From positions 1 to 64,000 of the forward strand of contig NZ_QLME01000008.1 in the NCBI RefSeq assembly GCF_003259895.1: 64,000 nt of DNA. Direction: 5' to 3'. How positions within the stretch are numbered: position 1 is the first letter of the stretch; each line of letters opens with the position of its first letter. The notes beneath the pieces are model-generated. The model did not search any database and was not told the DNA's origin. It worked only from the letters and a program-made list of their open reading frames with translations. The stretch is from Halanaerobium saccharolyticum (GTDB lineage: Bacteria > Bacillota > Halanaerobiia > Halanaerobiales > Halanaerobiaceae). A program made the translations under genes and the position numbers. This document shows positions 1 to 64,000 of the stretch, piece by piece.

Positions 1-2
1 CC

Positions 3-200
3 TGGAGAAAGATCTACAACAAAAGAACCAGTGTTGAAAGAACTTTTTCCAGACTAAAAGAGCATTTAAATTTAGAAAACTTAACTGTAATGGGAACTAA
101 AAAAGTTAAAACTCATCTGCTATTAAGTTCTATCAGTTTGATAGCTGCAAGAATTGCAGCCGAGAAAATCAAACTCCAAAATCAAGTTTTAGCTGCTTAA
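3..200 (+). CDS. IS4-type transposase, C-terminal fragment (5' end outside the window)
   Basis: An open frame enters from the left edge and stops at 198-200, giving the last 65 residues of a DDE transposase. The stretch YNKRTSVERTFSRLK fits the IS4-family signature Y-x2-R-x3-E-x6-K exactly, and its glutamate would be the third catalytic acid. The following HLNLENLTVMGTKKVKTH is typical of these C-termini. Whether the element is intact cannot be judged. It sits about 240 bases upstream of cheY, so it marks the left border of the motility cluster. The IS family subgroup is uncertain. Confidence 0.85.
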   Translation, partial: WRKIYNKRTSVERTFSRLKEHLNLENLTVMGTKKVKTHLLLSSISLIAARIAAEKIKLQNQVLAA

Positions 201-201
201 A

Positions 202-229
202 TATCTTTTTAAAACATGATTTTAAGATA
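202..229 (+). terminator. AT-rich inverted repeat after the transposase
   Basis: TATCTT at 202-207 pairs with AAGATA at 224-229, and TAAAA at 210-214 pairs with TTTTA at 220-224, around a CATGA loop. It follows the transposase stop by two bases. It could be a weak transcription stop or part of the insertion-sequence end. No long T-run follows. The rest of 230-441 is AT-rich with no gene seen. Confidence 0.35.
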
Positions 230-335
230 CCCAAGCTAAGTGCGTCTAAATTTAGCAGTAAATCTATGGTAAATCATTAAAACCTATAATTTCAAGTTAA
301 AAGGCTTATTTTTATGATTCGTAGACAATATTTTT

Positions 336-363
336 TTGAATTAAACTAAATTAAGCGTATTAT
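336..363 (+). promoter_or_regulatory. Candidate promoter for cheY
   Basis: TTGAAT (336-341) and TATTAT (358-363) are 16 bases apart upstream of cheY. A small inverted repeat, TTAAGCG (351-357) with CGCTTAA (370-376), overlaps the -10. A second TATAAT at 416-421 is too close to the ribosome-binding site to be the main start. AT-rich sequence makes chance matches likely. Confidence 0.3.
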
Positions 364-441
364 GAAATTCGCTTAAATAAAAATCATTTCTGTTATTATA
401 GTATTTAATAGCGGATATAATCTAGAGGAGGTAATTTTTAA

Positions 442-795
442 ATGCCTAAGGTGTTAATTGTGGATGACGCAGCATTTATGAGATTAAACTTAAAAAATAT
501 ATTAAAAGACGATTTTGAAGTAGCCGGGGAAGCCGAGAATGGGAAGGAAGCAGTAGAATTATATCAGGAATTGAATCCCGATATAGTAACAATGGATATT
601 ACAATGCCAGTAATGGATGGTTTAGAAGCAATAAAAGCTATTCAGGATATTGACCCAGATGCTCAGATTGTAGTCTGTAGTGCTATGGGACAGCAAAAAA
701 TTGTTATCCAGGCAATTGAGATGGGTGCCAAAGACTTTATTGTTAAACCCTTTAAAAAAGATAGAGTTATGGAGTCCTTAAAGAAATTATTGTAA
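442..795 (+). CDS. cheY: CheY-type single-domain response regulator
   Basis: This is a 117-residue stand-alone receiver domain, the normal length of CheY. Acidic pocket D8/D9, phosphoacceptor D52 (in TMDITMPVMDG), switch serine S80 and the conserved K102-P103 pair are all present. Phospho-CheY binds the flagellar switch protein FliM and alters rotation. FliM and the CheC-like phosphatase FliY are encoded about 14 kb downstream. The start has a strong GAGGAGG site at 425-431. The gene is separated from flgB by 254 bases that hold an inverted repeat and a c-di-GMP riboswitch, so it can be expressed apart from the structural genes. No chemotaxis kinase is in the window. Another receiver-only regulator role is possible. 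Confidence 0.9.
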   Translation: MPKVLIVDDAAFMRLNLKNILKDDFEVAGEAENGKEAVELYQELNPDIVTMDITMPVMDGLEAIKAIQDIDPDAQIVVCSAMGQQKIVIQAIEMGAKDFIVKPFKKDRVMESLKKLL

Positions 796-821
796 AGATT
801 TAAAATTCAAAAATCTTTAAT

Positions 822-869
822 TTGTACTATATTTAACATATAGTGCTATAAATATAATATATAGTACAA
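822..869 (+). repeat. 11-bp perfect inverted repeat between cheY and the riboswitch
   Basis: TTGTACTATAT (822-832) is the exact reverse complement of ATATAGTACAA (859-869), with 26 bases between. The spacer contains TATAAT (853-858), a possible -10 for the flgB operon transcript. It may be an operator flanking that promoter or a weak cheY terminator. The role is not determined. Confidence 0.45.
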
Positions 870-912
870 TATTACATATATTTATTTAAATATATTTGAG
901 TAATTGTATTAA

Positions 913-990
913 ATATTAGCAAAATTAGCGAAAGCTAATGACGCAAAGTTATGGGTCTAAGATATTTTGATTATGACTGCCAGACTGCAC
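913..990 (+). ncRNA. Cyclic di-GMP-I (GEMM-I) riboswitch aptamer in the flgB operon leader
   Basis: The stretch shows the class I c-di-GMP aptamer parts in order. There is GCAAAA, then a hairpin TTAGC-GAAA-GCTAA with the GAAA tetraloop at 930-933. The diagnostic GACGCAAAG core follows at 940-948. A second arm carries the 11-nt tetraloop receptor halves CTAAG (957-961) and TATG (972-975), closed by GTC/GAC. The 3' strand CTGCCAGACTGC closes P1. It lies directly upstream of a terminator and flgB. c-di-GMP riboswitches in the flgB leader are established in Clostridioides difficile, where high c-di-GMP turns flagellar genes off. The direction of control here is inferred. Confidence 0.88.
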
Positions 991-995
991 ATTCG

Positions 996-1027
996 AAAAT
1001 CTATGGTTCCAGACTATAGATTTTTTT
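996..1027 (+). terminator. Intrinsic terminator downstream of the c-di-GMP aptamer
   Basis: AAATCTAT (997-1004) pairs with ATAGATTT (1016-1023) and continues into a T-run to 1027. It lies about 10 bases after the aptamer and 22 before flgB, the usual position of a riboswitch expression platform. CCAGACT occurs both at the aptamer 3' edge (980-986) and in the terminator loop (1009-1015), so the two may compete for a pairing partner (inference). Confidence 0.75.
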
Positions 1028-1049
1028 GAGTTCAAAGGGGGAATAGATT

Positions 1050-1436
1050 ATGGAAAACTTAGAAATAATAACCAGAGCCCTTAACGGTTCTGCAAGGCGG
1101 GGAGAATTGATTGCTAATAATTTAGCTAATATAAGCACCCCCGGTTATAAACGGCAGGATATTGATTTTAAGTCTGCTCTGAAAAAGGAAATGGGATCAG
1201 CCAGTTCAATAAGTTTAAAAACTACCCGGAGCAATCATTTACCTTTCAGTAAACAATATGCTTCCGTTCAAACGGAGCAAAATAGTAGAAACTATAGAAA
1301 TGATGAAAACAGTGTTGATGTAGATGTAGAGATGGCTGAATTAGCCAAAAACAGCATTTATTATAATGTGATGTCAAATCGTGCTGCAGGACATTTCTCC
1401 AGCTTGAATCGTGTTATTCAGCAGGGAGGTCAGTAA
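1050..1436 (+). CDS. flgB: Flagellar basal-body rod protein FlgB
   Basis: FlgB is a proximal rod subunit exported by the flagellar type III system. The 128-residue product has the N-terminal rod signature NGSARRGELIANNLANISTPGYKRQDIDF (residues about 12-40), here given as its start NGSARRGELIANNLAN. The C-terminal heptad-rich segment (about 88-118, EMAELAKNSIYYNVMS) assembles with other axial proteins. It is the first gene after the c-di-GMP riboswitch terminator and has a GGGGG ribosome-binding site at about 1037. flgC follows after only three bases, so the two are certainly cotranscribed. Confidence 0.96.
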   Translation: MENLEIITRALNGSARRGELIANNLANISTPGYKRQDIDFKSALKKEMGSASSISLKTTRSNHLPFSKQYASVQTEQNSRNYRNDENSVDVDVEMAELAKNSIYYNVMSNRAAGHFSSLNRVIQQGGQ

Positions 1437-1439
1437 ATT

Positions 1440-1868
1440 ATGTTTAAAGGAATAGATATCAGTGCATCTGGTTTAACAGCACAGCGTTTGCGGATGGATA
1501 CAATTTCTTCTAATATTTCTAATTCAGAAACAACTCGTGATGAAGATGGCAATACATATCGAAGAAAAGTTCCTATTTTTAGACAAAAATTGGATAGAGA
1601 AATGGGAGCGGGTATCGGAAATGGTAGCGGGTCTAATTCAGCAGGAGTTGAAGTTGACGAAATTGCAGAAGATCAGTCTCCATTCCGTCTGGAATATCGC
1701 CCTGAACACCCTGATGCAAATGAAGAGGGTTATGTTGAACTGCCCAATGTTAGTGTGATGACAGAAATGGTAAATATGATAGATGCCAGTCGTGCTTATG
1801 AAGCAAATATTCAGGCCATTACTAATTATAAGAGTATGGCAAACAGTGCTTTAAATATCAGCACTTAA
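1440..1868 (+). CDS. flgC: Flagellar basal-body rod protein FlgC
   Basis: This is the second proximal rod subunit. The 142-residue protein starts with FKGIDISASGLTAQRLRMD and the rod motif NISNSETTR. It ends with the conserved C-terminal NVSVMTEMVNMIDASRAYEA, typical of FlgC and related rod proteins. Its length is normal. It sits between flgB (3-base gap) and fliE (16-base gap), the canonical flgBC-fliE order of Firmicutes, which supports function as rod and rod adapter genes made together. Confidence 0.96.
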   Translation: MFKGIDISASGLTAQRLRMDTISSNISNSETTRDEDGNTYRRKVPIFRQKLDREMGAGIGNGSGSNSAGVEVDEIAEDQSPFRLEYRPEHPDANEEGYVELPNVSVMTEMVNMIDASRAYEANIQAITNYKSMANSALNIST

Positions 1869-1884
1869 TTAAGGAGTGGAAAGC

Positions 1885-2181
1885 ATGGAAATAAATCCAA
1901 TTAAATTTCAGAGTGGATTTGAAAACTTTGCAATTGAAAAGGAAAATAAGAACAACCAGACACAGGCTTTTTCCGACTTATTCCGGGAAAAGCTAAATCA
2001 GGTTAATGAACTACAAAAAGATTCTCAGGCAATGACAGCCAGTTTTGCTGCTGGTGAAACAGATAATGTACATGATGTAATGATTGCAGCAGAAAAGGCA
2101 AAAGTTGCTGTTAATTTAACTACAGCTGTGCAGACAAAGGTAATAGATGCTTATAATGAAATTATGCGTTTGCAGGTATAA
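1885..2181 (+). CDS. fliE: Flagellar hook-basal body complex protein FliE
   Basis: FliE joins the MS-ring to the rod and is an early export substrate. The 98-residue protein has the expected C-terminal FliE region, with VHDVMIAAEKAKVAVNL followed by TTAVQTKVIDAYNEIMRLQV. An in-frame GTG at 1876 lies inside the AAGGAG site (1871-1876). The ATG at 1885 is correctly spaced from that site and is preferred. It lies between flgC and fliF, as in other Firmicutes. Confidence 0.94.
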   Translation: MEINPIKFQSGFENFAIEKENKNNQTQAFSDLFREKLNQVNELQKDSQAMTASFAAGETDNVHDVMIAAEKAKVAVNLTTAVQTKVIDAYNEIMRLQV

Positions 2182-2229
2182 GGTTAAGGACAATATTTAT
2201 CAAAGAGTATTTACGGAAGAGGTATAGTG

Positions 2230-3768
2230 ATGGCCGAAATTTTCGCAAAATACAAAGAAGAATTACAGAATACATGGCAAAAACTAAATAAAAGTGTACA
2301 AATTCTAATTATCATTCTCACAATTATTATGGCTGGTGTTTTCGGCTATCTTATTTTTAGAGGAACTTCTAATAGTTATCAACCACTTTTTACTAATTTA
2401 ACTACAGAGGATACTGCAGCAATTGTGGAAAGATTGGATGAAAACAATGTTGATTATCAGCTTGGAGGTAATGGTAATACAATTTTAGTTCCAGAAAGTG
2501 AGATTTATCGATTGAGATTGGATATGGCTTCAGCTGGCCTTCCGGATCAGGGAGTGGTCGGTTTTGAAATTTTTAACAGCAGTGACTTTGGTACCACCGA
2601 GTTCGAAAGAAGAGTTAATTATTACAGAGCACTCGGAGGCGAATTAAGCCGTTCAATTCAATCAATTTCTGGTATTGAATTTGCTCGAGTTCAGATTACT
2701 CCGCCTGAGGAAAGTCTCTTTTTAGCTGAGGAAAAGTCCGCTACTGCTTCTGTGATGGTTAAGCTGAGAGCTGGCTATAATATGAGCCCGGAGCAGGTTA
2801 GTGCTGTCCAAAATTTAGTTGCCAGTGGAGTTCAAGATCTACCTTTAGATGAAGTGACCATTGTTGATACCAGGGGTAACCTGTTATCTCAACCTTCTAA
2901 CAGGGGTGATAATAACTGGTCTAATCCTCAAAACTTTGCTATGCAGCAGGAATTTGAATCTTCATTAAAAAATGATTTAACTGCACTTTTAACCAAAGTT
3001 TTGGGTCCAAATAATTTTGCAGTTCAGGTTAATGCTAATCTCAATTTTGATCAGAGACAGGCAGAAAGCAAAACTTATACTCCGGTTGTTGATGACAGCG
3101 GTATTGTCCGCAGCGAAGAAATCAACACTGAGACTCAGGAGAATGGAGTAACTGGAGGAGCACCTGGTGTTGATGCAAATATTCCTCAATACCAGGGGGC
3201 TGGTGCTGCAGAAGCAAGCAGTTATGAACGGGAAAATACAGTTACTAATTACGAAATAAATGAAAGAATAGAACAGCATGTATATGCACCGGGAGAGGTA
3301 GAACGTTTATCTGTTTCAGTAATGATTGATCAGAATACTGAGGAAGAAACAATTGATCAGATCAGAAATGCTGTCGGAGCAGCAATTGGTTATAATGAAG
3401 ACAGAGGCGATGTTTTAAATATTAGCTCTATTGCTTTTGATGATTCTTTAGAAACTGCAGCTCAGGAAGCTATGCAGGCTCAGCAGGCAGCAGAAAGGCG
3501 TCAGATGTATATTTATGGTGGTCTTATTTTGTTAGTCTTAATTTTAACTTCCGCTTTAATCATCTACTTATATCGCAAAAAACCTGCAGCAGATAGAGGC
3601 AGCAGTGTTAATGTAGCGGTCGAAGAAGATGAAGAAGAAATGGATTTATTTGAACCGGATGCAGATCAGAAAAAAAGAGCTAAACTTAAAAATGAACTTG
3701 AAAATGTTATTCATTCCGATCCAGAAAATGCAGCTAAATTAATTCGCAGTTGGTTAGTTGATGAATAA
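2230..3768 (+). CDS. fliF: Flagellar MS-ring protein FliF
   Basis: FliF forms the MS-ring in the cytoplasmic membrane, the platform for the rotor and export gate. The 512-residue product has a first membrane helix near residues 24-45, two periplasmic ring-building (YscJ-like) regions, a low-complexity loop, and a second helix near 425-445 (YGGLILLVLILTSALIIYLY). The C-terminus is acidic and ends in ENAAKLIRSWLVDE, the FliG-binding tail. The length is within the family range. The ATG at 2230 directly follows a GTG at 2227, and the AAGAGG site at about 2216 fits the ATG. fliG follows 20 bases later. Confidence 0.96.
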   Translation: MAEIFAKYKEELQNTWQKLNKSVQILIIILTIIMAGVFGYLIFRGTSNSYQPLFTNLTTEDTAAIVERLDENNVDYQLGGNGNTILVPESEIYRLRLDMASAGLPDQGVVGFEIFNSSDFGTTEFERRVNYYRALGGELSRSIQSISGIEFARVQITPPEESLFLAEEKSATASVMVKLRAGYNMSPEQVSAVQNLVASGVQDLPLDEVTIVDTRGNLLSQPSNRGDNNWSNPQNFAMQQEFESSLKNDLTALLTKVLGPNNFAVQVNANLNFDQRQAESKTYTPVVDDSGIVRSEEINTETQENGVTGGAPGVDANIPQYQGAGAAEASSYERENTVTNYEINERIEQHVYAPGEVERLSVSVMIDQNTEEETIDQIRNAVGAAIGYNEDRGDVLNISSIAFDDSLETAAQEAMQAQQAAERRQMYIYGGLILLVLILTSALIIYLYRKKPAADRGSSVNVAVEEDEEEMDLFEPDADQKKRAKLKNELENVIHSDPENAAKLIRSWLVDE

Positions 3769-3788
3769 ATGTCGAAGGGGTTTTAGTT

Positions 3789-4793
3789 ATGAGAGATGAA
3801 TTATCAGGTAAAGAAAAAGCAGCTATTTTGTTAATTTCACTTGGACCAGATGTCTCATCAGATGTATTTAAACATTTAGATGATGAAGAGGTAGAGAAAT
3901 TAACTTTAGAAATTGCCAATCAAAATAAAATTGATCCTGAAATGAAAAGAAAAATTCAGGAAGAATTTCTGCAGCTGCAGAAAGCAAATGATTATATTAA
4001 TTCCGGTGGAATAAACTATGCCAAAAAAATACTGGAAAAATCTTTTGGTAAAGACAAGACACGAAGTATTATTAATCGTTTAACCGCCACTCTGCAGGTT
4101 CGACCCTTTGACTCTATCCGCAAATCAGATCCGACCCAACTCCTGAATTTCATTCAGGGAGAACATCCCCAGACAATCGCTCTGATTCTTGCGTATATTG
4201 ATGCAACTCAAGCTTCTCAGGTTTTATCCTCACTTTCTCCAGATATCCAGAGTGAAGTAGCTAAAAGAATAGCTGTTATGGATAGAACCTCTCCAGAAAT
4301 AATTAAAGAGGTTGAATCTGTGCTGGAAAAGAAACTTTCTTCAGTTGCTGCCAATGAATATGCCAGTGCTGGTGGAGTTCAGGCTATTGTTGATGTTTTA
4401 AATCAGGTAGATCGAGGTACGGAAAAAAATATTCTTGATAAGCTGGAAGAAGATGACCCAGAATTAGTTGAAGAAATTAAAAAGAGAATGTTTGTCTTTG
4501 AGGATATTGTGCTTCTGTCTGATAGAGCAGTGCAGCTTGTACTGCGTCAGGTTGAAACCCATGATCTGGCATTAGCATTAAAAACAGCCAGTGATGAAGT
4601 TGAAAATATTATAACTGGTAATATGTCCCAGCGAGCTGCAGAAATGTTGGAAGAAGATATGGAATTTATGGGACCTGTAAGAATTAGAGAAGTAGAAGAT
4701 GCACAGCAGCGAATTGTTAATGTGATTAGAGAGTTAGAAGAAAGCGGAGAAATTGTCATCGCCAGAGGCGGGGAGAGTGAAGTAATTGTCTAA
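3789..4793 (+). CDS. fliG: Flagellar motor switch protein FliG
   Basis: FliG is the rotor protein that binds FliF and FliM and receives torque from MotA. The 334-residue protein has the N-terminal FliF-binding domain (LSGKEKAAILLISLGPDVSS) and the middle armadillo domain with the EHPQTIALILAYI motif near residues 128-140. The C-terminal motor domain carries the charged helix region (about 280-300, including DLALALKTASDEV). fliH starts inside its stop codon region with an 8-base overlap, suggesting translational coupling. Confidence 0.97.
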   Translation: MRDELSGKEKAAILLISLGPDVSSDVFKHLDDEEVEKLTLEIANQNKIDPEMKRKIQEEFLQLQKANDYINSGGINYAKKILEKSFGKDKTRSIINRLTATLQVRPFDSIRKSDPTQLLNFIQGEHPQTIALILAYIDATQASQVLSSLSPDIQSEVAKRIAVMDRTSPEIIKEVESVLEKKLSSVAANEYASAGGVQAIVDVLNQVDRGTEKNILDKLEEDDPELVEEIKKRMFVFEDIVLLSDRAVQLVLRQVETHDLALALKTASDEVENIITGNMSQRAAEMLEEDMEFMGPVRIREVEDAQQRIVNVIRELEESGEIVIARGGESEVIV

Positions 4794-5535
4794 AGTTATT
4801 AAGGCATCCAAGGTTACAGGGGAATATAAAATAAATCAAAAGCCTAAGACTCTTTCTTTTAAGGACAATGATTCGCAGGGTGATTCTAATTTAACTAATA
4901 ATAAAAAAGTGAAAAAACAGCAGCAGGTTATTGGTAAAGCTGAACAGGAAGCAGAGGAAATTATTAAAAATGCAGAAGCAGAGGCAAAAAAAATAATTGA
5001 AAATGCGAAAAAAGAAAAAGAAGATATTTTGGCTAACAAGGATCAAATATATAATGAGATTAAATCTGACGCTAAAGCTGAAGGTTTAGAAAATGCTGAG
5101 GCAGAAATAGATCGCTTAAAAAAGGAATTAGCTTCTCTTATTTCCGGTTTTGAAGAAGAATTCAGCCGGGAAAAAGATAGAATTAGAACAGATATTATTG
5201 AACTGGCTGTTAAAATTGCAAGTATAGTGATCGATGTTAAATTAGAGACTGAACATGAGATGATTAACAATATTATTTCTGATATGTTGAGTAAAATAGA
5301 TGATAACCATCGGGATATTGTGGTTAGAGTAAATCCCCAACTGTTACCGTATATTGAGGAAAATCGTTTTTATGAACATATAAATCAGAAAAATATCGAA
5401 TTTGTTTCAGACCCTGAACTAAAAAAAGGGGACTGTATAGTGGAAACCAGTCTTGGTGGTAAAGAAGGAAGCCTGGAGCACAAACTTGATCAAATTAAAA
5501 CTGAGTTATTAAAAGAGGTAGAACAGCATGATTAA
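4786..5535 (+). CDS. fliH: Flagellar export ATPase regulator FliH
   Basis: FliH links the ATPase FliI to the rotor and regulates it. The 249-residue product has a long charged coiled-coil at about 45-125, rich in Glu/Lys/Ala, followed by a globular V-ATPase subunit E-like region (IIELAVKIASIVIDVKLE onward). It most likely starts at TTG 4786, which overlaps fliG and is preceded by GGGAG at about 4771. No ATG follows nearby in frame. The end overlaps fliI by 8 bases. Sequence conservation is low in this family, so the call rests largely on composition and position. Confidence 0.9.
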   Translation: MSKVIKASKVTGEYKINQKPKTLSFKDNDSQGDSNLTNNKKVKKQQQVIGKAEQEAEEIIKNAEAEAKKIIENAKKEKEDILANKDQIYNEIKSDAKAEGLENAEAEIDRLKKELASLISGFEEEFSREKDRIRTDIIELAVKIASIVIDVKLETEHEMINNIISDMLSKIDDNHRDIVVRVNPQLLPYIEENRFYEHINQKNIEFVSDPELKKGDCIVETSLGGKEGSLEHKLDQIKTELLKEVEQHD

Positions 5536-6835
5536 TCTGGATATGTCAAAATTAGAAGATAAGCTTAAAGATATTAATATGACGCGAAACTTTGGCCATA
5601 TTAATCGTGTAATCGGACTTGTAATTGAGTCAATTGGACCTCAGGCTTCACTGGGAGAACTCTGTTTAATCAAAGGGGATCACGAAGACATTAAAGCAGA
5701 AGTAGTTGGCTTTGATGATAATAAAGTTTTGATGATGCCGATTGGTGAGATGGAAGGGATCAAACCTGGGGCCAGAGTAGTAGCAACTGATCAGAAATTA
5801 AAGGTTAAAGTAGGTAGAGAGCTGCTTGGTAAAATAATTGACGGCAGTGGAAATGTGATTAGTGATGATAATCTCTCTGGTTTAAATGAAGTTCCTGTCA
5901 CTCGCAAGCCCCCCAATCCATTAACTCGAGAAAGAATTAAAGAACCATTATCTTTAGGGGTCCGCTGTATTGATGGCTTTTTAACCTGTGGTAAGGGCCA
6001 GCGCCTGGGTATTTTTGCCGGTAGTGGTGTTGGTAAATCAACTTTGCTAGGTATGGCTGCCCGAAATACTAATGCTGATATTAATGTAATTGGTCTGGTT
6101 GGTGAGCGTGGACGTGAGGTTAGAGATTTTATAGAAAAAGATCTGGGTCCAGAAGGTTTAGAACGCTCAATTGTGGTAGTTGCTACCTCTGATCAACCAG
6201 CACTGTTAAGAGTTAAAGCGGCTAATATAGCAACAGCAATTGCTGAATATTTTAGAGATCAGGGTGAAGATGTACTGCTGATGATGGACTCTGTTACCCG
6301 GGTCGCGATGGCTTTAAGAGAAGTTGGACTTGCTATTGGCGAGCCCCCGGCAACAAGAGGTTATCCACCTTCTGTATTTGCTGAACTACCGAAGTTATTA
6401 GAAAGAACCGGAACAAATGATCTGGGTTCTATCACTGCCTTATACACTGTCCTGGTCGAGGGTGATGATTTTAATGAACCTGTTTCTGATACTGTTCGTG
6501 GTATTTTAGATGGACATATTTCTCTATCCAGAGAGCTGGCAGAATCCAGCCATTATCCTGCAGTTGATGTTTTAAGCAGTGTCAGCAGAATTATGGAGGA
6601 TATAGTGAGTGAGGAACACAGTCAGGCGGCAGCCAGACTGCAGAAATTAATTGCAACCTATAATCAATCTGAGGATTTAATTAATATTGGTGCCTATGAG
6701 AAAGGTTCTAATCCAGAGGTTGATAAAGCAATAGATAAGATTGATGAAATAAATGATTTTTTAACTCAGGGAATTAACGAAGAAGCCAATTATGAGGACA
6801 CTGTCCAGCAGTTAATCAAAATAGCTAATAATTAG
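5528..6835 (+). CDS. fliI: Flagellum-specific ATP synthase FliI
   Basis: FliI is the hexameric ATPase of the flagellar type III export apparatus. The 435-residue protein shows an N-terminal beta-barrel, the Walker A motif AGSGVGKST (residues 164-172), Walker B around DVLLMMDSVTR, and the family signature PPATRGYPPSVFAELPKLLE. The length is typical. The start overlaps fliH, and fliJ, encoding its central-stalk partner, follows within 26 bases. Confidence 0.97.
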   Translation: MINLDMSKLEDKLKDINMTRNFGHINRVIGLVIESIGPQASLGELCLIKGDHEDIKAEVVGFDDNKVLMMPIGEMEGIKPGARVVATDQKLKVKVGRELLGKIIDGSGNVISDDNLSGLNEVPVTRKPPNPLTRERIKEPLSLGVRCIDGFLTCGKGQRLGIFAGSGVGKSTLLGMAARNTNADINVIGLVGERGREVRDFIEKDLGPEGLERSIVVVATSDQPALLRVKAANIATAIAEYFRDQGEDVLLMMDSVTRVAMALREVGLAIGEPPATRGYPPSVFAELPKLLERTGTNDLGSITALYTVLVEGDDFNEPVSDTVRGILDGHISLSRELAESSHYPAVDVLSSVSRIMEDIVSEEHSQAAARLQKLIATYNQSEDLINIGAYEKGSNPEVDKAIDKIDEINDFLTQGINEEANYEDTVQQLIKIANN

Positions 6836-6860
6836 TCTAAGTAATAAAGGTGGCTGAAAT

Positions 6861-7301
6861 ATGAAGGGATATAAATTTAAGTTTGAAAAAATCTTAAATT
6901 TAAGAAACAGACAGGAAGAACAGGAAGAAGACAAATATTTATTTTTAAAAAAAGAGTTAAATGATATTAAAAATAAGATTAAAGCTATAAAATCTGAAAA
7001 AGAAGATGTTTTTGAACAGCTGCGGGATCAGGAAAATGATCTTACTTTAAATATCAGCCTCAGACGATATTTAAAGAATTTGAAAGCTAAAGAAGCAGCT
7101 GCCCAGAAGGAAAAAGATAAAAAAGAGGAAGAAATAGCTGAACAGCTCGAAGTTTTAATGGAGAAGAAAAAAGAAAGAAAAACTATGGAAAAATTAAAAG
7201 AGCGAGAAATTGAAGAGTTTGTAAAAGAATATTTAGAAGATGAACAAAAAGAACTTGATGAATTGGGCAGACATTATTCTATGGGTGGTCGATTAACTTG
7301 A
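6861..7301 (+). CDS. fliJ: Flagellar export chaperone/stalk protein FliJ
   Basis: FliJ is a small coiled-coil protein that inserts into the FliI ring and helps docking to FlhA. The 146-residue product begins with the family-like MKGYKFKFEKILNLRNRQEE and is nearly all heptad-rich charged helix. The length agrees with FliJ. The gene is recognised mainly by its N-terminus and its place after fliI. The downstream gene starts with a TTG overlapping this stop codon. Confidence 0.9.
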   Translation: MKGYKFKFEKILNLRNRQEEQEEDKYLFLKKELNDIKNKIKAIKSEKEDVFEQLRDQENDLTLNISLRRYLKNLKAKEAAAQKEKDKKEEEIAEQLEVLMEKKKERKTMEKLKEREIEEFVKEYLEDEQKELDELGRHYSMGGRLT

Positions 7302-7837
7302 TAAAAAAGATTTTATTTTTTTTAGCATTATTTTTAATATTATTTGCAATGTTATCCTGGTCTTTTGATGCGCTGGGAATAATTGATATAAAAACAACGG
7401 TAAGTAATCTAGCTAACAGCACACCAGTGGTTCAAGATTATATAATTGTCCGGCAGGAGTTAGATTCTTTAGAGGAAGAAAATGCTTCCCTGAGGAATAC
7501 TATAACTGAAAAAGATAGTCGGATAGCAGATCTGGAAGCTCAAATAGAAGATTTAAATGAGGAACTCGCTCAGAGGGATAATGCAATTGCTGATTTAGAA
7601 TCAGATTATGAAGCCCTAAATACAGAGGATCAGAACCGAGAAGCAAGATTGGAGAAGATCGCAAATATTTATCGTCGGATGGAGCCAGAAGCTGCAGCAG
7701 CTGTAATTCAGGAATTAGAAAATAATCTAGCTGTTGAAGTTTTAAGTAGACTAAACGATGAACAGGCGGCTTTAATTTTAGAGTCTATGCCCCAGCAGCA
7801 GGCTGCACAATTTATCAGTCAGCTGGGTTTAGAATAA
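7298..7837 (+). CDS. MotE-like protein: membrane anchor, coiled coil and MgtE N-terminal-type domain
   Basis: The 179-residue protein has one N-terminal membrane helix (about residues 4-26), a periplasmic-type coiled coil (about 50-115), and a C-terminal helical domain like the MgtE intracellular N-domain (KIANIYRRMEPEAAAAVIQ, then LNDEQAALILESM). This architecture matches the MotE/YlxF family found between fliJ and fliK in many bacteria, which in some species acts in motor or stator assembly. The start is TTG 7298, overlapping the fliJ stop with a GGTGG-like site upstream. The precise role here is not known. Confidence 0.85.
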   Translation: MIKKILFFLALFLILFAMLSWSFDALGIIDIKTTVSNLANSTPVVQDYIIVRQELDSLEEENASLRNTITEKDSRIADLEAQIEDLNEELAQRDNAIADLESDYEALNTEDQNREARLEKIANIYRRMEPEAAAAVIQELENNLAVEVLSRLNDEQAALILESMPQQQAAQFISQLGLE

Positions 7838-7908
7838 ATAATGGATATATTTCCTTATCCAGCGTTATTAAGTTGGATGATTAATAATCAAAGAAAGGAG
7901 GTGAATAA

Positions 7909-9558
7909 ATGACAGAAGCGTTATTAAACAATATTCTTCAGGCAGGCAAGAATGATTTTTCGCCAGCTAAAAGGAAGCAGGCACCTCAGAACAGCAGCAG
8001 GAGTTTTTCTGAAACAATGCAGGAGATCAATCAGCGTCGCCAAAGCAGTGAAAAAACTGATTCAAAACGTGATGACTCAATTAAAGCTAAGTCTTCATCG
8101 CCCAGTGATCAGGAATTTCTAAGTAAATTAAGAAAAATTCTAAGTAAAAATAACAAAGAAGTTCCAGCAGAATTACTGGCTCTGCTCCAGGGTGGCAGTT
8201 TGAGCAGTCAGCAGAAAGCTATGTTAGAACAGCTGATGCTTAACCTGAAAAATAATAATCTGGATGTTTCAGATCTCAAATTACTACTTGCAAAAAATAG
8301 CGATAATCAAACTACAGTTAATTCTAAGGAGATTCAGTTCTTTGATCAGGAAAAAATAAGTAAAGAGTCTAAGACTATTAATCCTGACCAGCTGGAAAAA
8401 CTGGCTTCATTATTAGAAACTGGAGACCAGGAGTTAACTGCACTAGAGAGTTCTAAATTGAAATCAGAACTTGATCAACTTGCTAAAATGCTGATCAACT
8501 CAAATTCTGGCAAGCTTGAAAATCCAGAAGTTAAGCTGCAGCAGATTTTAGGTACTGATAATCTAGCTGAAAAGTTAACAGAACTAGCTTCTACTTTAAA
8601 GAAAAGTGATCTTAGTTTAGAAGATTTAACTGAAGTTTCTGAGCAAAAAGATTTAAAACTTCCCTTATTATCTCAGACACTTGCTTCTGAAAGCTTAAAC
8701 TTTAGTCAATTAGGAGAAACTCTCAGTCTGGAAGATAATTCATCACTCTTTGCAGAGCTTAGTGCTCAATTAAAAGAAATGATGACTGAAGAAAACAATA
8801 AAGTGGCTAATCAGGAAACACCAACTAATGTTGACTTTAGTGATACTAATATTTTCAGCTTAAACAGTGATTCTACTCTAGAACTTAATTTTGGAGGCGG
8901 AGAATTAGAGAGTAAAAATCAAAATAACTTTTTTGATTTAAATAATTCTAATCTCTTATTTAATTTTGATCTGGATAATCAAAGTCCAGCTAATAATTTA
9001 AATATTGAAAACTTCAGTCTCAATAGTGAGAATACTACTAATTTAGCTGAAAATGCTGAGTTGAGATCTCAGGTTGTAGAACAGTTTAGAGGAGAATATA
9101 CTCCGGAAACGAAAGAAATGCAGATTCAATTAAAACCAGAATCACTCGGCAAAATTGATATCAGTCTTGCCTATGATAATGAGAAACTAACAGGAAAAAT
9201 GTTGGTTGAAAGTGAACTTGTGAGAGCTCAACTGGAAAACAGCCTTAAAGGCTTAAAATCCGATCTGCTTAAACAGGGTATTAATATAGAGCAGTTTAAA
9301 ATTGAAACTGCCAAAAATGCACCCCAGCAGGTTGAAAAACAGAACAATTTTGCTTTCGAGGATCAAGATGCTGCTTTTAGTGATGGAGAAACCGGTCAAA
9401 ATCAGGAATATGAACAGCGACAGTTTTTTCAGGGTCAGTACTATGTTCAAAGAAATAGTGGTAATTCAAAACTCGATGGTGAAAATGCAATTATGAGACA
9501 GCAGGAAATATTAAGTAGAGCAGCTTTTTCTAACGAAAAGCTTAATCTGCTTGCATAA
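7909..9558 (+). CDS. fliK: Flagellar hook-length control protein FliK
   Basis: FliK is a secreted molecular ruler that ends hook growth and switches export specificity through FlhB. The 549-residue protein has a long low-complexity N-terminal part rich in Ser, Asn, Lys, Leu and Gln. A conserved C-terminal FliK domain occupies about residues 385-470, with the core MQIQLKPESLGKIDISL. A strong AAAGGAGGTG site precedes the ATG. A Gln/Asn-rich tail follows the domain. It lies immediately upstream of flgD, as expected for hook genes. Confidence 0.93.
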   Translation: MTEALLNNILQAGKNDFSPAKRKQAPQNSSRSFSETMQEINQRRQSSEKTDSKRDDSIKAKSSSPSDQEFLSKLRKILSKNNKEVPAELLALLQGGSLSSQQKAMLEQLMLNLKNNNLDVSDLKLLLAKNSDNQTTVNSKEIQFFDQEKISKESKTINPDQLEKLASLLETGDQELTALESSKLKSELDQLAKMLINSNSGKLENPEVKLQQILGTDNLAEKLTELASTLKKSDLSLEDLTEVSEQKDLKLPLLSQTLASESLNFSQLGETLSLEDNSSLFAELSAQLKEMMTEENNKVANQETPTNVDFSDTNIFSLNSDSTLELNFGGGELESKNQNNFFDLNNSNLLFNFDLDNQSPANNLNIENFSLNSENTTNLAENAELRSQVVEQFRGEYTPETKEMQIQLKPESLGKIDISLAYDNEKLTGKMLVESELVRAQLENSLKGLKSDLLKQGINIEQFKIETAKNAPQQVEKQNNFAFEDQDAAFSDGETGQNQEYEQRQFFQGQYYVQRNSGNSKLDGENAIMRQQEILSRAAFSNEKLNLLA

Positions 9559-9571
9559 AGGAGGTAGTTAA

Positions 9572-10003
9572 ATGTCAGATATTACGGGTGTAGCAGCATC
9601 ACAAAGCACTCAATATGAACAGGAAACACAGCGGCAAAGTCTTGACGGCAATAATGGTTTAGGTCAGGATGCATTTTTTAAGCTATTAATTACTCAGCTT
9701 CAAAATCAGGATCCGCTAAACCCAATGGAAGATAGACAGTTTATATCTCAGATGGCAGAATTTAGTTCACTTGAGAAAACTGAAAAACTCTATACTTTAT
9801 TAGAAGACAAATTAAGTTCCAACCAGGTGATTGATAACAGTAATTTAATTGGAAGAGAAATCACAGCTAATGTTGAAGGTATTGAACTTAAAGGGATTGT
9901 GGAAGCTGTTAAATCTTCTAATGACAAAGTATTAGCAGTACTGGATACTGGATCAGAGATTGAGATTAATAATATTACTCAGGTTAAGAATGTTGAAGCT
10001 TAA
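9572..10003 (+). CDS. flgD: Flagellar hook assembly (capping) protein FlgD, short form
   Basis: FlgD caps the growing hook and directs FlgE polymerisation. The 143-residue protein contains the conserved N-terminal FlgD segment (residues about 28-70: DAFFKLLITQLQNQDPLNPM, then DRQFISQMAEFSSLE). It has a short beta-rich tail but lacks the full Ig/tudor portion of about 220-residue proteobacterial FlgD. Short forms are common in Firmicutes. The gene has an AAGGAGG site and lies between fliK and the small flagellar operon protein gene. Confidence 0.93.
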   Translation: MSDITGVAASQSTQYEQETQRQSLDGNNGLGQDAFFKLLITQLQNQDPLNPMEDRQFISQMAEFSSLEKTEKLYTLLEDKLSSNQVIDNSNLIGREITANVEGIELKGIVEAVKSSNDKVLAVLDTGSEIEINNITQVKNVEA

Positions 10004-10023
10004 AGTTAAAAGAGGTGTTAAAT

Positions 10024-10419
10024 ATGGATAATAGACTACAAATAAATCAGCCAATACAGCCTCTTCGTAAAACACAACAGCAGAATAAGCCGGCTCAGGA
10101 AAATAAAAAGTCTGATTCTCCTTCTTTTAAGGATATACTGGGAGAAAAGATAAAGGGAAAAGCAAAATTGTCATTTTCCAAACATGCACAGAAAAGAATT
10201 GACTCTCGTTCTATTCCAGTTTCTAAAGCTGAAATTGATAAGCTAAACAGTGGAGTAGAAAAAGCTAGAGACAAAGGTGCAAGAGATTCTCTGGTAATGG
10301 TTAATAATGTGGCTTATATTGTTAGTGTGGAAAACAACACAGTCGTTACAGCTGTAGATGAGGATAGTATGGACGATAATGTATTTACCAATATTGATAG
10401 TGCTGTGTTTATGAAATAA
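10024..10419 (+). CDS. Small flagellar operon protein (TIGR02530-like)
   Basis: This 131-residue protein matches, from memory, the flagellar operon protein family found between flgD and flgE in Firmicutes. Its core is FSKHAQKRIDSRSIPVSKAE followed by the conserved KGARDSLVMVNNVAYIVSV segment. The N-terminal about 45 residues are Gln/Lys/Asn-rich and probably disordered. Its biochemical role is not established. An in-frame GTG at 10015 lies within the AGAGGTG site, so the ATG at 10024 is preferred. The 193-base gap that follows holds a structured leader for flgE. Confidence 0.85.
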   Translation: MDNRLQINQPIQPLRKTQQQNKPAQENKKSDSPSFKDILGEKIKGKAKLSFSKHAQKRIDSRSIPVSKAEIDKLNSGVEKARDKGARDSLVMVNNVAYIVSVENNTVVTAVDEDSMDDNVFTNIDSAVFMK

Positions 10420-10485
10420 GGATCTTTATCAAGCAATTAAATAATTGAAAAAAGTAAAATAGAAGCAAAATAAAGAATATGAGCA

Positions 10486-10525
10486 AGACTTTAAGCTGAA
10501 AAATTATAAAATTTAGCTTAAAATC
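10486..10525 (+). other. Stem-loop in the flgD-flgE gap
   Basis: Within 10420-10530 an AT-rich hairpin can form: TTTAAGCT (about 10490-10497) pairs with AGCTTAAA (about 10515-10522). There is no T-run behind it. It precedes the flgE leader element and could be a processing site or a weak terminator. Nothing else is seen in this half of the gap. Confidence 0.35.
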
Positions 10526-10531
10526 GGATAT

Positions 10532-10584
10532 GAGCTGGACCTTTTTCAGGAAGCTCTGTTCTGCTGTCGATAACAGTGGGGCTC
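10532..10584 (+). ncRNA. Candidate structured leader RNA of flgE (copy A of a repeated motif)
   Basis: Two adjacent hairpins can form. The first is GAGCT (10532-10536) with AGCTC (10552-10556), enclosing GGA and an inner CCT/AGG pairing with a TTTTC loop. The second is CTGCTGT (10561-10567) with ACAGTGG (10573-10579), partly through G-U pairs. The same arrangement with different loops and compensating stem changes recurs upstream of flgG at 29049-29104. It ends about 28 bases before the flgE start. I do not recognise it as a named riboswitch. Confidence 0.6.
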
Positions 10585-10612
10585 CGATAAATACTGAAGG
10601 AGGAAAAATTAT

Positions 10613-12238
10613 ATGTTAAGATCGATGTATGCCGGTGTGTCAGGTTTGAACTCACACCAGCAGATGATGGATGTAACAGGTAACAATATTTCTAATGTTA
10701 ATACAATTGGATTTAAAAGCAGCCGTGTTACTTTTAAGGAAATGTTAAGTCAGACTATTCAGGGTGCTTCTGCACCACAGGATAATCGTGCTGGTACTAA
10801 CCCACAGCAGGTTGGACTTGGGGTTGGAGTAGGAAGTATTGATAGTGATATGTCTTCCGGTAACCTGCAGTCAACTGGAAAAACATCTGATGTTGCAATT
10901 CAGGGAGATGGTTTCTTTGTCTTGAGAGATGGCAATAATCAGGTATATTCTCGAGCAGGGAACCTAAACTTTGATGAGCAGGGAAGGCTATATTCATCCA
11001 GTACTGGAATGTTAGTTCAGGGTTGGATGGCAGATGCTAATGGTGACTATGGTGATTTTAATGCCCAGACAATTGATGATATTACCTTAAAACAGGAAAT
11101 TAACGCTCAGGAAACTGACAGTGTCCGTTTTGGTAAAAATCTTGATGCTGATGCTATGAATACCCTGGAAATACTTGAGCAGAGTTTAGAATTGAGTGCA
11201 GGTGGCAATTCTGATACTCTTGAATTTTCACTAACCCCTGTGGAAGGTCAGCATAATGTCTGGGATTTTACACTTTCTGGTGCAGAAACAACTACTGATA
11301 TTGCTGGTTCAGGCTCAAATAAAATTTCTGGAACTTTAATTACAGATAATGACGGTGAAGTAGTAACTTTTGAAACTAGTAGTAGTACAGACTTAACTTC
11401 TGGTTTTAATGTTGATTTAGATGGTTCATCAGTTACTATGGATGCATTAGTAGACTCTTCGGGTAGTTCAATTACAAATATCAATGATGGTTTTTTGATT
11501 GCTCAAAATGGGGATACAACTAAAAATGCTAATTTAACTTTTGATCAAACAGCGGTCAGAAACATTGCTGTTGATGTTTTTGATAGTCAGGGAGCAAAAC
11601 ACACTGTTAACCTGGAACTAGAAAAAACTGACAACAATGAATGGACAATTAATGAAAATGAAGTGGAAATTAACGGTAGTACTGTGGCTGGAGTTTTAGG
11701 TGGAAGTGACCATCCAATTTCTTTTGATAGTAATGGTAATATCGATGGTGGAGAAACTGTAGACCTTACTTTTACACCCCCAGGACCAGGAACTGCGCAG
11801 ACAGTGGAACTTGATTTTAGCTCTGTAACTCAGTTTGCTGGTGACATGACCGCTAACTTCTCAAATGTTAATGGTTATGCCTCTGGTGCTTTAGAATCTT
11901 TCTCCTTTACAGAAACTGGTGATGTGGTTGGTTCTTACAGTAATGGTTTAACTCAAACTCTGGCTAAGCTGGGTTTAGCAAACTTTTCTAACCCTGCCGG
12001 TTTAACCAGACAGGAAGGTGTTTTCCAGACTTCAAGTAACTCCGGCGATCCAGAATTAGGTGCTGCGGCTCAGGGTGGATTTGGTTCCTTGGCTCCAGCG
12101 ACCTTAGAAATGTCCAATGCTAATCTTTCACAGGAGTTTACAAATATGATTACAGCTCAGAGAGGTTTCCAGGCAAGTTCAAAGTTGATCACAACCTCAG
12201 ATGAGATGCTACAGGAATTAGTTAATCTAAAAAGATAA
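10613..12238 (+). CDS. flgE: Flagellar hook protein FlgE
   Basis: FlgE is the main hook subunit. The 541-residue protein starts MLRSMYAGVSGLNSHQQMMDVTGNNISNVNTIGF (first 15 residues MLRSMYAGVSGLNSH), the axial-protein N-terminal signature. It contains the FlgE core (GNLQSTGKTSDVAIQGDGFF). It ends with the C-terminal coiled-coil region NLSQEFTNMITAQRGFQASS. The central Thr/Ser/Asp-rich part is larger than in the 400-residue enteric protein and forms the surface domains. It is flanked by RNA structures on both sides: a leader element upstream and an 18-bp hairpin downstream. These may set its high expression relative to its neighbours. Confidence 0.96.
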   Translation: MLRSMYAGVSGLNSHQQMMDVTGNNISNVNTIGFKSSRVTFKEMLSQTIQGASAPQDNRAGTNPQQVGLGVGVGSIDSDMSSGNLQSTGKTSDVAIQGDGFFVLRDGNNQVYSRAGNLNFDEQGRLYSSSTGMLVQGWMADANGDYGDFNAQTIDDITLKQEINAQETDSVRFGKNLDADAMNTLEILEQSLELSAGGNSDTLEFSLTPVEGQHNVWDFTLSGAETTTDIAGSGSNKISGTLITDNDGEVVTFETSSSTDLTSGFNVDLDGSSVTMDALVDSSGSSITNINDGFLIAQNGDTTKNANLTFDQTAVRNIAVDVFDSQGAKHTVNLELEKTDNNEWTINENEVEINGSTVAGVLGGSDHPISFDSNGNIDGGETVDLTFTPPGPGTAQTVELDFSSVTQFAGDMTANFSNVNGYASGALESFSFTETGDVVGSYSNGLTQTLAKLGLANFSNPAGLTRQEGVFQTSSNSGDPELGAAAQGGFGSLAPATLEMSNANLSQEFTNMITAQRGFQASSKLITTSDEMLQELVNLKR

Positions 12239-12249
12239 CTTGAATTAAA

Positions 12250-12288
12250 CTGTCAGGCTGAAGTCTATTTTAGATTTCGGCCTGATAG
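12250..12288 (+). terminator. 18-bp stem-loop directly after flgE
   Basis: Bases 12250-12267 pair with 12271-12288 almost without interruption, with a few G-T pairs and a three-base TTT loop. It starts 12 bases after the flgE stop. There is no immediate T-run (a TTTTT lies 10 bases on), so it may act as a partial terminator or as a stabiliser of the flgE mRNA 3' end. Confidence 0.6.
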
Positions 12289-12316
12289 ATAATAATGGTT
12301 TTTAATAAGGAAGTGT

Positions 12317-12529
12317 ATGATGATTAAATTGACCAGGACAAGTGGAAAAGAATTTGTATTAAATGCTGACTTGATAGTAGAGGTGCAGGAAACTCCTGAC
12401 ACCGTCATTACTCTGACTAATGGCAAGAAACTGCTTGTCAAAGATACAGCAGATGATATAATTAATAAAGTAGTTAACTTTAGACAGGAAATAATGGCTG
12501 GAATTTCTAGAACAGGGGAGAGATCTTAA
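12317..12529 (+). CDS. flbD: FlbD/SwrD family flagellar protein
   Basis: This is a 70-residue protein of the FlbD family (SwrD in Bacillus), encoded just after flgE and before motA. SwrD is known to raise flagellar power in B. subtilis. The family core is visible: MIKLTRTSGKEFVLNADLI followed by TVITLTNGKKLLVKDTADDII. The reading begins with two ATG codons (12317 and 12320), and the AAGGAAG site at about 12307 allows either. The stop is immediately followed by motA's ATG. Confidence 0.9.
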   Translation: MMIKLTRTSGKEFVLNADLIVEVQETPDTVITLTNGKKLLVKDTADDIINKVVNFRQEIMAGISRTGERS

Positions 12530-13339
12530 ATGGATTTAGCGACAATAGTTGGATTAGTAGCAGGAGCAATAATATTTTCACTGGTAGCTATACTGGGTGG
12601 TAATGTAGTAATCTTTGTTAGTATGCAGTCTGCCCTGGTAGTTCTCGGTGGTACCCTGGCCGGTGTAATGATCAGTTATACTTTCCAAGATTTAAAAAAC
12701 ATACCCAATCTTTTAAGAGTTTCACTACAGAATGACAACATGGAATCAGAACATGTAATCGAAAATTTAGTTAATTTTGCCGAAAAAGCGAGAAGAGAAG
12801 GGCTTTTAGCTCTGGAGGATGACGCAGCAGAGATGGATGATGAGTTTTTACAAAAAGGTATTCAGCTGGTTGTTGACGGTACAGACCCAGAATTGGTTAA
12901 AAATATTCTGGAAACTAAACTTACTTTTTTAGCAGAGAGACACGCTAAAGGTAGAGGTATTTTTGCAACAATGGGCCAGCTGGCACCTGCCTTTGGAATG
13001 ATTGGTACTTTAATTGGATTGGTCCAGATGTTAAGTCAGCTTGATGATCCAAATCAGCTTGGTTCAGGGATGGCTGTAGCATTGATTACAACTTTATATG
13101 GTGCTCTGCTTGCAAACTGGATATTTATACCGCTTGCTAAAAACTTAGAAACTCAGAGTAATCATGAAATCCATGTTAAAGAAGTTATTATCGAAGGGAT
13201 TCTTTCAATACAGGCCGGTGAAAACCCGAGAATTGTAAGAGAAAAACTACATGCTTTCCTTTCAGAAGAAGAGAAAGAGGTAGTAGAAGCCAGAATCAAC
13301 GAAACCGGAGAGGTGGGTGCTGTAGAAAATGCCTCGTAA
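12530..13339 (+). CDS. motA: Flagellar motor stator protein MotA
   Basis: MotA is the cytoplasmic-membrane stator subunit that, with MotB, converts ion flow into torque. The 269-residue protein has four predicted membrane helices (about residues 5-25, 30-50, 148-170 and 182-202). A large cytoplasmic loop after the second helix contains EKARREGLLALEDDA. The conserved GQLAPAFGMIGTLIGLVQML segment is present. The length is normal. motB overlaps it by 11 bases. Whether the ion is Na+ or H+ is not decided from the sequence; a Na+ motor would fit a halophile. Confidence 0.95.
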   Translation: MDLATIVGLVAGAIIFSLVAILGGNVVIFVSMQSALVVLGGTLAGVMISYTFQDLKNIPNLLRVSLQNDNMESEHVIENLVNFAEKARREGLLALEDDAAEMDDEFLQKGIQLVVDGTDPELVKNILETKLTFLAERHAKGRGIFATMGQLAPAFGMIGTLIGLVQMLSQLDDPNQLGSGMAVALITTLYGALLANWIFIPLAKNLETQSNHEIHVKEVIIEGILSIQAGENPRIVREKLHAFLSEEEKEVVEARINETGEVGAVENAS

Positions 13340-14183
13340 AAATAGAAACAATAACGGTGGAGGCGATGATGGAGGCGGTTCTCCTGCCTGGATGACCACC
13401 TTTGGTGACATGATGACCTTACTCTTAGTGTTTTTTGTGCTGCTTTATTCTTTTTCTTCAATGGATGTAGTAAAATTTCAGGGTTTTATTTCAGCCCTGC
13501 AGAGTCAGCTAGGTATTTTAGATAGTGGTAAAACCATTACTGAAAACCCAAATATTGATGCAGGAACATTGGGCCAGGATTATGCCCAGGCACCGCAAAA
13601 TATTCAGCAGATCATGAGAGAACTGAATAATTATATAGAAAGAAATAATTTGGGAGATCGAGTTAATGTTGAAAATAAAAGAAAAGGCCTGGTAGTCAGT
13701 CTGACTGGGGAAATATTGTATGAACAGGGTAGGGCTGAGATAAGGGAACAGGGGATAGATGTGCTGGCTATGATTTCTGATATTTTAATAGATATTCCCA
13801 ATGATATAATGATTGAGGGACATACAGATGATGTTCCAATTAGAACTAATGAATTTCCTTCTAACTGGGAATTATCAACTGCAAGAGCTGTAAATGTAAT
13901 AAAATTTTTGATTGAAGAAAGAAATTTTGAACCAGCAAGGCTTTCAGCTGCTGGTTATTCAGAATATAGGCCCGTTGCAGATAATGATAATGCAGAAGGA
14001 AGAGCAGAAAACCGAAGGATCGAAGTAGTGGTATTAAATTCTCAGTATACAATAAACAATGGATCTAATGCTGAAACAGTAAATAATAATGCGGCAGATG
14101 AAGTAAATATAAATAGTCAGGTTAATACCGAAAATGGTGGCAGCACTGATAATACTGAGGAAGGAGGAAATATAGATGGCTGA
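13329..14183 (+). CDS. motB: Flagellar motor stator protein MotB
   Basis: MotB pairs with MotA and anchors the stator to peptidoglycan. The 284-residue protein has the single membrane helix with the ion-binding aspartate D27 (FGDMMTLLLVFFVLLYSF). A plug/linker region follows, then an OmpA-like peptidoglycan-binding domain (about residues 155-235, ending GRAENRRIEVVV). After that comes an extra Asn/Glu-rich tail of about 45 residues that is not part of the domain. It overlaps motA by 11 and fliL by 8 bases. Confidence 0.95.
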   Translation: MPRKNRNNNGGGDDGGGSPAWMTTFGDMMTLLLVFFVLLYSFSSMDVVKFQGFISALQSQLGILDSGKTITENPNIDAGTLGQDYAQAPQNIQQIMRELNNYIERNNLGDRVNVENKRKGLVVSLTGEILYEQGRAEIREQGIDVLAMISDILIDIPNDIMIEGHTDDVPIRTNEFPSNWELSTARAVNVIKFLIEERNFEPARLSAAGYSEYRPVADNDNAEGRAENRRIEVVVLNSQYTINNGSNAETVNNNAADEVNINSQVNTENGGSTDNTEEGGNIDG

Positions 14184-14631
14184 AGACGGACAGATGAATT
14201 ATAAGATGCTGGCCTTAATTGTAGTTTTAGTGATTATTATAACTGGGGTGGCAAGTTTTACATTTTTCACATATTTTTCAGTTTCCAGTGATGAAGAAAA
14301 TAACGAAAATGAGATTACCAGTGTAGAAGATATTAGACCAACCTATAATGCTGGGGATTACACTGTTAATATTTCCAATAATAATCAAATTAATTTTGTT
14401 AGAGCCAGTATAGTTTTTGAACTTGAAAATGCCGAACTGGCAGAAGAACTGGATAAAAGATCATCACAGATTAGAGATCGAGTTATCTCAACTTTAAGAG
14501 CACAGAACGAAGAGATATTAGAAGAACCAGGTGCAGATACAATAAAAGGAATTGTTCAGGAAAAAATAAATGAATTATTAATTTCAGGCGAAATTACAAA
14601 TGTCTGGTTTACAGAACTGGTTGTACAATAG
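14176..14631 (+). CDS. fliL: Flagellar basal-body-associated protein FliL
   Basis: FliL surrounds the stator and supports motor function. This is a 151-residue single-pass protein with a membrane helix at about residues 10-33 (MLALIVVLVIIITGVASFTFF), an acidic linker and a periplasmic FliL domain with the common DYTVNIS start. The C-terminal segment GEITNVWFTELVVQ is family-typical. It sits between motB and fliM with tight spacing (8-base overlap, 12-base gap). Confidence 0.93.
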   Translation: MAEDGQMNYKMLALIVVLVIIITGVASFTFFTYFSVSSDEENNENEITSVEDIRPTYNAGDYTVNISNNNQINFVRASIVFELENAELAEELDKRSSQIRDRVISTLRAQNEEILEEPGADTIKGIVQEKINELLISGEITNVWFTELVVQ

Positions 14632-14643
14632 GGAGGACAAAAG

Positions 14644-15651
14644 ATGGCTGATGTACTAAACCAAAACGAAATAGACTCTCTGCTCTCTGCAATCAGTGAT
14701 GGTAGTCTTGATGTAGAGGAAGCTAAAGAACAATCAGAGGAAAAACAGATCAAAGATTATGATTTTAGAAGACCTGATAAGCTTTCTAAAGAGCAGATGC
14801 GTACTTTACAGATGATACACGAAAATTTATCTAGATTATTTACAACCACTTTATCTACTAAACTTCGCAGTATGGTTAATTTCGAAGTAGCCTCAATTGA
14901 ACAGCTTTCATATTCTGAGTTTATTCACTCCTTACCTGAGCCAACAATTATTGGAATCAGTAATTTGGAACCTCTGGAAGGACAATTTATTTTTGAGATT
15001 AATCCAGAAATCGGCTTTGCAGTGATAGATCGCCTCTTTGGAGGTTTTGGTAATCCGATTGATGAGGTTCGTTCATTTACAGATATTGAACAGGTAGTAA
15101 TCAAAAGAGTTATGAACTGGCTTTTAGAAGGTTTTAGTGAGGCCTGGGAAAATATTTCAGATTTAAAACCAAAGCTGCTTGAACTAGAATCAAATCCTCA
15201 ATTTACCCAGATTGTTCCTGATAGTGATATGACAATAATTATTACTCTTTCAGCGCGAATTGGTGGTAGTGAAGGGTTGATGAACATCTGCTTACCATAT
15301 ATTATGTTGGAGCCAATTGTAAGTAATTTGAATGCTCAATACTGGTTTTCAAGCACAAGAGAAAAACAGACTCCAGAACATATAGCAAAATTGCGTAAAA
15401 GATTAAATGAGGCTCTGGTTGAAGTTGATGCAGTTTTAGGCAGTACAGAAATCACAGTAGAAGATTTTCTTTATCTTCAATCCGGAGATGTAATTCGTCT
15501 TGATAAAAAAGTTGAAGAAAATGCTGAACTTAAAATTGGCAGCAGAAGAAAATACGAAGCAGTTGTAGGTAATAAAAACAAACATAAAGCAATACAAATA
15601 ATTGGTGTAGCGGAAAACTTGTTAGAGGAGAGTGAAGACGATGACGAATGA
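14644..15651 (+). CDS. fliM: Flagellar motor switch protein FliM
   Basis: FliM is the C-ring protein that binds phospho-CheY. The 335-residue protein starts with the CheY-binding motif [10 protein letters not shown], followed by an acidic linker and the CheC-like middle domain (about residues 45-240). A C-terminal SpoA domain (about 260-325, with [19 protein letters not shown]) completes it. The length is usual. fliY starts inside its last codons (11-base overlap). Confidence 0.96.
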
Positions 15652-16897
15652 TGGTAACTTTTTATCACAGGACGAAATAGACGCATTGATGAATGATGAG
15701 GATGAAGAATCTGTAGCGGAAACTGAAGCTGCTGAGAATGGAGCAGATTTTTCTGATTTAAGTTCAGAAGAAATTGATGTTATTGGAGAAGTAAATAATA
15801 TTGCTATGGGCTCTTCAGCTACAGCGCTCTCCACATTACTTGACGAAAAAGTAGATATTACAACTCCGGAAGTTGAAGTTCAGACTTTCAAGCAGTTAAT
15901 TGAAGAATATGATCGTCCCTGTGTATTGGTTAAGGTAGAATATGTAGAGGGAATTGAAGGTTTAAGTTTACTTGTTATTGATACAGAAGATGCTGCAGTA
16001 ATTGCGGATTTAATGATGGGGGGAGATGGTCTGGAAGGAATGGACCAGGAAATGTTAAATGAAATTTCCATTAGTGCTGTTGGAGAAGCCATGAACCAAA
16101 TGATGGGAGCTGCTTCTACAGCAATGTCCAATATTTTAGATGTACTGGTAAATATTTCTCCTCCTACAGCAGAATATATTGATCTGGATGATGTGATTGA
16201 AGAAGGTAGAGATTGGTTTGATCCGAAAGAGAAAATTGTTGTTACTTCCTTTAAGTTAAAGGTTGGAGATGTAATTGACAGCAGCTTTAAACAGATTTCG
16301 TCCTATAAATTTGTCAAAAATTTGGCTGAATCACTTTTAGGCGGCAATACAGGTTTAATGGATAATACAATAGATGAAGCGGAAATTGAGGAAGAGGTAA
16401 AAGAGGAAGTTGATACTTCTGTTAAAGAGGAATATCAGGAGGAGACTGCAGCAGGACCAAAGAAATCTGCAGCTTCAAATACAGCTCCGGCTTCTTCCCG
16501 GGATTCTCAGTCCAGTTCCAGACAGCAGGCCCCCCAGCAGCGCCGACAGCCTCAAAACAGAAATATTGAGCGGGAAGAGAAAGTGGATGTCCAGTCAGCA
16601 CAGTTCCCTGAGTTTGACGAGGCTTCTACTCAACCGCTGCCAAACAATATGGAATTAATCAAAGATGTTCCCCTGGAAGTTACAGTCCGCCTTGGTAAAA
16701 CGGTCATGAAAATCAGAGATATTCTGGATCTGGGAGATGGCTCAATCATAGAGCTGGATAAACTTGCCGGTGAACCTGTAGATTTACTGGTTAATGGTAA
16801 GCTGGTAGCTAAGGGAGAAGTTGTTGTTATTGATGAGAACTTTGGTTTTAGAGTCAAGGATATTATTAGTCCCGTTGAACGTTTAAGTAAGATATAG
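15641..16897 (+). CDS. fliY: Flagellar motor switch phosphatase FliY
   Basis: FliY is the Firmicute form of FliN, combining a CheY-P phosphatase with a C-ring domain. The 418-residue protein has an N-terminal CheY-binding motif [11 protein letters not shown]. Its CheC domain has two intact E-x2-N active sites ([16 protein letters not shown] and [16 protein letters not shown]). A Pro/Gln/Ser-rich linker covers about residues 265-325, and a C-terminal FliN/SpoA domain follows ([19 protein letters not shown]). The ATG at 15641 is correctly spaced from AGAGGAG (15624-15630), and the GTG at 15632 is not. Two complete phosphatase sites suggest it dephosphorylates CheY (known for FliY in Bacillus). 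Confidence 0.95.
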
Positions 16898-16909
16898 GCT
16901 GGTGATATA

Positions 16910-17275
16910 ATGGATTATTTATGGGAAACATTTAAAATAACATTTTATCTTGTTTTAGTAATTGGTTTTATTCTGGCTATTTATTATTTGCTAAAAAATA
17001 GATTTAATTTAAATAATTCCCGACAGATGGAAATTATTGATACGATGAGGCTTGCCAATGGAGAAACAATTTATCTGGTCAAGGTTTTTGATGAAATTGT
17101 AATGCTTGGCGGCAGCAAAGAAGAACTGAATTATCTTCGAAGCTGGCCTCTGGATGAAATTGATTTAAATTCCAGGGAATTAGAAAAAAATAAAAATAAA
17201 ACTGATTTCAAGGAAAAATTGAAAAGTCTTATAGCTAAAGACAATAATTCTAACAGCAGTGATCCGGATGCTTAA
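16910..17275 (+). CDS. fliO: Flagellar biosynthesis protein FliO
   Basis: FliO is a small membrane protein that helps assemble the FliP ring of the export gate. The 121-residue product has one N-terminal helix (about residues 8-30) and the FliO-type cytoplasmic region MEIIDTMRLANGETIYLVKV. The fit to the family is by pattern and by position before fliP. Its end overlaps the fliP start. Confidence 0.88.
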   Translation: MDYLWETFKITFYLVLVIGFILAIYYLLKNRFNLNNSRQMEIIDTMRLANGETIYLVKVFDEIVMLGGSKEELNYLRSWPLDEIDLNSRELEKNKNKTDFKEKLKSLIAKDNNSNSSDPDA

Positions 17276-18032
17276 GAAATTATTTTTACTGATTTTTATC
17301 GGGTTTCTATTATTTAGTGTAACTCTTTCAGCTTCTGCTCAGGAATTTAATCTTCCTAACGTTTCTTTTGAAATTGGAGGTGGAGATGCTGAAAATCAGG
17401 GTGACGATCTGGTAATGTCACTGCAGATTTTAATGCTTTTAACAATTCTGTCTTTAGCTCCAGCAATCATAATTCTCTTTACCTCGTTTACCAGGATTAT
17501 AATTGTTTTTTCCATTTTAAAAAGAGCTCTTGCCCTAAATAATATGCCGCCTAATCAGGTTTTAATAGGAATTGCAATCTTTTTGACGATTTTTATTATG
17601 GCACCAGTCTGGCAGGGAGTCAATCAGGATGCCCTGCAGCCTTATTTAGCAGAAGAAATATCTTTAGAGGAAGCATATCAAAATACTATTAGTCCAGTCA
17701 GAGAATTTATGTTCAATCAGGTTGATGAGCGTTCTTTAGCTTTATTTACTAATATAGCTGAGATTGAACGACCGGAGACCCGGGAAGATTTACCCACCTT
17801 TGTTTTGATACCTGCTTTTTTAATTAATGAAATTAAAATTGCCTTTCAGATAGGGTTTTTATTATACATACCATTTTTGATGATTGATATGATTGTGGCC
17901 AGTATTTTAATGTCAATGGGAATGATGATGTTACCACCGGTAATTATTTCTTTACCGTTTAAAATCCTGCTGTTTGTGCTGGCTGATGGATGGCACATCT
18001 TAATTGGTTCACTTGTAGAAACTTTTATGTAA
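17268..18032 (+). CDS. fliP: Flagellar export gate protein FliP
   Basis: FliP is the core pore subunit of the flagellar type III export gate. The 254-residue protein has a cleavable-type signal (MLKKLFLLIFIGFLLFSVTLSASA). It then shows the family signatures FTRIIIVFSILKRALALNNMPPNQ (part: FTRIIIVFSILKRAL) and FLINEIKIAFQIGFLLYIPF. The last signature is DMIVASILMSMGMMMLPPV. The ATG at 17268 overlaps the fliO stop and gives the best signal peptide. An in-frame GTG at 17259 is possible. No clear ribosome-binding site is seen for either, consistent with coupling. Confidence 0.95.
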   Translation: MLKKLFLLIFIGFLLFSVTLSASAQEFNLPNVSFEIGGGDAENQGDDLVMSLQILMLLTILSLAPAIIILFTSFTRIIIVFSILKRALALNNMPPNQVLIGIAIFLTIFIMAPVWQGVNQDALQPYLAEEISLEEAYQNTISPVREFMFNQVDERSLALFTNIAEIERPETREDLPTFVLIPAFLINEIKIAFQIGFLLYIPFLMIDMIVASILMSMGMMMLPPVIISLPFKILLFVLADGWHILIGSLVETFM

Positions 18033-18041
18033 TGAATTTAT

Positions 18042-18064
18042 ACAGCTTAAAATATATGAGCTGT
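18042..18064 (+). other. Small hairpin upstream of fliQ
   Basis: ACAGCT (18042-18047) pairs with AGCTGT (18059-18064) in the 61-base fliP-fliQ gap. No T-run follows. It may stabilise or process the mRNA. Confidence 0.35.
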
Positions 18065-18093
18065 GAGCTTTAATAATTTAGGAGTTGAAAATA

Positions 18094-18363
18094 ATGGGAG
18101 AAGCAGTAGTCCTTGATGTTGGACGCCAGGCGTTATTTATAGTTATTATAGTTGTGCTGCCTGTTTTAGGTGCCGGTCTGATTACAGGACTTTTGGTTGC
18201 CATTTTTCAGGCTACAACTCAGATTCAGGAGCAGACCTTAGCTTTTGTGCCGAAAATATTTGCTGTGCTGGGTTCAATAGCATTTTTTGGCCCCTGGATT
18301 ATGACAACAGTGGTAGAATTTGTACAGGAACTTTTGCGGACAATCCCAACCTATGTGGGTTAG
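18094..18363 (+). CDS. fliQ: Flagellar export gate protein FliQ
   Basis: FliQ wraps the FliP/FliR pore of the export gate. This 89-residue protein of two membrane helices has the family elements VVLPVLGAGLITGLLVAIFQ, ATTQIQEQTLAFVPKI and a C-terminal second helix. The length matches exactly. An in-frame TTG at 18085 lies only one base after the GGAG site (18081-18084), so the ATG at 18094 is chosen. A 61-base gap with a small hairpin separates it from fliP. Confidence 0.95.
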   Translation: MGEAVVLDVGRQALFIVIIVVLPVLGAGLITGLLVAIFQATTQIQEQTLAFVPKIFAVLGSIAFFGPWIMTTVVEFVQELLRTIPTYVG

Positions 18364-18376
18364 GGGCTGACAAAAA

Positions 18377-19162
18377 TTGATAGAAAATTTAATGATTAAT
18401 GAATATATATATTTATTTTTCCTTATTTTTAGCCGCTATCTTGGGATGATGCTCTTAACTCCGGTTTTTAGCAGTCAAGTAATTTTATATCAGGTTAAAG
18501 TTCTGGTTGCACTGACTTTAGCTGTCTTAACATTCCCTCTGGTTTCGGGAATGTATCCTCCAGTGTCTCCGGACAATAATTTACTGGTAATTGTTGAGAT
18601 TATTAGTGAAGCCAGCATTGGCCTTTTTATGGGACTTACTGTTTTTTTAGTTTTTTCAGCAGTACAACTTGGTGGACAAATAATTGATATGCGGATGGGT
18701 TTTAGAATAGCAAATGTAGTTGACCCTTTTAGTGGGGCGAATTCTCCAGTTATTGGTCAGCTAAATAATATATTTGTGACTTTGCTTTTTCTGGCTTTAA
18801 ATGGTCATCTTTATTTAGTCAGGCATTTATATGAGTCCTTTGAGATCATACCACCGGGTAGAGTTAATTTTTCTTCTCAACTCTGGCAGTATTTTTTTAG
18901 AAGAAGCGCTGATATGTTTGTTCTGGGTGTTAAAATTGCGCTGCCGATTGCAGGTGCAATCTTTTTTATAGATATTATACTTGCTTTTTTGGCAAGGTCT
19001 GTACCCCAGATGAATCTTTTTGTGATTGGGCTGCCAATTAAAATTATGGCCGGCTTGATTCTATTATTCGTCTTAATGCCGGTTTTAAATAATTACTATT
19101 CGGAAATAATAATGAATGTAATTAATGAAATACCAGCTCTTTTTCGGCTGATTGCACCTTAA
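18377..19162 (+). CDS. fliR: Flagellar export gate protein FliR
   Basis: FliR completes the FliP5-FliQ4-FliR1 export gate. This is a 261-residue polytopic protein with about six membrane helices. Conserved segments include SRYLGMMLLTPVFSSQVI and the central QLGGQIIDMRMGFRIANVVD region. The likely start is TTG 18377, ten bases after a GGGG run at the fliQ stop. ATG 18392 is an alternative. Confidence 0.94.
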   Translation: MIENLMINEYIYLFFLIFSRYLGMMLLTPVFSSQVILYQVKVLVALTLAVLTFPLVSGMYPPVSPDNNLLVIVEIISEASIGLFMGLTVFLVFSAVQLGGQIIDMRMGFRIANVVDPFSGANSPVIGQLNNIFVTLLFLALNGHLYLVRHLYESFEIIPPGRVNFSSQLWQYFFRRSADMFVLGVKIALPIAGAIFFIDIILAFLARSVPQMNLFVIGLPIKIMAGLILLFVLMPVLNNYYSEIIMNVINEIPALFRLIAP

Positions 19163-19236
19163 TCAATTTTTATAATTTTAATTAACAGTATTTGGAGAAT
19201 ACTTTTAGCTTAGTTTGAATAAAAGGAGTAAAATTT

Positions 19237-20295
19237 ATGGCAGATGGTGGAACTGGAGAAAAAACTGAACAACCCACGGCGAAACGGAAAAGAGAAGCTA
19301 AAGAAGAAGGTAATGTAGCCAAGGGGAAAGAAATTGGTCAGGCTGTTACTTTACTGGCAAGTTTTATGTTTCTTTATTTTTTGATGCAGCAGATATTCCT
19401 GGGGCTTTTAGATCAAATCCAGTATTATTTTAAAAATTTAATTATAGAGCCATTTACAATTAATATGAGTTTTAATATTTTGTATGATGCTTTTTATGGT
19501 GTTGTTGAAGCAATTTATCCGATTATGATTGTGACAGCATTTGCGGGTATCCTGGTTAATTTTTTGCAAATCGGGGCACTTTTTACTACCAAACCACTGG
19601 TTCCTGATCTAAAAAAAGTTGATCCGATCAAAGGGGCCAAAAATATCTTTTCCCTTAAAGGTGTTGTGGAATTATTAAAATCTTTATTTAAATTGGCCAT
19701 GATTGCAGCCATTGCTTATCGATTTTTAATGGGCAATCTTGAAATATTCGAAAAAAGTATTCATCAGGGTTTAAATGAATCATTAATTGCTATTGCTGGC
19801 TTAATATCCAGAATGGCCTTTGCGATAATTGCTGCTTTAATTGTGCTGGGAGTATTAGATTTACTCTATCAGCGCTGGCAGCATAATAAGGATCTCAAAA
19901 TGTCTAAGTATGAAGTTAAACAGGAAAGAAAAGAGATGGAAGGAGATCCCATGATTCAGCAGCAGCGGAAACAGAGACAGCGTGAGATGAGTATGAACAG
20001 AATGATGTCTTCTGTTAAAGATGCAGATGTTGTAATCACTAACCCGACCCATATTGCTGTGGCTTTAGAATATGACTTAGATGAAATGGAAGCTCCGGTA
20101 ATTGTGGCCAAGGGTGAGGACTTTATTGCCCAGAAAATCAAAGAGAAGGCAAGAGAAGCAGAGGTTGAAATAATAGAAAATAAACCTCTTGCTCGTTCGT
20201 TGAATAAAATGGCTGAAATTGGAGACCAGGTTCCGGTAGAACTTTATCAGGCAGTTGCTGAAATACTCGCAAAAATATTTCAAAATAGAAATTAA
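19237..20295 (+). CDS. flhB: Flagellar export switch protein FlhB
   Basis: FlhB controls the switch from hook to filament export after autocleavage. The 352-residue protein has an N-terminal basic segment (GEKTEQPTAKRKREAKEEG), four membrane helices and a cytoplasmic domain with the self-cleavage motif N269-P-T-H272. The length is standard. A 74-base gap separates it from fliR. The AAAGGAG site precedes the ATG. Confidence 0.96.
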   Translation: MADGGTGEKTEQPTAKRKREAKEEGNVAKGKEIGQAVTLLASFMFLYFLMQQIFLGLLDQIQYYFKNLIIEPFTINMSFNILYDAFYGVVEAIYPIMIVTAFAGILVNFLQIGALFTTKPLVPDLKKVDPIKGAKNIFSLKGVVELLKSLFKLAMIAAIAYRFLMGNLEIFEKSIHQGLNESLIAIAGLISRMAFAIIAALIVLGVLDLLYQRWQHNKDLKMSKYEVKQERKEMEGDPMIQQQRKQRQREMSMNRMMSSVKDADVVITNPTHIAVALEYDLDEMEAPVIVAKGEDFIAQKIKEKAREAEVEIIENKPLARSLNKMAEIGDQVPVELYQAVAEILAKIFQNRN

Positions 20296-20345
20296 TAAGA
20301 TTACTGCATTAATTGCTGTTTTTGGTTTTAATTTTACCTGATTGT

Positions 20346-20354
20346 TGATATAAT
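20346..20354 (+). promoter_or_regulatory. Candidate extended -10 promoter upstream of flhA
   Basis: TGATATAAT at 20346-20354 fits an extended -10 element (TG-n-TATAAT) in the 113-base gap before flhA. The -35 region is poor. If real it would be an internal promoter for flhA-flhF-flhG-fliA. Confidence 0.35.
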
Positions 20355-20408
20355 AGTTATGTATTATATGTAGATTTTTGTTTTAAGTGATGGAGGTTAA
20401 TTTTATTA

Positions 20409-22481
20409 GTGGATAATAGTGCAGCTTTTACAAATATAACAAAAAATATGGATATTGTTTTTGCCTTAATGGTAGTTGGAATTATAGTAATGTTTATTAT
20501 TCCACTTCCTACTATGCTTTTAGATATGCTGCTGGCTGCAAATATAACCTTCTCAATGGTTGTTATTCTGGTGAGCATTTATACAACTGAACCGCTTGAT
20601 CTTTCAGTTTTCCCCTCCCTTTTACTTTTTGCAACTTTATTCAGGTTGGGACTAAATGTTTCTACAACCAGACTGATTTTAGGTCAGGGATATGCTGGAG
20701 AAATCATTTTAAGTTTCGGTGATTTTGTTGTCGGAGGTAACTATGTTGTTGGTCTGATTATCTTTTTAATCCTGGTAATTATTCAGCTCGTTGTAATTAC
20801 CAAAGGTGCAGAAAGAGTTGCCGAAGTAGCAGCCCGTTTTACTCTGGATGCTATGCCCGGTAAACAAATGAGTATCGATGCTGACTTAAATGCCGGTATT
20901 ATTGATGAACATGAAGCAAAAAGAGAAAGAGAAAAAATTCGTCAGGAAGCAGATTTTTATGGAGCAATGGATGGTGCCAGTAAGTTTGTCAAAGGTGATG
21001 CTATTGCAGGTATTATTATCACTTTTATTAATATTATTGCCGGTCTGGTAATTGGTATGCTGCAGCAGAATATGGGCTTTGCTCAGGCTGCCGAAACTTA
21101 TATATTATTAACTGTTGGTGATGGTCTGGTATCTCAAATCCCGGCCCTGTTAATATCTACAGCGACCGGTATGGTTGTGACCAGAGCCGCCTCTGACAAT
21201 AACATGGGTAATGAAATGACAGAACAGCTTTTAAAACAGCCAAAAGCTTTATTTATAGCTGCTGCTGTTTTAATGATTCTTGGTTTTGTACCTGGTTTAC
21301 CAACTCTTCCATTTTTAGTGCTGGCAGTATTTATTGCTACCATGGGTTATTTAATTATTAGAACTGCTGAGATTGAAACTCCCAGGGAAAAAGCTAAACA
21401 GAAAAAACCGGAGTTAAGCTCGGAAGAAAAACAGGAAATGAAAGAACGGGAAATCAAGCAGCTAATTAAGGTTGATAAATTAGAGATTGAAGTAGGATAT
21501 AATTTAATTTCTCTGGTCCTTCCCGAGCAGGGTGGAGATTTTTTAGATAGAGTGGCCAATATTAGAAAACAGATTGCTATGGATTTAGGAATTATTTTAC
21601 CACCGGTCCGGATTGTAGATAATTTACAGCTGCAGCCCAACACCTATAAAATCAAATTACAGGGAGTTGAGATCAGCGAATATCAGCTTTTTGCTGATAA
21701 GTATCTGGCGATGGATCCCGGTGATACTTTTGAAGATATTGAGGGGATAGATACAGAGGAACCGGCTTTTGGAACTCCAGCCATCTGGATTGAAGCTGAA
21801 CAGCGAGAAAGAGCTGAAATGGCTAACTACACTGTTGTAGATCCGGGTTCAGTAATGGCAACTCATTTAACTGAAATTATCAAGTCTCATGCTTACGAAT
21901 TACTGGGCAGAGAAGAAGTTAAGAAATTAATTGATAATGTTAAAGAGGAAAATCAGGCAGTTGTAGATGAATTAATTCCGGACTTAATGAATTTAGGAGA
22001 AATTCAAAAGATATTACAGAATTTATTATGGGAGAATATTCCAATCAAAAACTTAGTCTTAATTTTAGAAACTCTTGCTGATCATGCAGGTCGAACCAAA
22101 GATCAGACAATATTAACTGAATATGTTCGTCAGGGATTATCCAGACAGATCAGCAATCAGTTTACCGATGAAGCTAATAACTTAAATGTCTTTACTATAG
22201 ATCCACAGAAGGAAGAAAAACTTGCAAATTCCCTGGAACAATCAGATCAGGGGAATTATCTATCACTACAGCCAGCTGAAGCTCAAAATTTAATTAATAA
22301 TATTGTGCAGCAGGCTAAACAGTTATTAGAGCAGGGTAAAGAACCAATATTATTAACTTCACCAATGATCAGAAGACCAATTAAAGAGATGGTACACCGT
22401 ACTTTCTCCGATCTGACAGTACTCTCTTTTAATGAACTGGAATCTGATGTTGAACTACAGGTTCAGGGGGTTGTAAAGTAA
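20409..22481 (+). CDS. flhA: Flagellar export channel protein FlhA
   Basis: FlhA is the large export-gate subunit that docks substrates and chaperones and transduces ion flow. The 690-residue protein has an N-terminal half with about eight membrane helices. It carries the FHIPEP-type signature region (TRLILGQGYAGEIILSFGDF, then FTLDAMPGKQMSIDADLNAG). A cytoplasmic domain follows from about residue 345. It starts with GTG at 20409 behind a GGAGG site at 20392-20396. The stop codon abuts the flhF start. Confidence 0.96.
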   Translation: MDNSAAFTNITKNMDIVFALMVVGIIVMFIIPLPTMLLDMLLAANITFSMVVILVSIYTTEPLDLSVFPSLLLFATLFRLGLNVSTTRLILGQGYAGEIILSFGDFVVGGNYVVGLIIFLILVIIQLVVITKGAERVAEVAARFTLDAMPGKQMSIDADLNAGIIDEHEAKREREKIRQEADFYGAMDGASKFVKGDAIAGIIITFINIIAGLVIGMLQQNMGFAQAAETYILLTVGDGLVSQIPALLISTATGMVVTRAASDNNMGNEMTEQLLKQPKALFIAAAVLMILGFVPGLPTLPFLVLAVFIATMGYLIIRTAEIETPREKAKQKKPELSSEEKQEMKEREIKQLIKVDKLEIEVGYNLISLVLPEQGGDFLDRVANIRKQIAMDLGIILPPVRIVDNLQLQPNTYKIKLQGVEISEYQLFADKYLAMDPGDTFEDIEGIDTEEPAFGTPAIWIEAEQRERAEMANYTVVDPGSVMATHLTEIIKSHAYELLGREEVKKLIDNVKEENQAVVDELIPDLMNLGEIQKILQNLLWENIPIKNLVLILETLADHAGRTKDQTILTEYVRQGLSRQISNQFTDEANNLNVFTIDPQKEEKLANSLEQSDQGNYLSLQPAEAQNLINNIVQQAKQLLEQGKEPILLTSPMIRRPIKEMVHRTFSDLTVLSFNELESDVELQVQGVVK

Positions 22482-23939
22482 ATGAAAGTAAAAAAATATA
22501 CAGGTGAAACAATGCAGGATGTAATTTTTCAGGTAAAAGCAGATTTAGGACCAGAAGCTGTTATTGTAAATAAGCGGAAGTTTAAAAAGGGAGGACTTTT
22601 TGGTTTTTTTGGCAGAGAAATGTTTGAGGTAGTAGCTGCTTTAGAAGCTAAAAGCGGCAGCTCAAATACTGAACCCTCAGACAATAAGGGTGAACAGGTA
22701 GATGATGTTGTAGAAATCTCAAATTACGGCCGAAATTCAAAAAAAGTTGATAGAACAAAGATCCAGAAAACAGCCAGTAAGGATCCTGAAAATAAAAATG
22801 CAATCAAAGAATTTATAACTGATTTAAAAACTGCTGCCGATTCTGCTGAAGAAAAAGTTGAAGAAAAAGTTGAAGAAAAAGCTGAAGAAAAAAAGGACAG
22901 CCAGGACCAGCTGGATAAAAAAAATATAAAGGCTGATTTTAGCGAAAAATTAACTGAAGAGCAAAGTAATCAACAGAGATATAATTATCAGCCTCAAGAA
23001 AACCAGCAGCAGAACAGGAACAAACAGAATTTTAATAAAAACAATAAGATCCAGGGACAGCAGAGTGAAAATGAAGAAAGAAAATTAACAGCTGCTCAGA
23101 AATTTCAAAATAAATTTCAAAATAAAACTTCTAACGGCAGTAATCAAAATAAAAAGTTAAATAATAGCAATCAATTATATAATTATCTACTGGATCAGGG
23201 AGTAGACAGCAGAAATGTAAATCTTTTTTTAAAACAGATGGACGCTCAAATTGATACAGGTGATGATGCTGATTTTGAAAATCAATTAAAAGAATTTTTA
23301 GGCTTCTATTTTTCAGATAATGGTGAAATAAAACTTACTTCAGATCAAAAAATTATTTCATTTATTGGTCCAACTGGTGTTGGTAAAACCACAACTATGG
23401 CAAAGATTGCAGCTCATTTTGCAGTTGATAAAAATAAAAATGTTGGCTTGATTACAGCAGACACTTATAGAATTGCTGCAGTGGAACAGCTGCAGACTTA
23501 CAGTAAAATTATCGATATTCCTTTTGCAGTCTGTTACAGCAGTTCCAGACTGGAAGAAATGATTCGAGGCCAGTTTAGAAACTGTGATTTGATTTTAATT
23601 GATACACCAGGCAGCAGCTGGAAGGATCAGCTGCAGCTGGGGAGATTAAAAGGGTATGTAGATCACAGTTTTGTGGATGAAGTTCATCTGCTGTTGAGTT
23701 TAAACACAAAGAGCAGTGATTTAAGGAGTATCGTCTCTAAATTCTCCGAACTGGAGCCGGACAGTGCTCTGCTGACCAAACTGGATGAGACCAGCAGTTA
23801 TGGGGATATCATTAATATTAAAGAAAATTATAATTTGCCGCTTTCTTATCTAACTTTTGGCCAGGATGTTCCCGAAGATCTTGAAGCAGCCACAGCTGAT
23901 CAGATTTACAAATATTTATTTGGTGATTTTTATGCGTAG
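22482..23939 (+). CDS. flhF: Flagellar GTPase FlhF
   Basis: FlhF is an SRP-type GTPase that sets flagellar position and number. The 485-residue product has an N-terminal B domain (MKVKKYTGETMQDVIFQVK), a long Gln/Asn/Lys-rich linker containing a four-unit AEEK/VEEK repeat, and a C-terminal NG domain. The G1 motif GPTGVGKTTT is near residue 293. ADTYRIAAVEQLQTYSKI and the G3 region LILIDTPG follow. It is the usual partner of the next gene, flhG, which it overlaps by 8 bases. Confidence 0.95.
   Translation: MKVKKYTGETMQDVIFQVKADLGPEAVIVNKRKFKKGGLFGFFGREMFEVVAALEAKSGSSNTEPSDNKGEQVDDVVEISNYGRNSKKVDRTKIQKTASKDPENKNAIKEFITDLKTAADSAEEKVEEKVEEKAEEKKDSQDQLDKKNIKADFSEKLTEEQSNQQRYNYQPQENQQQNRNKQNFNKNNKIQGQQSENEERKLTAAQKFQNKFQNKTSNGSNQNKKLNNSNQLYNYLLDQGVDSRNVNLFLKQMDAQIDTGDDADFENQLKEFLGFYFSDNGEIKLTSDQKIISFIGPTGVGKTTTMAKIAAHFAVDKNKNVGLITADTYRIAAVEQLQTYSKIIDIPFAVCYSSSRLEEMIRGQFRNCDLILIDTPGSSWKDQLQLGRLKGYVDHSFVDEVHLLLSLNTKSSDLRSIVSKFSELEPDSALLTKLDETSSYGDIINIKENYNLPLSYLTFGQDVPEDLEAATADQIYKYLFGDFYA
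22845..22892 (+). repeat. Four tandem 12-bp repeats inside flhF
   Basis: GYTGAAGAAAAA occurs four times without gaps (22845, 22857, 22869, 22881), encoding AEEK-VEEK-VEEK-AEEK. Being a multiple of three, copy-number change would alter only linker length. Confidence 0.9.
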
Positions 23940-24825
23940 TCAGGCGGCAAAGCTTAAAGAAATAATGCAGCAGAAAAGGGAAGAAAAAGGAACTCCAGAA
24001 TTTAATGCTTCTTCTACCAGAACCATAGCAATTGCAAGTGGTAAAGGTGGAGTTGGTAAATCAACCTTTACTGTTAACTTTGCCTATAATCTACGCAAAC
24101 TGAACAAAGAAGTGCTGATTATTGACAGTGATATAGGGATGGCCAATCTTGATATTATGCTGGGAGTACAGCCCAATTACGACATGGGGCATCTTCTGCG
24201 TGGGGAATGCAGTCTGGATGATGCAGTGATCGAAGGCCCGGCGGGAATTAAACTTCTAAGTGGGATTACCGGGGATGACAGTTTTATTGATATCCAGAAT
24301 GATGCTATGCAGAAATTAATTGAGCTTGGTGATCAGATAGAAAAAAATTACGATTATCTATTGATTGACCTGGGAGCCGGTGCAGCAAAGAGTATTGTGA
24401 ATACTATACTGGCTGCAGAAGAGTTGATTTTATTATTAACCACAGAACCAACTTCAGTTATGGATAGTTACAGTCTGATTAAGATTTTGGCAAATCATGA
24501 GTATCATAAATCTATTAAGCTGGTTATAAATCAGACAGAAGACGAAAAAGGCGCAGCGAAGACAGCAAAACGAATAATTAAAACTGTAAAAAATTATCTG
24601 GATTTAGATTTAACTTTAGTTGGGAGTATCGCCCATGACCGTAAAATTAGTGCTGCTTTACGAAAACAAAAGCCCTATGCAGAAATCTTTTCAAATCGAA
24701 AAGCAGCAAGAGATTTTGAAAAAGTAGCCAGAAAAATAGCTGGAGAAGAAAAGGAACAGCAGGCAAGTGGTGTAAAAAGTTATTTTCACAAAATGGTTGG
24801 TTTTTTTAATAAACATGTTAAATAG
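23932..24825 (+). CDS. flhG: Flagellar number regulator FlhG (MinD-like ATPase)
   Basis: FlhG is a ParA/MinD-type ATPase that works with FlhF to restrict flagellar number and placement. The 297-residue protein has the deviant Walker A IAIASGKGGVGKST, the IDSDIGMANLDIMLGV switch region, and a C-terminal basic region compatible with an amphipathic membrane anchor (SYFHKMVGFFNKHV). The N-terminal MRSQAAKLKEIMQQKR helix resembles the FlhF-activating peptide with its conserved Q-A-x-x-L. The start at 23932 overlaps flhF. Confidence 0.94.
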   Translation: MRSQAAKLKEIMQQKREEKGTPEFNASSTRTIAIASGKGGVGKSTFTVNFAYNLRKLNKEVLIIDSDIGMANLDIMLGVQPNYDMGHLLRGECSLDDAVIEGPAGIKLLSGITGDDSFIDIQNDAMQKLIELGDQIEKNYDYLLIDLGAGAAKSIVNTILAAEELILLLTTEPTSVMDSYSLIKILANHEYHKSIKLVINQTEDEKGAAKTAKRIIKTVKNYLDLDLTLVGSIAHDRKISAALRKQKPYAEIFSNRKAARDFEKVARKIAGEEKEQQASGVKSYFHKMVGFFNKHVK

Positions 24826-24842
24826 TTGATGGAGTTGAGAAT

Positions 24843-25484
24843 ATGAAGCAGTTAGAAATAAACCAAAAAGTCGAAATTGAGGTTTTAACAGGCACCTATC
24901 AGGGAAACTATTTGAGCAAAGTTGCTGATTTTGTGGAAGCAGGAGTTATTATTACCGGTCTTTATCGGGAAGGATCACCACTTCCAATTAGACTTAATCA
25001 GCTGGTTAATGTTTATTATACTACTGATCGGGCGGCCTATAAATTTGAATCAAAAATTTTGAAAAGAACCAATAAGCCGATACCATTACTGTTAATTGAG
25101 GAGTCTGATTCAGTGACCCGGATTCAGCGGCGTGATTATTTCAGGCTGGATGTTACCGGTACAGTTGATGTCTATAAAATGATTGAGGATAAAAATTATC
25201 CTAAAAAGCTTGCTGAAGCTCGTCTGCAGGATATAAGTGGCGGCGGAATTGGGATTCAGTTAAAAAAGAAATTTGAAAAAGGGGAAGAAATATTAATTAA
25301 TTTAAAGAACATTTTAAAACCAAAAGAATTTATTAAATCAAAGATAGTAAGAATCGACAGGGAAAATAATGAACTCTATAATTATGGAGTTGAATTTTTG
25401 AAAATAGAAGAAGAGCAGCGAGAAGAAATTATTCAGTGGATTTTTGCCTATCAGAGAAAAAGCAGAAAAAAAGGTTTGAGATAG
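24843..25484 (+). CDS. YcgR-like flagellar brake protein with PilZ c-di-GMP-binding domain
   Basis: The 213-residue protein has an N-terminal YcgR-type beta domain (about residues 5-88) and a PilZ domain (about 92-205). The c-di-GMP contact residues are intact: R97-x3-R101 in RRDYFR, and D130-x-S132-x2-G135 in DISGGG. In other bacteria YcgR/DgrA/MotI-type proteins slow or stop the motor on binding c-di-GMP. Encoded between flhG and fliA, it would give post-translational c-di-GMP control in the operon whose leader has a c-di-GMP riboswitch. The motor target is inferred. Confidence 0.9.
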   Translation: MKQLEINQKVEIEVLTGTYQGNYLSKVADFVEAGVIITGLYREGSPLPIRLNQLVNVYYTTDRAAYKFESKILKRTNKPIPLLLIEESDSVTRIQRRDYFRLDVTGTVDVYKMIEDKNYPKKLAEARLQDISGGGIGIQLKKKFEKGEEILINLKNILKPKEFIKSKIVRIDRENNELYNYGVEFLKIEEEQREEIIQWIFAYQRKSRKKGLR

Positions 25485-25859
25485 ATGTTAGTAAATTCAC
25501 TTATTATGGGGTTAATTACATATACAGCTGCAGTGGTTTATAATTTACTGGTCCGGAAAAGCCTGGAAACTGTATTCTATTTAGGTTTAAGATTTCTTAT
25601 CTATACAACTTTAATGGCTTTATTTATTCAATTAAGCTTTTATCTTATTAAAAATTACAATTCCGAATCTGACCAGGAAGAAGCAGACGATTCTGAGGAA
25701 GAAATTACTGATTTATCGCCAGAAGCAGAAGAAAATACAGAGACCTCAGAGTTCGAAAATCAGGAGTTTGAAGAATCTGCAGTTGATAATGAATTTGAAA
25801 GTGAAGGATTTTCAGCACTTAATACAGAGGATTTTGATTATCAGCAAAGCAACAATTAA
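25485..25859 (+). CDS. Small membrane protein with acidic tail, unknown function
   Basis: I do not recognise this 124-residue protein. It has two predicted membrane helices (about residues 3-22 and 30-56) followed by a strongly acidic, Glu/Asp/Ser-rich tail of about 65 residues with no apparent fold. The ATG directly follows the PilZ stop codon, so the two are cotranscribed and perhaps coupled. Position between the PilZ protein and the flagellar sigma factor suggests a motility role, by context only. Confidence 0.75.
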   Translation: MLVNSLIMGLITYTAAVVYNLLVRKSLETVFYLGLRFLIYTTLMALFIQLSFYLIKNYNSESDQEEADDSEEEITDLSPEAEENTETSEFENQEFEESAVDNEFESEGFSALNTEDFDYQQSNN

Positions 25860-25885
25860 TATATACTTACTAAAGGAAGATTATT

Positions 25886-26632
25886 ATGGCTGTAGATAAA
25901 TCACTATGGAAAAACTACAAAGTTAATGATAATCAACAGGCCAGAGAGGAAATTATTTTAAAACATCTGGGACTGGTAAGATATGCTGTGGGAAGAATAA
26001 TTATCATGCTTCCAGATCATATTGAGGCTGAAGATTTAGAAAGTTATGGGATTATAGGTTTGATTGAGGCTCTGGAGAAGTTTGATTATCAAAGAGGAGT
26101 TGAATTTTCTACTTTTGCCTTACCCAGGATTAAGGGAGAAATTTATGATTATTTAAGAAGCAAAGACTGGCTGCCTGATAATATGCGCCGGGAACTCAAA
26201 CTGGTAAAAGAAGAAAGAGAGAATTTTAAAGCTGAAACAGGCAGAGAACCAGATCAATCAAAGCTAGCAGAGCTGGCAGGAATCAAAGAAGATAGATTGA
26301 ATACTATAGAAAGACACAGTCAGCTGGCTAACTGGATTTCGCTTTCCCATGAATTTGAAGGTGTGGAATTAATGGAATTAATTGCTGCTGACTTAGATCA
26401 GGCTGTTGATAAACTAACAGATGAAGAAGCACTAAATTTATTGACCCAAAAGCTTGAGCTGCTTTCGAAAAATGAAAAACTGGTTTTAACTTTATATTAC
26501 TACGAAGAATTAACTCAGGTCGAAATAGCAGAAGTAATGGAGCTGTCTGCTGCAAGGGTTTCCCAGATTCACAGCCAGGCAATCCGGCGTTTAAGGGGAA
26601 TGTTAAGTAGATCAAAAGAATATTTTTTCTAA
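25886..26632 (+). CDS. fliA: Flagellar RNA polymerase sigma factor FliA (sigma-28/SigD)
   Basis: This is a sigma-28 factor for late flagellar and chemotaxis genes. The 248-residue protein shows region 2 (DLESYGIIGLIEALEKFDYQ, with EFSTFALPRIKGEIYDYLR), region 3 (DWLPDNMRREL) and a region 4 helix-turn-helix (LTQVEIAEVMELSAARVSQI). The length is typical. No sigma-28-type promoter (TAAA-n15-GCCGATAA) was found in the window, so its targets probably lie elsewhere. Its antagonist FlgM is not encoded here. Confidence 0.95.
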   Translation: MAVDKSLWKNYKVNDNQQAREEIILKHLGLVRYAVGRIIIMLPDHIEAEDLESYGIIGLIEALEKFDYQRGVEFSTFALPRIKGEIYDYLRSKDWLPDNMRRELKLVKEERENFKAETGREPDQSKLAELAGIKEDRLNTIERHSQLANWISLSHEFEGVELMELIAADLDQAVDKLTDEEALNLLTQKLELLSKNEKLVLTLYYYEELTQVEIAEVMELSAARVSQIHSQAIRRLRGMLSRSKEYFF

Positions 26633-26654
26633 TGAGAGGTAGGTAATCAAAGTG

Positions 26655-28250
26655 ATGAAAGAGCAGGTTGATCGAAAAGACAAAAATTGTCTGCTTAAGT
26701 TTACTGAAGATGAGGTACTACTAAAGTTAAGGTTAGAAAACAATCCGGATATAATGGAAATAGAGGATTTTCTAAAAAAACATAGCATTATGGAAGCAGA
26801 TTATGATAAAATAAAAGATAAGCTGACTATTCAGGATCAAAACTGGTTTAAAGTAGCTGAAAATATTAATTTACCTTCAGAGGATGATAAAATAAATATT
26901 GAAACTTCCAGTGATGGTTTAAAGGCTGTGCTTGATTTTACTCCCGGCAGAGATGGCAGAGAAGTTACATATGAGGATCTAAAAGAACTTCTGGCTGAAA
27001 AAAATATTAGTTATGGTATAAATGAGTCCAGGATAAAAAAAGTATTAAAAAGACGCCAGCCGGTCAGTAAAGAGGTAATAGCTGAAGGAGAAGCCGCTAA
27101 ACCAGGTGAAGATGGATATTTAATTTACCATTTTGAAGAAAAGGAAAAGAAAGTTGGTACAATGCGGGAAGATGGAACAATGGATTTTCACTCCAAGAAT
27201 TTAATAAATAATGTTCGTAGGGGTGAAAAAATTGTAACTCTGGTTGATCCAACTGAAGGGGAAGCCGGAATAGATGTTTTTGGTAACGTGATAGAACCTC
27301 CAGCTTCAAAAGCAGTTAAACTTCCCAGAGCTAAAAATACTGTCAGTAAAGATGATAGTGTCTATGCTGCTAAAGATGGCCAGATAGTTAGAGACGGCCA
27401 GAAAATATCAATTGATCCTGTCTACCAGGTTCGAGGTGATGTAGATCTGGAAGAAGGTAATATTGATTTTGTTGGTAGTGTTAAAATCGGCGGTAATGTG
27501 CGAGAAGGTTTTATAGTTAAGGCTTCCGATGATATCGAAATAGGTGGTAATGTTGGAGCTGCAGAAATTGAAAGTGGAGGCAGTGTTTTAATCAAAAAAG
27601 GATTTTTAGGCAGAAACAAGGGCAAAATCATTGCTAAAGGTGATGTAAATGCTCGTTTTGTAGAGAATGCCGAGATAAAAGCGAATAATGTCCGCATTCA
27701 TGAGGCAATTATGCACAGCCACGTAACCGCTAAGGACAGTATTATTGTCAATGGTGGTAAAGGTTTAATTGTTGGAGGGCGGGTAATGGCTCAAAATATA
27801 ATAGAAGCCAATATGATTGGTTCCAGCCTGGCTACAAAAACATATGTAGAAATTGGTCTTGAACCAGAGTTAAGAAAGAATTTTAAGGCTGCCAAAGATG
27901 AGCTGGAAACAGTGGAAGATAACCTTGATAAGGTCAATAAGAGTGTTGATTTATTAAAAGCAATGAAAGAAAAAGGGATAAAATTACCCCCTAATAAAAA
28001 AGAAATGTTTACTAAATTAAAGACAACTAAAGATGAGCTTGAAACGAGAAAAGTAGAACTGAAAGAAGAGATTGAAGAGTTAGAAGAACAGCTTACCGCT
28101 TCTGATGAAGCAGTTATTAAAGTTAATAATTGTATTTTCCCCGGGGTACAGCTTTTAAGCAGTAAAGATAAAATGATAATCAGAAATAAAATATCAAGAT
28201 GTGCCTTTACCGAGGTGAATAAAGAATTAAGACAAAAAACTAATGCTTAA
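26655..28250 (+). CDS. FapA family protein (DUF342)
   Basis: The 531-residue protein belongs to the FapA/DUF342 family. It has an N-terminal region, a central right-handed parallel beta-helix with repeated G-G-x-V turns (GSVKIGGNVREGFIVKASDD, then IEIGGNVGAAEIESGGSVLI), and a C-terminal coiled coil (about residues 405-480). FapA-type proteins occur in flagellar loci of many Firmicutes and in spore-related loci, and a role in polymer or cell-pole organisation has been proposed. The function here is unknown. It lies between fliA and flgF. GTG 26652 and ATG 26655 are both possible starts. Confidence 0.85.
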   Translation: MKEQVDRKDKNCLLKFTEDEVLLKLRLENNPDIMEIEDFLKKHSIMEADYDKIKDKLTIQDQNWFKVAENINLPSEDDKINIETSSDGLKAVLDFTPGRDGREVTYEDLKELLAEKNISYGINESRIKKVLKRRQPVSKEVIAEGEAAKPGEDGYLIYHFEEKEKKVGTMREDGTMDFHSKNLINNVRRGEKIVTLVDPTEGEAGIDVFGNVIEPPASKAVKLPRAKNTVSKDDSVYAAKDGQIVRDGQKISIDPVYQVRGDVDLEEGNIDFVGSVKIGGNVREGFIVKASDDIEIGGNVGAAEIESGGSVLIKKGFLGRNKGKIIAKGDVNARFVENAEIKANNVRIHEAIMHSHVTAKDSIIVNGGKGLIVGGRVMAQNIIEANMIGSSLATKTYVEIGLEPELRKNFKAAKDELETVEDNLDKVNKSVDLLKAMKEKGIKLPPNKKEMFTKLKTTKDELETRKVELKEEIEELEEQLTASDEAVIKVNNCIFPGVQLLSSKDKMIIRNKISRCAFTEVNKELRQKTNA

Positions 28251-28280
28251 GAACAATCAGAAATAAAAGGAGGTGTTAAA

Positions 28281-29033
28281 ATGATTAGAGGTTTATATAC
28301 AGCTGCTTCCTCGATGGATGTGCTGGAGAAAAAGACAAATATTCGCTCCAATAATCTGGCTAATGTTAATACAAATGGTTTCAAAAAATCAGAAGGTATC
28401 ACCCGCTCATTTCCAGAAATGCTTTTAAGTCGAATTGAAGCTGGTAAAGTTGATCAGGAAATTGGTGAATTATCAACTGGTGCTTATCTGGAAAATTCTT
28501 TTAAAGATATGTCCCAGGGGGCTTTTCAACAAACCGGAAATAGTCTTGATTTTGCGGTTGAGGGAGCAGGCTTTTTTGTAATTGAAACTGAAGCAGGCGA
28601 GAGATACAGCCGGGATGGCAATTTTACCATTAATGCTGATTCGGAGCTTGTAACTCAGACTGGAAATCATGTTTTAGATACTGCAGGTGAGCGAATTCAG
28701 TTAATCCCTGATCAGGATTTTAGAGTCAGTGCAGATGGACAGATTACTTTTAATAATGGTCTGCAGGGGGCTCAAATTGATCTTGTTAATTTTGAAGATG
28801 AGGCAGAACTGGTGCAGGAAGGTGATAATCTCTATGCCGCTCAGGATGGAGCAGCTGTCGTAGAAAGTGAAGCTGGAATAGCTCAGGGGTATTTAGAAGG
28901 ATCCAATGTTAAAATTGTAGAAGAGATGGCAAAGATGATTAAGACTACCCGTCATTATGAGTCAAATCAAAAGGTGATTAGCAGTATTGATCAATCATTA
29001 AACAAAGTGATCAACGAAGTAGGACAGGCGTAA
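28281..29033 (+). CDS. flgF: Flagellar basal-body rod protein FlgF (FlgG-like)
   Basis: This is a proximal rod/hook-family protein. The 250-residue product begins MIRGLYTAASSMDVLEKKTN with the rod motif NNLANVNTNGFKKSE and contains the FlgF/FlgG core SLDFAVEGAGFFVIET. It ends with the C-terminal KIVEEMAKMIKTTRHYESNQ. It is shorter and more divergent than flgG, which follows, so the FlgF assignment is by order and length. FlgG2/FlhO is an equivalent name in Bacillus. An AAAGGAGGTG site precedes the ATG. Confidence 0.9.
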   Translation: MIRGLYTAASSMDVLEKKTNIRSNNLANVNTNGFKKSEGITRSFPEMLLSRIEAGKVDQEIGELSTGAYLENSFKDMSQGAFQQTGNSLDFAVEGAGFFVIETEAGERYSRDGNFTINADSELVTQTGNHVLDTAGERIQLIPDQDFRVSADGQITFNNGLQGAQIDLVNFEDEAELVQEGDNLYAAQDGAAVVESEAGIAQGYLEGSNVKIVEEMAKMIKTTRHYESNQKVISSIDQSLNKVINEVGQA

Positions 29034-29048
29034 ATATTTACTTAAATA

Positions 29049-29104
29049 GAGCCGGACCTGAAGAAGGAAGCTCTTTACTGCTGTTGACCGAAAGAGACGG
29101 CAGT
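29049..29104 (+). ncRNA. Candidate structured leader RNA of flgG (copy B of the repeated motif)
   Basis: GAGC (29049-29052) pairs with GCTC (29070-29073) around GGA and an inner CCT (29057-29059) / AGG (29065-29067) hairpin with a GAAGA loop. A second hairpin pairs ACTGCTGT (29077-29084) with ACGGCAGT (29097-29104). It has the same layout as 10532-10584 upstream of flgE, with shared GGACCT, AGGAAGCTCT and CTGCTGT blocks and different loops. About 60 bases of unremarkable sequence separate it from flgG. Confidence 0.6.
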
Positions 29105-29166
29105 TATTAATTAAGCTAAGTATTTATGATGTCTGCTTCAACAAAATATAATTGAGGTGGAAAAAT

Positions 29167-29949
29167 ATGATTAGTGCACTATGGACATCAGCAACAGGAA
29201 TGAACTCACAGCAGACTAATATTGATGTGATTTCTAACAATCTTGCAAACGTAAATACAAGTGGATTTAAAAAATCAAAAATTAATTTTGCAGATTTAAT
29301 TTATACCAATATGAGACAGCCCGGCACACCTAATGCTCAGGGAGCAGAAATACCCACAGGGATTGAGATTGGACATGGTTCAAAAGTTAACAGTACTCAA
29401 AAAATATTTACTCCGGGAAATATTCAAAATACAGATAGTCCTCTAGATATGCTTATTGAGGGAGATGGTTTTTTTAGAGTTCAGCTGCCTGATGGTAATT
29501 TTGCTTATACAAGAGACGGTTCTTTTAAACAGGATAGTAATGGTAATGTAGTTACTTCAGATGGTTATCAGATTGACCCTGGTTTTCAGATTCCTCAGGA
29601 GGCAACAGAAATTGCAATTACTTCTGATGGAACAGTAAATGCTATTGTAGATGGCGAAAACCAGCAGTTGGGGCAGATTCAGTTATATCGATTTGCAAAT
29701 CCAGCCGGTCTTTCCAGTGAAGGACGGAATTTGTATACAGATACAGTTGCTTCTGGACAGGCAATGCAGGGAGTTCCTGGTCAGGAAGGTTTTGGTACAG
29801 TTACTCAGGGATTTTTAGAAATGTCTAATGTTAAGGTAGTAGAAGAAATGGTTAATATGATTGCAGCTCAGAGAGCTTATGAGACAAATTCTAAGTCTAT
29901 CCAGGCTTCAGATGAGATGCTGCAGACTGCAAATCAGTTAAAGAGATAA
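29167..29949 (+). CDS. flgG: Flagellar distal rod protein FlgG
   Basis: FlgG makes the distal rod, the drive shaft through the P- and L-rings. The 260-residue protein starts MISALWTSATGMNSQQTNID with NNLANVNTSGFKKSKINFAD. It has the FlgG core DSPLDMLIEGDGFFRVQLPD and ends FLEMSNVKVVEEMVNMIAAQ plus a coiled tail. The length is exactly that of FlgG. An in-frame ATG at 29152 lies upstream of the GAGGTGG site (29154-29160), so 29167 is chosen. A structured leader lies between it and flgF. Confidence 0.96.
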   Translation: MISALWTSATGMNSQQTNIDVISNNLANVNTSGFKKSKINFADLIYTNMRQPGTPNAQGAEIPTGIEIGHGSKVNSTQKIFTPGNIQNTDSPLDMLIEGDGFFRVQLPDGNFAYTRDGSFKQDSNGNVVTSDGYQIDPGFQIPQEATEIAITSDGTVNAIVDGENQQLGQIQLYRFANPAGLSSEGRNLYTDTVASGQAMQGVPGQEGFGTVTQGFLEMSNVKVVEEMVNMIAAQRAYETNSKSIQASDEMLQTANQLKR

Positions 29950-29987
29950 TAAATTATGATTAAAGCAGTAGTAAGAGGTGTAAAATT

Positions 29988-30959
29988 TTGAAGAAGTTAA
30001 TCATTATCCTGACAGTTTTAATATTTGGAATTACAACTTTTAGTGCTGCTGCTTTCGAAATCAAAATAAATGAAGAAGTAGAGGTCAGTGCTTTGGAGAT
30101 TACCCTGGCTGAAATAGCAGAAATTAGAGCTCCGGAGCTTTCTGCTGCAGCGGTAGAAGAGTTAAGAAATTTAAGTTTTAAATCTTCTCCTAATCCCGGC
30201 TATCAAAAAAGATTGAGTCGGGTGCTGGTAGAGTTAACTATTCAAAATCTGGGTTATAAAAAAAATCAATTTAAGCTGCAGATGCCGGGAACTGTAATTG
30301 TCAGCCGCAAAAGTTCTGTGATCACTGAGGCAGAAATTGCTGCCCAGGTTGAAGATTATCTAAAGTCTAATCTTGATTTTGAGGCAGAACAGCTGATAAT
30401 TGAAAGCAGGTCTTCTCTTAATCAGGTTGAAATACCAGCTGGAGATTATGAACTGAAGGTTGCCGAAAATCAAAGTTTATCACTTCCAAATACAAATGTA
30501 AAGCTGGAAGTTTGGCAGAATGGTGAACAAGTGCGCGGTGTTTTTTATCCGGTTAAAATTAGTCTTTTGCTTGAGATTCTAACTGCAAGCAGGGATTTGA
30601 GTATTAATTCCAGGATAAAAAAATCGGATTTTGAAATAAAAGAACAAAAGATTTCTGGTGACCCAGAAAAGTTGATTAAGGATTGGTCAGAGATTGATTT
30701 AAATAATGTGCGGCTGTCACGGTCTTTAAAAAAGGGGGATATTTTAAGATCAGATAATTTAAAAGTTCCCTATGTGGTAAAATGGGGTCAGAAATTAAAT
30801 TTAAGGCTTAGTGTTAATAATATTCATGTTTCTACCTTTGTAGAAGCTAAAGAAAGAGGAAGAATTGGTGAGATGATAACTGTTGAAAATCTAAATAGTG
30901 GTTATCAATTCCAGGCTGAAGTGGTTTCACCAACTGAGGTTAAAATGATCTCAGATTAA
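29988..30959 (+). CDS. flgA: P-ring assembly chaperone FlgA
   Basis: FlgA is the periplasmic chaperone for the FlgI P-ring. The 323-residue product has a signal peptide (MKKLIIILTVLIFGITTFSAAAF) and a C-terminal SAF domain (about residues 195-260: ILTASRDLSINSRIKKSDFE, then SLKKGDILRSDNLK). A final beta domain ends VVSPTEVKMISD, as in FlgA. It starts at TTG 29988 behind AGAGGTG (29974-29980). Presence of flgA-flgH-flgI indicates flagella that cross an outer membrane. Confidence 0.93.
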   Translation: MKKLIIILTVLIFGITTFSAAAFEIKINEEVEVSALEITLAEIAEIRAPELSAAAVEELRNLSFKSSPNPGYQKRLSRVLVELTIQNLGYKKNQFKLQMPGTVIVSRKSSVITEAEIAAQVEDYLKSNLDFEAEQLIIESRSSLNQVEIPAGDYELKVAENQSLSLPNTNVKLEVWQNGEQVRGVFYPVKISLLLEILTASRDLSINSRIKKSDFEIKEQKISGDPEKLIKDWSEIDLNNVRLSRSLKKGDILRSDNLKVPYVVKWGQKLNLRLSVNNIHVSTFVEAKERGRIGEMITVENLNSGYQFQAEVVSPTEVKMISD

Positions 30960-30973
30960 GTGAGGTGCAAAAA

Positions 30974-31558
30974 ATGAGTTTAAAAAAATTAAAAGTAGCA
31001 AGTATAATACTATTAATTGTTTTTATAGCCGTTTCTCCAGCAGCTTCAAAATCGCTCTGGAGTGATAATTCTAAAGATTTATATCAGGATTATCCAGACT
31101 ATGAAATGGGTGATATTATCACCGTAGTTATTGAAGAAGATGCAAGTGCCATTCAGAGTGCAAATTCGGATGCCAGTCAGAGTAGTGAATACAGTGCTCA
31201 GGAGGGTGGAGGTATTTTAGATTTCCTGCCATTTTTCGATTTTAGTTACTCTGATTCGGAAACAGCTGATGGCGCAACCCAGAGAAGTGGAACTCTGGAG
31301 GCAGATATCACTACACAGGTTGTTGAGTTAGCAGAAAATGGTAATTTAAAGATTCAGGGTAAAAAAAGAGTGAAAATTAATGGAGAAATCCAGACAATAG
31401 TTTTAGAAGGAGTTATTAGACCTCAGGATATTAATTTTGATAATGAGGTTTCTTCTAAAAGAGTTAGTAATGCCAATATAGAATATGAAGGTGAGGGTGT
31501 TGTTGGAGATAAGCAGGCCCCGGGAGTTCTAACCAGATTATTCAATTTTATTTTTTAA
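30974..31558 (+). CDS. flgH: Flagellar L-ring protein FlgH (no lipobox)
   Basis: FlgH builds the L-ring bushing in the outer membrane. The 194-residue protein has a signal peptide (MSLKKLKVASIILLIVFIAV, cleavage near ASK), then SLWSDNSKDLYQDYPDYEMGDIITVVIEE and the C-terminal FlgH region GNLKIQGKKRVKINGE. Enteric FlgH is a lipoprotein, but this sequence has no cysteine near the signal cleavage site, so it cannot be lipidated in the usual way. ATG 30974 follows TGAGGTG (30961-30967). It lies between flgA and flgI. Confidence 0.94.
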   Translation: MSLKKLKVASIILLIVFIAVSPAASKSLWSDNSKDLYQDYPDYEMGDIITVVIEEDASAIQSANSDASQSSEYSAQEGGGILDFLPFFDFSYSDSETADGATQRSGTLEADITTQVVELAENGNLKIQGKKRVKINGEIQTIVLEGVIRPQDINFDNEVSSKRVSNANIEYEGEGVVGDKQAPGVLTRLFNFIF

Positions 31559-31579
31559 GCATTTGAAAGAAGGGATAGT

Positions 31580-32713
31580 TTGTTTAATTTAAAAAATCAA
31601 AGAAATTTAGTTATTATATTTATATTTATGATCTCAGTCTTAATTATTTTTAATGCAGCTGCTGCAGCTAATAATCCCGAAGTTGAAATTGGGAATATTA
31701 CCAGAATTAAAGGCCAGCGTGTAAATCAATTAATTGGTTATGGTATTGTAGTCGGTCTTAATGGTAGTGGAGATTCCAATCGAAGTCAGGCTACAGTCCA
31801 GAGTGTTGCTAACATGCTGCAGAATTTTGGGGTTAATGTAACTGACAGTCAGGTTGCAAGTCAGAATATAGCTGCCGTGATGATTACTGCAGAGCTGCCA
31901 GCTGTTGCTCATAATGGTGATGAGCTTGATATAACAGTTAGTTCAATTGGTGATGCAGATAGTCTGCAGGGAGGAACACTTCTTTTAACACCACTACAGG
32001 CTCCAAATGGACAAATTTATGCTTCTGCCCAGGGACCACTTTCTGTAGGTGGATACAGTGTTGGTGGTGGAGGTAATCAGGAACAACAGAATCATCCCAC
32101 TGTTGGCAAGATTCCGGGGGGAGCTTTAGTCGAAAAAGAAATTAATTCAAGGCTGGATGATGATAATTTAACATATGTACTGGCCAATCCAAATTTTAGA
32201 ACTGCAAGTCAGATTGTGTCAACAATTAACAGTAATTTTGGTGATGGTACAGCCCGGGCTGCAGATGCTTCGACGATTAATATTTCAATGCCAGATAACT
32301 TTAATTATGGGATGGTCGATTTTATTGCTGAGCTCAACAGCTTAAAGGTTACTCCATCTGTGAAAGCAAGAGTGGTAATTGATGAGAGAACTGGTACTGT
32401 AGTTTTCAGTCATAATGTTCATATCTCGACTGTTGCGGTAGCCCATGGAAATCTGTCTGTTAGTATTACAACTGATGAAGAAGTTTCTCAACCACCTCCA
32501 TTTAGTGAGGGAGAAACAACAGTAACTGAAGATGTTCAAATAGAAGTTGAAGAAGGTCAGGAAAGTAATATGTTAATTGTTAGTCAGGAAAACACTATTG
32601 AAGATTTAGTTACAGCTTTAAATGCAATTGGAGCAACCCCGCGGGACATTATTTCGATTATCCAGAAAATTGATGCGGCTGGATCTCTACATGCAGAACT
32701 AGAAATACAATAA
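31580..32713 (+). CDS. flgI: Flagellar P-ring protein FlgI
   Basis: FlgI forms the P-ring around the distal rod at the peptidoglycan. The 377-residue product has a signal sequence (VIIFIFMISVLIIFNAAAAA) and the family block IGNITRIKGQRVNQLIGYGI, then VVGLNGSGDSNRSQATVQS. The conserved C-terminus ends LVTALNAIGATPRDIISIIQ followed by KIDAAGSLHAELEIQ. The length is normal. It starts with TTG at 31580 after AAGGGA. Confidence 0.96.
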   Translation: MFNLKNQRNLVIIFIFMISVLIIFNAAAAANNPEVEIGNITRIKGQRVNQLIGYGIVVGLNGSGDSNRSQATVQSVANMLQNFGVNVTDSQVASQNIAAVMITAELPAVAHNGDELDITVSSIGDADSLQGGTLLLTPLQAPNGQIYASAQGPLSVGGYSVGGGGNQEQQNHPTVGKIPGGALVEKEINSRLDDDNLTYVLANPNFRTASQIVSTINSNFGDGTARAADASTINISMPDNFNYGMVDFIAELNSLKVTPSVKARVVIDERTGTVVFSHNVHISTVAVAHGNLSVSITTDEEVSQPPPFSEGETTVTEDVQIEVEEGQESNMLIVSQENTIEDLVTALNAIGATPRDIISIIQKIDAAGSLHAELEIQ

Positions 32714-32753
32714 TCATTTTTATAATTACTGCTATTTTAAAAAGAAGGTGAAA

Positions 32754-33080
32754 ATGGTGGAGTTAAACAATAATTATCATCAAATTGCTCAATATCAATT
32801 AAATAATCAGCAGCAGCTGCAGGCTCAAAGCAAGGTTAATTCTGCTGCCAAAAATGAAGAAAAATTGGAAGAGGTAGCAGCAGAATTCAGTTCTATATTT
32901 ATTGAAAAAATGTTTTCAGCCATGAAAAAAACACTCTCAGATGAGAAAATGATTGATGGTGGATATGCAGAAGATGTATTCTCTGATATGCTGTACAGAG
33001 AATACAGCCAGATGGCTGGTAAGCAGGGAATGCTGACTGAACTTAATCAGGCTCTGGTTGAGCAGCTGAAAAATTCCTGA
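32754..33080 (+). CDS. flgJ: Rod-binding protein FlgJ (N-terminal domain only)
   Basis: The 108-residue protein is the rod-capping FlgJ N-domain (residues about 40-100, with EEVAAEFSSIFIEKMFSAMK and the MIDGGYAEDVFSDMLYREYS motif). The C-terminal muramidase domain of enteric FlgJ is absent. Stand-alone forms are common, and a separate hydrolase then opens the wall. A GTG at 32748 lies within AAGAAGGTG, so ATG 32754 is preferred. It is the last gene of the motility cluster. No strong terminator follows. Confidence 0.93.
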   Translation: MVELNNNYHQIAQYQLNNQQQLQAQSKVNSAAKNEEKLEEVAAEFSSIFIEKMFSAMKKTLSDEKMIDGGYAEDVFSDMLYREYSQMAGKQGMLTELNQALVEQLKNS

Positions 33081-33110
33081 TTCTGGTTTGATTTATTTCA
33101 GATAAATATT

Positions 33111-33139
33111 TTGACAATTTACAATAACTGATGTATAAT
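33111..33139 (+). promoter_or_regulatory. Near-consensus promoter for trpP1
   Basis: TTGACA (33111-33116) and TATAAT (33134-33139) are exactly 17 bases apart. Transcription would start near 33146, so the whole GAG/TAG triplet series at 33164-33228 lies in the leader RNA. Confidence 0.8.
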
Positions 33140-33163
33140 ATTATACAATTAGAAAAGTTAATG

Positions 33164-33228
33164 GAGATTAGCTTTTAGATGAGTTGAGATGAGAAATAAT
33201 TATATGAGGAGAGATGAGTTGAGATGAG
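33164..33228 (+). promoter_or_regulatory. TRAP (MtrB)-type binding site in the trpP1 leader, 11 GAG/UAG triplets
   Basis: Triplets GAG or TAG begin at 33164, 33169, 33176, 33181, 33186, 33191, 33206, 33211, 33216, 33221 and 33226. Eight of the ten spacings are exactly two bases, and the other two are 4 and 12. TRAP, an 11-subunit ring, is known to bind (G/U)AG triplets spaced 2-3 bases when loaded with tryptophan, and it represses trpP translation in Bacillus subtilis. The last triplets overlap the ribosome-binding site (AGGAGAG, 33207-33213) and the ATG at 33224, so binding would block initiation (inference). Confidence 0.75.
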
Positions 33229-33751
33229 AACAAAAGATTTAGCACAGGCGTCTTTGTTGGTGGCAATTGCAATGATTTTGAGGTCTCTGACACCTCCAAT
33301 ATTTTTGGGGATGAAACCTGATTTAACTTTAACAATGATGTTTATTATTTTGATTGTTAAAAGGGATATTAAATTGGGTTTTCTGGTAGCTTTAGCGACA
33401 GCAATTTTTACAGCTTTAACTACTACATTTCCGGGTGGACAGATCGCTAATATAGTTGACAAATTACTTACTTTTGTAATTGTTTATAATCTGATATCAG
33501 TATTTAATAAGTTTATGCAGAGAAAAACTTTAGCTGGTGTCACCACAGCAGTGGGTACAATTATAAGTGGTAGTATTTTTCTAACTATTGCCTCAATGCT
33601 GGTAGATTTACCTGCACCTTTTTCTGCCTTATTTATAAGTGTGGTTTTACCGGCAGCAGTTGTTAATACAATAGCTGCAGTTATTTTATTTAGTGTTGTC
33701 GATTTTGCAATTGATGTGGAATATAATCAGGTGGAAAACGAAACACTATAA
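33224..33751 (+). CDS. trpP: Tryptophan transporter TrpP, copy 1
   Basis: This is a TrpP-family tryptophan uptake protein of the cytoplasmic membrane. The 175-residue protein has about five to six membrane helices. The family marks are TPPIFLGMKPDLTLTMMF and the strongly conserved ALTTTFPGGQIANIVDK, with a C-terminal VVLPAAVVNTIAAVILF. The length matches Bacillus TrpP. It is followed 61 bases on by a close paralogue. Tryptophan is known for the family, and the TRAP-type leader independently supports that substrate. An ECF-type S-component is a remote alternative. Confidence 0.88.
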   Translation: MRTKDLAQASLLVAIAMILRSLTPPIFLGMKPDLTLTMMFIILIVKRDIKLGFLVALATAIFTALTTTFPGGQIANIVDKLLTFVIVYNLISVFNKFMQRKTLAGVTTAVGTIISGSIFLTIASMLVDLPAPFSALFISVVLPAAVVNTIAAVILFSVVDFAIDVEYNQVENETL

Positions 33752-33754
33752 GCT

Positions 33755-33823
33755 GAGAACATTTTTTAAGTGAGATGAGATGAGTAAAAACAAAAAGGAG
33801 AGATGAGTTGAGATGAGAATTAG
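33755..33823 (+). promoter_or_regulatory. TRAP-type triplet series upstream of trpP2
   Basis: GAG/TAG triplets start at 33755, 33772, 33777, 33782, 33800, 33805, 33810, 33815 and 33821, making nine. Two-base spacing runs 33772-33784 and 33800-33817, with three bases before the last. The 3' block covers the GGAGAG ribosome-binding site and the ATG at 33813, as for trpP1. The 19-base string AGATGAGTTGAGATGAGAA is identical at 33177, 33212 and 33801. Confidence 0.68.
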
Positions 33824-34346
33824 TACAAAAGATTTAGCACAGGCGGCTTTGTTGGTAGCGATAGGATTTATTTTACATGCTTTTTTTCCTCCAATTGTAA
33901 TGGGGATGAAACCTGATTTTGCTTTAGCGATGATGTTTATTTTATTAATCATCAAACAGGATTTTAAATTAGGATTTTTAGTTGCAGTAGCTACTGGGAT
34001 TTTTACTGCTTTAACTACAGGTTTTCCTGGAGGCCAGGTGGCAAATATGGTAGATAAGCTGTTAACATTTATGATAGTTTATCCCTTAATTCCAATTATA
34101 GTTAAACTGCCATCTAGAAGATTATCTACCGGAATTATAACAGCTTTTGGTACAATGTTGAGTGGAGGAATTTTCCTCGGTACAGCTGCTTTATTGGTTG
34201 GCTTACCCGGTCCATTTACTGTATTATTTTCTACAGTAGTAATCCCGGCAGCAGTTGTAAACACTATCACAGCAGTTATAGTATTTAGTGTAGTTGATTT
34301 TGCAATGGATGTAGAAGTAGAAGGTACTGAAAACGAAGCTGTATAA
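33813..34346 (+). CDS. trpP: Tryptophan transporter TrpP, copy 2
   Basis: This is a 177-residue paralogue of the preceding gene with the same membrane topology and the signatures FFPPIVMGMKPDFALAMMF and ALTTGFPGGQVANMVDK. It ends in a short acidic tail (EVEGTENEAV). The two copies differ most in the central region around residue 95-110. They may differ in affinity or in their response to tryptophan, since each has its own triplet leader. A clear intrinsic terminator follows, closing the trpP1-trpP2 unit. Confidence 0.87.
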   Translation: MRISTKDLAQAALLVAIGFILHAFFPPIVMGMKPDFALAMMFILLIIKQDFKLGFLVAVATGIFTALTTGFPGGQVANMVDKLLTFMIVYPLIPIIVKLPSRRLSTGIITAFGTMLSGGIFLGTAALLVGLPGPFTVLFSTVVIPAAVVNTITAVIVFSVVDFAMDVEVEGTENEAV

Positions 34347-34361
34347 TTGTAATTTTTAACT

Positions 34362-34395
34362 AACCTCTCAATTTTATGAGGGGTTATTTTTTTTT
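34362..34395 (+). terminator. Intrinsic terminator after trpP2
   Basis: TAACC-CTCA pairs with TGAGGGTTA around an AATTTTA loop (one bulged T), followed by a long T-run to about 34395. It separates the trpP pair from the marR operon. Confidence 0.85.
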
Positions 34396-34423
34396 GTCTT
34401 TTTAATCTAATTCTAATCAATTT

Positions 34424-34441
34424 TAGTTGCATCCTCAACTA
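34424..34441 (+). promoter_or_regulatory. MarR-type operator 1 (overlaps the -35)
   Basis: TAGTTGCATCCTCAACTA is itself a palindrome (TAGTTG-n6-CAACTA), the half-site form usual for MarR dimers. Its exact reverse complement recurs at 34467-34484. It overlaps the likely -35 TTGCAT (34427-34432). Confidence 0.75.
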
Positions 34442-34455
34442 AAATATGATATTAT
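34427..34455 (+). promoter_or_regulatory. Candidate promoter of the marR-RND operon
   Basis: TTGCAT (34427-34432) and TATTAT (34450-34455) are 17 bases apart. The -35 lies in operator 1, and the expected start (about 34462) lies just before operator 2, so a bound regulator would block it. Confidence 0.55.
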
Positions 34456-34466
34456 TTTTATAGAGA

Positions 34467-34484
34467 TAGTTGAGGATGCAACTA
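34467..34484 (+). promoter_or_regulatory. MarR-type operator 2 (downstream of the start site)
   Basis: TAGTTGAGGATGCAACTA is the exact reverse complement of operator 1, 25 bases downstream. It is internally palindromic in the same way. Dual occupancy by the product of the next gene is likely (inference). Confidence 0.75.
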
Positions 34485-34503
34485 ATTTTAGAGAGGTGAA
34501 ATA

Positions 34504-34938
34504 ATGAGAGTTGATGCTCCGATTGGGAAATGGATCGCTAAGTTGTATAAAAATCATGATCAATATGTGGATAATTTGTTGGAAGATTATAATTTAAATC
34601 ATAGTGAAGGGAATTTACTAGTTTATTTATATAAAGATGGAGATGGAATTAGTCAAAACAAATTAAAAGAGAATTTAGCAGTAGATAAAGCTACAATTTC
34701 CAGAGCTATTTATTCATTAATTGAAAAAGATTATTTAAAGAAAAGAAAATCACCAGAAGATGGTAGAGTTAATTTAATATATCTGAGTGAAAAAGCTGAG
34801 GCTGTCAAAGAAGAAATAAATGATATTTATCAGCAGTGGTTTCAAATTTTTATTGATAAAATAGGAGAACAGGAAGCTAAAAGAGTACTGGATAATCTAA
34901 AAAAAATGTATGAAATTGTTAAGACTAGAGAGAATTAA
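34504..34938 (+). CDS. MarR family transcriptional regulator
   Basis: The 144-residue protein has the MarR winged helix-turn-helix fold: dimerisation helices at both ends and a recognition segment (about residues 48-75, NKLKENLAVDKATISRAIYS). The wing EKDYLKKRKSPEDGRVNLIY has the conserved D-x-R. MarR proteins usually repress their own operon and are released by small lipophilic ligands. Two palindromic operators flank its promoter, supporting autoregulation. The transporter gene follows after 42 bases, so it probably controls export of something that acts as its ligand, which cannot be named from the sequence. Confidence 0.92.
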   Translation: MRVDAPIGKWIAKLYKNHDQYVDNLLEDYNLNHSEGNLLVYLYKDGDGISQNKLKENLAVDKATISRAIYSLIEKDYLKKRKSPEDGRVNLIYLSEKAEAVKEEINDIYQQWFQIFIDKIGEQEAKRVLDNLKKMYEIVKTREN

Positions 34939-34980
34939 TGAATATAGTTTATATCTTTTTATAAAGCAGGAGGCGCAGTA

Positions 34981-37701
34981 ATGAGCAGAATATTAAAATA
35001 TAATAAATTTATAGTAATTATAATTTTTTTAATAACTTTATTTTTTCTTTTTCAATTACCCAAGATAGAAATTAATAACGATATTGAAGTATTTTTACCT
35101 GATGATCATCCAACAAAAATGAGCAACAATCAATTGAATGATATTTTTGGAGAAAGTGATAGTATAGTAACGGCAGTTAAATTTAAAAATGGGGAGATAT
35201 TTACTCCTTCTAATTTAGAACGATTATCTGAGTTGAGTTCTGAATTAGAAAACATATCCAGGGTTGATGAAGTTACTTCATTAACAAATGTCGATTATAT
35301 TGAAGGTAGTTCTGAAGGAATGATTGTGGAAGAACTTGTGGAAGAATTACCAACAAATATAGAAGAAAGTAGAAAAATTAAAAGCAAAATATTAAACTGG
35401 GATTTTTATAATGATAATTTGTACTCTGACGATTTCAAATCAACCCAGGTATTAATTAGTCTAAATGATGGTTTAAATAATGAAGAGAAAGAAAAGGCCT
35501 ATTATCAAATTAAAGATATAACAAATAATTTTAAAAATAGTAATACAGAAGTTTATTTAGCAGGGGCTACAGCTGTTAATGTTTTAATGGGACACAGCAT
35601 GATTGAAGATATTAAGTATTTAATCCCTTTTATTATAGGAGTTTTGATTTTAGTACTGTATTTATTTTTTAAAAGAAGTTTAGCGGTTGGTTTAATCTTA
35701 ATGACAGTAATTGTCAGCAGCATCTGGTCTATTGGTTTAATGGCCTATCTTGGCATTAATTTGACTCTGGTTTCAACAGTGATTCCAGTCCTTTTAATTG
35801 CTGTTGGAAGTGCTTATGGAATTCATATACTTAGTCATTATTATGACTATATTAATGAATATCAGGGCGAAATTTCAGTATCTGAACAGAAGGAAGTAGT
35901 TGTTAAAACAGTAGATAAAATGGGTAAAGCTGTATTTTTGGCAGCTTTAACCACAGTAGCAGGTTTTGGTTCACTGGCCTCTAGTGAGATTGTACCAATA
36001 AAAAGTTTTGGTGTTTTTACAGCTTTTGGAATAGCAGCAGCTTTTATAGTTGCATTGTTTTTGATTCCTTCTTTATTGATTATAATTGCTGATTTTAAAG
36101 ATAATTTTAAAACTAAAAATACTGAAACTGTAGAGTTTAAATACTTCTTAGAAAAACTGCATAATTTTTATTCAAAAAGAAGAATATCTATTATAATAAT
36201 TGCTATTTTAATTTTAAGCGCTTCTTTTCTTGGATTTGAAGATATAGTTGTAGATACTCCATTAATTGAAATGTTTAAAGAAGATACAGAAATCAGACAG
36301 GCAGATAATTTTATTAATGACAATTTTTCTGGAACTAATATAATGAGAGTTATGGTAGAAGGTGAAAAAATGGGAGATCTAAATCATCCAGATATTCTAA
36401 CCCGGATGGATGGGTTGCAGCAGCATTTAGTTTCTAATTTTGATGAAGTTGGTAAAGTTTCTTCAATAACAGATTATATTAAAAGAATGAACCAGGTAAT
36501 GAATTATCCGGAAGAAGAAATCACCGATGCTTCTGCTAATAGTGAAGAAAGTACAGAGAGAATTAATGATAGTTCAGAAACCAGTTCCAGTTTTTATGAA
36601 AGTAATAGTGAAAAGAGTACATCAAGTTTTTATGAAGAAGAGGAAAAAGAAACGAGTTCAAGTTTTTATAATGAAGCTGAAAAAAATTCTGAAGATAATA
36701 GTTCTAGTTTTTATCAAAGTGAAAATAATACAGAGAATGACTCACAACCCGAGAAAAAACTGCTCGAAGGACCTGATAAAGAGAAAAAGATTTCCGAGTA
36801 TGAATTTATTCAGCTTTTAAATGCTGCTCTGGCAAGAGCAGAAAAACAAGATTTAAATGCAGAAGAGTTAATAAACTTACTAGAAAAAGAAATGAATTAT
36901 CAAGCTGCAGCTTATTATGAGATTCCAGCTGATTTAGATAAATATGGGGCAGCAACTAAACAGAATCTACAGAATTTGATTTCACAATATTTATTATTAT
37001 ATTCAGGTAGTGTTGACGATTTAATTAATGATCAGTTAGAACCTGATAAAGCTCAAATGTTAATACAGTTAAATGATCCCAGCAATTTAGTTGCTAAAAA
37101 AGTTAGAGCAGAAATTTATGATTATAGTGAAAACTTTCCGGAAAAATATAAACTTACTGTTTCCGGTAATGCAACGATGGCTTTAGAAGCTAATGACTTA
37201 ATAGTCAGCAGTCAGACGAGAAGCATAATGATTTCATTTATTATAGTCTTTTTAATTGTTGCTATTTCCTTTAAATCAGTTATTGCTGGTCTTTATGGGA
37301 TCGTACCTCTGGCGTTTTCACTTATTATTAACTTCGGTTTAATGGGTCATCTGGGAATAAGATTGGATGTCGGAACTGCGATGGTTGCCTCTATTGCTAT
37401 AGGTATTGGAGTGGATTACACAATTCATTTCTTGCATTCTTATCATGCTGAAAGAATGAATGAGGATGATCTTCATTTGGTAACTCAAAGAACTTTAACC
37501 ACTACAGGTAAAGCTATAATTTTCAATGCTATTTCTGTAGCAGCAGGATTTATGGTTCTTTTATTTTCTAATTTTTACCCATTAATCTATTTAGGTTTAC
37601 TGATTGCAGTAACAATGCTTACATCATCAATAGCTTCGTTAACGATTTTGCCGTTGTTGTTAAATTTATTTAAACCAAAGTTTATCCGTAAAGAATATTA
37701 A
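34981..37701 (+). CDS. RND/MMPL superfamily transporter
   Basis: The 906-residue protein has the two-fold RND layout. There is a membrane helix near residue 10-30, a large extracytoplasmic domain, five helices (about 210-370), then a second helix/domain/five-helix set ending near 900. MMPL-type signatures are VGSAYGIHILSHYYDYI and IGIGVDYTIHFLHSYHAERM. Family members move lipids or hydrophobic compounds outward using ion gradients. The second extracytoplasmic domain contains an inserted Ser/Glu/Asn-rich stretch with four (S/T)SSFY copies (residues about 535-578). It is cotranscribed with a LolA-like protein and an outer-membrane barrel, suggesting a trans-envelope lipid or lipoprotein route. 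The substrate is unknown. Confidence 0.9.
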   Translation: MSRILKYNKFIVIIIFLITLFFLFQLPKIEINNDIEVFLPDDHPTKMSNNQLNDIFGESDSIVTAVKFKNGEIFTPSNLERLSELSSELENISRVDEVTSLTNVDYIEGSSEGMIVEELVEELPTNIEESRKIKSKILNWDFYNDNLYSDDFKSTQVLISLNDGLNNEEKEKAYYQIKDITNNFKNSNTEVYLAGATAVNVLMGHSMIEDIKYLIPFIIGVLILVLYLFFKRSLAVGLILMTVIVSSIWSIGLMAYLGINLTLVSTVIPVLLIAVGSAYGIHILSHYYDYINEYQGEISVSEQKEVVVKTVDKMGKAVFLAALTTVAGFGSLASSEIVPIKSFGVFTAFGIAAAFIVALFLIPSLLIIIADFKDNFKTKNTETVEFKYFLEKLHNFYSKRRISIIIIAILILSASFLGFEDIVVDTPLIEMFKEDTEIRQADNFINDNFSGTNIMRVMVEGEKMGDLNHPDILTRMDGLQQHLVSNFDEVGKVSSITDYIKRMNQVMNYPEEEITDASANSEESTERINDSSETSSSFYESNSEKSTSSFYEEEEKETSSSFYNEAEKNSEDNSSSFYQSENNTENDSQPEKKLLEGPDKEKKISEYEFIQLLNAALARAEKQDLNAEELINLLEKEMNYQAAAYYEIPADLDKYGAATKQNLQNLISQYLLLYSGSVDDLINDQLEPDKAQMLIQLNDPSNLVAKKVRAEIYDYSENFPEKYKLTVSGNATMALEANDLIVSSQTRSIMISFIIVFLIVAISFKSVIAGLYGIVPLAFSLIINFGLMGHLGIRLDVGTAMVASIAIGIGVDYTIHFLHSYHAERMNEDDLHLVTQRTLTTTGKAIIFNAISVAAGFMVLLFSNFYPLIYLGLLIAVTMLTSSIASLTILPLLLNLFKPKFIRKEY
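36583..36714 (+). repeat. Four (S/T)SSFY repeats in the RND transporter
   Basis: SSSFY, TSSFY, SSSFY and SSSFY lie with their Phe codons at 36592, 36628, 36664 and 36709, spaced 12, 12 and 15 codons. The linkers are rich in Glu, Asn, Ser and Lys. The stretch looks disordered and extracytoplasmic, and it is absent from ordinary MMPL proteins as far as I know. Confidence 0.85.
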
Positions 37702-37737
37702 AGAAATTAATGTAACTTAAAAAGGAGGAAATTTATA

Positions 37738-38556
37738 ATGAAGAAAAAAAAGAAAATTATTTCAATATGTTTACTAGTTTTATTTATTGTCAGTAGTCTA
37801 AATATGACGGTTGCTGCCATTGATGGTCGTGAGGTTATGGAAAGAGTTGATGAGCGTGATACAGGTGATAGTAGACATGCCTTAATGGGTATGGATTTAA
37901 TTGATTCTGATGGTAATGTGAGACCGAGAGTTTTAGAAGTTTGGTCTCAAAAGGTTGATTTTGAGAGAGATCTGGATCATACTGTCATGGTTTTTCACGA
38001 GCCTTCTTCCATTAAAAACACAAGATTTTTACAAAAAGAAAATGATGGTGAAGATGATGATCAATGGATATATTTACCTGATTTAGGCAGAGTGCGTAGG
38101 ATTTCTGGTGGTCAGGGTGGTGATTCATTTATGGGATCAGATTTTACCTATGATGATATGAAATCCAGAGAAATTGATGACTTTGATTATGAATTATTAG
38201 ATGAAGAAGAGTTCAATGGTTATGAGTGCTATGTAGTGGAAGCAACTCCAAAAAATCCAGAAGACGAGCAGTATGCAAAAACTATAAGCTGGGTTACTAA
38301 AGAGCATTATATTCCAGTAAAAGTTGAAATGTATGATAAAGATAGTGAAGAACTTTATAAAGAAATGAGAGTCGAAAGTGAAGTTAAAAAAATTGATGGT
38401 ATCTGGACAGTATTTTCAACTTTAATGACAGATTTAGATAGTGGCCATAAAACAAATTTATATGTCAAAAAGCGAGATAATAATTACCTACTGGAGTATA
38501 ACGTTGATATTAATGATAGAAGATTTACTCAGCAGTTCTTACAAACTGGTAGATAG
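37738..38556 (+). CDS. LolA-like outer-membrane lipoprotein-sorting protein
   Basis: The 272-residue secreted protein has an N-terminal signal (KKIISICLLVLFIVSSLNMT, cleavage near VAA). The mature part matches the LolA-like family that accompanies RND transporters: RHALMGMDLIDSDGNVRPR, then WIYLPDLGRVRRISGG and GDSFMGSDFTYDDMKSREID. Such proteins are thought to carry a lipid or lipoprotein across the periplasm. There is no lipobox cysteine, so it is probably soluble. It follows the transporter gene by 36 bases with an AAAGGAGG site. Confidence 0.88.
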   Translation: MKKKKKIISICLLVLFIVSSLNMTVAAIDGREVMERVDERDTGDSRHALMGMDLIDSDGNVRPRVLEVWSQKVDFERDLDHTVMVFHEPSSIKNTRFLQKENDGEDDDQWIYLPDLGRVRRISGGQGGDSFMGSDFTYDDMKSREIDDFDYELLDEEEFNGYECYVVEATPKNPEDEQYAKTISWVTKEHYIPVKVEMYDKDSEELYKEMRVESEVKKIDGIWTVFSTLMTDLDSGHKTNLYVKKRDNNYLLEYNVDINDRRFTQQFLQTGR

Positions 38557-38587
38557 AAGCTAGACTTACCCGGGGGAGGGGTTTTAG

Positions 38588-39991
38588 ATGCGGAGAAACA
38601 TTTATAAATCAATAGTCTTATTTGTACTACTTCTGCTTTATTTAACTGTTCCAGTAGCTGCCTTTGATGGTGGTGATTTTTATGAAAGTAAAGCTGAAAC
38701 TGAAAGTGTAGAAATAAATGGTGAAATTGAACCTCAATTTAGAGTTTTTTCAGACAGTGGAGATATAGAAGAAAATTTAAAAGGAGATCTGGAGTTTGTT
38801 TATCCAGGTAATAAGCATGAGTTTAATGTTTTAATTGATTATCAAGTTGGAGCAGTAGAAGAAATTGATTTTAATGAAGTGAATTATAAATATTATGGAG
38901 AAAAATATAATTTTACTGTTGGTAAAAATATTGTAATCTGGGGAAAAGGTGATAAAGTTCATGTTCTAGATAATATTAATGCGGAAGATATGAGTGACTT
39001 TATAAATCCAGAATATAAAAAGCGTCAAATCGGAGAAGAAATGGTTAAAGTTGATCGCTTTTTTAGAGGTGGTAGTGCTAATTTAGAATTTATTTACACA
39101 CAAGATTTCACCCCGAATCGTCTGGCAGAAGATCCAGATAGTCCTTTAGGAAACTGGATTATTAATCCATTCTCAGCAGAAATGAATCTATCAGATCTAG
39201 AAAGAGCTACTGGTTATAGTCCAGCTGAGATTATTAATAGGGTAAAAGATTCGATACCTGATGAAGATAATCAGTTTGGGTTAAGATTTACTGACAGCCG
39301 GGGTGGAACAGATTATGGTTTTAGTTATTATAAGGGTTATTTAAGAGAGCCCAGTTATGATAAGGCAGCACTTGCGTCAGAATTTGAAGCTTTTGAAAAT
39401 GGTAATACCAGCTTTGACTCTGTTTTAGCAGCAGCTGATCTGCAGTACAATGAAGTTGATGTCTTTGGCTTTGAGCTGGCTCGAGTAATTGCTGATATTA
39501 ACAGCCGTTTAGAGTTAGCATATTTCAGAACTGATGATACTGAGGGCAGTGATCCAAGAGTTAGAAATAACAAGATCGCCTGGGTAATTGGTGGAGACCG
39601 TGATCTTCCTATCAGTAATCTTAATTTAAATCTGCAGTTTACAGGTGAGACAATACTGGATGATGATCAGATAGATCAGAATATAGCTGCAATAAATGGA
39701 GAGCAAACTAATATTGATCTGCAGTATGCTGAGGATGGAGATTATACGACAAATAGAGCCGTTTTGAAATTAGAAGATAGTTATCAAAACGAAAAGATTA
39801 TTCCCCAGCTCACCTGGGTCTATAACTTAAATGAACAGGATTATACTCTGGAAGCAGCAGTTGATTATGAACTAAAACAGGATTTAGTTTTAACATTTTC
39901 TCATAAAATCTTTAGAGGTGAGCAGGATACTACTTTTGGTCAATTTGAAGATAATGACTATTCAGCTTTTAGATTAAGTTATAACTTTTAA
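38588..39991 (+). CDS. Outer-membrane beta-barrel protein (DUF1302-like)
   Basis: The 467-residue product has a signal peptide (SIVLFVLLLLYLTVPVAAFD) and then alternating amphipathic strands throughout. It ends in a terminal phenylalanine in the strand SAFRLSYNF, the usual barrel-assembly end. The block IVIWGKGDKVHVLDNINAED resembles the DUF1302 family of outer-membrane proteins often found beside RND/LolA-like genes. A GGGGGAGGGG site lies upstream. It is probably the outer-membrane partner of the RND system, by context. The exact family is less certain than the barrel fold. Confidence 0.78.
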   Translation: MRRNIYKSIVLFVLLLLYLTVPVAAFDGGDFYESKAETESVEINGEIEPQFRVFSDSGDIEENLKGDLEFVYPGNKHEFNVLIDYQVGAVEEIDFNEVNYKYYGEKYNFTVGKNIVIWGKGDKVHVLDNINAEDMSDFINPEYKKRQIGEEMVKVDRFFRGGSANLEFIYTQDFTPNRLAEDPDSPLGNWIINPFSAEMNLSDLERATGYSPAEIINRVKDSIPDEDNQFGLRFTDSRGGTDYGFSYYKGYLREPSYDKAALASEFEAFENGNTSFDSVLAAADLQYNEVDVFGFELARVIADINSRLELAYFRTDDTEGSDPRVRNNKIAWVIGGDRDLPISNLNLNLQFTGETILDDDQIDQNIAAINGEQTNIDLQYAEDGDYTTNRAVLKLEDSYQNEKIIPQLTWVYNLNEQDYTLEAAVDYELKQDLVLTFSHKIFRGEQDTTFGQFEDNDYSAFRLSYNF

Positions 39992-40027
39992 AGATTAGGA
40001 TTAAGAAATTAGAGAAAATATAGGGTC

Positions 40028-40065
40028 AGGCTAAAATTTCTACTTATTCAGAGGAATTTTAGCCT
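40028..40065 (+). terminator. Stem-loop after the barrel gene
   Basis: AGGCTAAAATT (40028-40038) pairs with AATTTTAGCCT (40055-40065) around a 16-base loop. No T-run follows, so it may be a weak terminator or a 3' stabiliser ending the marR-RND unit. Confidence 0.6.
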
Positions 40066-40122
40066 AAGCTCATTTAAGCAGAAAATATTATTAATAAACC
40101 AATTTTCAAAATTGTAAAGCAG

Positions 40123-40151
40123 TTGACATTTTAGTACTCTCTGGGTATAAT
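40123..40151 (+). promoter_or_regulatory. Consensus promoter of the ferredoxin gene
   Basis: TTGACA (40123-40128) and TATAAT (40146-40151) with a 17-base spacer make a perfect sigma-A promoter. A start near 40158 leaves a leader of about 55 bases with AGGAGGTG before the ATG. Confidence 0.85.
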
Positions 40152-40212
40152 AGTTTTGTGAACTTTTTACAAATATTTTTAAAAAAGCTGAATAGCAGGA
40201 GGTGAACAATAA

Positions 40213-40383
40213 ATGGCTCATGTAATTTCTGATGGTTGTATTATGTGTGGTGCCTGTGCACCAGAATGCCCTGTAGATTGTATCAGTGAAGGAGATACTC
40301 AGTATGAAATCGATGCGGACGATTGTATCGATTGTGCAGCTTGTGTATCAGTTTGTCCGGTAGATGTTATTAGCCAGGCATAA
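40213..40383 (+). CDS. 2[4Fe-4S] ferredoxin
   Basis: This is a clostridial-type ferredoxin of 56 residues. Two cluster motifs are intact: C9-x2-C12-x2-C15-x3-C19-P and C38-x2-C41-x2-C44-x3-C48-P. It serves as a low-potential electron carrier for pyruvate:ferredoxin oxidoreductase, hydrogenase and similar enzymes in anaerobes. The gene has its own perfect promoter, a strong AGGAGGTG site and its own terminator, so it forms a monocistronic, probably highly expressed unit. The composition is very acidic, usual for ferredoxins. Confidence 0.96.
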   Translation: MAHVISDGCIMCGACAPECPVDCISEGDTQYEIDADDCIDCAACVSVCPVDVISQA

Positions 40384-40403
40384 GTTTATAAATTTTTGAA
40401 AAA

Positions 40404-40429
40404 ACCGGGGGCTTTTCTCCGGTCTTTTT
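40404..40429 (+). terminator. Intrinsic terminator after the ferredoxin gene
   Basis: ACCGGGG (40404-40410) pairs with CTCCGGT (40417-40423), followed by CTTTTT. The rest of the gap to 40621 (about 190 bases) is AT-rich leader sequence. No glycine riboswitch or other motif was recognised in it. Confidence 0.88.
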
Positions 40430-40621
40430 CATTTTAAGAAGTCAAATTTCTAAATTTTAGTAAAAAAAGAAGCTAGAAATCAAGCAGGATTTAATGTTAT
40501 TTTAGCGAAGTATATTTATATATTAAGAGAAGTGTAATTAATATAAATCAATTAAAGTCTTAAGCGTCATTGTTAGTACATAAATAAGTTTTTATCACTA
40601 AATTAAGGAGATGAGCTTTGA

Positions 40622-41851
40622 ATGCAGGAACTTAAAAAAATTGATCCGGAAATAGCAGCTATTATTGCAGAAGAAGAAAAAAGACAGGCTCAAAATATTG
40701 AATTAATTGCTTCAGAAAACTTTGTTAGTTCTGCTGTAATGGAGGCTGCTGGTTCAGCCCTGACCAACAAGTATGCAGAAGGTTATCCTCACAAAAGATA
40801 TTATGGAGGCTGTGAGGTGGTTGATAAGGCAGAAGAACTGGCAATTAAAAGGGCCAAAGAATTATTTGGTGCTGAACATGCTAATGTCCAGCCCCATTCT
40901 GGTTCACAGGCAAATCAGGCGGTATATTTTTCTCAGGTACCACAAGGTGGAACCATTCTGGCAATGGACCTAACTCACGGCGGACATCTAACTCACGGCA
41001 GCCCGGTTAATATGTCAGGTAAATATTATAATTTTGTTCATTATGGGGTCACAAAAGAAAAAGAAATTATTGACTATGATCAGGTAAGAGCTCTGGCCGA
41101 AGAACATCAACCGGATTTGATTGTTGCTGGAGCCAGTGCCTATCCCAGAGTAATCAACTTTAAAACATTTAAAGAGATAGCTGATTCAGTTGGAGCATTG
41201 TTTATGGTAGATATGGCACATATTGCAGGTCTGGTAGCTGCTGACTTACATCCAAATCCTGTGGGAGCAGCAGATTTTGTAACCACAACAACTCATAAAA
41301 CTTTAAGAGGAACTAGAGGCGGTATGATTCTCTGCAAAGAAAAGTATGCCAAAGATATTGATAAGGCTATTTTTCCGGGACTGCAGGGAGGACCGCTGAT
41401 GCATATTATTGCAGCCAAAGCTGTTTCATTTAAAGAAGCTCTAACAGCTGAATTTATGGAATATCAGCAGCAGATTATTGACAATGCTTATACACTGGCG
41501 GAAGAATTGAAAAGTTATGGTATGCGGCTTGTATCTGGTGGAACAGATAATCATATGATGCTTGTTGACTTAAATAATATGGAGATAACCGGTAAAGAAG
41601 CAGAGGAAGCTCTAGATAAAGTTGGAATTACAGTTAATAAAAACACAATTCCCTTTGAGACTAAAAGTCCTTTTGTAACCAGTGGAATTAGAATTGGAAC
41701 TCCAGCTGTTACAACAAGGGGCATGAAAGAAAAAGATATGAAAAAAATTGCTGAGTTTATTTTTGAGGCTTTAAAGAATCTTGATAATGAAACAGCACTT
41801 AAAGAAATGAAAAAAGAGGTTTATGCGTTTTCTGCTCAGTTTATGGAATAG
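40622..41851 (+). CDS. glyA: Serine hydroxymethyltransferase
   Basis: GlyA interconverts serine and glycine with tetrahydrofolate and is the main source of one-carbon units. The 409-residue protein is full length for the bacterial family. Visible are [27 protein letters not shown], and the PLP lysine motif [16 protein letters not shown] near residue 228. The start has AAGGAG at 40605-40610. It is a single-gene unit closed by a strong terminator. Confidence 0.97.
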
Positions 41852-41878
41852 ATTTGAGATAAGCTAATACTTAATTGG

Positions 41879-41903
41879 GCCGGGGAAACCCGGCTGTTTT
41901 TTT
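41879..41903 (+). terminator. Intrinsic terminator after glyA
   Basis: GCCGGG (41879-41884) and CCCGGC (41889-41894) close a GAAA tetraloop, followed by TG and a run of seven T. Confidence 0.93.
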
Positions 41904-41927
41904 AGAATATAAGAAAAAGGTGATATA

Positions 41928-42746
41928 ATGAATGTTAAAATGATTGTTTTTGATCTGGATGGAACTTTATTGGATGCAGAACATCAGCTTCAGGAAAAAA
42001 CTATTGCTGCCGTTAAAATGATAAGGGAGAAAGGAATTAGAACCCTGGTGGCAACAGGCAGAATGTACTGTTCTGCTAAACCTCATACCGATAAACTGGA
42101 AATTGTAGATCCAATAATAACCTATAATGGTGCTCTAGTAGTTGATCCAAAAAATCAACAGCAGATTTTTCATGCACCTATTCCTTTAGAAATTGCAAAA
42201 AAAATCACAAAAATGGTAGTCGAAAATGATTATCATCTGCAGCTGTACATTGATGATCAATTATATGTGGCAGAAGAAAATGAATTTACTGATAGATATG
42301 AAGAAATATCGGGAATCAAAGCTAATGCTGTGGGTAATCTTGATCAGTTTTTAAGTGCTGAACCGACAAAAATGTTGATAATTGAAGAGGATAAAACCAA
42401 ACAGGTTGAAATAAATAATTTTTTAAAAAACAATTTTGCAGATGAGATTGAACTGTCTTCTTCCTATCCATCGTTTATTGAGATTACAAAAAAAGACATG
42501 TCTAAGGCAGTACCTATCAAAAAACTGGCAGCAGATTTTAAGATTAAACAGCAGGATATTATGATTTTTGGAGATGGCTTAAATGATCTGACAATGATTG
42601 AATGGGCCGGTCAGGGTATTGCAATGCAGAATGCCCATCCGGAACTGCAGGAACATGCTGATGATACAGCCCCCAATCATGATGATCTTGGTATTGCAAG
42701 ATACTTAAAAAAATATTTTAAACTTGATCTTGACCTGGAAATTTAA
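41928..42746 (+). CDS. Cof-type HAD family phosphatase
   Basis: The 272-residue protein is a HAD hydrolase of the Cof/YidA subfamily, which dephosphorylates sugar phosphates and similar metabolites. Motif I D9-x-D11-G-T is at the N-terminus (VFDLDGTLLD). Motif II is around TLVATGR, motif III is a lysine before the C-terminal part (KDMSKAVPIKKL), and motif IV is FGDGLNDLTMIEWAG. The type IIb cap lies between about residues 85 and 195. The natural substrate cannot be deduced. Confidence 0.92.
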   Translation: MNVKMIVFDLDGTLLDAEHQLQEKTIAAVKMIREKGIRTLVATGRMYCSAKPHTDKLEIVDPIITYNGALVVDPKNQQQIFHAPIPLEIAKKITKMVVENDYHLQLYIDDQLYVAEENEFTDRYEEISGIKANAVGNLDQFLSAEPTKMLIIEEDKTKQVEINNFLKNNFADEIELSSSYPSFIEITKKDMSKAVPIKKLAADFKIKQQDIMIFGDGLNDLTMIEWAGQGIAMQNAHPELQEHADDTAPNHDDLGIARYLKKYFKLDLDLEI

Positions 42747-42792
42747 AATAGCTGAGAAAAGCTATCAGAATTATGCATTTATAAACTATATA

Positions 42793-42801
42793 TGTTATAA
42801 T
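42793..42801 (+). promoter_or_regulatory. Candidate extended -10 promoter before the membrane protein gene
   Basis: TGTTATAAT (42793-42801) fits an extended -10. The -35 is weak. Just upstream a small hairpin ATAGCT (42748-42753) with AGCTAT (42760-42765) follows the HAD stop. Both are tentative. Confidence 0.35.
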
Positions 42802-42849
42802 TAAAGTTGGTGGTTGAGCTGAGTATTTGAGGAAAATGGAGGGGTTTAT

Positions 42850-43512
42850 TTGGAAATTTTTTCGATTTTAAAATCTACATTTAAAGATTTCTATGAATAT
42901 TTGTTTAAACTGGTGCTGCTAAGTGTAGCCTGGTTTGTTATTAGTTCTGTCTTATTGTTTGCGGTTTTTATTGGTTTACAGAGCGGCTGGTATTTAATTA
43001 TTCTATTACCACTTATTTTTTTAGGACCAGTATTTTTAACTTCACTTTATGGGGCTAATGAGATTTTAGAAGAGGGAAGAGTTGCTTTTAAATCACTTTT
43101 TAGCTATTTCAAAAATAATTTTTGGCGTGGATTTTTAGTTTTCTTGATTTCGGTTATTTTATATATTGTTTTTGTAGTAGATTTACGTTTCTTTTTAATC
43201 AGAGGACAGGAAAACATCTGGCTTTTAGCATTTGCTTTTTTATTTGCTTATTTATTAATTTATTTTTCAATTTATCAGGCTTATTTGTGGGGGTTGTTGA
43301 TTATTCAGGGAGATAGATCACTTACAGACATTTTTAAAAATGCTGTTATTCTCAGTCTGGATAATGTAGTCTTCTCACTGCTCTGGTTTCTGTCAATTTT
43401 CTTATTAACGGTACTTTTGTTTGTGATCGGTATTGGCCTGCCGGCAGGATTTATCGGAATTATTGGCTTATTAATTATTCAGGGAACTAAAGAAATGCTA
43501 GCAAAATATTAA
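42850..43512 (+). CDS. Polytopic membrane protein, YesL/DUF624-like, unknown function
   Basis: The 220-residue protein has about five to six hydrophobic helices. It resembles YesL-type (DUF624) membrane proteins in its layout and the segment NEILEEGRVAFKSLFSYFKNNFWRG (here ALFSYFKNNFWRG-like), but I do not recognise a clear signature. It starts with TTG 42850 after GGAGGGG. It precedes the glucokinase gene by 40 bases and may share its transcript. No function is assigned. Confidence 0.6.
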   Translation: MEIFSILKSTFKDFYEYLFKLVLLSVAWFVISSVLLFAVFIGLQSGWYLIILLPLIFLGPVFLTSLYGANEILEEGRVAFKSLFSYFKNNFWRGFLVFLISVILYIVFVVDLRFFLIRGQENIWLLAFAFLFAYLLIYFSIYQAYLWGLLIIQGDRSLTDIFKNAVILSLDNVVFSLLWFLSIFLLTVLLFVIGIGLPAGFIGIIGLLIIQGTKEMLAKY

Positions 43513-43552
43513 AATACAATCATTTAGAAGTTTATCTGAGAGGGGAATAGTA

Positions 43553-44527
43553 ATGAAGGAATATTATTTAGGGCTGGATCTTGGGGGAACAAAAATTCTC
43601 ACTGGTCTGGCTGATAGTGAAGGAAAGATTATTACAAGATCTCGTAGAGATACTGAAGCTGAGCTTGGAGAAGATAAAATAATAGAAAATATGATTGCAA
43701 CTATAGAAGCTGTACTTGAAAAAGCCGATGTTGATCGCGACCAGGTTAGAACTCTGGGGATTGGCAGTCCTGGGCCCCTTGATGCCAAAAAGGGGATCAT
43801 AATTGAAAATGCTAATTTACCCTGGAAAAATGTACCGTTGGTTGAAAGAATAGAGTCAGCACTGGGAATCAAGACTCTCTTAAAAAATGATGCCAATGCA
43901 GCTGCTCTGGGTGAAAAATGGTTTGGAGCCGGTAAAAGTGTTGACAATATGGTTTACATAACTATTTCTACCGGTATTGGTGGAGGTGCAATTATTAATA
44001 AAGAACTATTTACTGGAATTAATGATAATGCCTGTGAAGTGGGACACACAGTGATTGACCCCAATGGACCGCTCTGCGGTTGTGGAAATCACGGCTGTCT
44101 GGAGGCTTTTTCCTCTGGAACTTCTATTGGTAAGAGAGCAAGAGAAGCTGCTGCAGCAGGACAGAGCAAAGAAATGCTGGAGCTAGCAGATAATATTGTT
44201 GAGGATATAGATGCAGTTATCTGTGCTCAGGCTGCCTACCAGGGTGATCAGGTAGCTAAGGAAATTTTTGAGAATGCCGGTTATCACCTCGGGATTGGTC
44301 TGGGTAATGTTGTTAATACATTTAATACTGAGATGATAATTCTGGGTGGAGGAGTAATGAAGGCCTCAGATTTATTCTTAGATAAAGCAATTAAAACTAT
44401 GGAAGATATAGCCCTGGCTGGATCTTTAGAAATGGTAACGGTTAAAGAAGCAGAACTGGGTTCTGATATTGGTTTAATGGGTGCTATAGCTGTAGCAATG
44501 GAAGACAGGTTGAAAAAAAATGATTGA
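43553..44527 (+). CDS. glcK: ROK-family glucokinase
   Basis: This enzyme phosphorylates glucose to glucose 6-phosphate. The 324-residue ROK protein has the ATP motif LGLDLGGTKILTG, the catalytic region LLKNDANAAALGE, and the zinc-binding ROK signature CGCGNHGCLEAFSSG around residues 176-190. It overlaps hprK by 8 bases, tying sugar phosphorylation to the catabolite-control kinase. Another ROK sugar kinase specificity (for example mannose or fructose) is possible. Confidence 0.9.
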   Translation: MKEYYLGLDLGGTKILTGLADSEGKIITRSRRDTEAELGEDKIIENMIATIEAVLEKADVDRDQVRTLGIGSPGPLDAKKGIIIENANLPWKNVPLVERIESALGIKTLLKNDANAAALGEKWFGAGKSVDNMVYITISTGIGGGAIINKELFTGINDNACEVGHTVIDPNGPLCGCGNHGCLEAFSSGTSIGKRAREAAAAGQSKEMLELADNIVEDIDAVICAQAAYQGDQVAKEIFENAGYHLGIGLGNVVNTFNTEMIILGGGVMKASDLFLDKAIKTMEDIALAGSLEMVTVKEAELGSDIGLMGAIAVAMEDRLKKND

Positions 44528-45437
44528 TGAAGATAAAGTATTAGTTCTAGATATTTTTAACCGCTTTGATCTGGAAATCAAAGCCGGTCGTTCAGGTATT
44601 AAAAGAGAGGTTAAAGTTAGTGATATTAAACGACCAGGAATTGAACTGGCCGGTTTCTGGAAGCACTTTGTACCGGAGCGGGTTAATTTAATTGGAAGAA
44701 CCGAGCTTTCTTTTCTGCGCGGACTTGATGAGCAGATACTGCAGGAGCGGATTGAAGAATATGTTGATTATAATCCGGTCTGCATTATAGTTGCCCGGGG
44801 AGAGCATATTCCTGATTATCTGCTGGAGAGAGCAAATCAAAAAGGGATTCCTGTTCTTTCGACAGAAATTTCTACAACCAGATTTAGCAGTATGCTTTTA
44901 AACTATCTGGAAGAAAAATTAGCACCTGTTAAGGTTATTCACGGTGTTCTGGTAGATATTTATGGAATAGGAGTCTTAATTAAAGGCCAGAGCGGAATTG
45001 GAAAAAGTGAGACAGCTATTGAACTGGTTAAAAGAGGCCACCGCCTGGTTGCTGATGATATAATTGAAATCAAAAAAATAGGTGAGCTTCGTTTGAATGG
45101 TACAGCTCCCAATAATTCTCGTTATTTTCTTGAGATGCGCGGAATTGGAATAATTAATGTTAAAACTTTATTTGGGGCGGGAGCAGTAAAACACGAATCT
45201 CCAATTAATCTTGCCATTAAATTAGAAAGATGGAAAGATGGAGAAGAATATGAAAGACTTGGTATTGACAGCCGCAAAACAGCAATTATGGATTTAGAAA
45301 TTGACGAGATTGTAATTCCGGTAAAACCCGGTAGAAATTTAGCTTTAGTATTAGAAGTGGCAGCCATGAATTATAGAATGAAAACAATGGGCTATAATGC
45401 TGCAGTTGATTTTACAGAGAATATAATGAATAGATAG
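44520..45437 (+). CDS. hprK: HPr kinase/phosphorylase
   Basis: HprK phosphorylates HPr (or Crh) on Ser46, the master signal of carbon catabolite control in Firmicutes. The 305-residue product has the Walker A GQSGIGKSETAIELVKRGHR at about 157-176. VADDIIEI and the HprK signature LEMRGIGIINVKTLFGAGAV follow. The length is normal. It overlaps the glucokinase gene and precedes a secreted protein gene. The HPr gene is not in the window. Confidence 0.96.
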   Translation: MIDEDKVLVLDIFNRFDLEIKAGRSGIKREVKVSDIKRPGIELAGFWKHFVPERVNLIGRTELSFLRGLDEQILQERIEEYVDYNPVCIIVARGEHIPDYLLERANQKGIPVLSTEISTTRFSSMLLNYLEEKLAPVKVIHGVLVDIYGIGVLIKGQSGIGKSETAIELVKRGHRLVADDIIEIKKIGELRLNGTAPNNSRYFLEMRGIGIINVKTLFGAGAVKHESPINLAIKLERWKDGEEYERLGIDSRKTAIMDLEIDEIVIPVKPGRNLALVLEVAAMNYRMKTMGYNAAVDFTENIMNR

Positions 45438-45463
45438 ATAATGTTTTTAGTAGAGGTGGAAAA

Positions 45464-46402
45464 ATGGCTTTTAAAAAAATAAAAAATAAAAGGCAAAAAT
45501 TAATAATCCTGTTTATTATCTGTCTTTTCATTTTGCCTGCAGCAGTTAGTGCAGAAAATTATAAAGTGATTTTTAATCACCTTGATGGAATTGGTGATGA
45601 TTATGGTCCTGGAGATTATGAATATCCTCAGAATCATATCTTCCAGAATAAAGGTCATTTATTTGATTTGAAGGCGATGACTATTTTTGAAGGAGAAAAT
45701 GAATATAAGATTCGTTTTTCTTTTTCAAATTTAACTGATCCCTGGGGAGCTGAATTTGGATTTTCATTACCTTTAATAGAAATGTATATTGATCATCAAA
45801 GTGGGGGTAGTAATCAAATATTTCATGAGGGAGCAAATGTCAGCTTTAAAGAAAATTTCAACTGGAATAAATTCATAAAAATAAGCGGCTGGTGGGTTAG
45901 AGTATTTAATCCGAATAGTGAAAAAGAAAATTTAATGAATATTAATGAGTTATCACTTAGTGATCCGGATTCAAATGGAAATCTTAGTTTAAGTCGAAAA
46001 GATAATGATCTATTTTTAAAAATACCTAAAAGTGAGATTGATTCGCTGGAAAAGAGTAGAATTGTTGTCATGGTGGGCAGTTTTGATCCTTTTGGTTATG
46101 ATCATTTTCGTTCTCTATCCAGAACTAAAAGCTACTGGCAGGTATATTCGGAAAATGAGATTTTGGATTCAAAATCTCCCAGACTTCTTGATCTTTTAGT
46201 TCCTGGAGGTCAAAGTCAAAAAGAAGTATTAAGTGGTCAATTACCAGAACTGCCGTATCTAAAAGTTGAGAGTGAGCTGCCGGTCAGAGAGCCAACTCTG
46301 GTAGATAAGCTGCAGCCTTTAAATAAAATTTCTTTATCAATACTTTTTCTTTACATACTATTTTTAATTTTTGTGATTTATAAATTTAAGTACCATAAAT
46401 AA
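45464..46402 (+). CDS. Secreted membrane-anchored protein with Glucodextran_C-like domain
   Basis: The 312-residue protein has a signal peptide (about residues 12-30, ending PAAVSAE) and a C-terminal membrane helix (about 288-308) with a short basic tail. The exported part has the pattern of the DOMON-like Glucodextranase C-terminal domain: DGIGDDYGPGDYEYPQNHIF near the start, FSFSNLTDPWGAEFGFSLPL in the middle. The later segment is VVMVGSFDPFGYDHFRSLS. Such domains bind carbohydrate or envelope material at S-layer-linked enzymes. Here it stands alone without a catalytic domain. The family fit is from memory. Confidence 0.65.
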   Translation: MAFKKIKNKRQKLIILFIICLFILPAAVSAENYKVIFNHLDGIGDDYGPGDYEYPQNHIFQNKGHLFDLKAMTIFEGENEYKIRFSFSNLTDPWGAEFGFSLPLIEMYIDHQSGGSNQIFHEGANVSFKENFNWNKFIKISGWWVRVFNPNSEKENLMNINELSLSDPDSNGNLSLSRKDNDLFLKIPKSEIDSLEKSRIVVMVGSFDPFGYDHFRSLSRTKSYWQVYSENEILDSKSPRLLDLLVPGGQSQKEVLSGQLPELPYLKVESELPVREPTLVDKLQPLNKISLSILFLYILFLIFVIYKFKYHK

Positions 46403-46428
46403 CTTTGAACTTTTAAAGAGGTGAGATA

Positions 46429-47397
46429 ATGACAGCAGAGCCAATGAAATACGCCAGAGAGATATTAAAAAAAGTATCCCGCAGTTTCGCTCTGACAATT
46501 CCTATGCTCGATGACCAGATCAAAGATGAAGTCCTTCTGGCTTATCTCCAGGATAGAATTTTAGATAATTTTGAGGATGAAATTCATCCACCTGATCTTA
46601 AACTACAGCAGGAAATGATGGATCGAGTCAGCAGAATATTTTCTCCAGCAGAATATGATCGCAGTTCTGATTTTGCAATTATTAAAGAAAAGAGCAGTTT
46701 AATAGAAAAAGATTCACTGCGGGAATTAAATGAAAATATTGATTTGATCTACAGGAGTTATCAGAGTTTTGTTCCTGAAATTCAGGAGATTTCTCATAAA
46801 TGGCTGCAGGAAATGAATCAGGGAATGCAGAAATATTTAAGCAGAGAAGTAGAAACATTTGCAGAACTGGATGAATACTGTTATTATGTTGCTGGTACAG
46901 TCGGAGGATTTTTGACTGAAACTATTATTTATAAATTTGAAATTGAGGCTCAGAATGAAAAAATATTAATGAATAATTTTAACCAGGCAGGTCTGTTTCT
47001 GCAGAAAGTTAATTTGATTAGAGATATCAGAGAAGATTTAGAGAGTAGAGATAAGCATTTCTGGCCTTTAAAAGATCTAGGAATTACTGAAAAAGAACTT
47101 GCTGATTCCCAATCTGAAGAACAGGCGCTTGCTGCTTTAGAGCAGATGCTGGCAGATTTAAAAACTCACATCCCAGCTTTAAAAAAATATTATCAGGCGC
47201 TGCCGGCTGAACTTAAAGGCTATAAAAAGTTTTTTGCTGTTAATAATGCTCTGGGCCTGGCAACCATGGATAAGCTAAAAAACAATTCTGATGTATTTTA
47301 CGGGAATAAACCGGTCAAAACTTCTAAATTAACTTTTTTAAATATAATGCGGGCTCCGGAAAAATACTTTCTGGATCATATAGATCAATATCAATAA
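46429..47397 (+). CDS. Squalene/phytoene synthase family protein
   Basis: The 322-residue protein has the head-to-head prenyl synthase pattern: SRSFALTIPML, the first metal motif D46-N-F-E-D50 in LQDRILDNFEDE, YCYYVAGTVGGFLTE, and the second motif in NLIRDIREDLESRDKHFWP. Both acidic motifs look intact, so it could condense two C15 or C20 diphosphates. No hopanoid or carotenoid genes are nearby. The product is unknown; squalene or a related C30 alkene is the simplest guess. It lies between the Glucodextran_C-like gene and rapZ. Confidence 0.85.
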   Translation: MTAEPMKYAREILKKVSRSFALTIPMLDDQIKDEVLLAYLQDRILDNFEDEIHPPDLKLQQEMMDRVSRIFSPAEYDRSSDFAIIKEKSSLIEKDSLRELNENIDLIYRSYQSFVPEIQEISHKWLQEMNQGMQKYLSREVETFAELDEYCYYVAGTVGGFLTETIIYKFEIEAQNEKILMNNFNQAGLFLQKVNLIRDIREDLESRDKHFWPLKDLGITEKELADSQSEEQALAALEQMLADLKTHIPALKKYYQALPAELKGYKKFFAVNNALGLATMDKLKNNSDVFYGNKPVKTSKLTFLNIMRAPEKYFLDHIDQYQ

Positions 47398-47444
47398 TAA
47401 ATTCAAGAATATAGTTTTTGTTTTAGGAAGGAGAATAATTCCAG

Positions 47445-48293
47445 ATGGATTTTTTACTTATTACGGGCATGTCAGGAGCAGGAAAGTCTCTGGCCTTAAA
47501 TTATTTTGAAGATAGAGGTTATTTTTGTGTAGATAATTTACCGCCAGCTTTAATTTCAAAGTTTGCAGAATTATGTCTGCAGTCAGATTTAGATAAAATT
47601 GCTCTTGTCAGTGATATTAGGGGACGAGAGTTTTTTAATGAACTTTTTGCGGAACTGGAAAAAATAGAAAAAATGAACTTAAATTATAATATTCTTTTTC
47701 TGGAAGCTTCAGATGAAGTTTTAATCAGAAGGTATAAGGAGAGTAGAAGGCGCCATCCACTTGATGAAGAAGGTAGAATTCTGGATGCCATTGAGCGAGA
47801 AAGAAAATTGTTAGAAGAACTGCGGGGAAGGGCCACTAAAATAATTGATACTGGAGAATTAAAAATTTCAGAACTGCAGGAAGAACTGAATCAATTATTT
47901 TTAGCGGAAGCGGATAAGAATTTACTGCATTTAAGTTTAATTTCCTTTGGTTTTAAGTATGGTATTCCCAGAGATGCAGATCTGGTAATGGATGTCCGCT
48001 TTTTACCTAACCCTTATTATGTAGAATCTTTAAGAGAAAAAACAGGTAATGATCAGGTAGTTCAGGATTATGTCTTAAAATGGCCGATAACTGATAAATT
48101 TTATAAAAAGTTTTTTGATTTAATAGATTTCTTACTGCCGGAATATAAAAAAGAAGGTAAAAGTCATCTATCTGTTGCCATTGGCTGTACTGGTGGTAAG
48201 CACCGTTCAGTTACCACAGTCAATAAGCTGGCAGAATTTTTAGCAGACAAAGAATTTAATATTAATCTAGAACATCGAGATATCGAAAAATAA
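47445..48293 (+). CDS. rapZ: RapZ/YvcJ nucleotide-binding protein
   Basis: This is a P-loop protein of the RapZ (YvcJ) family, which in Escherichia coli controls GlmS through small RNAs and in Bacillus affects competence. The 282-residue protein has Walker A TGMSGAGKSLALNYFEDRGY, CVDNLPPALI, and the C-terminal signature IGCTGGKHRSVTTVNKLAEF with HRDIEK. The length is normal. The rapZ-yvcK-whiA order is the conserved Firmicute cluster. Confidence 0.96.
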   Translation: MDFLLITGMSGAGKSLALNYFEDRGYFCVDNLPPALISKFAELCLQSDLDKIALVSDIRGREFFNELFAELEKIEKMNLNYNILFLEASDEVLIRRYKESRRRHPLDEEGRILDAIERERKLLEELRGRATKIIDTGELKISELQEELNQLFLAEADKNLLHLSLISFGFKYGIPRDADLVMDVRFLPNPYYVESLREKTGNDQVVQDYVLKWPITDKFYKKFFDLIDFLLPEYKKEGKSHLSVAIGCTGGKHRSVTTVNKLAEFLADKEFNINLEHRDIEK

Positions 48294-48341
48294 AAGTTTT
48301 ATTTGAGCATTAAAAAGCAATTATTAAAAGGAAGTGTAATT

Positions 48342-49622
48342 ATGAACCTGCCAAAATGGTTTTTTCCAGGTTTAGGTGTTAAAAGATGGTTTTTGGTAAT
48401 AATATTTGCCTTTATATTAATTAGTCTGGGAATTACCCCTTTGTTTGGTTTTGATTTGAGTGTTTATGTAGCTAAAAATTTATTAGTTATTTTAAGTAAT
48501 ATTTTTGGAAATCAGGCAGGATTTATTCTCAAATTTACTGCAGTGATAATGATTTTAAGTGGTATTGCTTTAACTTATTATTCATTAATTAAGATCAGAT
48601 CAGAATTTAATACCCATATTACGCCAAATGGAGAAATACTGGATTTATTATATGAAAAAAGAAGATCTAATCGAGGCCCAGAAATAGTTGCTTTTGGTGG
48701 TGGAACAGGTCTTTCTAATCTTTTGCGCGGCCTTAAAACAAATAGTGATAATCTGACAGCAGTCGTCACGGTAGCAGATGATGGTGGTAGTTCGGGACGC
48801 CTGAGAGATGAAATGGGTATCTTACCACCTGGTGATATTAGAAACTGTCTGGTAGCTCTTGCTGACAGAGAACCGTTAATGGAAAAATTATTTCAGCACC
48901 GCTTTGAATCAGAAGGGGGGCTTGAAGGTCACAGCTTTGGTAATTTATATATTGCAGCAATGACTGAAGTGCTGGGTGATTTTGAAGAAGCTGTTAGAGC
49001 CTCCAGCAAAGTTCTGGCAATCAGGGGTAAGGTTTTACCAGCTACTAATGAAGATATCAAGCTGGGAGCAATTTACCATGACCAGGAAGAAAGAATAGGA
49101 GAATCTGCTATTCCAGTTTATAATAAGGAGATTAATAGAGTCTTTTTATATCCAGAAAATGCGAGTACTACTCCTGAAGTAAGAGAATCTATAAAAAAAG
49201 CAGATGTGATTATTATTGGTCCTGGAAGCCTTTATACCAGTATTTTACCAAATTTGCTGGTAAAAGGGATTGCAGCAGAAATCAAAAAAAGTGAGGCTCT
49301 GAAATTATATATTTGTAATGTTATGACCCAGCCAGGAGAAACAGATGGTTATACTGCCGCTGATCATGCTCAGGCAATAATAGACCACTGCGGCAGCGGA
49401 GTTTTTGATTACATGATCGTTAATAATCGTCAGGGAACTGCAGAACTACGCCAGAAATATGAGGCTGAAGGGGCTTATTCGGTTCAAATAGATCATCAGC
49501 GCTTAGAGGAGCTGGGTGTTAAAATTATTGAAGCAGATCTCTTAAAAAAAGACAGTTATTTGCGACATGATCCCCAGGCACTGGCAGATCTAATATATGA
49601 TTTGAATAAAAAATACAACTAA
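48342..49622 (+). CDS. yvcK: YvcK/GlmR family protein with N-terminal membrane segment
   Basis: YvcK (GlmR) binds UDP-sugars and is needed for growth on gluconeogenic carbon and for cell-wall precursor supply. The 426-residue protein carries two N-terminal membrane helices (about residues 12-35 and 55-85) that the roughly 320-residue Bacillus protein lacks. Then comes the core: IVAFGGGTGLSNLLRGLK, VTVADDGGSSGRLRDEMG, LPPGDIRNCLVALAD. The ATG at 48342 follows GGAAGTG. An in-frame TTG at 48303 has no such site. Confidence 0.93.
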   Translation: MNLPKWFFPGLGVKRWFLVIIFAFILISLGITPLFGFDLSVYVAKNLLVILSNIFGNQAGFILKFTAVIMILSGIALTYYSLIKIRSEFNTHITPNGEILDLLYEKRRSNRGPEIVAFGGGTGLSNLLRGLKTNSDNLTAVVTVADDGGSSGRLRDEMGILPPGDIRNCLVALADREPLMEKLFQHRFESEGGLEGHSFGNLYIAAMTEVLGDFEEAVRASSKVLAIRGKVLPATNEDIKLGAIYHDQEERIGESAIPVYNKEINRVFLYPENASTTPEVRESIKKADVIIIGPGSLYTSILPNLLVKGIAAEIKKSEALKLYICNVMTQPGETDGYTAADHAQAIIDHCGSGVFDYMIVNNRQGTAELRQKYEAEGAYSVQIDHQRLEELGVKIIEADLLKKDSYLRHDPQALADLIYDLNKKYN

Positions 49623-49689
49623 AATAGATTAAAAATTTAAAGTAATCATTTAGTTCAAACAACAATTATAGATTTTAAAGGTGATATAA

Positions 49690-50613
49690 ATGTCTTTTAC
49701 TGATCAGGTCAAAGAAGAATTAACCCATAAAGATAAGTTTGATTATCAGGAACAGCTGGCTGAACTTTCAGCCTTAATTAGAATAGATGGTTCAATCCAG
49801 ATTTCAAACAAACATCTGGCTGTTAAGGTCACACTTTATCATGGGAATCTGGCCCGCAGAATTTATTCCTTAATTAAAGAGCGTTTTGGCTTTAGTATTG
49901 AGATCAGGGTCAGACAGGATAGAAGATTTAATTTAAGCCACAGCTATGATATTATCGTAACACCTCAGCCAGGTGTGAGAGAATTTTTGCTGGAACTCGG
50001 GTTTTTAACTCCGGCTAATAATCTGGTTTTTCATATTAAAGAAGAATATTTAGATTCCCGCAAATTATCTCAGGCATATTTACGAGGCTTATTTTTAGGA
50101 GGAGGCTCGGTTAACAGTCCTCAGAGCGAATATCATTTAGAATTCCGCTGTGAAAGGGAGAGTGTGGCAGAAGACTTAAAAGTTTTACTGGCTAAATTCG
50201 ACTTAGAAGCACATCAAACCGAGCATAAAGGTTATCAGGTAATTTATTTTAAGAGCTATGCTGAAGTAGTAAAGGTTTTAAATATAATTGGAGCCCATCA
50301 GGCAATGCTTAAAATGGAAAATGATCATATTGTCAAAGAGTTGAAAAATGATGTTAACCGCCGGGTGAATTTTGAGACAGCAAATCTGGAAAAATCAGTT
50401 TCAGCAGCTATGGACCAGCTGGAATATATTGATATTATAGAAAGAAAAGAAGGACTGGAAACATTAAGTCCCGGACTGCAGGAAATAGCTGAACTCCGCA
50501 GAGCTAATCCGTATGCTTCCTTAAAGGAATTGGGAGAAATTCTGGACCTCAGCAAATCCGGGGTCAATCACCGTTTGCGAAGAATTAAAAAAATTGCTCA
50601 AGATTTAACTTGA
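49690..50613 (+). CDS. whiA: WhiA family DNA-binding protein
   Basis: WhiA is a LAGLIDADG-homing-endonuclease-like protein fused to a helix-turn-helix. It is linked to cell division and chromosome organisation in Firmicutes and to sporulation in Actinobacteria. The 307-residue protein starts MSFTDQVKEELTHKDKF. It has the LAGLIDADG-like block AYLRGLFLGGGSVNSPQSEY and a C-terminal HTH ANPYASLKELGEILDLSKSG with NHRLRRI. The last codons overlap the -35 of the cggR promoter. Confidence 0.95.
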   Translation: MSFTDQVKEELTHKDKFDYQEQLAELSALIRIDGSIQISNKHLAVKVTLYHGNLARRIYSLIKERFGFSIEIRVRQDRRFNLSHSYDIIVTPQPGVREFLLELGFLTPANNLVFHIKEEYLDSRKLSQAYLRGLFLGGGSVNSPQSEYHLEFRCERESVAEDLKVLLAKFDLEAHQTEHKGYQVIYFKSYAEVVKVLNIIGAHQAMLKMENDHIVKELKNDVNRRVNFETANLEKSVSAAMDQLEYIDIIERKEGLETLSPGLQEIAELRRANPYASLKELGEILDLSKSGVNHRLRRIKKIAQDLT

Positions 50614-50637
50614 AATTATTTTAAAAGATGATATAAT
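50610..50637 (+). promoter_or_regulatory. Promoter of the cggR-glycolysis operon
   Basis: TTGAAA (50610-50615) and TATAAT (50632-50637) are 16 bases apart. The -35 overlaps the whiA stop. The expected start near 50644 leaves a leader of about 120 bases with a hairpin and the CggR operator. Confidence 0.6.
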
Positions 50638-50675
50638 ATTAACTGGAAGTTGAAAAAACAATATCAAAACTTGCT

Positions 50676-50702
50676 GCTGATTTAAAGATCAGCTTAGTTT
50701 TT
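50676..50702 (+). terminator. Leader hairpin with T-run upstream of cggR
   Basis: GCTGAT (50676-50681) pairs with ATCAGC (50688-50693) and is followed by TTAGTTTTT. It looks like a short intrinsic terminator inside the cggR leader, possibly an attenuator. It may instead be an end for transcripts arriving from whiA. Confidence 0.5.
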
Positions 50703-50710
50703 GGCTGTAT

Positions 50711-50746
50711 CGGGACAATTTTGTTCCATTTGGACAAAAACGTTCC
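50711..50746 (+). promoter_or_regulatory. CggR operator
   Basis: The sequence shows CGGGAC-n6-GTTCC (50711-50727) then TGGAC-n6-GTTCC (50731-50746). This matches the tandem CGGGAC-n6-TGTCC-n4 layout of the known Bacillus CggR operator. It lies downstream of the promoter and just before the ribosome-binding site (CGGAGG, 50751), so binding acts as a roadblock. Release by fructose 1,6-bisphosphate is established for CggR. Confidence 0.8.
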
Positions 50747-50762
50747 AGCTCGGAGGTTAAAC

Positions 50763-51812
50763 ATGAATAAACTGTTTAAAATTCAGCAAAAAATTGTACC
50801 GGAAATTGTTAAGACAGCCCAGCAAAGATACAATATTTTACGCGGTATTTATTATAATCAGCCAATTGGCAGAAGAGCCCTGGCCAAAATCTTAGGTCTC
50901 AGCGAAAGAACCATCCGCAATGACCTGGAGTTTTTTGAAAAAAATGCTTTGATAACTATTACTCCTGCAGGTACTCAAATAACTAGAATTGGAGAGGAAT
51001 TTCTGATAGAATTAGATGAGTACATAAAGGAATTAAGAGATATCAGTCATTTAGAAAAAAGACTGGAGAATATTCTGGGGATAGAAAAGGTAAAACTGGT
51101 GAATGGGGCTGTTCCAGCCGGAGATTTGAAAGCAGAAATTGGACGTATGGCCTCACAGCTTTTACAGCAGGAGATTAAAAATGGGGATATACTTGCTGTA
51201 ACAGGAGGGACGACTCTGGCCCAGGTGGCATCTGAGATGAGCTACAGTGCAGAATCTAGAGATGTAACGGTGGTTCCTGGTAGAGGGGGTCTGAGTGAGG
51301 ATGTCGAAATTCAGGCCAATACAATTGCTGCCAAGATTGCTAAAAAACTTGGGGGCAGCTATCATCTGCTACATATTCCGGACAATATGGCTGAAGAAAA
51401 TATTTATCACATAACTAAAGAACCGACAATCAAGAGAACTTTAGAAATTTTAAAAAGAGCCAACATTTTAATTCACGGAGTCGGAACTGCTGAAGATATG
51501 GCGGGACGCCGGGGAATGGATGAAAAGGAGATAAAGGATCTCATTAATGCAGGAGCAGTTGGTGAAGCCTTTGGTTTTTATTTCAACTCTCAGGGTGAGA
51601 TAATTTATTCAACGACAAGTGTTGGTTTAAATCTGGATGATCTGCAGACAATTAATAAAGTGATTGTGGTTGCAGGCGGAGAAAATAAAGCGGAGGCAAT
51701 AATTTCTGCAGTTTCTCCTAAATACCAGGATATTTTAATTACTGATGAAATTACGGCCCGAAAAATTATCTCTTTTAAAGGAGGTGAGGCTGAAGACAGG
51801 CTGGCAAACTGA
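50763..51812 (+). CDS. cggR: Central glycolytic genes regulator CggR
   Basis: CggR is a SorC-family repressor of the lower glycolytic genes, inactivated by fructose 1,6-bisphosphate. The 349-residue protein has an N-terminal HTH (about residues 33-60, GRRALAKILGLSERTIRNDL) and a phosphosugar-binding domain with VTGGTTLAQVASEMS and VVPGRGGLSEDVEIQANTIA. HGVGTAEDMAGRRGM lies further on. ATG 50763 has a GGAGG site at 50752-50756. An in-frame TTG at 50721 falls inside the operator and is rejected. It is followed by gap 100 bases on. Confidence 0.95.
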   Translation: MNKLFKIQQKIVPEIVKTAQQRYNILRGIYYNQPIGRRALAKILGLSERTIRNDLEFFEKNALITITPAGTQITRIGEEFLIELDEYIKELRDISHLEKRLENILGIEKVKLVNGAVPAGDLKAEIGRMASQLLQQEIKNGDILAVTGGTTLAQVASEMSYSAESRDVTVVPGRGGLSEDVEIQANTIAAKIAKKLGGSYHLLHIPDNMAEENIYHITKEPTIKRTLEILKRANILIHGVGTAEDMAGRRGMDEKEIKDLINAGAVGEAFGFYFNSQGEIIYSTTSVGLNLDDLQTINKVIVVAGGENKAEAIISAVSPKYQDILITDEITARKIISFKGGEAEDRLAN

Positions 51813-51912
51813 AATCAGCAGGTTATAAACTTTCAAACTTTTTTAAGTCTTTGTTTAATAAATTAAAATTTATATTTGTAAATGATTCACCAATTATAAG
51901 GAGGAATTAATA

Positions 51913-52908
51913 ATGAAAAGAGTAGCAATTAATGGTTTTGGAAGAATTGGTAGAGGATATCTACGACTGGTAGAAGGAAGAGATACAGAGGAAATTGAAA
52001 TCGTTGCAATTAACGATTTAGTAGATGTTGAAAACTTAGCTTACTTACTTAAGTATGATTCTGTACACGGCCGTTTTGATGGTACAGTAGAAGTTAAAGA
52101 TGGTGATTTAGTAGTTAATGGCAAGAAAATTAAGGTTTCTGCAATTAAAGACCCTAAAGAATTACCATGGGGAGAAAACAACATTGATGTTGTAATCGAG
52201 TCCACTGGTGTATTCCGTAAAAAGGCCCAGTTAATGAATCATATTGAAGCTGGTGCGAAAAAAGTTATTTTAACAGTACCTGCTAAAGATGAAATTGATA
52301 ACACTATTGTACTTGGTGTTAATGATGACGATCTAAGTGATGATGACTTAATCGTATCTAATGCTTCCTGTACAACAAATTGTCTGGCACCTTTAGCTAA
52401 GGCTTTAAATGACGAGTTTGGAATTGAAAAAGGTCTAATCACTACTGTTCACGGTTATACTACAAGTCAGGCTATCTTAGATATGCCAGCAGGAAAAACA
52501 AGAAGAGGTAGAACAGCTGCTGAAAATATTATTCCTACAACTACTGGTGCTGCTATTGCAACAACAAAAGTACTGCCTGAGCTAGATGGTAAGATTGATG
52601 GAATGGCAATTAGAGTTCCAGTACCTAATGGTTCCTGTGTAGACGGAGTATTTACTCTAGAAAAAGATGTAACAGTTGAAGAAGTAAATGCAATGTTTAA
52701 AGAAAAAGCGGAAGGTGAAATGAAAGGTGTATTAGGTTATACTGAAGAAGAATTAGTTTCCAGAGATATTATGGGACAATTCGAATCTTCTAAGATTGAC
52801 GCCCAGTCTACTATGGTTGTTAATGGCAACATGGTTAAAGTTATCTCCTGGTATGACAATGAGTTAAGTTACACAAATAGAGTTGTAGACTTAACATTAA
52901 AGCTGTAA
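51913..52908 (+). CDS. gap: Glyceraldehyde-3-phosphate dehydrogenase
   Basis: Gap oxidises glyceraldehyde 3-phosphate to 1,3-bisphosphoglycerate with NAD+. The 331-residue protein has the Rossmann motif NGFGRIGR, an aspartate at 35 (AINDL) favouring NAD+, and the active-site C153 in SNASCTTNCLAPLAK. The length is normal. It is the first enzyme gene of the CggR-controlled set and has a strong AAGGAGG site. Codon use is smoother (AT-rich synonymous choice with few rare codons) than in the surrounding regulators, in line with high expression. Confidence 0.97.
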   Translation: MKRVAINGFGRIGRGYLRLVEGRDTEEIEIVAINDLVDVENLAYLLKYDSVHGRFDGTVEVKDGDLVVNGKKIKVSAIKDPKELPWGENNIDVVIESTGVFRKKAQLMNHIEAGAKKVILTVPAKDEIDNTIVLGVNDDDLSDDDLIVSNASCTTNCLAPLAKALNDEFGIEKGLITTVHGYTTSQAILDMPAGKTRRGRTAAENIIPTTTGAAIATTKVLPELDGKIDGMAIRVPVPNGSCVDGVFTLEKDVTVEEVNAMFKEKAEGEMKGVLGYTEEELVSRDIMGQFESSKIDAQSTMVVNGNMVKVISWYDNELSYTNRVVDLTLKL

Positions 52909-52923
52909 TTTAAATATAAAATT

Positions 52924-52965
52924 ATTTCAGGGTGGGGCAGACTAATTTACCTGCCCTGAAATTTT
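52924..52965 (+). terminator. Stem-loop after gap
   Basis: TTTCAG (52925-52930) with CTGAAA (52956-52961) and GGCAG (52936-52940) with CTGCC (52951-52955) form a two-part stem, followed by TTTTC. It could lower transcription into pgk or protect the gap mRNA. The remaining 100 bases before pgk hold no recognised promoter. Confidence 0.65.
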
Positions 52966-53065
52966 CTCAATAAATTTTTTTGCCCTATTTTTAGATATAG
53001 ATATTTAACTTTAAGCTTATTTTCAAAAAATTAGTAATAGCTAATTAATAACGGAGGTATAAAAA

Positions 53066-54250
53066 ATGAAAAAAACACTTAAAGATATGGACTTTAAAGG
53101 AAAGAAAGTCTTAGTTAGAGTTGACTTTAATGTTCCTCTAAAAGAAGGTGTTGTTGGTGATAAGACAAGAATTAGAGCTGCTCTCCCAACAATTGAATAC
53201 TTAATTAAAGAAGATGCAAAAGTATTACTTATTTCTCACCTTGGACGTCCAGGTGGAGAAGCTAAAGATGACTTAAGAATGGATCCGGTTGCGAAAGCAC
53301 TGGCTAATTTATTAAACAAAGAAGTTAAAAAAGCTGATGACTGTATCGGCAAAGAAGTTAAAAAAGCTGTTAACAGTTTGGAAAATGGCGAGGTAATGTT
53401 ATTAGAAAACAGCCGCTTCCACGCTGGAGAAAAGCAAAATGACCCTGAATTTGCAAAAGAATTAGCATCACTTGCTGATCTTTATGTAAATGATGCTTTT
53501 GGTGCCGCTCACAGAGCTCATGCAACTACAGTTGGTGTAACAGAATATTTACCGGCTGCTGCAGGTTTCTTAATGCAGAGAGAATTAAATGCACTTGGTG
53601 AAGTAATGGAAAATCCAGAAAGTCCTTTTGTGGCTATCATGGGTGGAGCCAAGGTTTCTGATAAAATTGATGTAATTAAAAACTTAATCACTAAAGTAGA
53701 CAAATTAATCGTTGCCGGTGGAATTGCAAATACCTTCCTGCTGGCAAAAGGTTATGAAGTCGGGGATTCTCTTGTAGAAGCTGATAAGGTTGATCTGGCT
53801 AAAGAATTAATGGAAGAAGCAGAAGCAAAGGGAGTAGAAATTGTGCTTCCGATCGATGTTGTAATTGCTGATGATTTCTCCAATGATGCAAATACAAAAA
53901 CAGTTTCCGTTAAAGATGTTCCTGCTGGCTGGCAGATTTTAGATTGTGGCGGTCCTCAGAGCTTAGAAAAATATAAAGAAATTATTAAAAATGCTAAAAC
54001 AGTTATCTGGAATGGACCATTAGGAGTATTCGAAATGGAGAAATTTGCTAAGGGTACTGTTGAATTAGCTAAGGCTTTAGCTGAATCAGATGCACATTCC
54101 GTAATCGGTGGTGGAGATTCCGCGGCTGCAATTAACGAAGCTGGTGTAGCTGATAAGATGAGCCACATTTCTACCGGTGGTGGAGCTTCTCTAATGTTCT
54201 TTGAAGGTAAAGAACTTCCTGGTGTAGCTGCACTTGACGATACTGAATAA
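53066..54250 (+). CDS. pgk: Phosphoglycerate kinase
   Basis: Pgk makes ATP from 1,3-bisphosphoglycerate. The 394-residue protein shows the substrate-binding [14 protein letters not shown], the HLGRPGG block near residue 58-64, the hinge and ATP region [16 protein letters not shown], and the terminal [14 protein letters not shown] with ISTGGGASL. The length is normal. It has an ACGGAGG site and follows gap after a stem-loop. Confidence 0.97.
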
Positions 54251-54297
54251 ATTTAAATCAAGGAACTATTTAATTAATTTTGAATAAATTCGAATCT

Positions 54298-54325
54298 AAA
54301 TTTTTGCTGTTCAGGCAAAATTTGA
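54298..54325 (+). other. Hairpin directly upstream of the tpiA ribosome-binding site
   Basis: AAATTTTTGC pairs with GCAAAATTT around TGTTCAG, immediately before GAGGAGG. There is no T-run. It may modulate tpiA translation or stabilise processed mRNA. Confidence 0.45.
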
Positions 54326-54337
54326 GGAGGAATATTA

Positions 54338-55102
54338 ATGCGTAAACCATTTATATGTGGAAACTGGAAAATGAATAAAAATGTTAAAGAAGCAGAAGCA
54401 ATGATTACTGCTTTAAAATCTAAAGTTGCAAATGTAGATAATGTTGAAATGGGAATCTGTCCAACAGCTCTCTGTTTAACAACAGTTAAAGAGGCTGCTC
54501 AGGGTAGTGATATTGTAACAGGTGCTGAAAATATTTACTGGAAAGATTCCGGTGCTTATACCGGTGAAATTTCTGCTAAGATGCTGGCTGATAGTGGTAT
54601 TGAATATACTATTGTGGGTCACTCAGAAAGAAGAGAAATTTTTGGTGAAAGTGATTATGAGGTAAACAAAAAAGTTTTATCTGCCCTGGAACATGGTGTA
54701 AAGCCAATTGTCTGTGTTGGAGAAACTTTAGAAGAAAGAAAAGCTGATCAAATAGAAGCAAAAGTTAATTTTCAGGTTGATTCTGCTCTGGCAGGATTAA
54801 GCGAAGAAGAAGCTGAAGATGTAGTAATTGCTTATGAACCTATCTGGGCAATTGGTACAGGTGAGACTGCTTCGGCTGAAGAAGCTAATCGGGTAATTGG
54901 AATTATTAGAGATAATATTAGAAAAGAATACCCTGAAGCTGCTGATAAGATTAGAATTCAGTATGGTGGTAGTGTTAAACCCCATAATGTAGAAGAAATT
55001 ATGGCTCAGTCAGAAATCGATGGTGCTTTAGTTGGTGGAGCCAGCTTAGAAGCAGACTCTTTTTCTGAAATTATTTTAAAAACTGCCGAGATCTATAAGT
55101 AA
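54338..55102 (+). CDS. tpiA: Triosephosphate isomerase
   Basis: TpiA interconverts dihydroxyacetone phosphate and glyceraldehyde 3-phosphate. The 254-residue protein has catalytic K11 (GNWKMNK), the histidine loop TIVGHSERREIFGE, and the glutamate loop VIAYEPIWAIGTGETAS. The phosphate-gripping IQYGGSVKPHN and LVGGASL follow. It is 28 bases upstream of gpmI. Confidence 0.97.
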   Translation: MRKPFICGNWKMNKNVKEAEAMITALKSKVANVDNVEMGICPTALCLTTVKEAAQGSDIVTGAENIYWKDSGAYTGEISAKMLADSGIEYTIVGHSERREIFGESDYEVNKKVLSALEHGVKPIVCVGETLEERKADQIEAKVNFQVDSALAGLSEEEAEDVVIAYEPIWAIGTGETASAEEANRVIGIIRDNIRKEYPEAADKIRIQYGGSVKPHNVEEIMAQSEIDGALVGGASLEADSFSEIILKTAEIYK

Positions 55103-55129
55103 ATAAGTAAGTCTATAAGGAGGATTATT

Positions 55130-56674
55130 ATGGCAAGACCTAAACCACTGGCCCTGATTATTGCAGATGGGCTGGGAATAAATGAAAATGCAGAAGGAAA
55201 TGCTGTCTATCAGGCAGATACTCCTTTTCTGGACAAATTAAATAAAGAATATCCACATTCAATTTTGAAACCTTCAGGTGAGGCTGTTGGTCTCCCGGAA
55301 GGTCAGATGGGTAACTCTGAGGTTGGACACTTAAATATTGGTGCCGGCCGCATAGTTTATCAGGATTTTACAAGAATTAATAAGGCTGTTGAAGAAAAAC
55401 ATCTGCTGGACAATGAGGCACTTAAAAAAGCAGTAGACCATGCTAAAGAAAATGATGGTGCTCTGCACTTAATCGGACTTCTATCTGATGGTGGTGTCCA
55501 CAGCCATATCAAACATCTTTTTGGTTTAATCGAGATGGCTGACCGTGCAGATCTGGAAAAAGTATATATCCATCCAATCTTAGATGGTAGAGATACTCCC
55601 CCTACCAGCGGGACAGGTTATTTAAAAGAACTGCAGGACGAGCTGGATAGAGTTGGTACCGGCAGGATTGCAACTGTCAGCGGCCGTTATTACACAATGG
55701 ATCGTGATAACCGCTGGGAAAGAACTAAGAAATCATATGATATGTTAGTTCTGGGAGAAGGAAATAAAGCAGAAGATGCTATTAAAGCTGTAGAAGCTTC
55801 TTATGAAGAGGATGTAGAAGACGAATTTGTTGTACCAACAGTGATCACCGAAAATGGAGAGCCTGTAGGTCCAATGAATGACCATGATTCTGTAATTTTC
55901 TTCAACTTTAGAGCTGATAGGGCCCGTCAGATCACCAAGGCCTTAACTATTGATGGTTTTGAGGGCTTTGAGCGGGAACCAGAACATCCTGAAGATTTAT
56001 ACTATGTCACAATGACAGAGTATGATGAAGAATTCGATTTACCGGTGGCTTTTGAGCCAGTAGAAATCGAAGATGGACTGGGAGATGTTCTAAGTCGAGA
56101 AGGTTTAAAACAGCTTAGAATTGCTGAAACAGAAAAATATGCTCATGTTACTTTCTTCTTTAATGGAGGAGTTGAAGAGCCAAATGAGGGTGAAGATAGA
56201 ATCTTAATTCCTTCCCCCCAGGTTGCAACTTATGAGATGCAGCCAGAAATGAGTGCTTATGAAGTAACTGATAAGCTCTTAGAAAAAATAGAAGCAGAAG
56301 AGTATGATGTAATTATCTTAAACTATGCAAATATAGATATGGTTGGACATACAGGTTATATGGATGCAGCTATTGAAGCTGTAGAGACTGTAGATGAATG
56401 CCTATCTAAAATAATCCCTGCTATGTTAGATAAAGGTGGTCAGGCTTTAATTACAGCTGACCACGGTAATGGAGAAAAAATGAAAGAAGATGATGGTTCT
56501 CCATTTACAGCTCATACTTCTAATATAGTTCCTCTCTATTATGTAGGTGGACCGAAAAATAAAGGTATAGCTTCTGGTAAATTAGCTGATTTAGCTCCAA
56601 CAATGTTAGAAATTCTGGGAATTGAAAAACCAGAAAAAATGACAGGAGAATCTCTAATTATAGATAATGATTAA
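55130..56674 (+). CDS. gpmI: 2,3-bisphosphoglycerate-independent phosphoglycerate mutase
   Basis: GpmI converts 3- to 2-phosphoglycerate with a metal-bound phosphoserine. The 514-residue alkaline-phosphatase-superfamily protein has the N-terminal metal site [15 protein letters not shown], the catalytic serine in [17 protein letters not shown], and [27 protein letters not shown] and [11 protein letters not shown] form the second metal site. The length is standard. It lies between tpiA and eno. Confidence 0.97.
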
Positions 56675-56730
56675 GCTTTTAAAAAAGATCATTAGAGCTT
56701 AATCTGAGCACAGTTTAAATCAATTAATAA

Positions 56731-56755
56731 GCAGGAGCAGTTTTTGCTGTCCTGC
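56731..56755 (+). other. GC-rich hairpin in the gpmI-eno gap
   Basis: GCAGGA (56731-56736) plus CAG pairs with CTG plus TCCTGC (56750-56755) around a T-rich loop. It is not followed by a T-run, so it more likely caps or stabilises mRNA ends than stops transcription. Confidence 0.5.
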
Positions 56756-56795
56756 AGAAATATAACTTAAAAATAGTTTCACTGTAAAATTATAA

Positions 56796-58097
<1,302 letters not shown>

Positions 58098-58129
58098 AAT
58101 TTTTTAAATCTAAAAGATAGTAACTATGA

Positions 58130-58163
58130 GACTGGGTAGAGATTTTTCTCTGCCTGGTCTTTT
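58130..58163 (+). terminator. Intrinsic terminator after eno
   Basis: A 13-bp stem (58130-58142 with 58147-58159, three or four G-T pairs) closes a four-base loop and is followed by TTTT. It separates glycolysis from secG. Confidence 0.85.
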
Positions 58164-58319
58164 ATAGTCTTAGATAAGGAAACTGTTTTCCGAGTTTTTA
58201 AAAAGTCTTTTTATCTTCTAAGTTATTGTTTTTTTGTCTTTAATATGTTAAAATTAAAACTGTGTTGAATTATGGATATCTAGTATTATTTTACTTAACT
58301 TACTGGAGGTGAGATTTAG

Positions 58320-58541
58320 ATGTTTGTACTTAAGGTTTTACATTTTATTATAGCGATTGCAGTAATTGTTGGAGTTCTACTTCAGTCTGGTAAAAGTGCC
58401 GGTCTATCTGGAGCGATTGACGGTGGTGCCACAACTTTTTTTGGTAAGTCAGGAAAGAAGATGGAAGATAAAATTAGTAAGGCAACAACTGTTGCAGCAG
58501 TATTATTTATGATTAACTCTCTAATTTTAGCTATATTTTAA
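58320..58541 (+). CDS. secG: Preprotein translocase subunit SecG
   Basis: SecG is a small subunit of the SecYEG channel. The 73-residue protein has two membrane helices (about residues 3-22 and 52-72) separated by the glycine-rich conserved loop VLLQSGKSAGLSGAIDGG with TTFFGKSG. The length is typical. In many Firmicutes secG is followed by rnr and smpB. Here three other genes lie between secG and rnr. Confidence 0.95.
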   Translation: MFVLKVLHFIIAIAVIVGVLLQSGKSAGLSGAIDGGATTFFGKSGKKMEDKISKATTVAAVLFMINSLILAIF

Positions 58542-58714
58542 GTTTCATAATTAAATAATGATTTGTTAATTACAAAACAGGAGATTGAGTATTTTATAAA
58601 TCATCTAATATTAAGCTAGGTAAAATTTTATAGTTTTGAATGCAATTAATACCAGATAAGATGCTAAAGATTAGCAAATAAAAATAAAATATTAATTAAT
58701 AAGGAGGTTGGTGC

Positions 58715-60667
58715 ATGAATTTTTATACACCTTTAGCGGGAATAATAGCTTTAATTTTTGCTTTTATTCTTGCTGGAAAAGTTAAAAAAGAAAGTATGGG
58801 AACAGAGAGAATGGCCGAGCTATCAGATGCAATCAATGAGGGGGCAATGGCATTTTTAGGTCGTGAGTATAAGATGCTTTCAGTATTTGTTGCAGTTGTA
58901 GCTGTAATAATGGCTGTTGTACCCAGTCTAGGCTGGCAGTATGCAGTATCATTTATCCTGGGTGCATTTTTCTCTGCTTTAGCTGGGTTTATAGGAATGC
59001 AGATTGCAACTCAGTCCAATGCCAGAACAACACATGCTGCTAGAACAGGCTTAAATGCTGCTCTAAAAGTTGCATTTTCTGGTGGAACTGTCATGGGGAT
59101 GTCTGTTGTAGGTTTAGGAACCTTAGGACTTGGAATTTTATATATGTTCTTTTCTCATAATGTAGAGTTTATTAGAGGTTTTGCTTTTGGCGCCAGTTCT
59201 ATTGCTTTATTTGCCCGTGTTGGTGGCGGTATTTATACCAAAGCTGCTGATGTTGGTGCTGATTTAGTGGGTAAAGTAGAAGCTGGGATTCCAGAAGATG
59301 ATCCCCGGAACCCTGCTGTTATTGCTGATAATGTTGGTGATAATGTTGGTGATGTGGCAGGAATGGGAGCAGATTTATTCGAATCATATGTTGGATCAAT
59401 TGTAGCTGCTATGACTTTAGGAGCTGCTTTAAGTGTAGATCATGTTTTACTGCCGATGTTAATTGCAGCCTTAGGAATTATTGCTTCTATTATTGGTACC
59501 CGCTTTGTAAGAGCTAAAGAAGGCGGAAATCCTGCCAAAGCTTTAGAAAGAGGGACTTTAAGTGCTGCTGGAATTACAATTATTGGAGCTTACTTTTTAG
59601 TAACTTCTTTAACTGGAGAAATTGGTATTTTTGTAGCAATTATTGCCGGCTTAGTTGCTGGAACACTAATTGGTAGAATTACTGAATACTATACTTCTGA
59701 GCATTATGGGCCTGTTAAACATATTGCCCGTCAGTCACAGACTGGTACCGCAACTAACATAATCAGTGGTTTATCTGTTGGTATGAGAAGTACAGCCCTT
59801 CCAATTTTAGTTATTGCAGCTGCTATTTATTTAGCTTATAATTTTGCCGGTCTTTATGGTATTGCAATGGCTGCAGTTGGTATGCTTTCTACAACAGGTA
59901 TTACACTTTCAGTTGACGCTTATGGACCTATTGCTGATAATGCCGGTGGAATTGCCGAAATGGCAGAGCTGGATTCTTCAGTTAGAGATATTACTGATAA
60001 ATTAGACTCTGTTGGTAATACAACAGCTGCTATGGGTAAGGGTTTTGCAATTGGTTCAGCTGCTTTAACAGCTTTATCATTATTTGCAGCTTTCTCACAG
60101 GCAGTTGGTTTAGAGTCTATTTCGCTGACCAATCCACAGGTTATTATTGGACTTTTCTTAGGAGCTATGCTTCCTTTCCTATTCTCCGCAATTACAATGG
60201 AGGCTGTAGGTAAGGCCGCAGGAGAAATGATCGAAGAGGTAAGAAGACAGTTTAAAGAAATGCCAGGTATTATGGAAGGTACTCAAAAACCTGACCACAG
60301 AAAATGTGTTGATATCAGTACAACAGCTGCTCTAAAAGAAATGATTTTACCAGGACTTTTAGCTGTAGTTGTGCCAGTAGTAGTTGGACTCTGGGATGTG
60401 CAGGCACTGGGTGGTCTTTTAGGTGGAGCCCTTTCTTCCGGTGTGCTCTTAGCGATTATGATGGCTAATGCCGGTGGAGCCTGGGATAATGCTAAAAAAT
60501 ATATTGAATCAGGAGCATTTGGTGGTAAAGGAACAGAAACACATTCTGCTTCTGTTGTCGGTGATACAGTAGGAGATCCATTTAAGGATACCTCTGGTCC
60601 ATCCTTAAACATCTTAATCAAATTGATGACTATTGTTTCACTTGTATTTGCTCCTTTATTCATGTAA
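58715..60667 (+). CDS. hppA: Membrane-bound ion-pumping pyrophosphatase (K+-dependent type)
   Basis: This enzyme hydrolyses pyrophosphate and pumps H+ or Na+ outward. The 650-residue protein has about 16 membrane helices and the catalytic segments [40 protein letters not shown] and [15 protein letters not shown]. The segment [16 protein letters not shown] has alanine where K+-independent enzymes have lysine (GNTTKA), placing it in the K+-dependent group, which contains all known Na+ pumps. The transported ion is not settled by this. A 173-base AT-rich gap without clear signals precedes it. Confidence 0.95.
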
Positions 60668-60694
60668 AATTAATATAGTAGTAAAGGATTAATC

Positions 60695-60731
60695 ACCCTC
60701 CTTGTAGTTAATGCTGCTGGGAGGGTTTTTT
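60695..60731 (+). terminator. Intrinsic terminator after hppA
   Basis: ACCCTCC (60695-60701) pairs with GGAGGGT (60720-60726) and runs into TTTTTT, with an 18-base loop. Confidence 0.85.
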
Positions 60732-60751
60732 GATAGAAGGGTAGTGATTTA

Positions 60752-61162
60752 ATGCCGGAAGTCGATGATCAAATGTGTTTTGCCTGTGGTGAGGAAAATC
60801 CAATTTCTCTGGCCTTGAAATTTGAAGAAATTGGTAAAAATAGGGTTAAAGCCGAATTTGTTCCCGGAGAAAATCATCAGGGCTATAATGGGATAATTCA
60901 TGGTGGTTTAACAGCTACTTTACTGGATGAAGCAATGGCCTATGTAATTGGATTTAAGGGAATCAAAGCTTTTACTGCCGAGTTAAATATAAGGTACAGA
61001 AAAGCAATAGAAATTGGAGAAAAGATAGAAATAATCGGAGAATATAAAAATTCCAAAAAAAGTTCTATTGCAAATGTTCATTATGCTCGGGCAGAAATTT
61101 TTGCTGAAGATGGTAATTTAAAGGCTCAGGCAGAAGCTAAATTTATTGAGGCTGATAATTAA
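60752..61162 (+). CDS. PaaI/hotdog-fold thioesterase
   Basis: The 136-residue hotdog protein has an N-terminal C-x2-C-G segment (MCFACGEENPISLAL) seen in one thioesterase subgroup and the active-site helix IIHGGLTATLLDEAMAYVIG. It probably hydrolyses an acyl-CoA or acyl-protein thioester, but the substrate is unknown. Its start is 21 bases after the hppA terminator's T-run. Confidence 0.88.
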   Translation: MPEVDDQMCFACGEENPISLALKFEEIGKNRVKAEFVPGENHQGYNGIIHGGLTATLLDEAMAYVIGFKGIKAFTAELNIRYRKAIEIGEKIEIIGEYKNSKKSSIANVHYARAEIFAEDGNLKAQAEAKFIEADN

Positions 61163-61226
61163 AGTTTTTTTATACTTAAGTAGTTTATTTTTAAGCAAGA
61201 TCAAAACATAATGGGGAGGAATTTTA

Positions 61227-61778
61227 ATGCAGAGAGAAGAAGCTCTTAAACTGATGGAAGAAAATATCAAGCAGAAAAATTTACGCAAACACTGTCTTGC
61301 TGTTGAAGAAGTAATGGCCGAACTGGCTGATCATTTTGATAAAGATGAGCAAAAATGGCGGCTGGCAGGTTTACTTCATGATATTGATTATGAAGAGACT
61401 GCAGATCAGCCCGAAAAGCACAGTCAGCTTGGTGCCGATATGCTTGCAGAAATGGGAATGGAAAAGAAAATAGTAGATGCTGTTAGAGCTCATAATGGGA
61501 TGCACGAGCTGCCCCGGAAAACCTTAATGGCTAAGTCTCTATATGCTGCTGATCCTTTGACCGGTTTAATTGTTGCTTCAGCATTGATTCATCCTGAAAA
61601 AAAATTAGAAGCACTGGATACGGAATTTGTTTTAAACCGTTATGGAGATAGTTCTTTTGCCAAAGGAGCAGATAGAGATGTGATTGCTTCCTGTAAGGAG
61701 CTGGATCTGGAGCTAAAAGAATTTGTTGATCTTTCTTTAGAGGCGATGCAAAATATTTCTGATGAGCTCGGACTTTAA
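61227..61778 (+). CDS. HD-domain phosphohydrolase
   Basis: The 183-residue protein has a compact HDIG-type HD domain: R-K-H20-like (KNLRKHCLAVEEVM), LAGLLHDIDYEETAD with the HD pair, and VDAVRAHNGMHELP with a further histidine. D108 lies in YAADPLTGLI. Such small HD proteins hydrolyse phosphate esters, often nucleotides, and the substrate is not known. It has a GGGGAGG site and lies between the thioesterase gene and rnr. Confidence 0.85.
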   Translation: MQREEALKLMEENIKQKNLRKHCLAVEEVMAELADHFDKDEQKWRLAGLLHDIDYEETADQPEKHSQLGADMLAEMGMEKKIVDAVRAHNGMHELPRKTLMAKSLYAADPLTGLIVASALIHPEKKLEALDTEFVLNRYGDSSFAKGADRDVIASCKELDLELKEFVDLSLEAMQNISDELGL

Positions 61779-61864
61779 ATTTTAGTTTTAAAAGCGGAAA
61801 ACAAATTGATTTAAATAGAACGCAAGTTAGTACGGAATCAGAAAAAGATTGGGGATGATTATTA

Positions 61865-64000
61865 ATGAGTGCCAGAAGTGAATTATTAAATAAGTTAAGA
61901 GAAGATGTACACCGTCCGCTCAGTAAGGAAGAAATTTTTCAAAAATTTGAAATAGATAAAGGTCAGCAGCAGATGTTTTCAGAGCTCCTTGATGATTTGA
62001 TCAAGTCGGGTCAAATTTTCAAAAACTCTCAAGGTTTGTATGGTGTCCCGGGAAAATTTAATTTAATTGGGGGCAGAATAGAAAAAATTGCTTCCGGTAA
62101 TGCTTTTTTAATTCCGGATGATCCCGAAAAGGAAGATGTTTATATTTCTTCAGCCAATATGAATGGGGCAATGCACAATGATAAAGTGTTTGTGCGTCCT
62201 GTTCCTTCCAATCGGGGCAAAAGTCAGGCAGGAGAAGTTGCAGAAATTATTGAGAGAGTTAACAAAGAAGTGGTTGGTAATTTAGAAAAATATAAAAATT
62301 ATGGGTTTTTAATCCCGGATAACAAGAGGATCTGTAATGATATCTTTATTCCACCAGAAGCTTTAAATGAGGCAGAAAATGGGCAAAAGGTTGTAGCAAA
62401 AATAAACCGCTGGCCGGAAAAAAACAGAAATCCTGAAGGTGAAATCATAGAGATCCTGGGTGATAAAGATGATGCCGGGGTTGATATCGAAGCTATAATT
62501 CGTCAGCTTAACTTACCAGGTGAATTTTCAGATAAGGTTTTAAAACAGACCGAAAATGTTCCAGCTCAGGTAAGTGAAGACACAATTAAAAAGGATGATC
62601 AACGAAAAGATTTAAGAGATTTAAAACTGGTAACTATTGATGGACCGGATGCTAAAGATTTTGATGATGCTGTTTCTATAGAAAAAAAGAGTGATGATCT
62701 TTATAGATTGGGAGTTCATATTGCTGATGTTAGTCATTACGTATCAGAGGGCAGTCCGCTTGATAATGAAGCCTATTCCCGTGCGACCAGTATTTATCTG
62801 GTTGATCGGGTAATACCGATGCTGCCGGAAAAGTTATCTAATGGAATCTGCAGCCTGAATCCTCAGGTGGATAGACTGACCATGACTGTTTTTATAGACT
62901 ATAGATTTCAGGGGAAAAATGGAATAGAGATTATAGATCATGATATTACAAAATCGGTGATTAATTCTAATCATCGGATGACATACGGTGAAGCTCAGGA
63001 TATTCTGGAAGATAATAAACAGGCAAAAAAAGAAGAATATGCTGATTTTATAGAAGAGCTGAAGATGATGAATGAACTTCGACGAAGACTGCGCCAAAAT
63101 CGTTTTGAAGAAGGAAGTATGGACTTTAACTTTCCCGAGGTTAAGGTTGAACTTGACGAAGATGGTCATCCTGTTAATTTAAGGAAAAGAAAACATCGGG
63201 AATCAGAACAGTTGATTGAGGAATTTATGATTGCCGCTAACAGAATTGTGGCAGCAGAGATGTCCTGGCGTGAGATGCCCTTTATTTATCGAGTCCACGA
63301 AGAACCTGATCTGGATAGAATGCAGCAGTTTAACGAATTTATCCATAATTTTGGTTATCGCTTAAAAGGAGTCAAAAATGGAGTTCATCCCCGGGCTTTA
63401 CAGGAGATTTTAGAAGATGTAAGGGGAACAAAAGAAGAAAAAATAATCGAAACAGTGATGCTGCGCTCACTCAAAAAAGCAGTTTATTCCGAAAAAAATG
63501 TAGGTCACTTTGGCCTGGGAATTACTCATTACAGCCATTTTACCTCTCCAATTAGACGTTACCCTGATCTGACCGCTCATCGGATAATAAAAGAAACTGT
63601 AACTGAAGGTTATTTAAGTCAGGATCGTCAGGATGAGTTGGATATCGAGCTTCCCAAAATTGCTGATCACTGCTCACTGCAGGAAAGAAGAGCAATGGAG
63701 GCAGAAAGAGATTCTGTTGACTTAAAGAAAATTGAATTTATGGAAGATAAGATTGGTGAGGAATTTGAAGGTATTATCAGTGGAATTACCGGTTTTGGGA
63801 TGTTTGTGGAATTAGAAAATACTGTAGAAGGGCTGGTGCATATTAAAAACCTTCGTGATGATTATTATCATTATGACGAGGAAAAATATCATCTAATCGG
63901 AGAAAGAACCAAAAAGATTTACAGAATTGGTGATGAAGTTAAAGTTAAAGTTACAAAGGTAAATAGAGATGAAAGAGAATTAGATTTTGAATTACTGGAA
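61865..64000 (+). CDS. rnr: Ribonuclease R (3' end outside the window)
   Basis: RNase R is a processive 3'-5' exoribonuclease. The visible 712 residues have no stop. An N-terminal helix-turn-helix (about residues 5-60) comes first, then cold-shock domains. The RNB catalytic domain holds the acidic site DGPDAKDFDDAVSIE near residue 260 and SRATSIYLVDRVIPMLPEKL. Further blocks are RVHEEPD and HFTSPIRRYPDLTAHRII. The S1 domain (FEGIISGITGFGMFVELENT) is almost complete at the edge, so only a short tail is missing. A GGGGATG site precedes ATG 61865. Confidence 0.96.
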   Translation, partial: MSARSELLNKLREDVHRPLSKEEIFQKFEIDKGQQQMFSELLDDLIKSGQIFKNSQGLYGVPGKFNLIGGRIEKIASGNAFLIPDDPEKEDVYISSANMNGAMHNDKVFVRPVPSNRGKSQAGEVAEIIERVNKEVVGNLEKYKNYGFLIPDNKRICNDIFIPPEALNEAENGQKVVAKINRWPEKNRNPEGEIIEILGDKDDAGVDIEAIIRQLNLPGEFSDKVLKQTENVPAQVSEDTIKKDDQRKDLRDLKLVTIDGPDAKDFDDAVSIEKKSDDLYRLGVHIADVSHYVSEGSPLDNEAYSRATSIYLVDRVIPMLPEKLSNGICSLNPQVDRLTMTVFIDYRFQGKNGIEIIDHDITKSVINSNHRMTYGEAQDILEDNKQAKKEEYADFIEELKMMNELRRRLRQNRFEEGSMDFNFPEVKVELDEDGHPVNLRKRKHRESEQLIEEFMIAANRIVAAEMSWREMPFIYRVHEEPDLDRMQQFNEFIHNFGYRLKGVKNGVHPRALQEILEDVRGTKEEKIIETVMLRSLKKAVYSEKNVGHFGLGITHYSHFTSPIRRYPDLTAHRIIKETVTEGYLSQDRQDELDIELPKIADHCSLQERRAMEAERDSVDLKKIEFMEDKIGEEFEGIISGITGFGMFVELENTVEGLVHIKNLRDDYYHYDEEKYHLIGERTKKIYRIGDEVKVKVTKVNRDERELDFELLE

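Follow-up and report, generated by a model that had tools for sequence, protein, structure and literature searches.

Two tryptophan transporter genes lie in tandem in the window, the whole 64,000-nucleotide stretch of Halanaerobium saccharolyticum DNA that was analysed. The first, trpP1 (33224..33751, + strand), encodes a TrpP protein of 175 residues with a PF17099 score of 153 bits. The second copy, trpP2 (33813..34346, +), scores 152 bits and is 66% identical to trpP1. Both exceed the family cut-off of 27 bits. A promoter of the sigma-A type (33111..33139, +) precedes trpP1. Its two hexamers, TTGACA and TATAAT, are perfect and 17 nt apart. The same promoter type occurs upstream of trpP in most relatives. 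The trpP1 leader extends about 78 nt past this promoter and contains a Shine-Dalgarno motif, AGGAG (33207..33211, +), which is rather far (12 nt) from the ATG at 33224-33226. No promoter was found just upstream of trpP2. A gene for a MarR-type protein lies downstream of trpP2, at 34504. The sole Rfam match in the window is a c-di-GMP-I riboswitch at 908-992 (68 bits).

The start of trpP1 is overlapped by eleven (G/T)AG triplets (33164..33228, +). Read from the window sequence, these begin at positions 33164, 33169, 33176, 33181, 33186, 33191, 33206, 33211, 33216, 33221 and 33226. The gaps between them are 2, 4, 2, 2, 2, 12, 2, 2, 2 and 2 nt. Briefly, the array consists of six triplets, a 12-nt A/U-rich spacer and five further triplets. 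The Shine-Dalgarno motif falls within triplets 7 and 8, and the ATG is also inside the array. The first-pass annotation had described eleven GAG/UAG triplets, with exactly 2 nt in eight of the ten gaps, covering the ribosome-binding site and start codon. The sequence and the shuffles described below bear this out. It had also placed the array wholly within the leader. However, triplet 11 (33226-33228) begins at the final G of the ATG and ends two bases into codon 2.

Arrays were scored using a home-made chain score, devised after the finding had been seen, that gives credit for KAG triplets at 2-nt spacing. We applied the score to the window and to fetched loci; genome-wide searches used triplet patterns. 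The trpP1 array scores 8.9, the highest value in the window. In 100 dinucleotide-shuffled versions of the full window, scored on both strands, the best score was 5.2 and the maxima averaged 3.7. Shuffling the local 160 nt around the array 2000 times gave scores of 5.0 or less. The array beats every shuffle. Therefore, the triplets are not explained by base composition alone. Only two stretches of the window score above 3.3, and these are the starts of trpP1 and trpP2. The latter has eight triplets, split 3 + 5 (33772..33823, +), that cover the trpP2 Shine-Dalgarno motif and start codon and score 6.4. With regard to sites for the RNA-binding regulator TRAP, the trpP1 array has the usual 9–11 (G/U)AG triplets, mostly 2–3 nt apart and above chance, with the 4- and 12-nt gaps as deviations. 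Overlap with the Shine-Dalgarno motif and start codon is as in sites of the translational type.

Genome-wide, a six-triplet pattern, allowing at most one mismatch, matched only the trp operon leader (twice) and trpP1. Other, four-triplet matches (loci L003, L004, L010, L011 and L012) were rejected as chance, a reversed control pattern being about as frequent. We also set aside a mini-ORF, ATGAGTTGA, 5' of the trpP ATG. This is probably a by-product of the repeat; it is lost from the trpP copies of genomes G015 and G020, where the triplets are kept. In a separate observation, the leader of a sodium symporter gene (PF00209; L016, G000:C4 9502-9685, minus strand) contains triplets at loose spacing, with partial conservation across the genus and a low array score of 3.6. 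This leader is a possible candidate for a further TRAP target.

The first-pass annotation had staked its reading on an mtrB gene, encoding TRAP, elsewhere in the genome. Our search found this gene at G000:C17:60476-60679 (PF02081, 130 bits, E 7e-38). It also scores above the NCBIfam NF009724 (MtrB) cut-off. Genes resembling dnaE and pfkA flank mtrB, one on either side. The Halanaerobium TRAP aligns over its full length with TRAPs of solved structure and retains the EKLDK and K(I/V)RG stretches. We take these to contain the RNA-binding Lys/Lys/Arg residues of B. subtilis TRAP. The suggested search for anti-TRAP (rtpA) gave no match above the family cut-off in the genome. The best of the matches below the cut-off, within a 377-residue open frame, is probably due to DnaJ zinc fingers. 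The mechanism had been called best known from Bacillus. Of 299 genomes sampled from the phylum, 151 (about half) encode TRAP, which is thus not mainly a Bacillus trait. In the searched papers, which include few from subscription journals, TRAP is not described for Halanaerobium.

The genome also contains a trp operon with the order trpEGDCFBA, its genes named by reading of the translations, and a TTGACT-17-TATAAT promoter. An eleven-position array lies between this promoter and the terminator: GAG GAG GAG CAG TAG GAG GAG GAG GAG TAG GAG. Hence, there are ten KAG triplets and one CAG, with spacers of 2 nt except for one of 3 nt. The CAG is replaced by TAG in the trp leaders of G015, G025 and G026, which supports the position as a real triplet slot. 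A hairpin followed by a T run lies downstream. In the predicted fold, keeping the array unpaired allows this hairpin to form; without that restraint, the array pairs across it. A promoter and terminator scan of the leader did not flag this hairpin. Arrays are present in many trpE leaders of the order.

Other trp genes also have triplets. Inside the trp operon of this genome, six TRAP-like triplets lie over the trpD ribosome-binding site (L015, about 6336-6370). Several Halanaerobium genomes share these, and the trpD start is overlapped in G028 and G029 (L138 and L139 cited); G015, G018 and G020 have weaker triplets or have lost them. No trpE was detected in G001 (L161) or G031 (L160); there, a lone trpB is preceded by TRAP arrays and terminator-like stretches.

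We compared 38 genomes of the Halanaerobiales. TRAP is present in 32, trpP in 25 and both in 22. Of the 22 genomes with both, 21 have a triplet cluster (score of at least 4.0) at the start of trpP; the exception, G007, scores 2.5. The trpP starts of two TRAP-less genomes scored 1.6 and 1.7, so neither has a cluster (0/2); the TRAP-less side of this co-occurrence test is small and comes from a single family. As background, 112 of 10852 125-nt tiles from all fetched loci, the targets themselves counted, score at least 4. In Halanaerobium, the trpP site is usually split into about 3–6 triplets, an A/U-rich spacer and 4–5 triplets ending on the start codon. The last triplets are nearly invariant, and changes are mostly GAG to TAG or within a spacer. 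In G010 (H. congolense), the half-sites are about 135 nt apart (L040, about 1320-1500), and the insert between them, which could form several hairpins, has no match in Rfam.

The number of trpP triplets varies between 4 and 11 across relatives, with only 4–6 in G002-G005, G008 and G010. Therefore, exactly eleven is not conserved. Given this range, we do not claim an exact match between eleven triplets and the eleven TRAP subunits. The first-pass assignment of one triplet to each subunit is unsafe for the same reason, and also given the 12-nt split and the location of triplets 1 and 2 in a predicted hairpin. This 10-bp hairpin, AAAAGUUAAU-GGAG-AUUAGCUUUU (33153..33176, +), is near the mRNA 5' end, and the two triplets fall in its loop and 3' arm. 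It has a free energy of -7.7 kcal/mol, with z about -3 over the first 45 nt, and is the sole strong stem in the leader fold. Seven other Halanaerobium trpP leaders have a similar hairpin (z from -2.3 to -3.9 relative to simple shuffles), which is absent from others. In the B. subtilis trp leader, a 5' stem-loop is said to help TRAP. The trpP1 hairpin may be a TRAP helper or have a role in mRNA stability.

Could slippage over a purine-rich ribosome-binding site have produced the trpP1 array as a GATGA-like simple-sequence repeat, without any regulator being involved? The leader does contain two near-identical 20-nt copies (TAG/GAG-ATGAGTTGAGATGAGAA), and GAG-rich stretches look like Shine-Dalgarno sequences. 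However, KAG is retained while the first base switches between G and T and the spacers vary. For instance, GAG/TAG exchanges preserve KAG in the trpP copies of G015 and G020. Furthermore, the arrays are located at tryptophan genes, in a genome with mtrB, and are missing from the two TRAP-less relatives scored. We consider slippage extremely improbable. Control by another regulator, be it a T-box or a repressor bound to the DNA of the inverted repeat (33153-33176), is hardly credible. Such a repressor might be of the MarR type, like the product of the gene at 34504 after trpP2, and the palindrome is just 3' of the trpP1 promoter. Yet the palindrome is missing from several relatives that have the triplets, such as G011 and G013. 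An Rfam scan of the window found no T-box (RF00230), upstream of trpP or elsewhere.

It is very unlikely that TRAP binds the trpP1 leader and acts mainly on transcription or mRNA stability, and less on ribosome access. In B. subtilis, TRAP can also cause termination without an attenuator (PMC3913778). Against such action here, the array covers the Shine-Dalgarno motif and start codon, and the 5' hairpin is the only strong stem in the predicted fold of the leader. In addition, PMC11255114 and PMC13170310 describe control of B. subtilis trpP at translation.

We are highly confident, from sequence evidence, that 33164-33228 is a TRAP site controlling trpP1. Import would very probably be shut off when tryptophan is plentiful. 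Alongside the observed arrays, mtrB, promoter and co-occurrence, we infer binding, tryptophan dependence and repression from homology and position. With plentiful tryptophan, the TRAP ring would bind the trpP1 triplets, cover the Shine-Dalgarno motif and start codon, and block ribosomes. When tryptophan is scarce, TRAP would be released from the mRNA and the importer made. The eight-triplet site would place the downstream trpP2 under the same control. At the eleven-position site of the trp operon leader, binding of the same TRAP would probably favour a terminator.

In a tree, trpP1 and trpP2 fall in two clades within the genus. Therefore, the duplication is probably old. In G017, G016, G012, G019 and G014, a trpP2-type gene lies downstream of a trpP1-type promoter and hairpin. 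This layout fits a scenario in which the repeated sites recombined and trpP1 was lost.

The leader of trpP is different in family f7, which lacks TRAP. All three TRAP-less genomes with trpP have a T-box (RF00230) upstream of the gene: G033, G037 and G036, with 118.5, 108.9 and 105.9 bits, respectively. Aligned, the G033 and G037 T-boxes have UGG at the apparent specifier position, where G036 reads GAAUGG. A short frame with a Trp-Trp pair (NMDTWWR, NMDTWWQ or NKDIWWQ) lies between T-box and trpP. These upstream regions are at L028 1060-1540, L030 1058-1540 and L153 2072-2510. In the minimum-energy folds of G033 and G037, the bases right after Trp-Trp pair with the trpP Shine-Dalgarno motif over 9–11 bp, with z only -2.2 and -1.3. 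This pairing is not in the fold of G036, where the trpP frame is interrupted.

A similar pattern is seen at an aldehyde:ferredoxin oxidoreductase operon, which includes a TIGR04076/ferredoxin protein. In G021, which has TRAP, eight triplets lie upstream, on the minus strand of L158, some 190 nt ahead of the gene at 587-1330. In the TRAP-less G033 and G037, the operon has a UGG T-box (L166 and L167 cited for the operon). Neither triplet array nor T-box was found at the operon in G032, which has TRAP. We give an even chance to the proposal that, in the Halanaerobiales, TRAP arrays (in most lineages) and Trp T-boxes (in the TRAP-less family) replace each other at trpP and the oxidoreductase operon. 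In family f7, trpP would have a second check, a Trp-Trp peptide whose next codons can pair with the ribosome-binding site. The same exchange at the oxidoreductase operon independently ties the trpP leaders to tryptophan sensing. The two systems differ in what they sense: tryptophan for TRAP arrays versus uncharged tRNA for T-boxes. That the operon contributes to tryptophan supply is a guess. If true, aldehyde:ferredoxin oxidoreductase would be an unrecognised part of this supply. The use of arrays or T-boxes by lineage offers a testable substitution of tryptophan-sensing systems.

Our analysis would extend a textbook RNA-binding regulator to an order of anaerobic halophiles, with a readable regulon. 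In this genome, the regulon would comprise the trp operon and both copies of the importer gene. In relatives, it would include the lone trpB and perhaps the oxidoreductase. TRAP is kept in genomes without a detected trpE.

Action of TRAP at B. subtilis trpP is already known; PMC11255114 and PMC13170310 report that TRAP impedes ribosome binding there. The trpP1 site would be a further instance of that kind. As for the B. subtilis trpP (yhaG) leader, there is a homologous transporter, (G/U)AG triplets at the translation start, and mtrB in the genome. Unlike B. subtilis, this genome has trpP in two tandem copies, and each copy has its own site. The Halanaerobium site is split by an A/U-rich spacer of at least 12 nt, a 5' hairpin is predicted, and no anti-TRAP was found. 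The mechanism predicted is that of the B. subtilis trpG and ycbK leaders, where TRAP impedes ribosome binding, with other target genes. The eleven-position array of the trp operon resembles the B. subtilis trp leader, which has 11 (G/U)AG triplets and TRAP attenuation. In contrast, the trpP1 site is at a start codon and not a terminator, and in Halanaerobium the trpD start has triplets too. B. subtilis anti-TRAP is controlled by a tandem T-box and a leader peptide (Chen and Yanofsky 2003, 2004, as cited in PMC11255114). Outside the window, the trpP upstream region of the TRAP-less relatives resembles this arrangement, but there control would act directly on the transporter gene.
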